In this document: positions 1 through 27,829 of the stretch, piece by piece
How the letters are laid out: every line of letters starts with the position of its first letter
Position numbering within the stretch: the stretch's first letter is position 1
Source: a virus
IMG/VR virus record: IMGVR_UViG_3300023284_001347
Coordinates: 1 to 27,829 of that record
Strand: one strand, 5' to 3'
Length of the DNA: 27,829 nucleotides
Notes under the pieces: generated by a model
Told to the model about the DNA's origin: nothing
What the model saw: only the letters and a program-made list of their open reading frames with translations
Database searches by the model: none
Position numbers and translations under genes: made by a program

Positions 1-1001
1 TGCCAAGATTGCTCCTTGATTGATGCGGAAGTAATGGTGTCCCCGTATTGGACAATAACTTTATTAAACAACAGGTCCAAATCTTCCTCGAAAGCATCAA
101 CTTTTTTTATTGTGTGTCCATAGGTTTGATCATAAAAAGGCATACCATAAAATATAAATGATGTCGTATTGGATGGTTCACGGGATTTGAATTTAAAAAT
201 CCCTAATTTAGATATCCATAAAGCTTTATCGGAAGATTCAGAAAGTTTTAGGGCCAATGACCAGCAAGTTTCGTCATCCAAAGACGTTGTAGTATCCAAA
301 GCCGTGAAAGTAATGGTCGTTGACTCTATGCTAAAAGCATTGGCCGTGATAAATTTCTGAACAATTAAATTTCCTGATCCATCAGTAACATTCTGAATTC
401 TTGTCATGTAATCGCTTGCTGTGAGTTGTCCGGCTCCTGCTGCCCCACCTGATGCCACAACAAGAAGATTTGCTGGTATTTCCTCTAAAATAGAACTCAA
501 CGGCTTCAACTTCACTACCGCATCGTTTGAATCCGAAAGCGTGATTGCATCTGTCATTATCCCAATGAATTGAGTAGATGTTGAACCTTCTATAGTTCCT
601 CCAACGGGTGGAACTTCCGTTAAATCGGTTGGATCTACAAATCCTGCGCTGATTCTTACCAAGGTTTTATAGCGGGTCAAGTATCCATTCCAAAATGATC
701 CTGGATTTAATTCGTGATCATATAATCCTAAATCGTTACTGACTAATAAATTAACTCCACCCTGTTGAAAGAATGAGCGTAGCTTATCGTCTAGTGTCCA
801 CCGAATTCTTCCCCATCGTTTTACAGTCAATGATAAATCCTGCCAATTAATCTCATAATCACCGGATGAATCCTCTAGGCGCCTTCGTACTTCAAATGTT
901 CTGAAAACATCTGCTCTTGGGTTAATAAGATTTTGTCTTGCTGTACTCATTTGTCCACCAAAATATCCAGCCCCGAATAATCCTTTGCCAAAATATCCCA
1001 C
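1..1001 (-). CDS. Phage tail protein downstream of Dit, C-terminus cut by window edge
   Basis: An open frame runs from a GTG at 1001 to the left edge without a stop, giving about 333 residues; the C-terminus lies outside the window. The GTG overlaps the TAG stop of the preceding gene by about one codon and follows GGAGGT at a usable distance; an in-frame ATG at 950 is the alternative start. The N-terminus is rich in Gly, Phe and Tyr (GYFGKGLFGAGYFGG), then comes a mixed beta-rich sequence with no catalytic motif that I recognise. Its place right after the tape measure and the distal-tail-like gene is where siphoviruses keep the baseplate hub or tail-associated protein, so a structural tip role is inferred from position only. 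The frame is clean and uses the same codon style as its neighbours. Confidence 0.7.
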   Translation of the reverse strand, partial: MGYFGKGLFGAGYFGGQMSTARQNLINPRADVFRTFEVRRRLEDSSGDYEINWQDLSLTVKRWGRIRWTLDDKLRSFFQQGGVNLLVSNDLGLYDHELNPGSFWNGYLTRYKTLVRISAGFVDPTDLTEVPPVGGTIEGSTSTQFIGIMTDAITLSDSNDAVVKLKPLSSILEEIPANLLVVASGGAAGAGQLTASDYMTRIQNVTDGSGNLIVQKFITANAFSIESTTITFTALDTTTSLDDETCWSLALKLSESSDKALWISKLGIFKFKSREPSNTTSFIFYGMPFYDQTYGHTIKKVDAFEEDLDLLFNKVIVQYGDTITSASIKEQSW

Positions 1002-1002
1002 A

Positions 1003-1785
1003 CTAGAACGAACCTCCAGGAGTTTGTCTTAATTGCAATCTTCCATTGAACCCGTTCCCTAAATTATTGCTTGAGAATTCTATAAATTCAAATGGCCCAA
1101 TCCATACGCATTCCGCAAGGTTGCCATCCCATGAAGTAGCAGTTTCAAAAGGAATGAAAATAAATGGATCGGATAGATCGTAAACGGTTTTAAGCGTATC
1201 GACGGATGAAGTAGGAACAAAATTGTATCTGATTTCTGCTTGAAACTTATTCCTGATATTGTAAAGTGATATCCCACCATCACTCATTTCATGAACTACC
1301 TGTTTTTTAAATATTCTAGGTTTGTATTGAGCGGCACTTGGTAATCTATCCGTTGAAAAATCATATAAATCGTTCGTGATCATGAATTCACCGACGAATT
1401 TTTCAGCAGCAGATGGAAATGTTGAATCCATTGATAAGTGGATTTTTTCAATAGTCGTTACAGTATTGAATGAAAAGTAATGATGGCTTGTTGAATTGGC
1501 TGTTATGGATATTGGGTTACTTACAAAAGCTGTTACCGTTCCAGCACCTTCTTCATATTGAACCGTGAATTGTTTCAGGTTATGATTCTGCATACAGATC
1601 CTTGAGACAGTCTGTGTAGTATCAAAAGAAATTGTCATGGTTGCACTTGTTGAATCTGTTCCAGCATTTTCAGATTCCCAGGTGGTGTTCTTGTTACGAT
1701 CAAACAAGTTTTTAACAGTAATAGTGCCGTTGGTGGTTGTCATTTGAGTCGTTGTGTTAATAAAATTCTGACGTAAAATAATCAT
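1003..1785 (-). CDS. Distal-tail-like protein with N-terminal discoidin-like domain
   Basis: A 260-residue protein whose ATG overlaps the tape-measure stop as ATGA. Residues about 20-115 resemble an F5/8 type C (discoidin) fold: a NLFDRNKNTTWES stretch followed by a long run of alternating beta strands and the SRICMQNHNLKQF segment, a pattern seen in carbohydrate-binding modules. The rest (about 130-260) is beta-rich and ends in a Gly-rich tail. Directly after the tape measure, siphoviruses encode the distal tail protein (Dit), a ring that joins tube to tip; some Dits carry inserted carbohydrate-binding modules. The positional argument for Dit is good. The discoidin assignment rests on pattern reading and would need a profile search. 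Confidence 0.6.
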   Translation of the reverse strand: MIILRQNFINTTTQMTTTNGTITVKNLFDRNKNTTWESENAGTDSTSATMTISFDTTQTVSRICMQNHNLKQFTVQYEEGAGTVTAFVSNPISITANSTSHHYFSFNTVTTIEKIHLSMDSTFPSAAEKFVGEFMITNDLYDFSTDRLPSAAQYKPRIFKKQVVHEMSDGGISLYNIRNKFQAEIRYNFVPTSSVDTLKTVYDLSDPFIFIPFETATSWDGNLAECVWIGPFEFIEFSSNNLGNGFNGRLQLRQTPGGSF

Positions 1786-4151
1786 GCCAAACTCAACGAC
1801 TGGTTTCTTAGTTTCAAATCAAACAACTCTTTATCTATCATCAGAGCAAATTCTTTGGCTTGCTGACGATCACCCATGATGGGGCCTTCAAAATGAAAAT
1901 GTAGATCTCCTGTTGAAAATCCAAAACCTCTGTCTCCGGCTTGATTCAGTGGAACAACTGCCTCTGGACCCGCCTCACCGATCAATGCTACGGTTGGCTT
2001 TGTCACAATACCCCCATGTTCAAAGGCAGCTATCCCAGCTCCAAGTGCACCCCCTACCGCTGCTGCACTGGCGGCACCTGCCAACATTCCAGCTAAAGCT
2101 GCAGTTGCAACTGGACCAGCAATAAATGGGCCTATAATCGGAATTTGAGCAGTAGCAGAAAAAGCTCCGGCAAAAGTTATAGCTGAAAGAGAAGCCATTC
2201 TGGCCGTTGTTTCTTTTATGTTTACCGCTTGAAAAATTATTGATTGAACTAATCTTTCAATCCCAATTCGAATGAGCATTTGAATAACATTTTTAGCAAT
2301 ATTTAGAAGTAGACTTTCAAACGCCTTACCCAAATTTTCTCCATGAAAAATAGCTTGCGTGATAGCTTGAGATGCCCCAAATGAGAATTGCTGCCATACG
2401 GATTTGGATAAATTTTGCATTTGTTGCAAGCCGGTCTTGAATGTTCCAAGCCAATCTTCAAATATATTCTTGACTTGATCAAAAGATTGTTGTGCTATTG
2501 GAGGAATAGATTGAAAATGTAGTTTTACATTCTCAGTTGCCAGAAGGCTCCCATCAGATATTCTTTGAAAATCCTCATTAATAAGATCCACCATTTCAGG
2601 AATAATAGATCCGCCAACGAGAAAATCGAACATTCCTTGGAAAAAACCTTTTATTTGTTCAATCTTCTCCTTGATAGACTCCACAATACCACCAAAGCGG
2701 TCAACTAAATGCTCCTTAATTACATTAACCAATTCAATTGTCTTCTCTTTAATGAAATCCCAATTTTTAACAATTAAAAATCCTGCTGCCACTGCCGCAG
2801 CAAATGCGAGAACAATCAAACCAGCAGGTGAGAACAGCACTGCAAGAGATGTCACAACAGGGATCAAAGCTGCAATCCCAGAAGCCATGATCCCTATTAA
2901 TCCAATAACGGGCCCAAGAGCAGCAGCAAAAGCTGTAACACCGATAATAATGGTTTGAACTCTAGGGCTAAGATTTTGAAATTTCTCCGCTCCTAAGGCA
3001 ATAAGATTGATGAAGGGTTTAGCTGCCTCTAATGCACCCATCAAAGCTGGGATTAAACTTTCTCCAAGTGTGATCCCCACATCTTTTAGTTGATTCCAAA
3101 ATAAAATAAGTTGACTTCTCGTCGTTTCATATCTTTTCCCAGCCTCTATTGTAAGAGCTGTGTTTTCCTGCCATGCCTTCCTTCCTAAATTTAAGCTTTC
3201 TCTTAATAAATCCCCAGCCCCAGAGGATCTTAGAAGTGCATCTCTAACTCTTATATTTTCTAATCCCAATTGTTGTAATGTGGCAAAAACACTTCCGCCT
3301 TCATCAGAAATTCTTCCTAATCCTTCAATAAAAGTTATAATGGCATTTGAAGCATCTGTCTGGAATGATTGTTTGAATGTATCAACAGACACACCCGCTA
3401 CTGTGGCAAAATTTTCTAATTTCTCTCCACCAATATCGACTGATTTTGCAATTTCAACCATGACTCTCGAAATAGCTGTACCTCCTGCTTCAGCATTAAT
3501 ACCAACGCTAGAGAGTGCCCCTGAAATGGCTAATATATCTGCATTGGCTATACCAATCTGAGCAGCAGCACCAGAGATTCTCAATGCCATTTCGGTTATT
3601 TCAGCTTCAGTCGTTGCTAAATTGTTTCCAAGCGCAACGATAGTTGATCCAAGATTTTTAATTTGCTCCTGTGGTAATTGTGTAATATTGGATAATCGCG
3701 CTAAGGCTGTTGCTGCCTGATCAGATGAAAGATTGGTTGTATTTCCCAAATCAATCATGGTTTGTGAAAATGAAAGAATGTTTTCTTTCTTAATTCCTAG
3801 TTGTCCTGCAGCCTCAGCCACTCTTGCAATTTCTTCTGTAGATGCTGGTAATTCTCTCGCCATGTTTCTAATTCCTGTACTCAAAGCCTTAAATTCTTTC
3901 TCAGTGGCATCGACTGTTTTCCTAACCCCGGCAAAAGCACTTTCAAAATCAACAGCGGCTTTAAAGGACAGGCCTCCTAAAGCAGCCAGAGGCAAAGTCA
4001 AGCCGGTTGTTAAATCGGAACCTAACTGTTTAGCTTTAGTTCCGAATTTAGAAATCGAGTTTTGAAGTTTATTGAGGTTATTCCCAAGTCCTTTAAAGGT
4101 CTGTGAAGCAAAATCTGTAGCAGTTATGATTATTTCAACTTTCTCAGCCAC
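1782..4151 (-). CDS. Tail tape measure protein
   Basis: A 789-residue protein of the TP901-type tape measure family, which sets tail length and lies inside the tail tube. The N-terminus has the usual coiled or helical segment (about 20-60) and then the conserved helical core with Ala-rich stretches such as EEIARVAEAAGQLGI and ISGALSSVGINAEAGGTAI. A hydrophobic region of several membrane-type helices lies at about 395-465. The C-terminal part is helical, with Gly/Ala-rich hydrophobic runs near 700. The start is GTG at 4151, six bases after GAGGA, and overlaps the end of the chaperone frame. With the usual rule of about 0.15 nm per residue the tail would be near 120 nm; this is an estimate. The order chaperone, tape measure, distal tail protein supports the call strongly. 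Confidence 0.93.
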   Translation of the reverse strand: MAEKVEIIITATDFASQTFKGLGNNLNKLQNSISKFGTKAKQLGSDLTTGLTLPLAALGGLSFKAAVDFESAFAGVRKTVDATEKEFKALSTGIRNMARELPASTEEIARVAEAAGQLGIKKENILSFSQTMIDLGNTTNLSSDQAATALARLSNITQLPQEQIKNLGSTIVALGNNLATTEAEITEMALRISGAAAQIGIANADILAISGALSSVGINAEAGGTAISRVMVEIAKSVDIGGEKLENFATVAGVSVDTFKQSFQTDASNAIITFIEGLGRISDEGGSVFATLQQLGLENIRVRDALLRSSGAGDLLRESLNLGRKAWQENTALTIEAGKRYETTRSQLILFWNQLKDVGITLGESLIPALMGALEAAKPFINLIALGAEKFQNLSPRVQTIIIGVTAFAAALGPVIGLIGIMASGIAALIPVVTSLAVLFSPAGLIVLAFAAAVAAGFLIVKNWDFIKEKTIELVNVIKEHLVDRFGGIVESIKEKIEQIKGFFQGMFDFLVGGSIIPEMVDLINEDFQRISDGSLLATENVKLHFQSIPPIAQQSFDQVKNIFEDWLGTFKTGLQQMQNLSKSVWQQFSFGASQAITQAIFHGENLGKAFESLLLNIAKNVIQMLIRIGIERLVQSIIFQAVNIKETTARMASLSAITFAGAFSATAQIPIIGPFIAGPVATAALAGMLAGAASAAAVGGALGAGIAAFEHGGIVTKPTVALIGEAGPEAVVPLNQAGDRGFGFSTGDLHFHFEGPIMGDRQQAKEFALMIDKELFDLKLRNQSLSLA

Positions 4152-4404
4152 GGAATTTCCTCAATTCTGTGAATTCGTCTTTGATAAATTCAATCATGGA
4201 CATAGTATAGGCATCCTGGTCGAGATAGCCGCCAGAATCAGGAAGGTGGGTGAGAATATATGAGCCAAGATCGGCTGTGGCTTGCTTTTTCTTCTTTGTC
4301 ACCACTTCTGACCACGAGGGATTCCACTGATAACATCCCATAAAAATATAAAACCATTGAGAAAAATAATGTGGTATTGATTTTTGTCCTATTGCTTTAC
4401 AAAT
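4144..4404 (-). CDS. Downstream (gpT-like) part of tail assembly chaperone, reached by -1 frameshift
   Basis: This frame is open from the slippery A run at 4404-4412 to the TGA at 4146-4144. It has an ATG at 4341 that would give 65 residues, but I see no Shine-Dalgarno sequence before it. Moving the ribosome back by one base on the A run of the gene at 4389-4781 enters this frame with no stop in between. The predicted fusion has 126 upstream residues plus 86 downstream residues, 212 in all. In lambda-like tails this is the gpG/gpGT arrangement: both forms bind the tape measure and help tube proteins assemble around it, and neither stays in the virion. The gene sits right before the tape measure, as expected. 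It ends in a TGA that overlaps the tape-measure GTG. Confidence 0.75.
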   Translation of the reverse strand: MCKAIGQKSIPHYFSQWFYIFMGCYQWNPSWSEVVTKKKKQATADLGSYILTHLPDSGGYLDQDAYTMSMIEFIKDEFTELRKFRG

Positions 4405-4781
4405 TTTTTTTTATCTTGATCGCTTGGTATTGACGATTGCGTCATGATTTGAGATATCTCAGTAATCAATGGCAATAATCCTGGTTCACTCAATATATCA
4501 GATGGTTTTGCCGGTGCCCCGTCAATTTCAATTCCTTTTAAATCAGATATATATTCTTCAAAATATGGTTTTATTTTATCAAGCTCACTTATAATAGCTT
4601 CTGATTTACTATTATCAGGTGTCGCAGTTACTTTCCCTTGAAGCACTTCAAGTAATACCATCATTTTCCAAAAATCCCTGCTATTCATGCGTTTAAGTTT
4701 CATGTAAATTGGATCTTTTGAATCTTTATTTCCGTTCCATTCAGGAATAAAATCGGTAAATTGTGTAAGTTTAATTCCCAT
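4389..4781 (-). CDS. Tail assembly chaperone (gpG-like, unshifted product)
   Basis: A 130-residue acidic, helical protein between the tail tube gene and the tape measure gene, the standard place of the tail assembly chaperone. It starts at ATG 4781 overlapping the previous stop as TAATG. It has no recognisable catalytic motif; helices around residues 30-60 and 85-125 are typical of these short chaperones. The last codons read GAT AAA AAA AAA TTT GTA AAG CAA TAG, so the reading frame ends 12 codons-bases after a nine-A run suited to slippage into the -1 frame. Identification rests on position, length and the frameshift signature; sequence similarity within this family is usually low. Confidence 0.8.
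   Translation of the reverse strand: MGIKLTQFTDFIPEWNGNKDSKDPIYMKLKRMNSRDFWKMMVLLEVLQGKVTATPDNSKSEAIISELDKIKPYFEEYISDLKGIEIDGAPAKPSDILSEPGLLPLITEISQIMTQSSIPSDQDKKKFVKQ
4398..4412 (-). promoter_or_regulatory. Programmed -1 ribosomal frameshift site
   Basis: On the minus strand nine A residues (4412-4404) are followed by TTTGTA. The zero frame reads AAA AAA AAA TTT, which contains the classic heptamer A AAA AAA. Slipping one base back gives ATT TGT AAA GCA and continues to the TGA at 4146-4144. The shift direction was checked from codon phase: upstream codons begin at positions equal to 2 modulo 3 and the downstream frame at 0 modulo 3, which is -1 on this strand. I did not identify a clear downstream stem-loop. 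Confidence 0.75.
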
Positions 4782-5806
4782 TACGCATAACTCGACGTAC
4801 TATTTACTACCGTCATTAAAATATCGGTTCCTGATCCTGTGATAGTGTCTGCGAGGGCTGTTATTTCTACATCATGGGTTAATATCCCAGCCTCTGTAAT
4901 TTCTGGGATAGCGGAATTATAAAACACCGTTGGGAAGTCAATGATCATTGAATATGTTGTTCCGGGGGAATCAGTAGAACCAATGGTTTGACCGGTATCA
5001 AAAGTTAATCTGATAGCTCCTTGAGTATTTTGTGTGAACCTATCCCAGGCAGAAGTCGTATCGAATCTTTGGGTAATATTTAACGTCACCATTCTTCTTC
5101 CTGGGGGTAATATTGTTAAAGAGGTATTTCCAATTGATCTGGCTGTTTCATCATTGATTAAATTATTCTCCACCATCATCTCGAAAGCAATAATACTCTC
5201 GCTGGTTGCCACTCCGATGGTGGCGCCGTAGGCAAATGTTCCGTCTTGGAACAAAAATGGCCTAACAGGAGAGTAGGCCACAGTAGTTGTAGCAAATGTT
5301 CCTGTGGTTGAATCCTTTCCAATAAAACTTATCTCGGTTTTAACTGGCTCTCCAATAGATGCACTAATTTTGAATGAATTAACTCGCAAGCCATAATGAA
5401 TAAAACATGTAGTTGTGTTCTGATCCGGCTGAACCTCAAAAGTTAAACCCTTCTGAGCAATACCGCTTATATCACCAGTGGTAAATGTGTGATTATATGC
5501 ATCCGTTGTGCCAGCTAAAGCTGATGTTACGCTTCCCATGAGTGCATGTTTTATTAATGCGATACCGTCAACTGGATGCAAATCATAAAGAAACGTACCT
5601 TCAAGATTTACTTCCTTCTGCACACGCCTTGCGATAGCTCGGCCAGTGCCTAGAGATTCAATTTTCTCATTTACCTTTTCAAGTTTTAAAGTCTCAGAAC
5701 GAAACTCCATGAAACTCGTCGCAGTTACTAATGTTCCCCAAGTTGTTTCCTGACCAAATCCAATCCTTGAATTAAATCCTAATCTCCCGCCATCTCCAAT
5801 AGCCAT
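4781..5806 (-). CDS. Major tail tube protein
   Basis: A 341-residue beta-rich protein that I read as the tail tube subunit. The N-terminus (GRLGFNSRIGFGQETTWGT) is typical of tube proteins in phages with Mu- or HK97-type heads, followed by a long loop and strands such as NLEGTFLYDLHPVDG and VKTEISFIGKD. The C-terminal ~80 residues may form an extra surface domain, since classic tube proteins are often shorter. It starts at ATG 5806 with AAAGGAGGACTC in front and lies immediately before the chaperone and tape measure genes. No sheath gene accompanies it, which points to a non-contractile tail. Because this would be the most abundant tail protein, it is the natural candidate substrate if the DUF115 gene just before it acts on the particle (inference). 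Confidence 0.8.
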   Translation of the reverse strand: MAIGDGGRLGFNSRIGFGQETTWGTLVTATSFMEFRSETLKLEKVNEKIESLGTGRAIARRVQKEVNLEGTFLYDLHPVDGIALIKHALMGSVTSALAGTTDAYNHTFTTGDISGIAQKGLTFEVQPDQNTTTCFIHYGLRVNSFKISASIGEPVKTEISFIGKDSTTGTFATTTVAYSPVRPFLFQDGTFAYGATIGVATSESIIAFEMMVENNLINDETARSIGNTSLTILPPGRRMVTLNITQRFDTTSAWDRFTQNTQGAIRLTFDTGQTIGSTDSPGTTYSMIIDFPTVFYNSAIPEITEAGILTHDVEITALADTITGSGTDILMTVVNSTSSYA

Positions 5807-6640
5807 TTATGAGTCCTCCTTTATTAAGCCTTTCAATGCTTCCTCCAAAGGTAATCTAGCTGGAATATCCAAAATACCTCTTTCCGAACAATTAATCACA
5901 TTTGTATTTTTGAATTTAAATAAAAATTGCTTCAACCAATTGCATGAAAATAAGAGATTGCTTGAAGTTTTTACCATATCATTTTTTATAGATATGGCAT
6001 CTACATGATGCATGTAATGACGTTTTATTGAATCCTGTCCGGCATAATATGAATCATCCTCTTCCCAGGAATAATCATAACCAAGTAGTAATTGCCAGGA
6101 TGGATTTAGAATTTGAGAGGCAAAAACCACCTGTGCATTGGAAACATTTGAACTTGCTGGGATCACTTCATAGTGGTTAGCAGCCCGAGATAAAACATGG
6201 GCAGTTCCGATATTATCCCAGTTCACATAAAAGGCAATTGGGCCTTTCCAGTTCAGTGTCCATTCCGGGTTCGATGCCACATTTGCCAATAGAATCGTTT
6301 TAGAAGTATCAAAACCGTCATACCATTCTGTTGTTACTGAAGCATCGGCAATGATGCAATAGTCCGGATGAATATCGTTTTTACCAAGATAACCAAAAGC
6401 CTTATCACAACACATAACCTTCACTTTTCCGCGGTATGATTTAACTATTTCCAAATTTCCAGATAGAGAATATCCAAAAGCGCATTGAATCAAAGGCCAT
6501 CCTTTAGCGTAATCAATTATAGATGCCAAAGACACAGACTTAATCTCTTTATTCACTTTGCAGTTTTTAACCCATTTGGTCCGCCATGTATTCCAAGCAG
6601 AAACGGATTGATGTTGTATTTCGTTTTTTGTAAGTATCAT
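5807..6640 (-). CDS. DUF115 / Maf-like protein, possible glycosyltransferase
   Basis: A 277-residue soluble protein unlike a tail structural protein. Residues about 48-105 fit the DUF115 (MptE/Maf) pattern: a strand plus glycine loop (IQCAFGYSLSGNLEIVK, with GYSL where most members have GPSL), then VKVMCCDKAFGYL and DIHPDYCIIADA, matching the usual 'gI-PD-vv-D' motif. Known members are the archaeal pterin diphosphokinase MptE and the bacterial Maf proteins, which transfer nonulosonic sugars to flagellin. Maf proteins are much longer, so this would be the core domain alone. It sits between the tail terminator candidate (ATGA overlap) and the tail tube gene (TAA followed directly by ATG), so it is co-expressed with virion proteins. 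A sugar transfer role is inference; another nucleotide-diphosphate reaction is possible. Confidence 0.6.
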   Translation of the reverse strand: MILTKNEIQHQSVSAWNTWRTKWVKNCKVNKEIKSVSLASIIDYAKGWPLIQCAFGYSLSGNLEIVKSYRGKVKVMCCDKAFGYLGKNDIHPDYCIIADASVTTEWYDGFDTSKTILLANVASNPEWTLNWKGPIAFYVNWDNIGTAHVLSRAANHYEVIPASSNVSNAQVVFASQILNPSWQLLLGYDYSWEEDDSYYAGQDSIKRHYMHHVDAISIKNDMVKTSSNLLFSCNWLKQFLFKFKNTNVINCSERGILDIPARLPLEEALKGLIKEDS

Positions 6641-7098
6641 GTTGATAAATGCACCGTCCTTAATGTCATTATAGAAGCGGAATAGTACACTCCATTAATA
6701 TCCAATGGCGCATAATTAACCTCATCAACAATGGTCCATAGGGCTGTGCTTGAAAGTGTAATATTAGACTGCAATACTAATTTCGTGTTTTTTGTTAAAG
6801 TCATGATGTCTCTGTCGGATGCTTGAGGACTTGACCCTTCATGAATAATTGGGACCACAGAGAATTCAAGCTCATATCTATTTCTTCGCTGCCCTATCTG
6901 ATCGAATTCCTCACGTTCCCTCATAAGCTTTACCAATACTGCCGGGTATGAATCATGATCAACAGGAAGTGTTCTAGCGTCTCCCTGATCAATTTTATTA
7001 ATTTCCGTTGCGGTTGTGAGTGAGGCCGCCATAGTTGTTGTATTATTCTTCAATACTTTTATAATTGAATCCAAAACGGTTCGTACATCTAGTGCCAC
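6637..7098 (-). CDS. Tail terminator-like protein
   Basis: A 153-residue protein starting at GTG 7098, directly after the TAA of the gpG-like gene. It has an N-terminal helix (VRTVLDSIIKVLKNN) and then alternating strands (YPAVLVKLMREREE, RNRYELEFSVVPIIHE) and a C-terminal strand pair. This fold order, with a helix followed by a beta sheet, is that of tail terminator and minor tail proteins such as lambda gpU. Its position between the head-tail completion protein and the tail tube fits. The terminator ends tube growth and binds the head connector. The similarity is structural and positional, not a motif match, so the exact role is uncertain. Confidence 0.5.
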   Translation of the reverse strand: MALDVRTVLDSIIKVLKNNTTTMAASLTTATEINKIDQGDARTLPVDHDSYPAVLVKLMREREEFDQIGQRRNRYELEFSVVPIIHEGSSPQASDRDIMTLTKNTKLVLQSNITLSSTALWTIVDEVNYAPLDINGVYYSASIMTLRTVHLST

Positions 7099-7530
7099 TT
7101 AAAAAGAACCCCGAACAACCCACCGACTGAACATTCCCAAAACTCTTTGTGTGGCAGTATCCGATAACCACATAAATTCTCTTTTGGGTATTCTCTGAGT
7201 CCCGAAATTGTGAAACTGTGCATAACTAAGATTGGTTGACACTTTAGCTTCATTAATCGTTGCAGATGGTAAAATGGATGTTCTAAGCCTTCCTGTATCC
7301 TGTAACGGAACAGATGAATTTTTTCTTCTCCGCTTAATTGTTGATGATTTAAGCGGCTTCCATGGACCCTCTGAACCATCCTTATTTCTGAAGTGGTCCA
7401 TCACATCCTGAAAACCTAATACAGATACTCTAGCCATCAATGCACCTGTATTTGATACACGACTCCCCATTTTTCTAAGGGATTGCAAAACTTCCTTATC
7501 CCCTTTTATGGTAACTTTAACCGTGCTCAT
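7099..7530 (-). CDS. Phage virion morphogenesis protein (Mu gpG / P2 gpS-like tail completion)
   Basis: A 143-residue protein with the hallmarks of the phage virion morphogenesis family: an N-terminal helix, then W-P-L-x(3)-T-x-K-R-R (WKPLKSSTIKRRRK), then LQDTGRLRTSI, a central strand YAQFHNFGTQ and a C-terminal IPKREFMWLSD segment. Family members act late in tail or head-tail assembly and make the tail able to join the head. Length and motif order match the family well. The start is ATG 7530, overlapping the previous gene as ATGA, and the neighbours are the adaptor and terminator genes. Confidence 0.85.
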   Translation of the reverse strand: MSTVKVTIKGDKEVLQSLRKMGSRVSNTGALMARVSVLGFQDVMDHFRNKDGSEGPWKPLKSSTIKRRRKNSSVPLQDTGRLRTSILPSATINEAKVSTNLSYAQFHNFGTQRIPKREFMWLSDTATQRVLGMFSRWVVRGSF

Positions 7531-8012
7531 AATCTGTCATTCTCAATAGTGTCCACCAAATCTGAATCAACTCCCCAAGAAGTGCTGGAATCCAAATCAA
7601 AAACAGGTGTGTACTGCTCCCGAGTGGACTCAATCAATGAGCCTCTATCAGCCCTTGCTACTTCAGATCCGGTAGAATCAAGAAGTATCAATTCCTGTTT
7701 TCTTATCTTCTCAAGATCCTCATAGGATTTTTCAGCTAAATCATCCACCCATTTATTTTTATTCTGACCATCCTGGATGAATTTAGATCGCATCACAAGA
7801 TGAGAGACAATAGAATCGGATATCTGTAGGATCAATTGCGGAGTAGATGTAGAAGAATCCCAAGAGGAAACTTTGTACCATCTCCCGGCATACCCATCAA
7901 TCTGACCACCTACTCGATCGGCAAAGTGCTGAATGATGAGATTATTTGCAGGTGAGGTCTGAAGACCTATAAGCATCTTATAAATGCTTGTCGTTGTACT
8001 ATATCTCGCCAT
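7527..8012 (-). CDS. Head-tail adaptor (Mu gp36-like, DUF1320)
   Basis: A 161-residue, mainly helical protein resembling the DUF1320 / Mu gp36 family. It begins MARYSTTTSIYKML, then NLIIQHFADRVGGQIDGYAGRWYKV, which parallels the family pattern of a helix ending in 'A-x-x-x-I-D-x-Y-L-x-x-R-Y'. A long helix with SDSIVSHLVMR and a helical hairpin WVDDLAEKSYEDLEKIRKQE follow. The acidic tail of about 30 residues is extra. Such adaptors bind the portal and form the neck to which the tail joins. It starts with TAATG overlap on the upstream gene and is followed by the gpG-like gene, the same order as in Mu-type heads. Confidence 0.7.
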   Translation of the reverse strand: MARYSTTTSIYKMLIGLQTSPANNLIIQHFADRVGGQIDGYAGRWYKVSSWDSSTSTPQLILQISDSIVSHLVMRSKFIQDGQNKNKWVDDLAEKSYEDLEKIRKQELILLDSTGSEVARADRGSLIESTREQYTPVFDLDSSTSWGVDSDLVDTIENDRL

Positions 8013-8422
8013 TAAGAAGCTTTCCTCTGCTTCTTATACGGTGGTCTTCCAAAACCATAATAGGGAAGTTTTTCTCTTTTTTTGTGCTCCTTTGGAACTT
8101 CATCTTCTGAGAGTTGCATCAACTTCTGGCCTTCCACCATAGGAACATCATGAATTAAGAATTTCTGTTCGGTTTTGTCAAAAATAGCCTTTCTTTGTTC
8201 ATCATGATGATAGATTCTAAGGATAGATCTTAACTTTCCAAATCCAACTTTCCTTGAATTAGCATAAGGCATCCATAAATAACCAACCATCTTTTTGCCA
8301 CTTGCTACTTTTTTGGCTATTTCATCGGCTGACCTTATTCTATTTTCTGTTATATCCTCCTCAGTTTCATTTTTTCTAATGGAAGGTGGCCTACCTGGAC
8401 CCCTTCGTTGCATCTCTTCCAT
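8012..8422 (-). CDS. Basic protein with two AT-hook-like GRP motifs
   Basis: A 136-residue basic protein not recognised as a named family. Near the N-terminus it has RRGPGRPPSIRK (about 5-17) and near the C-terminus GFGRPPYKKQRK (about 122-134); both contain the Arg/Gly-Arg-Pro core of AT-hooks, which bind the minor groove of A+T-rich DNA. The middle has a compact alpha/beta segment with GYLWMPYANSRKVGFGKL. It lies between the major capsid gene and the adaptor gene and starts at ATG 8422 after AGGTCAAT. Candidate roles are a head-completion or internal DNA-contacting protein. The AT-hook reading is by motif only; GRPP can also be a simple disordered linker. Confidence 0.6.
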   Translation of the reverse strand: MEEMQRRGPGRPPSIRKNETEEDITENRIRSADEIAKKVASGKKMVGYLWMPYANSRKVGFGKLRSILRIYHHDEQRKAIFDKTEQKFLIHDVPMVEGQKLMQLSEDEVPKEHKKREKLPYYGFGRPPYKKQRKAS

Positions 8423-8437
8423 ATTGACCTCCTTATG

Positions 8438-9355
8438 TTAAGTAACGCATTGTTTCAACAAATAGGCTGCAGATGTCGCAACTGCCCTTGGAAGAAACAT
8501 ACTAGATACCTCAACGAAATCCCCCCCAAGTTTCTCTTCCCGCCATTTTTTTGTTTTAAATCTTCCGCCAATGGTCAACATATAACCAGCAGCGGGACTT
8601 CTAAGAGAGGCCCGTCCTGGAACATAATAAACCAGCATGTCTTTGCCCCAGATAAATCCAGTAGAAGCAGCAATTCCCTCATCATTAAGATTCCTGGCAG
8701 ATCTTCCAATCAACACCCGGTCTAAATCGAACAAAGGCGCGATTAGATCCTCGGTAATCAGTCCTGTACGGGTATACTTTATCCGATCAACGGTAATAGT
8801 ATTTACTTTGAGCTTGTTAAAAACCTCGACACCCATCACCCCACGATTGGCCCGGACATAACCATTTTGAAGAATAGCCGTTGTGGCTGTTAGGACATCA
8901 ACAACCGGATTTGCTGTTCCTGTATCCCATGCTGAAGCTGAACCGATGGTTGCATTGTTTGACCATGTGGTAGTAGTGAAACAAACAACTGCGGTGTCCA
9001 CTTCTCTCCGGATCATGATCCTCTCTGTCAAATCCTCGGTAGTATCCATATCCAAATTCAATGGGGCATCAGCGTTCATTCTATCTCTGTCAGATATAAT
9101 GGTTTTCAACGCATGTTCTTCCAATGTGTAGGAAGAAGTTGAATAATCTTGCCCAACCACATTAGATTCGGCGCGATTTGCCCGGATGGTTTCCTCAAGC
9201 CGGAGATTCGATGAATCATAGATAAAATACAGATCCGATTCTTTCGCCACTGGAACTTCAGGGAAAACCTGATCGGCAATTCCCTCAGACCAATTGTATC
9301 GAACGGATACATTGGTTAAGGGTCTATTGACGTGAACATTATCAAAATATGGCAT
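8438..9355 (-). CDS. Major capsid protein
   Basis: A 305-residue protein that I read as the HK97-fold major capsid subunit of the Mu/DUF2190-associated type. Features are an N-terminal arm with RPLTNVSVRYNW and IADQVFPEVPV, then a long region with YTLEEHALKTIISDRDR that leads to the spine helix TEDLTERIMIRREVDTAVVC, a central domain, and a C-terminal strand region with AAGYMLTIGGRF and KLGGDFVEVSSMFLPR. It has a strong ribosome binding site (AAGGAGGG) before ATG 9355, as expected for the most abundant head protein. It follows protease/scaffold and decoration genes, the typical order. No N-terminal prodomain is visible, consistent with a separate scaffold. Confidence 0.88.
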   Translation of the reverse strand: MPYFDNVHVNRPLTNVSVRYNWSEGIADQVFPEVPVAKESDLYFIYDSSNLRLEETIRANRAESNVVGQDYSTSSYTLEEHALKTIISDRDRMNADAPLNLDMDTTEDLTERIMIRREVDTAVVCFTTTTWSNNATIGSASAWDTGTANPVVDVLTATTAILQNGYVRANRGVMGVEVFNKLKVNTITVDRIKYTRTGLITEDLIAPLFDLDRVLIGRSARNLNDEGIAASTGFIWGKDMLVYYVPGRASLRSPAAGYMLTIGGRFKTKKWREEKLGGDFVEVSSMFLPRAVATSAAYLLKQCVT

Positions 9356-9372
9356 TTTAAATTCCCTCCTTA

Positions 9373-9792
9373 TTAATCAAAAGTAACTGTCAGGGTTCCC
9401 TGCATGGTAAATGGGTTCAAGAAAACATCAATGACAGTACCACTCGCTGCACTAGCATCTAAAGCCCGCCCTATCATCGACCGGAGCGTTGCGGCAGTAT
9501 TCGATACGGCTGTGGCCCTGACAGCACCACCCGAGCCAATCATAATCATGTCACCAGCGGTACAGGTATCATGCACTGTCAATTTTGATAATCCGAGCAT
9601 TCTCACGTTGCAAGCAGACCCAGTTCCTGCTTTTGGCCTTCTCTGTAAAATTCCTACGACTCTATGAGTAATACTATTTGCAATAAGCACTGAGTTACTT
9701 GAATTTACATAAACCGGCTCCCAATCGCTGGTTGTAGTGTTCAAATCCGCACCGGCTTTTGTTGAAATATCAAATCCAGGACCTGCTTTCAT
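9373..9792 (-). CDS. Capsid decoration protein (DUF2190-like)
   Basis: A 139-residue small beta-rich protein between protease/scaffold and major capsid genes, where many phages encode a capsid-stabilising decoration protein. It carries the typical patterns: NSVLIANSITHRVVGILQR, a middle CTAGDMIMIGSGGAV, and GRALDASAASGTVIDVFLNP near the end, which match the DUF2190 style of beta-tulip-type decoration proteins. It starts at ATG 9792 after GGAGGTTTAATT. A role in binding the outer capsid surface is inferred from family and position. Confidence 0.7.
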   Translation of the reverse strand: MKAGPGFDISTKAGADLNTTTSDWEPVYVNSSNSVLIANSITHRVVGILQRRPKAGTGSACNVRMLGLSKLTVHDTCTAGDMIMIGSGGAVRATAVSNTAATLRSMIGRALDASAASGTVIDVFLNPFTMQGTLTVTFD

Positions 9793-9794
9793 AA

Positions 9795-10316
9795 TTAAAC
9801 CTCCTTTGCTACCGCTCTAAGAGCAGTTTTGTAATCATCGGATTTCAAATAATCGAGACTGTTTTCTCTACAATAAGCCTTAACTTTAGCCTCGACATCA
9901 TCTGAAGCAATGCCTTCTTTAGTTTTCTCTTCACCTATAAAGCTAGGTTGAGCTGCAACAAATTGCTCAATTGCATCTGCCGAACTCATCTTTCTCTCTT
10001 CTGGCTTTCCGTCTTTGGAATACATGACAACCACTTCAGATGCAGGGATTTTCTCATAAATAGCTTGAATCAATGGTCCCTGTGCAGGTGTTATTTTCTT
10101 TCCACGAACCCAGGTATCCACCTTTGTTTTTACAGATTCTGAAAACCTGGCAACCTTCTCTTTCTCATATTCCTTTTCCTTTTCCTCGAACTTCTTCACC
10201 AAAGATTCATTTTGCTCTTTGATTTTTTTAAACTCCGCATCCTGCTTTTCTTTTTCTTTGGTAAAATGTTTTTGCTGATCTTCAATTTTTTTCTCTAATT
10301 CCTTTTTGTCCTCCAT
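9795..10316 (-). CDS. Scaffolding protein from internal in-frame start
   Basis: Inside the protease gene an ATG at 10316-10314 (residue 229) is in frame and is preceded by AGGAGG at 10330-10325 with an 8-base spacer (AATTATCA), an ideal ribosome binding site. Translation from here gives 173 residues covering the charged coiled coil and the C-terminal helical domain. This matches the Mu I/Z arrangement, in which the scaffold is a separate product of the protease gene. The AGGAGG also encodes Glu residues, so chance cannot be excluded, but perfect core and spacing inside a protease-scaffold gene make it likely. Confidence 0.6.
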   Translation of the reverse strand: MEDKKELEKKIEDQQKHFTKEKEKQDAEFKKIKEQNESLVKKFEEKEKEYEKEKVARFSESVKTKVDTWVRGKKITPAQGPLIQAIYEKIPASEVVVMYSKDGKPEERKMSSADAIEQFVAAQPSFIGEEKTKEGIASDDVEAKVKAYCRENSLDYLKSDDYKTALRAVAKEV

Positions 10317-11000
10317 TGATAATTCCTCCTCTTCCATATTTCTATTTTGACTTGATTTTATGGCCCTTTCTTGGGCTTCAGCTTTTTCTTTTGAATCATG
10401 AGTTCCCAACACTTTCCCTGTGGAAGGTGACACTAAAACCCATTTATCTCCTCTTTTTTGAACAATGAATTCTTTTATTTCATTATCAAATTCAATCACC
10501 TTAAATTCACGGCCTTCAGAATCCATGAAAAGACTCGAAATAGATTTAAGGTTTGTAACTTCTGGAATTTCAGATCCTAGAAGAGCAACAGCCTTTAAAG
10601 CCATTGGCCACTTCTTTTTGTTGGTTGTATCATCATAGTTCAAATACATCTCAATTGAGATTGCATCGTATGATTTGTTCTGTATAAGATCATGAATTTG
10701 CTTTGGAATATATGATACATCGGCCAAGAGTCTGTCATCCTGGCGATAAAGGTTCTCTATCCAACCAGCAGCAGGCAATCCACTATTTTTTAGGAGTTTT
10801 TGATTCTCGGAATGGCCTAATTTAACAGGCGGCTTGAAACCTACCTTATCAAAAGCTTCAACCATGGCATCAAGATGAGAAATGTCAAAAACGTCCCCAT
10901 GCCATGTTCCTGTACGGAATATCTCAAGGCCATTTAAATTAAATGTAGACTGGTCAAATAATGATAAAGCCGCTTCAGGCATTTGTTTCCTCATTGCCAT
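9795..11000 (-). CDS. Mu gpI-like prohead protease with C-terminal scaffold region
   Basis: A 401-residue two-part protein. Residues about 1-160 resemble the Mu I family of prohead proteases: FRTGTWHGDVFDISHLDAMV, then KPPVKLGHSENQ, LPAAGWIENLYRQDDRLLADV and a YDAISIEMYLNY segment, which correspond to the conserved His and Ser areas of that serine protease family. Residues about 170-205 hold a GDKWVLVSPSTGKVLGTHDS module common in phage scaffolds. From about 210 to 300 the sequence is highly charged coiled coil (many K/E), followed by a helical C-terminus. In Mu the same gene encodes the protease and, from an internal start, the scaffold; an internal start is visible here too. The scaffold is cleaved and removed during maturation. 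Confidence 0.8.
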   Translation of the reverse strand: MAMRKQMPEAALSLFDQSTFNLNGLEIFRTGTWHGDVFDISHLDAMVEAFDKVGFKPPVKLGHSENQKLLKNSGLPAAGWIENLYRQDDRLLADVSYIPKQIHDLIQNKSYDAISIEMYLNYDDTTNKKKWPMALKAVALLGSEIPEVTNLKSISSLFMDSEGREFKVIEFDNEIKEFIVQKRGDKWVLVSPSTGKVLGTHDSKEKAEAQERAIKSSQNRNMEEEELSMEDKKELEKKIEDQQKHFTKEKEKQDAEFKKIKEQNESLVKKFEEKEKEYEKEKVARFSESVKTKVDTWVRGKKITPAQGPLIQAIYEKIPASEVVVMYSKDGKPEERKMSSADAIEQFVAAQPSFIGEEKTKEGIASDDVEAKVKAYCRENSLDYLKSDDYKTALRAVAKEV

Positions 11001-11049
11001 TTGAAGCGACCTTGGAAGGAACAGCTTTTAATTTGGTTAGGATATTATC

Positions 11050-11076
11050 AATATAATAAATTTTTAAAATTGTCAA
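11050..11076 (-). promoter_or_regulatory. Candidate sigma70-type promoter for head genes
   Basis: In the 79-base gap between portal/gpF and protease genes the minus strand has a perfect -35 box TTGACA (11076-11071). A TATATT lies 15 bases further (11055-11050), one mismatch from TATAAT, and a GATAAT follows after 21 bases. The 15-base spacing is short and the 21-base alternative long, so strength is doubtful. The gap is otherwise A+T-rich and has no gene. A promoter here would give extra transcript for protease, decoration and major capsid genes. Confidence 0.35.
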
Positions 11077-11079
11077 GCT

Positions 11080-13242
11080 TTATCCGACAACCCCCCTAAA
11101 CCGTTCTAAATCGTCATCTTTTACAGCCTGATCTGATACTTCAAAGCTTTCTCCTTCTGTCACAGGAACAAGAATGGAGCGACAATTAAAATGATTTGGC
11201 GGAGTTATACGGTCAATATATGGATCACTTGCCCTATACACCTTTCCATCTAGCCGGGTGCATATATCAGTGGTTCGGCTATCAATAATCGCTGAATATT
11301 GATAAGCCTTTACAAACCCTTTAAGATTAGGATCTTCAAATATATTCCTTCTACCCTGATTATAAATCTTCGTTACATTTGTCCTAACAATAGTTTCAAT
11401 TCTGTTAGGCAATGAAAACCCTGGTTTTGTAGGATCAAAAACCGCGCCTTCTTCCAGGAGATAATTGTCTCTGAATAGCTTTTCAACCCTTGTTTGTATT
11501 TCTCTGTTTGATAATCCTTGTTCAATCCCATCTAAAAGTATCTGTTTTGTATCCCTTAAAATCCGATCCCGCTCAATACCTGTAACGAAGAAAGAACGCT
11601 CATCAAGAATGGATTCAAATAGTTCATGAGGATCTTTTGTCTGAAATTTTTCAGATCCTAATTCTTTACGCGCTGATTGTTGGCCAGATGACCAAATATC
11701 ACCCAAACTAAGTTTCCATGCTAATTGTAATTGTTTTACAAATTTCAATTGGAATGAATTTATTTTGTCCATTCTCTGTTTTTCAATAAGATTACTTGAT
11801 TTAACAGATTCAATAATACCCTCTTTAATCTTCTCAAATGCTGGCATTAATGATCGTATAGTTTTTATATCTAGTTCCTGTAAATCATTTTTTACCTTTA
11901 CAAAATCCACCTTTTTCTCAAACGCTGTTTCTCCTCGATGGACAAATAGACCTATGTCATTAGAAAATTCCTTCTTAGGTGGATTAAATGGACTCCCTGG
12001 GAATCCCTTATTTGCTTCTTGTTTAGGCTTTTTAATCGGCCCTATCGGATAACGGATATTAGTTCTGAATTGATTTATTTCATCATCCGTAGGTTCCCAA
12101 ATATTCCCTTTAATAGCTTCTATCCATAGCTTTTGAAGCTCTAACTTGTCAGGTGTATCCAATGGCCTAAGAACCCATTTCGGAGTCTTTGGGCCTTTGA
12201 TTCCATAATTCCACAATAGCAATGGTCTTATAACATATTTGTTAATGGCTCTTTGCAATTCAATTCTTATTTTCTCAATGGTGAAATAGAATATTTCAAA
12301 TTGTTTTTTCCCAAGTGCAAATGATCCGCCTCCTATTTTTGCCCCGGATAATCCCATTAAATCAGGAATAAGAAGTGATCGAGCCATCATCATATTGTGT
12401 TTGTCGATAGCCCTTTCAAAGTCTGTAGCTCCTGTACTTTGAGATTTAAGATCTATCTTTACCCCTTCCGGTACGGTGATTCCTGTTTTTGCCTGAATAT
12501 TTTTTAGAATATCCTGTAATTTGTCTTTATCTGCTTTTGAGGTATTAGGTGGCACAGTGCCAACAATAAAAGGGCTTCCGAATCTCTCAAGATATATATT
12601 CCAAAACTTGATAACGATAGATTTTGAAAACCAAGGACGATAGCATGATTGAAGATCTGAGGTTCCATATGGAACACCGAATTCATATTGATGGATCATA
12701 AGCATGAGATGGTGAGGAGAAACAAAATTAGGACCAGTGGATGTATCTTGTTCAAATTGAGTAATATCCCCAAATTCATCTGTGTGGATCGTGAAGGCAT
12801 GAGGAGCGCGTGTTTTTAATTTCTTCAAAATAACTTTCGGGCCGTTTTCCGTTTCAGCAATATCAAAGATAGGTTCCGTTATAGAAAATCCATAGTCCAA
12901 ATGTGTCAAAATATTGGTTAAAACGTCACTGAATTCAGGACCTTCTATAGCCGTCAAATTCTCTTCAATTTCTTCCTTTATTGATTCATCTCCTGGATTT
13001 TGAATTTCAATATCCCACCCGGAAGACAGAACCATAAACTTCTTTATCCAAAGAACAGCTTTGATCTGATCATCCCGCTTCATATCGTCATAAATACCGA
13101 ACGGAGGTTTTTTCTTGGCAATCTCATCTGGATTATAAGGACGTTCAACGTATCCTTGATAAAGAAATGAGTCGGATTTGAGTCGTTCTATAAATACAAC
13201 CCCTTCCATATCTATATCTTCAAATGATGTAGTAGTTGCCAT
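11080..13242 (-). CDS. Portal protein (DUF935, Mu gp29-like) fused to Mu gpF-like head morphogenesis domain
   Basis: A 720-residue protein. Residues about 1-410 match the DUF935 portal type: YNPDEIAKKKPPFGIYDDMKRDDQIKAVL at the start, the clip/stem region with WDIEIQNPGDESIKEEI, and later FWNIYLERFGSPFIVGTVP and GGGSFALGKKQFEIFYFTIE. A linker follows at about 410-460. Residues about 560-720 match the gpF / SPP1 gp7 minor head family: ETIVRTNVTKIYNQGRRN, then YQYSAIIDSRTTDICTRLDGKVY and TPPNHFNCRSILVP with its conserved Cys and CRS. In Mu these are two genes. Here one frame covers both without a stop. It starts at ATG 13242 by TAATG coupling. The portal is the DNA channel at one vertex; gpF-type proteins are a few copies per head. 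Confidence 0.88.
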   Translation of the reverse strand: MATTTSFEDIDMEGVVFIERLKSDSFLYQGYVERPYNPDEIAKKKPPFGIYDDMKRDDQIKAVLWIKKFMVLSSGWDIEIQNPGDESIKEEIEENLTAIEGPEFSDVLTNILTHLDYGFSITEPIFDIAETENGPKVILKKLKTRAPHAFTIHTDEFGDITQFEQDTSTGPNFVSPHHLMLMIHQYEFGVPYGTSDLQSCYRPWFSKSIVIKFWNIYLERFGSPFIVGTVPPNTSKADKDKLQDILKNIQAKTGITVPEGVKIDLKSQSTGATDFERAIDKHNMMMARSLLIPDLMGLSGAKIGGGSFALGKKQFEIFYFTIEKIRIELQRAINKYVIRPLLLWNYGIKGPKTPKWVLRPLDTPDKLELQKLWIEAIKGNIWEPTDDEINQFRTNIRYPIGPIKKPKQEANKGFPGSPFNPPKKEFSNDIGLFVHRGETAFEKKVDFVKVKNDLQELDIKTIRSLMPAFEKIKEGIIESVKSSNLIEKQRMDKINSFQLKFVKQLQLAWKLSLGDIWSSGQQSARKELGSEKFQTKDPHELFESILDERSFFVTGIERDRILRDTKQILLDGIEQGLSNREIQTRVEKLFRDNYLLEEGAVFDPTKPGFSLPNRIETIVRTNVTKIYNQGRRNIFEDPNLKGFVKAYQYSAIIDSRTTDICTRLDGKVYRASDPYIDRITPPNHFNCRSILVPVTEGESFEVSDQAVKDDDLERFRGVVG

Positions 13243-13586
13243 TATGTGATATCCAAATCCGGGTAGATGTTAATTCTAAGATCTGGCTTGATTGGAAGAG
13301 TAAACTTTCCCCCGGATGACGGGGTTACTTCAAATTCAGCAGAAAATGAACCAGTAGTATTCGTATCACCGCTTTGCCACTGATATTGGAAAAGACCTAT
13401 GGTTGCCGATGTCAAAGTCACACCGGCAGTCACTCTATTGACAGTGATTGAACTGGTATCAATATTCTTCATCGTGAAACGTATTGTTGCACCATTTAGA
13501 TCAATAACGGTCCCTGTGGTTTCTTTTGCTTCCACATAGATATATGGTTGTAAATCATTCCTTTTTATGAGAAGAATTTCAGCCAA
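13242..13586 (-). CDS. BppU N-terminal-like baseplate/appendage protein
   Basis: A 114-residue beta-sandwich-like protein. The pattern KRNDLQPYIYVEAKETTGTVIDLNGATIRFTMKN, with later GLFQYQWQSGDT and GSFSAEFEVTPSSG, resembles the immunoglobulin-like N-terminal domain of baseplate upper protein BppU, which anchors receptor-binding proteins. The start is a TTG at 13586, six bases after GGAGGG; no ATG start exists near by, so the rare start is well supported. It overlaps the repeat-bearing LamG-like gene by 8 bases and ends in a TAATG overlap with the portal gene. Confidence 0.6.
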   Translation of the reverse strand: MAEILLIKRNDLQPYIYVEAKETTGTVIDLNGATIRFTMKNIDTSSITVNRVTAGVTLTSATIGLFQYQWQSGDTNTTGSFSAEFEVTPSSGGKFTLPIKPDLRINIYPDLDIT

Positions 13587-15138
13587 CCAAGACCCTCCTT
13601 CTATTGTCTAAATATAAATTCCTTCTTCTATTATCTAAAAACATCTGTATTCGCGCAACACCGATAATAATTTCTATTTCTTCACCAGTCGTGATATCAC
13701 CTATTAACGAAGATAAGGCTTCTATATTGCTACTTAGTAAAAGATCCAATCTTAAATCACCTGTGATTTCAGATAATGCCTCTGACGCAGAACTAAACTT
13801 TAACTGAAGATTTATAGCGCCTTGCACATCTGTATTGGATAAAACAACCGAATTTAAAAACAGATCCAGACGCATATCCCCTACAACTTTACTTTGTCCT
13901 TGAACAGACGCATTAAAGAATTTGTCAATTCTCAAATCACCCGTAGCGGAACTAAGAGCATCTGATAGGGCATCCAAAAATATTTGGCCACCACCCAAAC
14001 TTCCAGTAACCAGCGAAATCGCATTAACAACGGAATTAAGTTTAATAGAGAGCCTAATTGACCCATTAGCTGTTGAAACTCCATTAGATACACCAGATAA
14101 TAATAAATCTAATCTCACATCACCTATAAAAGAAGAAGCGGCTTCAGATACAGAATTTAAAAGAATGTCTAATCTCAAATCCGATGTTGTCTCAGAAACG
14201 GAATTTGCCAAACTATTAAATTTCAGATCAAGCCTTAAATCCCCTGTAGATAGAGAAGAAATATTAACCACGGAATTAAATTGTAAATTTACTAAAATAT
14301 TTCCAAAGACCGCAGAAACAGCGTCTGAAAATCCATCTAATGCAATAGCTGCCCCGCCAGCCCCCAAATCCCCGAATATCGCTGGAACATAATCTACCGC
14401 CAATGTCGGCTCAGACAGTGCTATTGGGATGGGATATAAAATAACCGACGGAGGATTATCCCCCCTTGATGGAGATAAATTAATCGTTCCATGATTTTTA
14501 GATCCGCTAAGATCAAAACTATCCACCCCTAAATTACCAAGTTTCAGACAAAATGGAACACCAGCCCCCTGCTTTAATTTCAACATCGTGCCTACCGGAT
14601 CAAAAAGATAACGAACCATTTCTGATTTGTTTAATTCTTTCTGAATGTAACAAGGATAATCTATATCTCCATCCATCTCATCGCTTGCCCCACTATTATA
14701 TCCACTGATAAGAATAGGTTCAGTTAGATCAGTGTTGTCAGTGTCATGTTGTACTGATGCGTCATTTCCAAGAAAAGCACCGCTCATATCTAACAAATAT
14801 TGATTCAGTGAATTTGCACCTCCTGTACCATCATTAGTAACGCAAACTAAATACCATATATCAGATTCAACAACGTCTCCTCCAGTACCTAGCACAAATA
14901 CACCGTTAAGAAATACTTGGATCTCTGTAGCACCTGCTCCATCATCAACACGAACAATAAATTGTTGTGACGCTCCGGTACTTCCCCACTTAGAAATAAA
15001 TGTTCTGTCATCTGCTGTTTTATCCTCTACACGGAAAAAGGCTAGAGTAGACCATGGTTTAAGAGCCTCGAATCTGGCTTCAGTAATATCACCCAAAGAA
15101 ACATATTCAGCTAGAGCATTTTCGAAATTAAGTCCCAT
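13579..15138 (-). CDS. LamG-like virion appendage protein with 20-residue repeats
   Basis: I choose ATG 15138 (519 residues) because it overlaps the previous stop as TAATG and has GGAG nine bases before it; a GTG at 15153 is possible. Residues about 10-190 look like a concanavalin/LamG fold (WSTLAFFRVEDKTADDRTFISKW, FIVRVDDGAG, DIWYLVCVTND), common in phage tail proteins that bind sugars. Residues about 255-485 consist of some eleven 20-residue repeats. The C-terminus holds a doubled LDNRRR motif (FLDNRRRNLYLDNRRR). No enzyme motif is visible. With the BppU-like and small neighbouring genes it probably forms a surface fibre or host-binding appendage; its target is unknown. Confidence 0.7.
   Translation of the reverse strand: MGLNFENALAEYVSLGDITEARFEALKPWSTLAFFRVEDKTADDRTFISKWGSTGASQQFIVRVDDGAGATEIQVFLNGVFVLGTGGDVVESDIWYLVCVTNDGTGGANSLNQYLLDMSGAFLGNDASVQHDTDNTDLTEPILISGYNSGASDEMDGDIDYPCYIQKELNKSEMVRYLFDPVGTMLKLKQGAGVPFCLKLGNLGVDSFDLSGSKNHGTINLSPSRGDNPPSVILYPIPIALSEPTLAVDYVPAIFGDLGAGGAAIALDGFSDAVSAVFGNILVNLQFNSVVNISSLSTGDLRLDLKFNSLANSVSETTSDLRLDILLNSVSEAASSFIGDVRLDLLLSGVSNGVSTANGSIRLSIKLNSVVNAISLVTGSLGGGQIFLDALSDALSSATGDLRIDKFFNASVQGQSKVVGDMRLDLFLNSVVLSNTDVQGAINLQLKFSSASEALSEITGDLRLDLLLSSNIEALSSLIGDITTGEEIEIIIGVARIQMFLDNRRRNLYLDNRRRVLVG
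13684..14373 (-). repeat. Tandem 60-base repeats coding for 20-residue units
   Basis: About eleven copies, consensus G-D-L-R-L-D-L-x-L-N-S-V-x-x-x-x-S-x-x-T. The GD positions recur every 20 residues (one step of 21), and units include GDLRLDLKFNS, SDLRLDILLNS, GDVRLDLLLSG, GSIRLSIKLNS, GDMRLDLFLNS and GDLRLDLLLSS. The alternating polar and hydrophobic residues suggest one beta strand and one turn per unit, as in a stacked beta fibre. Copies have diverged at DNA level, so the array is old rather than a recent expansion. Confidence 0.75.
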
Positions 15139-15761
15139 TAGGTTGAGCTCCACTCACGCCTGACGCCAAAGACAGCCACTTCACAATCAACACCTGTATC
15201 AGTATCAAGATTTTCCAATAACAAAGTAGCATCGGACATACCGGATAATTGTATATATTCCGTTGTGAATTTCTCTACAGTATCAGCCTGTGCCGCCGTG
15301 TGAGCATTAGCCAAGTTATCTTCTAAAATAAGATCAGCCGTGCCACTAACAATATCCACTACTAACGCAATTTCTTCTCTTGTAGCATCCCCAGCGGCAA
15401 TGATAATTACATCCCCGCGGGCAAAATTGGTAATAGCTGCAACCTGTAGGGTCTTCTGACCACTACTGGAATCTGTATTTACTGTTGTAGAGGGTAGGGT
15501 GGCAAGTTCAGCTATTTTGAAATTCGTCACATTGCCGTAAGCCACTCCATCTGTTCCTATCGCGGTTAAAGGATTCCGTGAAAAATAGGTAACCTTTAAC
15601 CCATCAATGGGTGTTGTTCCTTGTTTATAACAAACAATGGCCCCGACAATGTCTTTTGTAGCTAGATCAGATATTTGTACCGCAACGGACTCTAAACCAG
15701 CCAATGTTTGCAAAGCTAAAAGTTCTAGTGATTCCCCCCAACTCGGTGTAATAGTAGCCAT
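15138..15761 (-). CDS. Hypothetical virion appendage protein
   Basis: A 207-residue acidic, beta-rich protein that I do not recognise. The N-terminal ~45 residues carry helices (SLELLALQTLAGLESVAVQI), then strands rich in Thr and Val, with NFARGDVIIIAAGDATREEIALVV in the middle, a pattern common in phage proteins that join appendages. It is coupled by TAATG at both ends between two other appendage genes. A structural role is inferred from the neighbours. Confidence 0.65.
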   Translation of the reverse strand: MATITPSWGESLELLALQTLAGLESVAVQISDLATKDIVGAIVCYKQGTTPIDGLKVTYFSRNPLTAIGTDGVAYGNVTNFKIAELATLPSTTVNTDSSSGQKTLQVAAITNFARGDVIIIAAGDATREEIALVVDIVSGTADLILEDNLANAHTAAQADTVEKFTTEYIQLSGMSDATLLLENLDTDTGVDCEVAVFGVRREWSST

Positions 15762-16117
15762 TAGGGCACATTCCTTTCAAACCGCCAGCCCCAATATCGC
15801 TGGCGGATTTCATTTTGGATTCTAATAACCAAATTGTTAAATTTATTATCAGCGTCCGTCTTTTTTCTGGCATTAGATTCGTCCTTATGAGTCCTTACTG
15901 ATCCTATATGTTCGTACAAAGACCCATTCGTTAGAGAAGTTTGCTCCGCACCGTCAATCCAAGGGACTTCACTTGTTTTGTCAATAGCCACATCTTCTGC
16001 CAAAGCAGATTGAAGAGTAACTCCAGTAAAATTTGTTTCACTGGGAACGGGAATGTGAAAAGCAATCGTTATATTATCGCCGTCGTTGGTCGCGGCAAGC
16101 ACATGATAATCAGACAT
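15761..16117 (-). CDS. Hypothetical appendage protein
   Basis: A 118-residue protein with no recognised family. The first 45 residues read as strands (HVLAATNDGDNITIAFHIPVP), and the C-terminal half is a charged helical region with DESNARKKTDADNKFNNL ending in WGWRFERNVP. Similar small proteins occur beside phage tail fibre genes. It has GGAGG before ATG 16117 and ends in a TAATG overlap with the next appendage gene. Confidence 0.6.
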   Translation of the reverse strand: MSDYHVLAATNDGDNITIAFHIPVPSETNFTGVTLQSALAEDVAIDKTSEVPWIDGAEQTSLTNGSLYEHIGSVRTHKDESNARKKTDADNKFNNLVIRIQNEIRQRYWGWRFERNVP

Positions 16118-16147
16118 TCATTCCTCCCATATTTTAAAATTCTAAAA

Positions 16148-16558
16148 TTAATCCAGGGTTATATATAAAGCCCCAGCCGAGAAACTAGGGATATCATCGG
16201 TTGAAACTACTTTAAATGTCGTGACCGTACCCCAAGCTAGAAGATTTCCGCCAGTTGAAGTGTCAAAAATTCCGAAAGCCTCAATCGTTGTCCAAGCTGC
16301 CGTTGCCGTTGCGAAAGTAATAGCGGCTGAATTGTCAACTGTGGTGGTTCCACCAGCACTTGTCGTTCCAACATTCCATGCGTCAGAAGTAACGCGCGCA
16401 TAACCTCCTGTAGCCACTTCCGTTCCTCCCCCTGTATCCGATGGCACGGCTGTGAATAACGCACAAAACAAATTTGTAGGTCTAGTATAAGCAGCCCCTG
16501 TCGGAAAAATATGATCCAGCATTTCTCTTTCTAAAAAATCAGAAAATGAACCAGCCAT
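16148..16558 (-). CDS. Phage tail-fibre-associated small protein
   Basis: A 136-residue protein of a type that is very common beside phage fibre genes. Its pattern is a short helix (FSDFLEREMLDHIF), then PTNLFCALFTAVPSDTGGGTEV and GGYARV, followed by a Thr/Ala-rich beta sandwich that ends in FSAGALYITLD. The family has no firm biochemical role and is probably structural. AGGAGG lies before ATG 16558. It opens the appendage block after the sugar genes. Confidence 0.65.
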   Translation of the reverse strand: MAGSFSDFLEREMLDHIFPTGAAYTRPTNLFCALFTAVPSDTGGGTEVATGGYARVTSDAWNVGTTSAGGTTTVDNSAAITFATATAAWTTIEAFGIFDTSTGGNLLAWGTVTTFKVVSTDDIPSFSAGALYITLD

Positions 16559-16586
16559 TTAAATACCCTCCTATAATAAAAGTTCT

Positions 16587-17978
16587 CTAAACTTCCTCCT
16601 TCGCCAAGTCAATATACGGCGCATCTTTTGAATGCGGGGTAGTATATTTATTCCCGTTGTCGTTTAATTCATCCTGTGTCGGTATTTTTGACATAATAAA
16701 ACCCTGCCAATTGAAACACTCCTCAAAGCGCATCGGATTAATACATTTAACCATCTCAAGTAAATCCCCGGCCTTCTTGTAGAATTCCTCTGCCTCTTTG
16801 AGCCCTTTTGATTTATGTATTTTTTGACCAAGCGACAAATGGGCCATGGCTAAATGAGAGATCACATTTTCATCGTGTGGTTTAAGATCAAGAACGCCAG
16901 TCAATTCAGAAATACATTCCTCAAAGCGTTCATATTGATAAAAAAACAAGCCCCTTTGGACATCGAAAAGAATTGTATTTGGACAACTCTTTTCACCTAC
17001 CTCTAAAATCTGTAACTGTTTGTCAAGATCCTTGAAATGTTTAGTAGCTTCTCCCAAATACGCATCCACAAATCTTGGATATAACCGGATAGCCTCTGAA
17101 AAGTTTCCTTTCTGATATTGCAATGCCGCCCGTTTCATATCCCATAACTGCTCCATTACATGTTGGGAATTCGGCATCTTATCGTCTGGTTTTAAATCGT
17201 TCGATGGTTCAATAAGCATCGTCCATCCATACATCCTTTTATTCTCAGATATAATTTTATAACCAGTTACATCCAGAAGTCTTTGAAGGTGCCACCTAGA
17301 CCACGCATTGATATGATCTGGGTGAAAATGCTCATCGAAGGTATCGAATGTCCCGCCACCCCAACGCATCATCTCCTCCATCCAAATAGGAGTAGCAATA
17401 TAGAGACTCCCGCCGGCTTTGATAGTTGGTTTGAGTTTCAATAAAAGTTCTTTCGGATCTGGGATATGCTCTAAAGTGTGATAGATGCAAACAAGATCGT
17501 ATTTCTTTTTAAAATCGAAATCTTTTGAAACATTGATATCAAAAGCGTGTTTAGCATAACGCCTATAAGTGGTGGTCAACTCTGATCCTGTTATATCCTT
17601 TATTTTAAACTTATCCCGTATCCATCTTAGAAAATAACCTATCCCTGATCCAATCTCTCCAACGCTTATCTCCTCTGCTTTCTTATTTTTGAGAAGTTCC
17701 TTGATCCAAGGATTTAAAAATTTATCGTGATAACCAACTTTACGGTTTGTTGTCAGAAGATTCTTAATATTAACCTGAATGCTATCCCTATAAGACTTGT
17801 CGTAATAGGTTTCATATTCAGACACGTCATGAAATCTATCAAAGGTGATAAATCCACATTGCTTACAGACCATCATATTTTCAGCTTTGGCCCGGAAGAT
17901 ATCAGCGTCCATCCATTCTTTTCCGTCACATATGAAACATGTTTTATCTATTTTCTTGAGTTCTAAGCCAGGCAGCAT
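16587..17978 (-). CDS. Zinc-ribbon class I methyltransferase with C-terminal TPR region
   Basis: A 463-residue protein in three parts. Residues 14-41 hold two CxxC pairs (C14, C17, C38, C41), a zinc ribbon. Residues about 95-210 are a SAM-dependent methyltransferase: motif I GEIGSGIGYF (107-116), an acidic strand end at ITGSELT, HTLEHIPDP (167-175) and GGSLYIATP (189-197), as in the Methyltransf_23 group found in surface-sugar clusters. Residues about 280-430 have helical pairs that look like TPR repeats. Similar enzymes modify sugars in O-antigen or capsule gene clusters. It overlaps the epimerase gene by 35 bases. The substrate is unknown; methylation of a sugar or of a protein-bound glycan is inferred. 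Confidence 0.75.
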   Translation of the reverse strand: MLPGLELKKIDKTCFICDGKEWMDADIFRAKAENMMVCKQCGFITFDRFHDVSEYETYYDKSYRDSIQVNIKNLLTTNRKVGYHDKFLNPWIKELLKNKKAEEISVGEIGSGIGYFLRWIRDKFKIKDITGSELTTTYRRYAKHAFDINVSKDFDFKKKYDLVCIYHTLEHIPDPKELLLKLKPTIKAGGSLYIATPIWMEEMMRWGGGTFDTFDEHFHPDHINAWSRWHLQRLLDVTGYKIISENKRMYGWTMLIEPSNDLKPDDKMPNSQHVMEQLWDMKRAALQYQKGNFSEAIRLYPRFVDAYLGEATKHFKDLDKQLQILEVGEKSCPNTILFDVQRGLFFYQYERFEECISELTGVLDLKPHDENVISHLAMAHLSLGQKIHKSKGLKEAEEFYKKAGDLLEMVKCINPMRFEECFNWQGFIMSKIPTQDELNDNGNKYTTPHSKDAPYIDLAKEEV

Positions 17979-18804
17979 AAAGTTTTATCCCTTCTTTTAT
18001 TTTTATCTCAGGTTTCCAATTCAAAAGCGCTTGAGTCAATTTGTAGGCTGGAGCCAGTTCATTTTGTAAATCCCCTTTTCGTTTTTCTTTGTGTATTACA
18101 GAAACATCTCCTATATTTTGCCTTACAAGATCGGCCAATTCTTTCACTGAAATGTCCTCATCCCCGCAGATATCTAAAATCTCATCTTTCAATGGAATAT
18201 GCCTATTGACTAATTTCTCACAAGCCAAAGCAAGATCATTAATGTACAAATAACACCTTGTAGGTGTTCCCTCACCGAAAATTGTAATGGGTTCACCTTT
18301 CAAGGCCTTACCAACAAAATTACATAGTGCCGTTCCGCTTCTGGCACCTGGCCCGTACAATGTCCCAAGCCTGACGATACAAGTCGATATTGAATAAGTA
18401 GCGGACCATGATTGACATACCATCTCCCCTGCCAGCTTACTCATCGTGTAAGGATGAGCATTCTGTGGCCATCCCTCACACCAAGCAGAACTCATATAAT
18501 AGAAATCAGGGATTTTCTTTTTCTTTACCCATTCCAGAACATTGGCTGTTCCGACAATATTGCTTTCTATGGCTTCAACAGGATTCTCATGAACAACATT
18601 CACATTTGCAGAAGCGGCAAAGTGTAAAACGATATCCACATAAGGCAAATTAAGCCCATGGTTGCAAATATTCCATCCCATGACTCCTTTTTTCGCATAT
18701 GCAAGGGCCGGTTTATCTATCCTCGTAATTTCGTGATCCTTACTTAAATAATTGGCAACGTAGTTTCCAAGCCACCCTTCACTTCCCGTAATCGCTACCC
18801 TCAT
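17944..18804 (-). CDS. NAD-dependent nucleotide-sugar epimerase/dehydratase (extended SDR)
   Basis: ATG 18804 (286 residues) is preferred to ATG 18828 because it has AGGAGG just upstream and places the cofactor loop at the N-terminus as usual. The Rossmann motif is GSEGWLG (residues 7-13). A catalytic Ser lies in MSSAW, and the Tyr-Lys pair is YTMSK. Later parts include RLGTLYGPGARSG and GTPTRCYLYINDLALA, a typical sugar-nucleotide pattern. Family members convert UDP- or dTDP-sugars by 4-epimerisation, dehydration or reduction. The substrate cannot be read from sequence. It starts the stretch after the structured gap, with the methyltransferase gene overlapping its end, so both probably modify the same sugar. 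Confidence 0.85.
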   Translation of the reverse strand: MRVAITGSEGWLGNYVANYLSKDHEITRIDKPALAYAKKGVMGWNICNHGLNLPYVDIVLHFAASANVNVVHENPVEAIESNIVGTANVLEWVKKKKIPDFYYMSSAWCEGWPQNAHPYTMSKLAGEMVCQSWSATYSISTCIVRLGTLYGPGARSGTALCNFVGKALKGEPITIFGEGTPTRCYLYINDLALACEKLVNRHIPLKDEILDICGDEDISVKELADLVRQNIGDVSVIHKEKRKGDLQNELAPAYKLTQALLNWKPEIKIKEGIKLYAAWLRTQENR

Positions 18805-18816
18805 AAACCTCCTAAT

Positions 18817-18876
18817 AAAAAAGGCCATACAGGAAAAACTCTCCCATATGGCCTATCAAAGCTTTTGTATGGCCTT
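18817..18876 (-). terminator. Terminator-like hairpin with competing alternative, before epimerase start
   Basis: On the minus strand a 5' arm AAGGCCATAC (18876-18867) can pair perfectly over 10 bp with GTATGGCCTT (18830-18821), followed by TTTTTT (18822-18817) and ATTAGGAGG. A second copy, AGGCCATA (18854-18847), can pair with the same 3' arm over 8 bp. The two stems exclude each other. The T run then leads directly into the epimerase ribosome binding site. It may end transcripts from the GHKL gene or tune entry into the epimerase gene. Confidence 0.55.
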
Positions 18877-18881
18877 AGTTT

Positions 18882-18914
18882 AAAAGGCGTATCAACTTGC
18901 GAAGTATCGCCTTT
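18882..18914 (-). terminator. Second hairpin with short T run in the 18805-18990 gap
   Basis: The minus strand reads AAAGGCG (18914-18908), an inner stem ACTT-CGC-AAGT, then CGCCTTTT (18889-18882). The outer stem is 7 bp, the inner one 4 bp, and four Ts form the end. It lies some 75 bases after the GHKL stop codon and 6 bases before the next hairpin. The tandem layout is like that of double terminators. The gap 18805-18990 holds no gene I can support. Confidence 0.45.
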
Positions 18915-18990
18915 AAATCTCTAATGATGCTTAAAACAATTTCCTTATGGTTAGGTTTTAATTGAATCTCCTTTAGTTAGTTTGCGACTA

Positions 18991-20439
18991 TCACTCATTT
19001 CCAAAAATCTGTTGTCTCGCCTGATACCCTATTTTCGCTAATAGCTGACTATATTTTTCTGAAGTCGTGTCAGTTTCAGATTTAACATATTTTTCAAACC
19101 GCAGAGGCAATTGTCCTGTTTTATTTATGACCCCATAATTTGCAATTAATCCAATAATGTTACTCAAAAAAGAAAATCTTTTTTCTGGCCCTGTTGGAGG
19201 TTTTCTTAAAGCTTTAACAAGCGGATCATTTTGGGAAACCTTTATCGTTTTTACCCTACCGTTAAAATCTAATTTTCCAAATCCATCATCTTCCGACAAA
19301 TCACAAAATATTATTTGTACTGCCCCCATACCTATATTATTTAAAACCTTATCTCCAACCTGGATATTCTTTGCCTTTTGCCGTTTTCTTTTATCCTCTG
19401 GATCTACAGTCCCTTTCGTATCACCTTCTCCTCTTTTTTCCTTCTCTTTTAGAGTATCTAATAATTTACTTAGATCCTCATTGACTTGATTCTGAAAAAG
19501 ATCAGAAGAAAATTGATCAGCCGCCTCATGCGCCATTTGAAGAACTGGTTTACAAATATTCTCAACCGTTGTTTCCAATTCCTCCTTTAAATCTGCAAGG
19601 TCGTCTTTATTTTTAGTCAAATTCCAGTCATCTGATAAATCCACCCAACCCGCAATTCTTTCAAAATTATAATCCCCACATCCGAATCCAGTTGATGATA
19701 AATTGGAAATCACCCGGTATTTGTAACGGTAGGTTAAGCCACACCTTGGGTTTTCAACTCCAGTTGGAACGATTCCAATGTTAATCTTTATTTCCTTTCC
19801 TTTAACATATCCAGAGGCCTCCAAGATGTTCTGTCTTTGGGGCCATTTAAATGCTTTCAAAACAAATTTAGATTCATTCAGCTTAGAAAGTTTTATCCTC
19901 GCTCCGTCTTCAATTGCCAGACTATATGTAAAACCAAGCCAATTAATTAATTTTTCAAATGCCTTCCCTTCAGGGAATCTTTTCCCTCTATCAAAATCTA
20001 TTTTCTCAAAAACGATTGACGTCCCTATTTCTTCGTTTTCTGATTTATTTATAATTGGATCAGGGATATACCAGTCTGGGGTCTTTGAAATCCTATGCCA
20101 ATCGGCTTCTACTTCAAATGTTTTACCTTTGCTTGTTGTCTTAATAATTGTCCTTCCCCACAACCAAACAGCGACATCTTTACAGCCAATTCCATAACGT
20201 CCAATCATTCTTTTTCCTTCGTGTGGTTCGTGCATGCCAGGAGTGACTAAAGCCAATACATTTTTACAACCTATTCCGTTATCCTCAATTTTTAAGTACC
20301 TGTGACCCCACTTTATTTCAATGTCTTTTGAATCTGCGTCTAATGAATTATCAATTAATTCTCCAAGCATAATCTTCCAGTCTTGCCGACAGTTCCTCAT
20401 TGATTCTAAAATGTGTGGTGTAGGACATACGTTAGCCAT
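18991..20439 (-). CDS. GHKL-type ATPase (Hsp90/MORC/MutL-like)
   Basis: A 482-residue protein whose first ~190 residues carry the full GHKL ATP-binding set: N box ELIDNSLDA (27-35) with catalytic Glu and Mg-binding Asn, G1 box IEDNGIGC (51-58), and lid G2 box GRYGIGCKD (80-88). A middle domain follows (about 200-300), then a helical region with a charged KEKEKRGEGDTKG linker near 345, and a C-terminal domain of about 130 residues (KNIQVGDKVLNN onward). There is no nuclease or kinase motif. MORC-like GHKL ATPases occur in bacterial restriction and defence islands and in phages. It starts at ATG 20439 with GGAGGT and overlaps the upstream helical protein by 8 bases, so the two are translated together. 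Confidence 0.85.
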   Translation of the reverse strand: MANVCPTPHILESMRNCRQDWKIMLGELIDNSLDADSKDIEIKWGHRYLKIEDNGIGCKNVLALVTPGMHEPHEGKRMIGRYGIGCKDVAVWLWGRTIIKTTSKGKTFEVEADWHRISKTPDWYIPDPIINKSENEEIGTSIVFEKIDFDRGKRFPEGKAFEKLINWLGFTYSLAIEDGARIKLSKLNESKFVLKAFKWPQRQNILEASGYVKGKEIKINIGIVPTGVENPRCGLTYRYKYRVISNLSSTGFGCGDYNFERIAGWVDLSDDWNLTKNKDDLADLKEELETTVENICKPVLQMAHEAADQFSSDLFQNQVNEDLSKLLDTLKEKEKRGEGDTKGTVDPEDKRKRQKAKNIQVGDKVLNNIGMGAVQIIFCDLSEDDGFGKLDFNGRVKTIKVSQNDPLVKALRKPPTGPEKRFSFLSNIIGLIANYGVINKTGQLPLRFEKYVKSETDTTSEKYSQLLAKIGYQARQQIFGNE

Positions 20440-21082
20440 TTTTAATACCTCCGCCGATGCTCTCTGCTACTGATATTAGGATTTGAGCTATTTTGAAATG
20501 CGTTTTTTTTGGGCATCTGTCTAATTCCCTATTCACAAAATCACTGATCCTCGATCTTGCTTTCATTGAATCCCAAACCACATCTTCATTGTAGGTTGGA
20601 TTATGGTCTATTTTTGTTTTTGGAAGTATTGCCTTTAAAAACCGAGCAGTGCTTAATTCAGTTCCGTTGGATTGTAATTTTCCTAAAGCGGTTTCAAATT
20701 CTTTGTCTGGGATGGATTTCAATTTTCTCGATCTTGCTGAAATTTCTTTCGTCAAACCAAGTTCTGCAATTGTGGGGGTTGAATTAATGGGTGGTTGACT
20801 ACCTCTACCACCCGTCTTTTTCTTGAATTGTCCAGCTTCACCCTTATTCTTCTCCCCCCCCTCCAATATCTCGCCTAGCTTCCGCTCCGCCCTTATTTTG
20901 TATTCGGCGGCCCTGTTGATTAATTCAAAGCTTGCCCCGATCCGCTTTGCATATACCCTAGCAGCCTCGGAAATGTCAGATAATTGCTTGGCCTCAGATA
21001 CCGTTTTACATTCAGCTAAAAGCTGTGTGCATTTGCTGAGTTTTACCAAAACTTGATCGTTTGGAGTTTGGTCTTTCACCAC
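20432..21082 (-). CDS. Helical phage protein, partner of the GHKL ATPase
   Basis: A 216-residue protein of a kind frequent in phages, prophages and integrative elements but without a named function. The pattern TVSEAKQLSDISEAARVYAKR, then INRAAEYKIRAERKLGEIL, then PTIAELGLTKEISARSRKLKSIP and a following ETALGKL is recognisable. The helices around 25-75 and 110-150 suggest DNA binding, with ELGLTKEISARSRKL resembling a helix-turn-helix as in ParB-type proteins. The start is GTG 21082 or GTG 21079. Its last 8 bases are the first codons of the GHKL gene (ATGGCTAA). It may direct the ATPase to DNA; this is inference. Confidence 0.7.
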   Translation of the reverse strand: MVKDQTPNDQVLVKLSKCTQLLAECKTVSEAKQLSDISEAARVYAKRIGASFELINRAAEYKIRAERKLGEILEGGEKNKGEAGQFKKKTGGRGSQPPINSTPTIAELGLTKEISARSRKLKSIPDKEFETALGKLQSNGTELSTARFLKAILPKTKIDHNPTYNEDVVWDSMKARSRISDFVNRELDRCPKKTHFKIAQILISVAESIGGGIKNG

Positions 21083-21103
21083 AATTCCACTTTAATCTTA
21101 ACT

Positions 21104-21922
21104 CTATTTTGCATAATCTTTATTCCAGACAAATTGGAAAGACGCCTTTCTCCATAATTTTTCGTATTCATCCAACGGATAAGCCTGCTCTGCATCACTC
21201 AAACTCTTCTCAGGTTCTGGATGCACCTCACACAAAAATCCATCTGCACCGGCCACTATCCCGGCCAGTGTCATGGATTCAACTAAATCACGCCTTCCTG
21301 TTCCGTGAGATCCATCAACCAATATAGGCAATCCAGTCATCCTCTTAACAGCAGCAATCAAGGAAATGGACAGATCCCACCTTACATGGTTCATATGTGT
21401 GGATGATCCACGTTCAATTAGAATCGCATTTGTCTTCCCGTTCCTGACTAAATACTCAGCCGCGCCTAAGAACTCATCAAGCGTTGCACCCATATTTCTT
21501 TTTAGTGTAACTGTCTTTTCCTGGTAAGACAGAACATTTAACAACCGATAATCCTGCATATGCCTTGCACCAACTTGAAAAGCATCCACATAATCATCTA
21601 AAAAGTCTATGTCGTCACATCCAAACACTTCAGAGATAATCTTAAGATTATGTCTATGTGCCACATCCGAGAACATCGTTAATTTTCCTATATCAAGCCC
21701 GAAATCTTTCGGTGGGTAAGTACCGGCTCTAACCACTCCCCCGCGCATGTAGGTACAACCGACACGGCTTAATTCCAACGCGATTGTTTCAACTTGGTTT
21801 TTGTCTTCAATAGAGCAAGGCCCTGCAATGACTATCATTTCTTGTTCTTTGTGAGGAATGGATAGGACCGTAGGATAGTTAGGTTTAGGGCCCCAGGATC
21901 TTTTATGATCCAATTCACTCAT
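21104..21922 (-). CDS. Divergent type I DAHP synthase / keto-sugar-acid synthase
   Basis: A 272-residue TIM-barrel enzyme of the DAHP synthase / KDO-8-P synthase superfamily, which joins phosphoenolpyruvate to an aldose phosphate. The metal ligands are all present: Cys36 in GPCSIED, His206 in VDGSHGTGRRD, Glu232 in CEVHP and Asp243 in LSDAEQ. GARHMQ (118-123), LKRNMGAT (140-147) and ERGSST (170-175) are also retained. The substrate loop is changed: after RGG (60-62) it reads VVRAGTYPP instead of the usual AFKPRTSPY, so the Lys and Arg that bind substrate phosphates in DAHP synthase are altered. No feedback ACT or other regulatory domain is present. It overlaps the 100-residue gene as ATGA. 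It is probably active, with a substrate that may not be erythrose-4-phosphate. Confidence 0.85.
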   Translation of the reverse strand: MSELDHKRSWGPKPNYPTVLSIPHKEQEMIVIAGPCSIEDKNQVETIALELSRVGCTYMRGGVVRAGTYPPKDFGLDIGKLTMFSDVAHRHNLKIISEVFGCDDIDFLDDYVDAFQVGARHMQDYRLLNVLSYQEKTVTLKRNMGATLDEFLGAAEYLVRNGKTNAILIERGSSTHMNHVRWDLSISLIAAVKRMTGLPILVDGSHGTGRRDLVESMTLAGIVAGADGFLCEVHPEPEKSLSDAEQAYPLDEYEKLWRKASFQFVWNKDYAK

Positions 21923-22221
21923 CTTTTTCTCAACTTCATTGGCTCAGTATGTGTATGATGACCGATAGATTTATCAATTCTCCAATAACCTTCCCCGCTA
22001 GAAAAACCATTAGCAGACGCTCTTGTTTCAGCTTCATAAAAAAGAACAGTCTGTTTTCTGACTAAATCTTTTTCTTCTTCAATGGTTAATTCTCTCTCTG
22101 GCTTCTGTTGAGTCGCCCGGATTGCTTTTAAGCCATCCACTAACAAGGTATCAGACCAAAAAGGGACAATAATCCTCAATCTTGTCAAAGAACATGTCAT
22201 CAAGTTTATTTTCTGACTCAT
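21919..22221 (-). CDS. Unknown 100-residue protein coupled to DAHP synthase
   Basis: A 100-residue protein that I do not recognise. It has an N-terminal strand region (INLMTCSLTRLRIIVPFW), a charged helix (PERELTIEEEKDLVRKQ), and a His/Arg-rich end with GHHTHTEPMKLRKR. It overlaps both neighbours as ATGA, so it is tightly tied to glycosyltransferase and keto-sugar synthase genes. I looked for chorismate mutase and small binding-protein motifs and saw none. Confidence 0.6.
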   Translation of the reverse strand: MSQKINLMTCSLTRLRIIVPFWSDTLLVDGLKAIRATQQKPERELTIEEEKDLVRKQTVLFYEAETRASANGFSSGEGYWRIDKSIGHHTHTEPMKLRKR

Positions 22222-23513
22222 ATGACCTTATACACAAAATCCCGGTAATCCGGCTGTGTTTTGGAAAGAGACGTTTCCGTTTGATAATAGATCCATGTCG
22301 GAATATTTAGTTCCTGATATTTGTATCTTTTAGACATACGGTTGAAAAACTCTAATCCCTCCCATGCCCTCAACCCGTCACAGAATTTTAGTTCATGAAA
22401 CATCCAAGCACGAACCATAGCCCCACCCATATGGTGGGAGTAATTGTCAAACACTTCTCCGTGTTGATTCCTATAAGACGGATATATTACACAGAGATTA
22501 TTATCTTTTTTTATTACATCAACAAGCATTTGAAGTGCATGTGGTAAAAGTTCATCATCGGCATCGACGCGAATGTAATATTTTCCTTTAGCGTTCTTTA
22601 ATGCTCGATTGCAAGCAGATCCTAAACCCTCGTTCTTTCCTCCCATTAATTCTACTCTTCTATCGACCGTACATGATCCTATTTGGATAAATGTATTGTC
22701 TGTACTGCCATCATCATATAAAATATATTCAAAATCCTTGTATGTCTGATTCAAAACGGATTTAATAGTTCTCTCGATAGTCTTCTCAGCATTATGAGCG
22801 CAAGTATAAACCGTGACCTTTGGAAGGTGATTCATTGACAGGATTTCAGGATATAAGATTAGTTTCTCATAAATATTTCTATCGCTCATATCCCCTTCAC
22901 ACACATCAAAAAGCTTCTTGATTGTAAGAATGTCCTCTGGCCAATCCAAAGAAATCCTTCCTTTTATGTCAGAGGAGGAATGAAATGAAACCGCTTTTAT
23001 TTTTGCTTTAAGTTCTTGCCTTCTAAAAGCATAACTCAAATATTCAACATCCCGGTCTTTATGATATTCATACGCGCGCGTAAGGAAATCTTTAGAGACG
23101 ACTTCTGAATCAGTCCCACGCAGAACATCAGACATATAGGTATAATCTAATTTTCCTTCTTCATGATGTCTTAAGATTAATCCCATCAAAACCGTATCCA
23201 CAAACAAATCATCATGGGTCACTCTAACAACAGGATCAAACCCGTATTCCATAGATGCCCAAAAGAATCTCCCCAATGGATTTGTATCATGGCCTCTAAA
23301 AACCAGTGGTTTCAAATCCTTCGTTGCATCTATCAATGGGTCATCTTCATGACTAGATGGGATAGCAAGACAAACCGGATAATCAGATTCCATTAACCGT
23401 TTCACCAACCACCAAATAGCTGGCTTCCCGTAAAACTCAGTCAATGGCTTATTTGGTATTCGTCTTGATTTAACCCTTGAGCATAAAACTATTCCCGGTT
23501 TATTTTTTATCAT
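22218..23513 (-). CDS. Fusion of SpsF/KdsB-like cytidylyltransferase and family 2 glycosyltransferase
   Basis: ATG 23513 is preferred (431 residues) since AGGAAG lies 8 bases before it; an upstream GTG at 23522 lies inside the binding-site area. Residues about 5-215 match the CMP-sugar synthetase family (SpsF, KdsB): SRVKSRRIPNKPL at the start, PLGRFFWA, VVRVTHDDLFVD, and RISLDWPEDI near the end. Residues about 230-428 match GT2: VTVYTCAHNAEKTIERTI, YDDGSTDNT and RVDADDEL (the DxD metal site). The first domain would activate a keto sugar acid with CMP and the second transfer a sugar. The gene starts inside the 3' end of a small membrane protein gene. Substrate and acceptor are not known. Confidence 0.8.
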   Translation of the reverse strand: MIKNKPGIVLCSRVKSRRIPNKPLTEFYGKPAIWWLVKRLMESDYPVCLAIPSSHEDDPLIDATKDLKPLVFRGHDTNPLGRFFWASMEYGFDPVVRVTHDDLFVDTVLMGLILRHHEEGKLDYTYMSDVLRGTDSEVVSKDFLTRAYEYHKDRDVEYLSYAFRRQELKAKIKAVSFHSSSDIKGRISLDWPEDILTIKKLFDVCEGDMSDRNIYEKLILYPEILSMNHLPKVTVYTCAHNAEKTIERTIKSVLNQTYKDFEYILYDDGSTDNTFIQIGSCTVDRRVELMGGKNEGLGSACNRALKNAKGKYYIRVDADDELLPHALQMLVDVIKKDNNLCVIYPSYRNQHGEVFDNYSHHMGGAMVRAWMFHELKFCDGLRAWEGLEFFNRMSKRYKYQELNIPTWIYYQTETSLSKTQPDYRDFVYKVI

Positions 23514-23682
23514 CTGCTTCACTTCCTAATTGCTGTAACCTATTTCTAAATCCCCCTGGCCCGTCCGGGTCTTGCTGTAACCACCGCCATGCGTACCCGA
23601 TAAACGCTAACGCTCCTATTACAAGACCGAAAATAAACATGAAAAGAATAGAGAAAATAAACAAAAGTGGATCAATAGTCAT
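23500..23682 (-). CDS. Small single-pass membrane protein
   Basis: A 60-residue protein with one long membrane helix (about 6-31, LLFIFSILFMFIFGLVIG) and a polar tail with QQDPDGPGGFRNRLQQLG. It overlaps the radical SAM gene as ATGA and the next gene by 14 bases. It could anchor the neighbouring sugar enzymes at the membrane, or act in lysis or superinfection exclusion; the sequence does not decide. Confidence 0.6.
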   Translation of the reverse strand: MTIDPLLFIFSILFMFIFGLVIGALAFIGYAWRWLQQDPDGPGGFRNRLQQLGSEADDKK

Positions 23683-24605
23683 TTAATATTTATGTTATAA
23701 GACGCCCAAGATGTACAATTCACACATACAGGATGTTTATAATTCACCATCTTTGCATCGTTCCTAATATCGGATATTGCTTTAGAATTCCATATTTCGT
23801 TAATAGATTGTTTAGTCACATCCCCAACATACAGATCATCCAGCCACGGAATGCAGCAGGGGGCAACCCTTCCATCCCATGCAATTGTTAATCTCTGGAA
23901 CGGGAATCCGCAGTTCTTCCTTCCATTAACCTTAATTTTACTCTCATCGAAATACGCTCCAACCTTCGGAGGATTTCTTGGGAAGACTGGTTTGCTGTAG
24001 AATTGAGCTCCCCATCCTTCAACGTATTTCTTAACCGTTTCTTCTTCATCCCAATTTTCTTTCTGCTTTGTGAAATTAACCCGGATTGTATCAACGACTC
24101 CAAAATCCATTTTACTTGTTGCTAGAATCTCAAAATTTTTCATCACGGTTTTCAGCGGTCCGCCTGGTCTAATTGAAAAAGCTTTTTCCTCATCTATCGT
24201 ATCAATAGAAAAGATAACCATATTGAAAAACTCCATGGCATCTCGTGTGTTGGATGTAGTGTATGAACCATTTGTATTGATCATCAAATCCGTGAAATTT
24301 AACCAATAAGCATCTGATACAATCTCACAAAAATCAGGATGTATTGTAGATTCCCCCCGCCAATTTAATTTAACTGAGCTAACCCCAATATCTTTTGCCT
24401 CTTTTAGAATCCTTACAGCTAATTTCTTATCCATAAAATCTTTGGTAAAACCAGATGGAATTTCAGCCTGCGGGCACATGGGACAACGAAAATTACAAGC
24501 AGAAGCTAACTCAATATCTATATGTATAGGAGCATCGGTTAGAACCCCAGTTCCGGCTAGATTCCATTGTTTTCTATATTGTTGGTAATCAATAACCTGT
24601 TGCAT
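23679..24605 (-). CDS. Radical SAM enzyme with SPASM-like C-terminal cluster domain
   Basis: I choose ATG 24605 (308 residues) because it overlaps the terminase stop as TGATG; a TTG codon lies one codon earlier. The SAM-binding cluster motif is CNFRCPMC (Cys37, 41, 44, spacing Cx3Cx2C), followed by a GGE-like site RGES (83-86). The C-terminal part has extra cysteines at 232, 250, 251, 294 and 297, in GFPFQRLTIAWDGRVAPCC and HPVCVNC, as in SPASM domains that hold auxiliary iron-sulfur clusters. SPASM enzymes modify peptides, sulfatases or sugars. No precursor peptide gene is evident next to it. It is the first gene after terminase and co-directional with the sugar genes, so glycan or virion protein modification is possible. 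Confidence 0.85.
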   Translation of the reverse strand: MQQVIDYQQYRKQWNLAGTGVLTDAPIHIDIELASACNFRCPMCPQAEIPSGFTKDFMDKKLAVRILKEAKDIGVSSVKLNWRGESTIHPDFCEIVSDAYWLNFTDLMINTNGSYTTSNTRDAMEFFNMVIFSIDTIDEEKAFSIRPGGPLKTVMKNFEILATSKMDFGVVDTIRVNFTKQKENWDEEETVKKYVEGWGAQFYSKPVFPRNPPKVGAYFDESKIKVNGRKNCGFPFQRLTIAWDGRVAPCCIPWLDDLYVGDVTKQSINEIWNSKAISDIRNDAKMVNYKHPVCVNCTSWASYNINIK

Positions 24606-25927
24606 CAAACAAATGTATCCTGATACATCCCAAGACTCTCCACTTCCCCGAAAGTCTCAACTTCTCCTATGGAGAAACATCCTTGCGATATCTGCCAACA
24701 GGCTAAAGCCAAGGCAATCACGCAATCATCGTAAAACCCAATCGGTGCGGATCGCTTCAGCCTACCCGTGGCTGTCATTTGATACTCAAACGCTTCTAAT
24801 TCATGAATCAACTCCGGTATGTTTGGAAACCGTATCTCACTGTTTTCAATCTTAACGATCAGGTTATCTATCAGATCTCTTTTTGATCCTTCCGTGAATG
24901 TAAACGGCATTACCGGATACCCATCCCTCATCAACGATTCAACGAACATATCGCCGCCCATTCCAGTGGCATCCACAATCATCGGGGCCTTATTATATTT
25001 GTCACAAATAATCTTTATCCGCCGTTTCTGCAATTCCCAATCTATTTTGTTGAATCTCTCAAACTCCACCAATCTTCCCTTATCGTCCATTACACACATA
25101 ACCGTAAAGTCATGAAGCTTCGCTAAATCCACTCCCATCACATAAGATTGAGTCGGGGATGGCTTCATCAACGCTCCTTGAATACACGCACGCACATTCT
25201 TGAAAACCAATCCTCCTCCTTCTATAAACTCAGCCAAGTATTCCTGCCTGAAAACAGATTCCGGCAAAGACGCTTTTTCCTGTTCAATATCCAATGGATC
25301 TATAATGGGATTGTTACTGGTAGGATGATGGAAAGATTGTATGCGTTTATTCAGTGGGTCTAAACCTCTTAAATAATTCTGATAGAACCAGTTTTTTCCT
25401 TTAGGAGTTGAGATCATCAAAGCCCACCCTTTTTTATCAATTAACCTTTGTGAAATGTGTGAGTCCCAAATAGTAGGCTTAAGCCTTGCCGCTTCATCTA
25501 ATACCACCCAATCTAAACTCTCACCCAATAGGGAATCCGGGTTATCCCCGGACTTGCCCTTAATCTCAGAGATGAATCCCCAGATGTTCACAAACCTTAT
25601 CCGCATCTTGGCCTCAGACGCCTCCAACACTAAAGATTGATGAATTTTTTCAACAACGGCCCGGTACACTTCCCTGAACACCTTATTAGCCAGATCATAG
25701 CTAGGGGCAACAATCCATCCAATAGAATCCCTAGGATTTCTCTGACTCTCAACCAACCCCTCAAAAGCCGCAAGCTTAGACTTCCCCCACCTAACACCAG
25801 CATCAATGACCCTTATCTTAGCCTTACAATCATGTATCTCTAATTGATCCGGTCTTGGCTCATAATCAAAAAACGTGAAAGCCTTATGCTTATCGAAGTG
25901 TTCTGTCTTTTTTGTTTTTACCGCCAT
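24605..25927 (-). CDS. terL: Terminase large subunit
   Basis: A 440-residue DNA packaging motor from ATG 25927; a TTG at 25933 would add two residues. The ATPase part (about 1-220) has Walker A GVRWGKS (44-50), Walker B WVVLDEAAR (140-148) and the coupling motif MISTPKG (171-177). The nuclease part (about 255-440) is RNaseH-like, with MGVDLAKLHDF (Asp267) and MIVDATGMGGD (Asp319), and later acidic residues in LIHELEAFEY. It cuts the concatemer and pumps DNA through the portal. The start lies inside the previous small gene by 38 bases. The small subunit was not identified. Confidence 0.93.
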   Translation of the reverse strand: MAVKTKKTEHFDKHKAFTFFDYEPRPDQLEIHDCKAKIRVIDAGVRWGKSKLAAFEGLVESQRNPRDSIGWIVAPSYDLANKVFREVYRAVVEKIHQSLVLEASEAKMRIRFVNIWGFISEIKGKSGDNPDSLLGESLDWVVLDEAARLKPTIWDSHISQRLIDKKGWALMISTPKGKNWFYQNYLRGLDPLNKRIQSFHHPTSNNPIIDPLDIEQEKASLPESVFRQEYLAEFIEGGGLVFKNVRACIQGALMKPSPTQSYVMGVDLAKLHDFTVMCVMDDKGRLVEFERFNKIDWELQKRRIKIICDKYNKAPMIVDATGMGGDMFVESLMRDGYPVMPFTFTEGSKRDLIDNLIVKIENSEIRFPNIPELIHELEAFEYQMTATGRLKRSAPIGFYDDCVIALALACWQISQGCFSIGEVETFGEVESLGMYQDTFV

Positions 25928-26099
25928 GTTCAATCTTTCTTTTTATTGTTCTTTTAAAGAACTTTTTCAATTTATCTAAAATGGATTGTTTAGATTTTGG
26001 CATTCCAAATTCTCTCGACAAGAAATATCCGTAAAGAGCGAACCATACAACGATACCCATCAAGGGTAATGTAACAATCAAATACGGCTTCCATTCCAT
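25890..26099 (-). CDS. Small membrane protein with basic tail
   Basis: A 69-residue protein with one N-terminal membrane helix (about 6-28, LIVTLPLMGIVVWFALYGYF) and a strongly basic cytoplasmic tail (KKFFKRTIKRKIEHGGKNKK). The basic tail may bind DNA or phospholipid. It starts at ATG 26099 with AGGA four bases in front, straight after a terminator-like hairpin, and overlaps the terminase start. Holin-like and DNA-docking roles are both conceivable; no clear evidence favours one. Confidence 0.6.
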   Translation of the reverse strand: MEWKPYLIVTLPLMGIVVWFALYGYFLSREFGMPKSKQSILDKLKKFFKRTIKRKIEHGGKNKKDRTLR

Positions 26100-26110
26100 A
26101 AAATCCTAAT

Positions 26111-26150
26111 AAAAAAGGGGCAAGTGAATGGGTGAGCACTCACCTGCCCC
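26111..26150 (-). terminator. Terminator-like hairpin before the terminase transcript
   Basis: The minus strand has GGGGCAGGTG (26150-26141) pairing with CACTTGCCCC (26126-26117; one G-T pair), followed by TTTTTT (26116-26111) and ATTAGGA. Inside, GGTGA and TCACC can form a competing short stem. It could end the transcript of the small genes to its right. The T run passes directly into the ribosome binding site of the next gene. Confidence 0.65.
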
Positions 26151-26217
26151 TATTGCTTTCCTCTCAGCGATTTTAGCGTGCGTGTTTTATCGGATGCGCC
26201 ACCCCCCGTTTGGTTAT

Positions 26218-26274
26218 TTACTTCCTCGGTGGCTTCTTACCCTTATGGCCAGTCTTTCCTTTATGTATCGCCAT
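26218..26274 (-). CDS. Very short basic peptide (18 residues)
   Basis: The frame from ATG 26274 to TAA 26220-26218 encodes MAIHKGKTGHKGKKPPRK, with 8 Lys/Arg and 2 His. AAAGGAG lies five bases before the ATG, a good ribosome binding site, and the start overlaps the 3' end of the ABA-sandwich-like gene by 14 bases. It has the look of a nucleic-acid-binding tail but could be a leader peptide or chance. Only the binding site and overlap support it. Confidence 0.35.
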   Translation of the reverse strand: MAIHKGKTGHKGKKPPRK

Positions 26275-26656
26275 TTTTATCTCCTTTAGAAGCGGTTCTC
26301 AGCGTATGAGGCGTATCTTGCCTCACCTCCAAATAAGCTAAACAAATAGTGTGTGGGGCTGTTTGGCCTATCATAGATATTCCCTTTAAACCATGTTCAC
26401 CCTCTAAATTGACCGTAAAACTCCACCAATTTCTATCCCCATAAAAAAAATGTCCCCCTAAAGAATCATTTTTCTCCATTTCCTCTACCAATTCCCAGGC
26501 AAATTCTATCTTCGTGGAATAGGGAATTGCATAGGTTTTACCATCTCCCTTAGTAACATATTTTTCTCCTCTTGCCTCTGCCACCAAAGCATCTAACTCA
26601 GGGCCGGGGGAGAGCTTAGCTTTCTGTGTAGATTCTAAATGCTTTTCCACACTCAC
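26261..26656 (-). CDS. Phage ABA-sandwich domain-like protein
   Basis: A 131-residue protein beginning at GTG 26656, which is well supported by AAGGAG six bases before it. The pattern PGPELDALVAEAR, then PYSTKIEFAWELVEEME, then WWSFTVNLEG and TAPHTICLAYLEV matches the small phage ABA-sandwich family, usually found among early or structural accessory genes with unknown function. It overlaps the zinc-cluster gene by 41 bases. Confidence 0.6.
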   Translation of the reverse strand: MSVEKHLESTQKAKLSPGPELDALVAEARGEKYVTKGDGKTYAIPYSTKIEFAWELVEEMEKNDSLGGHFFYGDRNWWSFTVNLEGEHGLKGISMIGQTAPHTICLAYLEVRQDTPHTLRTASKGDKNGDT

Positions 26657-26879
26657 CGCAAACTCCTTGGTCGCTTTCTAATAAAATAATCCCTTTGTCG
26701 TGCATGCAATTATGGTGAGCATAATCATAAAGAGCATAATCTCCTCTATGAGTCATCCCGCAATGACATGGATAAATTTGCTCTAACTTTCCGGTTTCAA
26801 AATCTCCCTCAAAATATAAACTTAAATTCATTTCATACATCTCAGAACCTGGGACTATAATTTTACTTCTCGTTCCCAT
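26616..26879 (-). CDS. Cys/His-rich putative zinc-binding protein
   Basis: An 87-residue protein. The middle has CHCGMTHRG and HHNCMHDKG and the C-terminus CGECGKAF, enough Cys and His for one or two zinc sites. The N-terminus is a beta strand pair. The ATG at 26879 touches GAGGA too closely for an ideal start; an in-frame ATG at 26840 is possible. The gene overlaps those on both sides. Function unknown. Confidence 0.6.
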   Translation of the reverse strand: MGTRSKIIVPGSEMYEMNLSLYFEGDFETGKLEQIYPCHCGMTHRGDYALYDYAHHNCMHDKGIILLESDQGVCGECGKAFRIYTES

Positions 26880-27031
26880 TCCTCTTTAAACTCCAGAGCA
26901 AATCTTGCAAAGAAAGCTTTGTATAATTGTTCCACAGTTACCCTTGTTTCGTTTCCATAAAGGCTAATCGTTAAATTACGAGCACCATAATTTCTAAAGA
27001 ATTCGTCAACTATTTCTTTGTCTTTATTCAT
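26855..27031 (-). CDS. Small helical protein (58 residues)
   Basis: The frame from ATG 27031 to TAG 26857-26855 encodes 58 residues with GAGGTG five bases before the ATG. The sequence has an N-terminal helix (KDKEIVDEFFRNYG), a short strand pair (NLTISLYGNETRVTV) and a C-terminal helix (QLYKAFFARFALEFKEEWERE). It overlaps the start of the zinc-cluster gene by 25 bases. Family not recognised. Confidence 0.55.
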   Translation of the reverse strand: MNKDKEIVDEFFRNYGARNLTISLYGNETRVTVEQLYKAFFARFALEFKEEWEREVKL

Positions 27032-27040
27032 TCACACACC

Positions 27041-27196
27041 TCAATATGGCTTTCCATGTTTTACTGCCGCAGCCTCATTCTCTCGTTTCATTGGGTGTTC
27101 ATTTAGGTAAACCACTTGTCTTATTGATGGGTGATCACACATCCAAATAAATGGGTCATCCTTGAACTTCTCATTTAATAACTCGTAGATTGTCAC
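27041..27196 (-). CDS. Small soluble protein (51 residues)
   Basis: The frame from GTG 27196 to TGA 27043-27041 gives 51 residues (MTIYELLNEK at the start, HGKPY at the end), directly after the TAG of the preceding gene and about ten bases after GGGAGGT. It contains WMCDHPSIRQVVYLNEHP. The stop lies against the ribosome binding site of the next gene. No known family. Confidence 0.5.
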   Translation of the reverse strand: MTIYELLNEKFKDDPFIWMCDHPSIRQVVYLNEHPMKRENEAAAVKHGKPY

Positions 27197-27331
27197 CTAC
27201 TTCGGAACCTCCCTCAATATGTCCCTCATCCAACCCCCAACAGCATCAATTAGCCTCAATAATTCATCTAGTCCATGAAATAACACTGCACACAATACCA
27301 AACCGAACACAAACCAAAACAAGGCGCTCAT
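27197..27331 (-). CDS. Small membrane protein (44 residues)
   Basis: The frame from ATG 27331 to TAG 27199-27197 gives 44 residues with a membrane helix (SALFWFVFGLVLCAVLFHG) and an amphipathic tail (LDELLRLIDAVGGWMRDIL). There is no good ribosome binding site, and the TAG is followed directly by the GTG of the next gene. The short size and fold would suit a lysis or membrane accessory protein; this is a guess. Confidence 0.45.
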   Translation of the reverse strand: MSALFWFVFGLVLCAVLFHGLDELLRLIDAVGGWMRDILREVPK

Positions 27332-27420
27332 ATCTAAACTGATATGCAATCACAAAACCCTTTTTTGTTTTTTCTCTTCCTAGCAGGAAACAACAAAAAT
27401 ATAGATTCCCCTGTTAGAAT

Positions 27421-27648
27421 TTAAGACTTCTTTAACTCGTTCGCTCTCTTTATTAGTCTATCTCTATATTCCCCGCTGAACACACACCTTACAAGAAAGT
27501 AAACAGTTCTTAAAATTACATAAGGCCATTGTAATGCAACCAAAAATTGGTTTACAGGATCTTTCCAACAAGAATGGTAACTAGAATAAAACGGGAAGGC
27601 GAAAAGAATGATAATACCAAATAGGTATATGGCTAGCAGGAAGAGCAT
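27421..27648 (-). CDS. Small membrane protein (75 residues)
   Basis: A 75-residue protein with an N-terminal membrane helix (LLAIYLFGIIILFAFPF), a second hydrophobic stretch (FLVALQWPYVILRTVYFLV) and a charged tail (EYRDRLIKRANELKKS). Its ATG overlaps the stop of the ribbon-helix-helix gene (TAATG). Two membrane segments and a basic end fit a holin-like or other membrane role, not proven. The 89 bases after it (27332-27420) hold no gene. Confidence 0.55.
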   Translation of the reverse strand: MLFLLAIYLFGIIILFAFPFYSSYHSCWKDPVNQFLVALQWPYVILRTVYFLVRCVFSGEYRDRLIKRANELKKS

Positions 27649-27770
27649 TATGAAAATTCCTTTTTAAGCGCCTCCCGAATCACGGCGCCCATGGATACCC
27701 GGCGCTCAAATGCAATGATCCTAAGTTGTTCGTGTAGATCCTCAGGTAAGATTACGCGGGTGGAAAACAT
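27648..27770 (-). CDS. Ribbon-helix-helix (CopG/Arc-like) DNA-binding protein
   Basis: The frame from ATG 27770 to TAA 27650-27648 gives 40 residues with the classic ribbon-helix-helix order: a strand FSTRVILP, helix EDLHEQLRIIAFERR, the SMG turn and helix AVIREALKKEF. Such dimers bind operators by the strand pair. At 40 residues it is at the short end. It may control the promoter of this gene group, which would lie at or beyond the right edge. The ribosome binding site is weak (AAAGAA). Confidence 0.7.
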   Translation of the reverse strand: MFSTRVILPEDLHEQLRIIAFERRVSMGAVIREALKKEFS

Positions 27771-27785
27771 GGTTCTTTTTTTCAC

Positions 27786-27798
27786 AAAAAGTCTTTTT
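27786..27798. promoter_or_regulatory. Candidate operator palindrome before ribbon-helix-helix gene
   Basis: AAAAAGTCTTTTT is a 13-base palindrome with six-base arms, 16 bases before the start of the ribbon-helix-helix gene. Autoregulated genes of this type often have operators here. In A+T-rich DNA such a palindrome can occur by chance, and no promoter boxes were identified near it. Confidence 0.2.
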
Positions 27799-27829
27799 AT
27801 TATTCCCGGTTGTGAGGGACATGCCACCC

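Follow-up and report, generated by a model that had tools for sequence, protein, structure and literature searches.

Why would a tailed phage carry a run of sugar-type enzymes among the genes that build its particle? The question is raised by the viral record IMGVR_UViG_3300023284_001347, of which the whole stretch analyzed here (27,829 nucleotides, hereafter the window) holds such a block on the minus strand at 16587–24608, between the large terminase gene (terL) and the head genes. Our preferred reading, which we hold with moderate confidence, is that a late phage gene cassette makes an unusual sugar acid and attaches it, most likely to a particle protein such as a fibre. Conservation of the genes, their order, the exchange of one synthase for another and the conservation of residues could be observed directly across viral contigs.

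Gene content of the block

Directly upstream of the block and outside the cassette lies terL (24605–25933, minus strand; PF17289, 5.5e-15; ~34% identity to a Thermus phage TerL). It is followed by a gene for a twitch-like radical SAM/SPASM protein (rSAM; 23679–24608; PF13186, 6.8e-16; PF04055, 1.1e-10) starting from either a TTG at 24608 or an ATG at 24605. Then come a fusion of an SpsF/KdsB-like CTP_transf_3 domain with a GT2 domain (22218–23522; PF02348, 1.3e-11; PF00535, 1.5e-29), a 100-residue protein with no family match (21919–22221), a DAHP-synthase-family PEP-condensing synthase (21104–21922; PF00793, 5.2e-48), a 216-residue protein (orf216; 20432–21082) matching a family of unknown function (phrog_33995, 1.4e-4), a GHKL-type HATPase_c_3 ATPase (18991–20439; PF13589, 2.2e-13), an extended SDR of the NAD-dependent epimerase/dehydratase type (17944–18828; PF01370, 1.2e-33) and a class I methyltransferase (MTase) with four N-terminal cysteines (16587–17978; PF13489, 5.3e-16), all on the minus strand. 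Downstream of the block lie a head protein gene (16148–16558, minus strand; phrog_240, 1.2e-22) and portal/morphogenesis, protease, major head and tail genes.

The five enzymes named in the original prediction (synthase, fusion, SDR, MTase and rSAM) are all present with the domains claimed for them, as judged by Pfam matches. It had also placed them in an overlapping chain on one strand: the strand is as claimed and most of the genes overlap or abut, but gaps of ~160 bases occur at two junctions (rSAM/fusion and ATPase/SDR). Also inside the block, and absent from that prediction, are orf216 with the ATPase (18991–21082) and the 100-residue ORF.

A four-gene core conserved across viral contigs

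The conserved core consists of four genes: rSAM, the CTP_transf_3–GT2 fusion, the PEP-condensing synthase and the four-cysteine MTase. Recurrence was measured from three one-gene scans of viral contigs, seeded with the fusion, the synthase or rSAM, the totals of which are lower bounds; at least 36 contigs carry rSAM, fusion and MTase. The fusion-seeded scan found rSAM in 24 of 24 contigs and the MTase in 21 of 24, the three misses being contigs that end just downstream. Among the 26 contigs of the synthase-seeded scan the MTase was present in 24 and the fusion in 21, with three contigs cut upstream and two further loci (L072 and L074) accounting for the missing fusions. The rSAM-seeded scan (33 contigs) recovered the fusion in 31 and the MTase in 30; here the misses were two cut contigs (L095 and L096) and a split version (L080). 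The order rSAM–fusion–MTase is identical in all 36 contigs carrying the three genes on one strand, and this recurrence takes the neighborhood beyond chance; the synthase lies between fusion and MTase in 35 of them, L024 being the exception. In a control set of 14 loci matching only the GT2 part of the window fusion (some of them near-copies of one another), none of rSAM, fusion and MTase passed the thresholds applied; two of the 14 carried a close relative of the SDR, and MTase matches, weak ones at 3.7e-5, turned up in these two as well.

The prediction that the gene set co-occurs in related phages, and not singly and at random, is therefore well founded for the four-gene core (24/24 and 36/36 counts). 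Of the five enzymes proposed, rSAM, fusion, synthase and MTase stand; the SDR does not belong to the core, since the window's SDR type occurs in only three cassettes (window, L024 and L025), and the window block holds two extra genes. The original prediction is thus largely supported, but with a smaller core. Weaker SDR matches were seen in L084, within the cassette, and in L074 and L057.

Orf216 and the ATPase had no match in any other locus compared. By sequence, the 100-residue protein has a relative only in L023 (3e-13) and its copy L048, and hhalign relates it to the small proteins of L024 and L025 (88%). Other cassettes have small genes of different kinds at the place between fusion and synthase. 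The ~120-residue genes there resisted grouping as a single family: hhalign linked two pairs of groups (88% and 82%) and left the other eight pairings unlinked.

As single-protein queries against viral contigs, neither the synthase nor the major head protein of the window found a relative; the family was first reached with a DNA pattern for RGGxxRAGTYPP. A genome scan gave one locus, L023, on an Endomicrobiia MAG contig with a TerL resembling that of the window, and this contig was the sole match among 294 genomes of its phylum searched at E 1e-70; because the genome-scan motifs came from only four early members, the scan may have overlooked copies of the wider family in bacteria. A plasmid search returned 74 matching records, all below 60% identity (best 10 of 74 listed). 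Against 50,697 phage records, the fusion (queries from the window and L026) had no match covering 80% of the query and the MTase (query from L027 only) had no full-length match; the window rSAM had two weak matches among named phage records. The G+C content of the loci spans 31 to 64%.

An altered DAHP-type synthase

Judged by family models, the window synthase is nearest to DAHP synthase and not KDO8P-synthase- or NeuB-like. It scores 243.5 bits with the DAHP synthase model TIGR01361, under the cut-off of 267.75, and likewise falls short for NF006421 (260.8 against 335) and for the KDO8P synthase model TIGR01362 (65.1 against 314). The AF2 model (pLDDT 88.2) has 1vs1 as its closest fold (TM 0.82), with ~38% identity to solved DAHP synthases; the acceptor loop is poorly modeled, residues 67–72 being below pLDDT 50. 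With residue roles taken from passages on the type I-beta enzyme Aro1A (PMC6362186), the metal ligands are kept in every copy showing the column (C36 31/31, H206 32/32, E232 32/32, D243 31/31), as are R60, R120, K141 and R171 (31/31 or 32/32). The window synthase thus shares fold, metal ligands and most PEP residues with the type I-beta enzymes (1vs1, 1zco and Aro1A as described in those passages), from which it differs in its sub-cut-off scores and in reading RAGTYPP where DAHP synthase has KPRTSPY, so that K65-P66-R67 becomes R-A-G.

The erythrose 4-phosphate (E4P)-binding arginine (R67 of the KPR(T/S) motif) is therefore glycine in the window synthase. Across the family, position 67 is Gly in 27 of 31 copies and Arg in 4, a ratio biased by search patterns favoring the RAGT motif; among contigs from the fusion or rSAM scans only, Gly is found in 20 of 23. 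The arginine is kept (KPRS, KYRS) in three cassette contigs (L077 and the near-identical L081 and L102), and the fourth Arg-67 copy, L072, is outside any cassette. Loss of the arginine that binds the E4P phosphate suggests a different, perhaps unphosphorylated, aldose. Against the latter, L074, which combines a RAGT synthase with an unfused CTP_transf_3 protein and an unfused GT2, also encodes a PfkB kinase, hinting at a phosphorylated substrate.

Exchange with NeuB-family synthases

The synthase slot is not always filled by the same enzyme. A NeuB-family synthase occupies it alone in nine contigs and together with a DAHP-synthase (DAHPS) type in two; the first count is nine and not ten because in L024 the NeuB gene sits beyond terL, outside the slot. 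Overall, NeuB-family synthases are absent from the window and occur in 12 further contigs, of which 10 lack the DAHPS type, these counts (like those for fibre-like and small genes) being partly circular because the HMMs were built from loci of the same set. A quick tree of 40 rows implied at least five NeuB/DAHPS changes when L024 was scored as NeuB; 10 of its 35 inner branches are weak, and three rows labeled “none” are contigs cut before the slot. Synthase labels were more clustered on the tree than when shuffled (NeuB as low in 3 of 500 shuffles), which argues that the swaps were few. L046 (NeuB) and L026 (DAHPS) aligned in DNA at 67–75% identity as far as the small gene and then once more in the MTase, no match being obtained across the synthase, and the pair L094/L099 gave a similar pattern. 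In L021, which has both synthases, the NeuB copy is without the histidines of YSDHT and EKHFT, and the short NeuB proteins (~225 residues) are without the C-terminal domain of full NeuB.

These observations bear on the alternative of an ordinary DAHP synthase boosting aromatic metabolism through the shikimate pathway, with the sugar genes unrelated. DAHP synthases are its best models and, through 1vs1, its nearest fold, the phage family phrog_5045 is annotated as DAHP synthase in PHROGs, and three cassettes have KPRS or KYRS copies. We nevertheless consider this very improbable: most copies have Gly in place of the E4P arginine, the window synthase scores under the DAHPS cut-offs, the slot is exchanged with NeuB, and no further shikimate gene was recognized among the window proteins scanned. 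Alternation with NeuB-family synthases makes a keto-sugar-acid pathway the better fit, in agreement with the original prediction; its view of the enzyme itself is not borne out in its original form, the window synthase being nearest to DAHP synthase (and not KDO8P synthase) and three cassettes keeping the arginine. Synthase matches among named phages include Listeria, Staphylococcus and Enterococcus records, which we take as putative host sequence.

Predicted activation and transfer by the fusion protein

The window fusion matches CTP_transf_3 with 45.1 bits, above the Pfam gathering score of 22.6, and a match at E 0.001 was obtained for 21 of 22 fusions, with one lacking a match. Its N-terminal domain was aligned with the cytidylyltransferase 6oew and with KdsB (2y6p), and the AF2 model (pLDDT 90.9) retrieved 6oew together with GT-A enzymes in Foldseek. 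The claim of an intact CMP domain is upheld by seven signature positions (R16, S19, R21, K25, D104, D193 and D197), presumably functional ones, that are invariant in 22 of 22 fusions. All 22 also have the GT2 domain (PF00535), in which D270 D271 and D320 D322 D323 (DD, DxDD) do not vary. A point against the proposed pathway is that the usual donors of GT2 enzymes are UDP-, GDP- or TDP-sugars, which several of the nearest solved relatives also use, judged by structure titles. A “complete route from central metabolites” is accordingly not supported as originally worded, both the acceptor aldose and the use of a CMP-sugar by the GT2 domain being putative.

Radical SAM protein and methyltransferase

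A profile of 18 rSAM members had BtrN as its best PDB match (4.7e-20), over both the core and twitch regions; further matches included the peptide maturases SkfB and YydG, viperins and MoaA. Cysteines C38, C42 and C45 (CxxxCxxC) and the auxiliary C233, C251, C252, C295 and C298 are invariant (18/18). According to passages of PMC9012708, BtrN, the twitch radical SAM dehydrogenase of butirosin biosynthesis, oxidizes an aminocyclitol and uses four cysteines for its auxiliary cluster; the cassette rSAM matches both of its domains but is only a distant relative, and the cyclitol dehydrogenase activity is that of BtrN. Alternatively, the rSAM could mature a virion peptide, modifying a fibre by a RiPP-like crosslink or epimerization that the sugar genes then decorate. 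SkfB and YydG among the PDB matches, weak matches to several NCBIfam peptide-maturase models and the fibre-like gene often found next to rSAM speak for this. We regard it as improbable given that the best match over both regions is an aminocyclitol dehydrogenase and that, among the 25 NCBIfam models listed for the window rSAM, every score is below the cut-off of its model.

In the MTase, C14, C17, C38 and C41 are invariant in 17 of 17 members and probably form a zinc site. TPR_2 was found at the C-terminal region in 11 of the 17, and is not listed for the window's own protein.

Proposed pathway and likely target

From these genes we infer the catalytic steps, their order and the acceptor. The PEP-condensing barrel synthase (altered DAHP-synthase type or NeuB type) would join PEP to an aldose, giving a 3-deoxy-2-keto sugar acid that the SpsF/KdsB-like domain would activate with CMP. 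The twitch-type rSAM enzyme would oxidize or otherwise alter the sugar, the MTase would methylate it, and the GT2 domain would transfer it in the cytoplasm, most likely onto a particle protein, for example the neighboring fibre of many carriers. By Pfam, no phosphatase was recognized among the window's cassette genes.

Of 38 contigs, 26 have a fibre-like gene that starts no more than 2.5 kb upstream of rSAM, by a model made from 12 of the 38; such a gene is missing beside rSAM in the window, L023 and 10 others. One of three fibre-like proteins scanned matched a tail-fibre PHROG (L026; not L028 or L029), none of the three had a Pfam match, and the C-termini were inspected by eye only; the fibre assignment is weak.

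The same pathway could instead place its glycan on the host surface, there serving to mask receptors or to exclude superinfection. Members of the SpsF and NeuB families work in bacterial surface polysaccharides, and the nearest phage glycosyltransferases to the GT2 domain in PHROGs are GtrB-like, of O-antigen conversion. Seroconversion of the gtrABC type, however, employs a membrane flippase and a membrane glycosyltransferase; the core genes include neither, and a 19-residue hydropathy scan of the window rSAM, fusion, synthase, SDR and MTase revealed no likely membrane span (peaks 0.74–1.57). Wherever tested, tail, terminase or fibre-like genes lie near the cassette. This genomic context favors the virion over the host as target, and we consider the host surface unlikely. 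Transfer of the activated sugar onto phage DNA or RNA is the least probable reading: phages are known to glycosylate DNA, and the MTase and glycosyltransferase appear soluble by hydropathy, but no base-modifying partner was recognized among the window proteins scanned and the cassette sits among particle genes.

Comparison with known systems

Giant viruses reportedly have their own genes for sugar synthesis and transfer, with virus-encoded virion glycans; here the carriers are tailed phages with a small exchangeable cassette and a predicted PEP-derived sugar acid. The KDO/CMP-KDO pathway (KdsA–KdsB) shares the synthase superfamily and the cytidylyltransferase family, and differs in that the KDO8P synthase model scores 65 against 243 bits, no phosphatase was recognized in the window, and the cassette has a GT2 and not a KDO transferase. 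One Synechococcus phage record lists both KdsA and KdsB.

The nonulosonic-acid protein O-glycosylation of Caulobacter by NeuB, the cytidyltransferase FlmC and FlmG, in passages of PMC7591256, likewise combines a PEP-dependent synthase, a CMP-transferase and a cytoplasmic transferase; the filament-protein target is that of Caulobacter. The cassette differs from what those passages describe in being phage-borne, in its fused CTP and GT domains, in a synthase usually of the DAHPS type and in having rSAM and MTase in its core. The upstream nonulosonic-acid genes (dehydratase/aminotransferase/acetyltransferase set) were not recognized in the window, where only the SDR is possibly a dehydratase. From type I-beta DAHP synthases the cassette is further set apart by the neighboring CMP transferase and the slot common to NeuB. 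Phrog_5045 and an ORF of Stenotrophomonas phage DLP4 with a NeuB_NnaB domain, located in that phage's lysis module and described by the authors as unclear in role (PMC6469090), belong to the same synthase superfamily and are carried by phages; both are single genes, and the passages describing DLP4, by which it was judged, do not describe an rSAM–fusion–MTase cassette. No description of such a cassette, nor of the synthase motif, was found in the open-licence PMC papers searched, and passages of PMC6292376 held nothing relevant to it.

Implications

Beyond the preferred reading of a cassette that makes and attaches a sugar acid, we tentatively suggest a modular, widespread system in which rSAM, fusion and MTase work with repeatedly swapped synthases (RAGT, KPRS, NeuB) that vary the fibre sugar acid, in the manner of bacteria varying their surface sugars, the RAGT type then being a new enzyme making a new sugar acid. 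If true, tailed phages, probably of many hosts given the span of G+C, make and attach their own PEP-derived sugar acid, and the swaps of the sugar-making enzyme are a natural built-in experiment. The cassette would then offer a possible new synthase specificity and a way to glycosylate phage particles that can be put to the test, and would call for caution in labeling such genes as auxiliary genes of aromatic metabolism.

Gene order and conservation of the cassette

In the 27.8-kb window, an IMG/VR virus record, terL (24605-25933, minus strand) is followed on the same strand by genes for a radical SAM/SPASM protein (rSAM), a CTP_transf_3-GT2 fusion, a 100-aa ORF, a DAHP-synthase-family (DAHPS) enzyme, orf216, a HATPase, an SDR and a methyltransferase (MTase), and then by the head and tail genes. 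TerL is only ~34% identical to Thermus phage terminases, so this phage is distant from the isolates in that collection.

A first pattern, the synthase motif RGGxxRAGTYPP, matched three viral contigs; all three carry the MTase, and both with upstream sequence carry the fusion together with rSAM, which in L019 became visible once a longer locus was taken. Single-gene alignments of fusion, synthase and rSAM served as later seeds and gave three overlapping sets: the fusion-seeded scan (24 loci, 24 contigs) recovered rSAM in 24/24 and MTase in 21/24, the synthase-seeded scan (27 loci, 26 contigs) MTase in 24/26, fusion in 21/26 and rSAM in 22/26, and the rSAM-seeded scan (33 contigs) fusion in 31/33 and MTase in 30/33. 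Genes are missing where a contig ends at that point, in L072, whose ordinary KPRT synthase has no cassette around it, and in L074/L080, which have a split version. In the final table, rSAM, fusion and MTase lie on a single strand in 36 of 46 contigs, in identical order in all 36 and spanning 4.0 to 8.0 kb; five pairs of near-copies with at least 9 kb of common DNA mean that contig counts exaggerate independent events. G+C ranges from 31 to 64% across loci. At the thresholds used, 14 control loci matching the GT2 part alone had no rSAM, fusion or MTase of the cassette kind. The block of rSAM, fusion, synthase and MTase is a conserved cassette.

The original prediction of a five-enzyme keto-sugar pathway thus holds as a recurring gene set in related phage contigs for these four members and not for the epimerase: the window's SDR type occurs in just three cassettes (window, L024, L025), with a weaker match inside one more (L084). 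A close relative of this SDR is found at L006/L007 12800-13732, in loci without the cassette. The HATPase, a GHKL-type ATPase, and orf216 are inserted within the window cassette (18991-21082); neither had a match among all other loci compared. A small gene separates fusion and synthase in the window, in L023 (an Endomicrobiia MAG contig) and in many other loci, its products forming several groups, not all of which could be merged into one family. Lysis-like genes (M15-like or GH108-like, judged by eye) occupy this interval at L019 8315-8638 and L036 11335-11823.

Viruses that encode their own glycans are already known, as are ulosonic-acid pathways in bacteria. Phage DLP4 has a lone NeuB-domain ORF in its lysis module (PMC6469090), phage DAHPS genes already form their own PHROG, and the annotation of Synechococcus phage S-SCSM2R (PQ898602.1) lists KdsA and KdsB. 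Our search of open-licence PMC literature found no account of such a cassette; among 50,697 named phage records, none covers 80% of the fusion query and none matches the L027 MTase.

Residues of the cassette enzymes

By family models the window synthase is nearest to type I-beta DAHP synthase, with a score below the curated cut-offs, and its predicted fold agrees. In a 272-aa DAHP synthase whose numbering matches the phage synthases, C36, H206, E232 and D243 bind metal, R60, K65, S119, R120, K141 and R171 bind PEP, and R67, T68 and also D243 bind E4P (PMC6362186). Of 32 phage synthases, every copy in which the column can be read retains the metal residues as well as R60, R120, K141 and R171; position 65 is occupied by Arg in 24/31 and by Lys in 4/31, and position 67 by Gly in 27/31 and by Arg in 4/31 (Gly in 20/23 from contigs recovered by fusion or rSAM scans). 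Arg67 is carried by three cassette contigs, two of them near-identical, and by L072. Since metal and most PEP residues are kept and residue 67 is mostly Gly, PEP chemistry is probably retained and the acceptor site altered.

In the viral contig L072 (8004-11713), the KPRT synthase adjoins two sialyltransferase-family (GT29) proteins and a polysaccharide pyruvyl transferase, possibly another phage sugar-acid set. In contig 3300046323_000300 (L066/L073), one part of the synthase gene lies at each end of the contig, as expected if the genome is a closed circle of ~46 kb.

The CMP domain, whose key residues the original prediction had left to be checked, retains R16, S19, R21, K25, D104, D193 and D197 in 22/22 fusions and is structurally closest to a Leptospira cytidylyltransferase (6oew) and KdsB; the GT2 domain retains its DD and DxDD motifs. 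The four N-terminal Cys of the MTase are invariant (17/17), and TPR is present in 11/17. The rSAM profile best matches BtrN, which oxidises an aminocyclitol (PMC9012708), followed by SkfB, viperins, MoaA and YydG. The split version in L074 (6941-11078) comprises rSAM, a RAGT synthase, a CTP transferase, a GT2 and a PfkB sugar kinase, with several SDR genes nearby; that CTP transferase and GT2 are here separate genes beside the kinase supports joint function.

Exchange of the synthase with NeuB

In nine contigs the synthase position, between fusion and MTase, is filled by a short NeuB-family protein and no DAHPS type. Those of L028, L043 and L046 matched Pfam NeuB (three of nine scanned against Pfam), and the remainder were identified with an HMM built from these three and two others. 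L021 and L035 have both types; the L021 NeuB copy (8827-9513) lacks both conserved His motifs, lies near an intact DAHPS-type synthase and has the look of a replaced enzyme in decay. In L024 this position is without a synthase, and a full NeuB gene lies beyond terL. On a quick 40-row tree of rSAM, fusion and MTase, built with the synthase excluded, the NeuB/DAHPS state requires at least five changes, and the two states are grouped more tightly than after label shuffling. DNA of L046 (NeuB) and L026 (DAHPS) aligns at 67-75% up to the small gene, has no match across the synthase and resumes in the MTase; L094 and L099 align in the same pattern. NeuB and DAHPS are branches of a single PEP-condensing superfamily, and their exchange therefore supports a keto-sugar-acid product.

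Likely target of the putative sugar

In 26 of the 38 contigs having enough sequence, the start of a fibre-like gene lies no more than 2.5 kb upstream of rSAM, as counted with a model built from 12 of these contigs. The encoded protein is conserved at its N-terminus and, in several contigs, rich in glycine at its C-terminus; PHROGs scans of three of these proteins matched tail-fibre families for that of L026 and not for the other two. The window and L023 instead carry the cassette after terL and before the head genes. Simple hydropathy found no likely membrane span in the five window enzymes, and a cytoplasmic precedent with a filament protein as target is Caulobacter FlmG, which acts together with NeuB and a cytidyltransferase (PMC7591256). 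Of the two targets originally proposed, virion proteins or the host surface, the fibre-like neighbour, the lack of a likely membrane span and the FlmG precedent together favour the particle as the target of the putative sugar.

Follow-up and report, generated by a model that had tools for sequence, protein, structure and literature searches.

Two adjacent genes in the genome of a tailed phage, encoding a MORC-type GHKL ATPase and a dedicated helical partner, are on balance best explained as a mobile cargo module, translationally coupled and closed by a terminator, whose products would form a clamp on phage DNA. Proteins like MORC, MutL, and gyrase, all of them GHKL ATPases, dimerize upon ATP binding and clamp DNA or move it. 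We propose that ATP binding would shut a dimer of the MORC-type protein around DNA to form a clamp, that the partner would load this clamp on phage DNA or direct it there or to some particular DNA feature, and that the pair may organize, bridge, or shield the DNA of the phage while it is replicated and recombined. The simplest reading is a clamp with a dedicated adaptor as its loader, because the partner of such ATPases is mostly of the clamp-forming ParB type and because the setting of the related genes is one of replication and recombination. Whatever in this account goes beyond an intact ATP site, a constant partner, and a movable unit we infer.

A more elaborate version, which we hold only tentatively, is that of a two-part clamp in which the ATP-gated MORC protein works with an interchangeable adaptor, mostly a nucleotide-gated clamp of the ParB type, to organize or protect phage DNA, the two genes having spread as a cassette between unrelated phages. 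Several observations point away from the module reading: the pair studied here lies beside sugar genes in the late region, no promoter of its own was found, the predicted fold of its partner has no solved match, and the partner types are without detectable homology.

The unit and its products

The window, by which we mean the whole 27.8-kb virus record that was analyzed, is that of a tailed phage, with genes for terminase, portal, head protease, major head protein, and tape measure. Sugar-related genes occupy the interval between terminase and portal as a block, and the two ORFs lie within it. Both are on the minus strand, where the ORF for the helical partner (20432..21082, 216 aa, GTG start) overlaps that for the ATPase (18991..20439, 482 aa, ATG start) by 8 nt (20432..20439), an arrangement likely to couple their translation. 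The coordinates and the overlap agree with the preliminary description of this DNA, as does the observation that the pair separates a DAHP-synthase-like keto-acid synthase gene upstream (21104..21922, minus strand; DAHP_synth_1, 5e-48; TIGR01361, 2e-72, below its cutoff) from an NAD-dependent epimerase/dehydratase gene downstream (17944..18804, minus strand; Epimerase, 1e-33). The epimerase ORF as called (17944-18828) begins within the terminator hairpin described below; because AGGAGG stands before the ATG at 18804, we moved the start from 18828 to that codon.

Two further genes near the pair deserve mention. In a single ORF at 22218-23522, an N-terminal cytidylyltransferase domain is fused to a family-2 glycosyltransferase; together with the DAHP-synthase-like gene, this ORF may provide for the synthesis, activation, and transfer of a 3-deoxy-2-keto sugar acid. 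A radical SAM/SPASM protein is encoded at 23679-24608, immediately after the terminase gene and at the head of the sugar block.

Two hairpins had been proposed to follow the pair, and they turned out to be unequal. The one that closes the unit, at 18822..18854 (minus strand, read 18854-18822), has a 15-bp stem and a 3-nt loop followed by a T-run (TTTTTATT), and is predicted to be a good intrinsic terminator; the other, at 18877..18920 (minus strand), is a weak inverted repeat with 13-nt arms that are 85% complementary. The 170-nt stretch with the hairpins folds better than shuffled versions (z = -2.6). No promoter of the pair's own was found in the window, where promoter-like matches were rarer than in shuffled sequence. 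The GC content of the pair (0.364 and 0.415) falls inside the window's range, and in codon fit the ATPase gene is ordinary, the partner gene being the lowest among the genes compared (0.026). A recent foreign origin was considered on the basis of composition and set aside; GC does not single out the pair, and the codon fit of the partner is too little to argue from.

The larger protein had been described as an intact GHKL ATPase, and this holds up well. It matches HATPase_c_3 (2e-13), and among 17 aligned relatives the GHKL motifs E27, D30/N31, D53-x-G55-x-G57, and G83-x-G85 are invariant, as are R242, W272, and K278 of the S5 region; the ATP site is intact. The AlphaFold model (mean pLDDT 74.5, parts of the C-terminal third being of low confidence) consists of a GHKL domain (approximately residues 1-145), an S5 domain (approximately 158-268), a long helix of 53 residues (285-337), and a small alpha/beta C-terminal domain (373-479); the succession of GHKL domain, S5 domain, and long helix is that of MORC proteins. 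In a Foldseek search, mouse Morc3 ranked second over the ATPase module, and human MORC4, SMCHD1, MORC2, and Hsp90 were also listed. A profile of the ATPase relatives, compared with solved structures, matched MORC2, MORC4, and MORC3 best (8e-13), ahead of MutL. The profile and the predicted fold thus assign the ATPase to the MORC type, which the preliminary description had brought up. MORC proteins carry an S5 signature, GhXhhpXXRhl, defined by Iyer, Abhiman, and Aravind (2008, PMC2292703); GLTYRYKYRVI in the window fits the loose form of this signature and not the strict form, which was found only in the L006 ATPase among the 19 phage-type members tested. Because the signature is present only in its loose form, we describe the protein as MORC-type without counting it as a strict member of the family.

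The 216-aa partner is, consistent with its original description, predicted to be all-helical (AlphaFold, mean pLDDT 83.8), with a helical bundle (residues 7-79), a linker, helices (112-152), a flexible linker, and a C-terminal helical hairpin (166-215). No match was found for it in Pfam or among PDB sequences, and no convincing fold match among solved structures. Its family is common in phages, usually adjoining other genes; in one of its members the protein is joined to an MT-A70 methylase, and the 38 downstream neighbors scanned at partner-family loci include 12 DEAD/ResIII helicases and 2 examples of the ATPase. Because of this gene company, DNA binding by the window's partner is a fair guess by analogy. 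Downstream of partner-family genes (L040, L049, L055, L081, L082, L086, L092, and others) there is often an ORF of roughly 500 aa.

The pair in other phages

Relatives of the ATPase are distant, and they were found in IMG/VR contigs by alignment-based scans; single-protein pattern scans matched nothing, and two-sequence alignments were needed. Among 50,697 phage records, the sole match over most of the ATPase was in mycobacteriophage Bobby. In total, we collected 32 distinct phage loci of this ATPase type, a count that includes the window and Bobby and excludes duplicates and one truncated locus (L130). Several of the phages concerned are related to one another (for example, those of loci L014-L020, and those of L128 and L129), and thus the independent events are fewer than 32. 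At every one of the 32 loci a small protein gene stands directly beside the ATPase gene, with an overlap or gap of 0 to 14 nt in the 16 pairs measured. The partner is mostly upstream; in the L008 group, L009, and L121, a ParB-type gene follows the ATPase.

The partners themselves differ. Those at 27 loci are ParB-type, one is DUF3102-type, one is unclassified, and three (window, L058, and L084) belong to the window's family. The ParB-type assignment was made with a partner profile at 26 loci, the 27th, L112, having a weak ParB_N match (0.016); this count is partly by construction, because the profile was built from these same partners, and the independent check on the class is the profile's match to solved Noc, Spo0J, and ParB structures at 5e-12. 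The DUF3102-type partner, that of L006, scores 7e-5, just under the Pfam cut-off. The L013 partner resembles DUF3102 by eye; because it has no Pfam match and no similarity to the L006 partner, that assignment was rejected and the protein is listed as unclassified.

Approached from the partner side, the window-type pair was reached in two further viral contigs, L058 and L084, and this disposes of the possibility, raised at the outset, that the two genes might never be adjacent elsewhere. Homology between the partner types was considered and dropped, with no support from hhalign (window family versus ParB-type, probability <1%). The ParB CTPase domain, present in most relatives' partners, was likewise undetected by hhalign in the window partner. 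A common C-terminal MORC-binding tail fared no better, its alignment scores not being clearly above those of shuffles or unpaired controls; a 10-residue likeness between the window and L013 partners (ILISVAESIG and ILISLCDSLG) has an E value of 0.22.

In a tree, 19 of the phage-type ATPases stand apart from nine other GHKL proteins with 96/93 support, and some long branches blur the detail within the groups. No ParB-type match was found in the loci of these nine.

Mobility, gene company, and competing roles

The unit had been proposed to be a moron, and the idea is largely supported by the recurrence of the pair and by presence and absence in the relatives of Bobby. In the window, a terminator follows the pair, no promoter of its own was found, and composition does not mark it as recently foreign. 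The Bobby neighborhood matched 50 mycobacteriophage records. In Redno2 and HokkenD, the flanks of Bobby gp93-gp97 are about 94 to 96% identical and contiguous, and the 3.47-kb Bobby insert, carrying a ParB-type gene and the ATPase gene, is absent at the same site, a comparison that records presence and absence and not the direction of change and that concerns Bobby and not the window. Because the insert is missing at the same site in sister phages, we take the family to behave as movable cargo. Thirteen further sister records among the matches listed (duplicate entries of one phage included) match 47% of the query, end to end over about 3.1 kb, as expected if their site is empty too. In the sets searched, no phage close enough to that of the window to show an empty site was found.

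The insert junctions show short similarity when Bobby is compared with its sisters. They fall at gene boundaries (L002 2358-5830), with a similar GGAGG...TGA on both sides, as if exchange had taken place at the ribosome-binding site and start codons.

The company kept by the pair bears on what it might do. Of 117 proteins encoded next to the pair at phage-type loci, the families seen most often include replication initiators, Sak4, RecE/YqaJ exonucleases, RecT, DnaB, and HNH; SSB-like proteins also occur. Most relatives' pairs lie in replication/recombination blocks; the window and L058 pairs lie in the late region, by glycosylation genes. Membership in a defense island, an early suggestion, is not supported by this placement or by the other evidence. 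No methylase, helicase, or nuclease adjoins the window pair, whose neighbors are the DAHPS-like synthase and the epimerase, and PADLOC returned only a marginal TmtA match on the window (0.0011). In 396 actinobacterial genomes, no phage-type ATPase member was found at the cut-off used (E <= 1e-22); the only two matches, at 4e-24 and 1e-22, are far weaker than the 1e-55 to 1e-166 that phage-type members score against a similar model.

A role in counter-defense, in which the pair would block host restriction or other DNA-targeting defenses by coating phage DNA or by mimicking or poisoning a host MORC/paraMORC restriction complex, seems unlikely to us but deserves consideration. By family, the nearest relatives in prokaryotes form part of restriction systems (PMC2292703), the pair is dispensable cargo in Bobby, and prophage ParB-fold domain fusions have been suggested to act in anti-defense (PMC12704722). 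However, no anti-restriction genes were identified among the neighbors, and many relatives are located inside replication/recombination blocks.

Rather less probable is that the pair serves superinfection control or defense against other phages, as a reduced MORC defense system whose partner recognizes foreign DNA. Such a role would be in keeping with the acquired-cargo behavior in Bobby and with the presence of MORC family proteins in bacterial restriction operons (PMC2292703), but neither protein was found to contain a nuclease, TIR, or HEPN effector, most relatives are among replication genes, and the PADLOC match is, as noted, marginal.

Could the placement in the sugar block itself be functional, with the pair acting alongside the glycosylation genes, for example, in DNA or virion modification? 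The L058 contig offers some encouragement, since there, too, the pair belongs to the late region and has genes for a glycosyltransferase and for methyltransferases directly after it. The genes run terminase, portal, head genes, partner, ATPase, glycosyltransferase, methyltransferases, and more glycosyltransferase-like ORFs, and all these flanking labels except that of the first glycosyltransferase come from our reading of the sequence. But this accounts for only 2 of the 32 loci, recombination genes surround the pair in L084, and in the window a terminator stands between the pair and the epimerase gene, so that we consider a sugar-related function improbable. One conserved block of the pair with sugar genes would have spoken against an insertion; the L058 glycosyltransferases are only a faint echo of such an arrangement, and in the other relatives the pair does not adjoin genes of this kind. 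The window terminase had no match in the L058 record, in a search run without a positive control. Finally, that the two are unrelated cargo genes lying together by chance is very hard to credit, for although members of the partner family abound in phages and mostly have other genes as neighbors, the same pair recurs in L058 and L084, a partner is present at 32 of 32 loci, and ParB-type matches occur at 26 of these 32 loci and at none of the 78 phage loci used as controls (Fisher p ~1e-19, with a ParB model built from these partners).

Relation to known systems

Prokaryotic MORC and paraMORC GHKL ATPases belong to restriction-modification operons (Iyer, Abhiman, and Aravind 2008, PMC2292703). 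The window ATPase resembles them in its GHKL and S5 domains, its intact motifs, its conserved S5 lysine, and a loose MORC-like G-x7-R-x-l. Unlike them, it has no adjoining SF2 helicase, restriction nuclease, or DNA methylase, and the phage-type ATPases are paired with ParB-, DUF3102-, or window-type partners, form a separate group in the tree, and are found in phage contigs. Eukaryotic MORC2, MORC3, and MORC4 give the best profile matches among solved structures, and MORC proteins and SMCHD1 are high fold matches; in contrast to these proteins, no CW zinc finger or hinge domain was found in the phage ATPase, the virus is prokaryotic, and the partner is a separate protein. There is also a likeness to ParABS and the ParB CTPases in that the partner of most phage-type ATPases matches ParB, Noc, and Spo0J, although the ATPase is a GHKL protein and not ParA and the window partner is not detectably ParB. 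With phage morons, the unit shares presence or absence at one site, as in Bobby, and a terminator after the window unit; it differs from them in that no promoter of its own was found at the window pair.

The pairing of a phage MORC-type ATPase with a small partner appears to be undescribed, in the sense that it was not found in the literature searched, outside which most subscription papers lie; within the same literature, we found no paper on GHKL/MORC and ParB pairing in phages. The words GHKL, MutL, and HATPase are absent from the main text of a 2025 survey of the ParB fold (PMC12704722).

The prokaryotic kin of MORC have so far been placed mainly in restriction operons. In animals and plants, MORC proteins silence transposons and clamp or compact DNA and chromatin. 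A compact phage MORC protein with one dedicated partner, mostly of the ParB clamp fold, could offer a minimal system for studying how MORC clamps act on DNA and are targeted to it. In PHROGs, the ATPase corresponds to families of unknown function only; phrog_6203, phrog_6077, and phrog_20521 match members, and our reading, if confirmed, would suggest a function for them.

Restriction-type neighbors are found beside some of the nine other GHKL proteins of the tree. In the viral contigs L022, L026, and L027, which hold three of the nine, a C5-methylase gene lies just upstream by sequence inspection; the GHKL ATPase is about 800 aa in L026 and L027 and is cut by the contig end in L022, and the arrangement looks like a phage-carried MORC-type restriction system. 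L003 (MT835895.1), the source of another of the nine and named "Bacteriophage sp.," has a restriction-type operon of GHKL, Z1, and DUF4420 genes together with other bacterial-looking genes, and it may be a piece of host chromosome.
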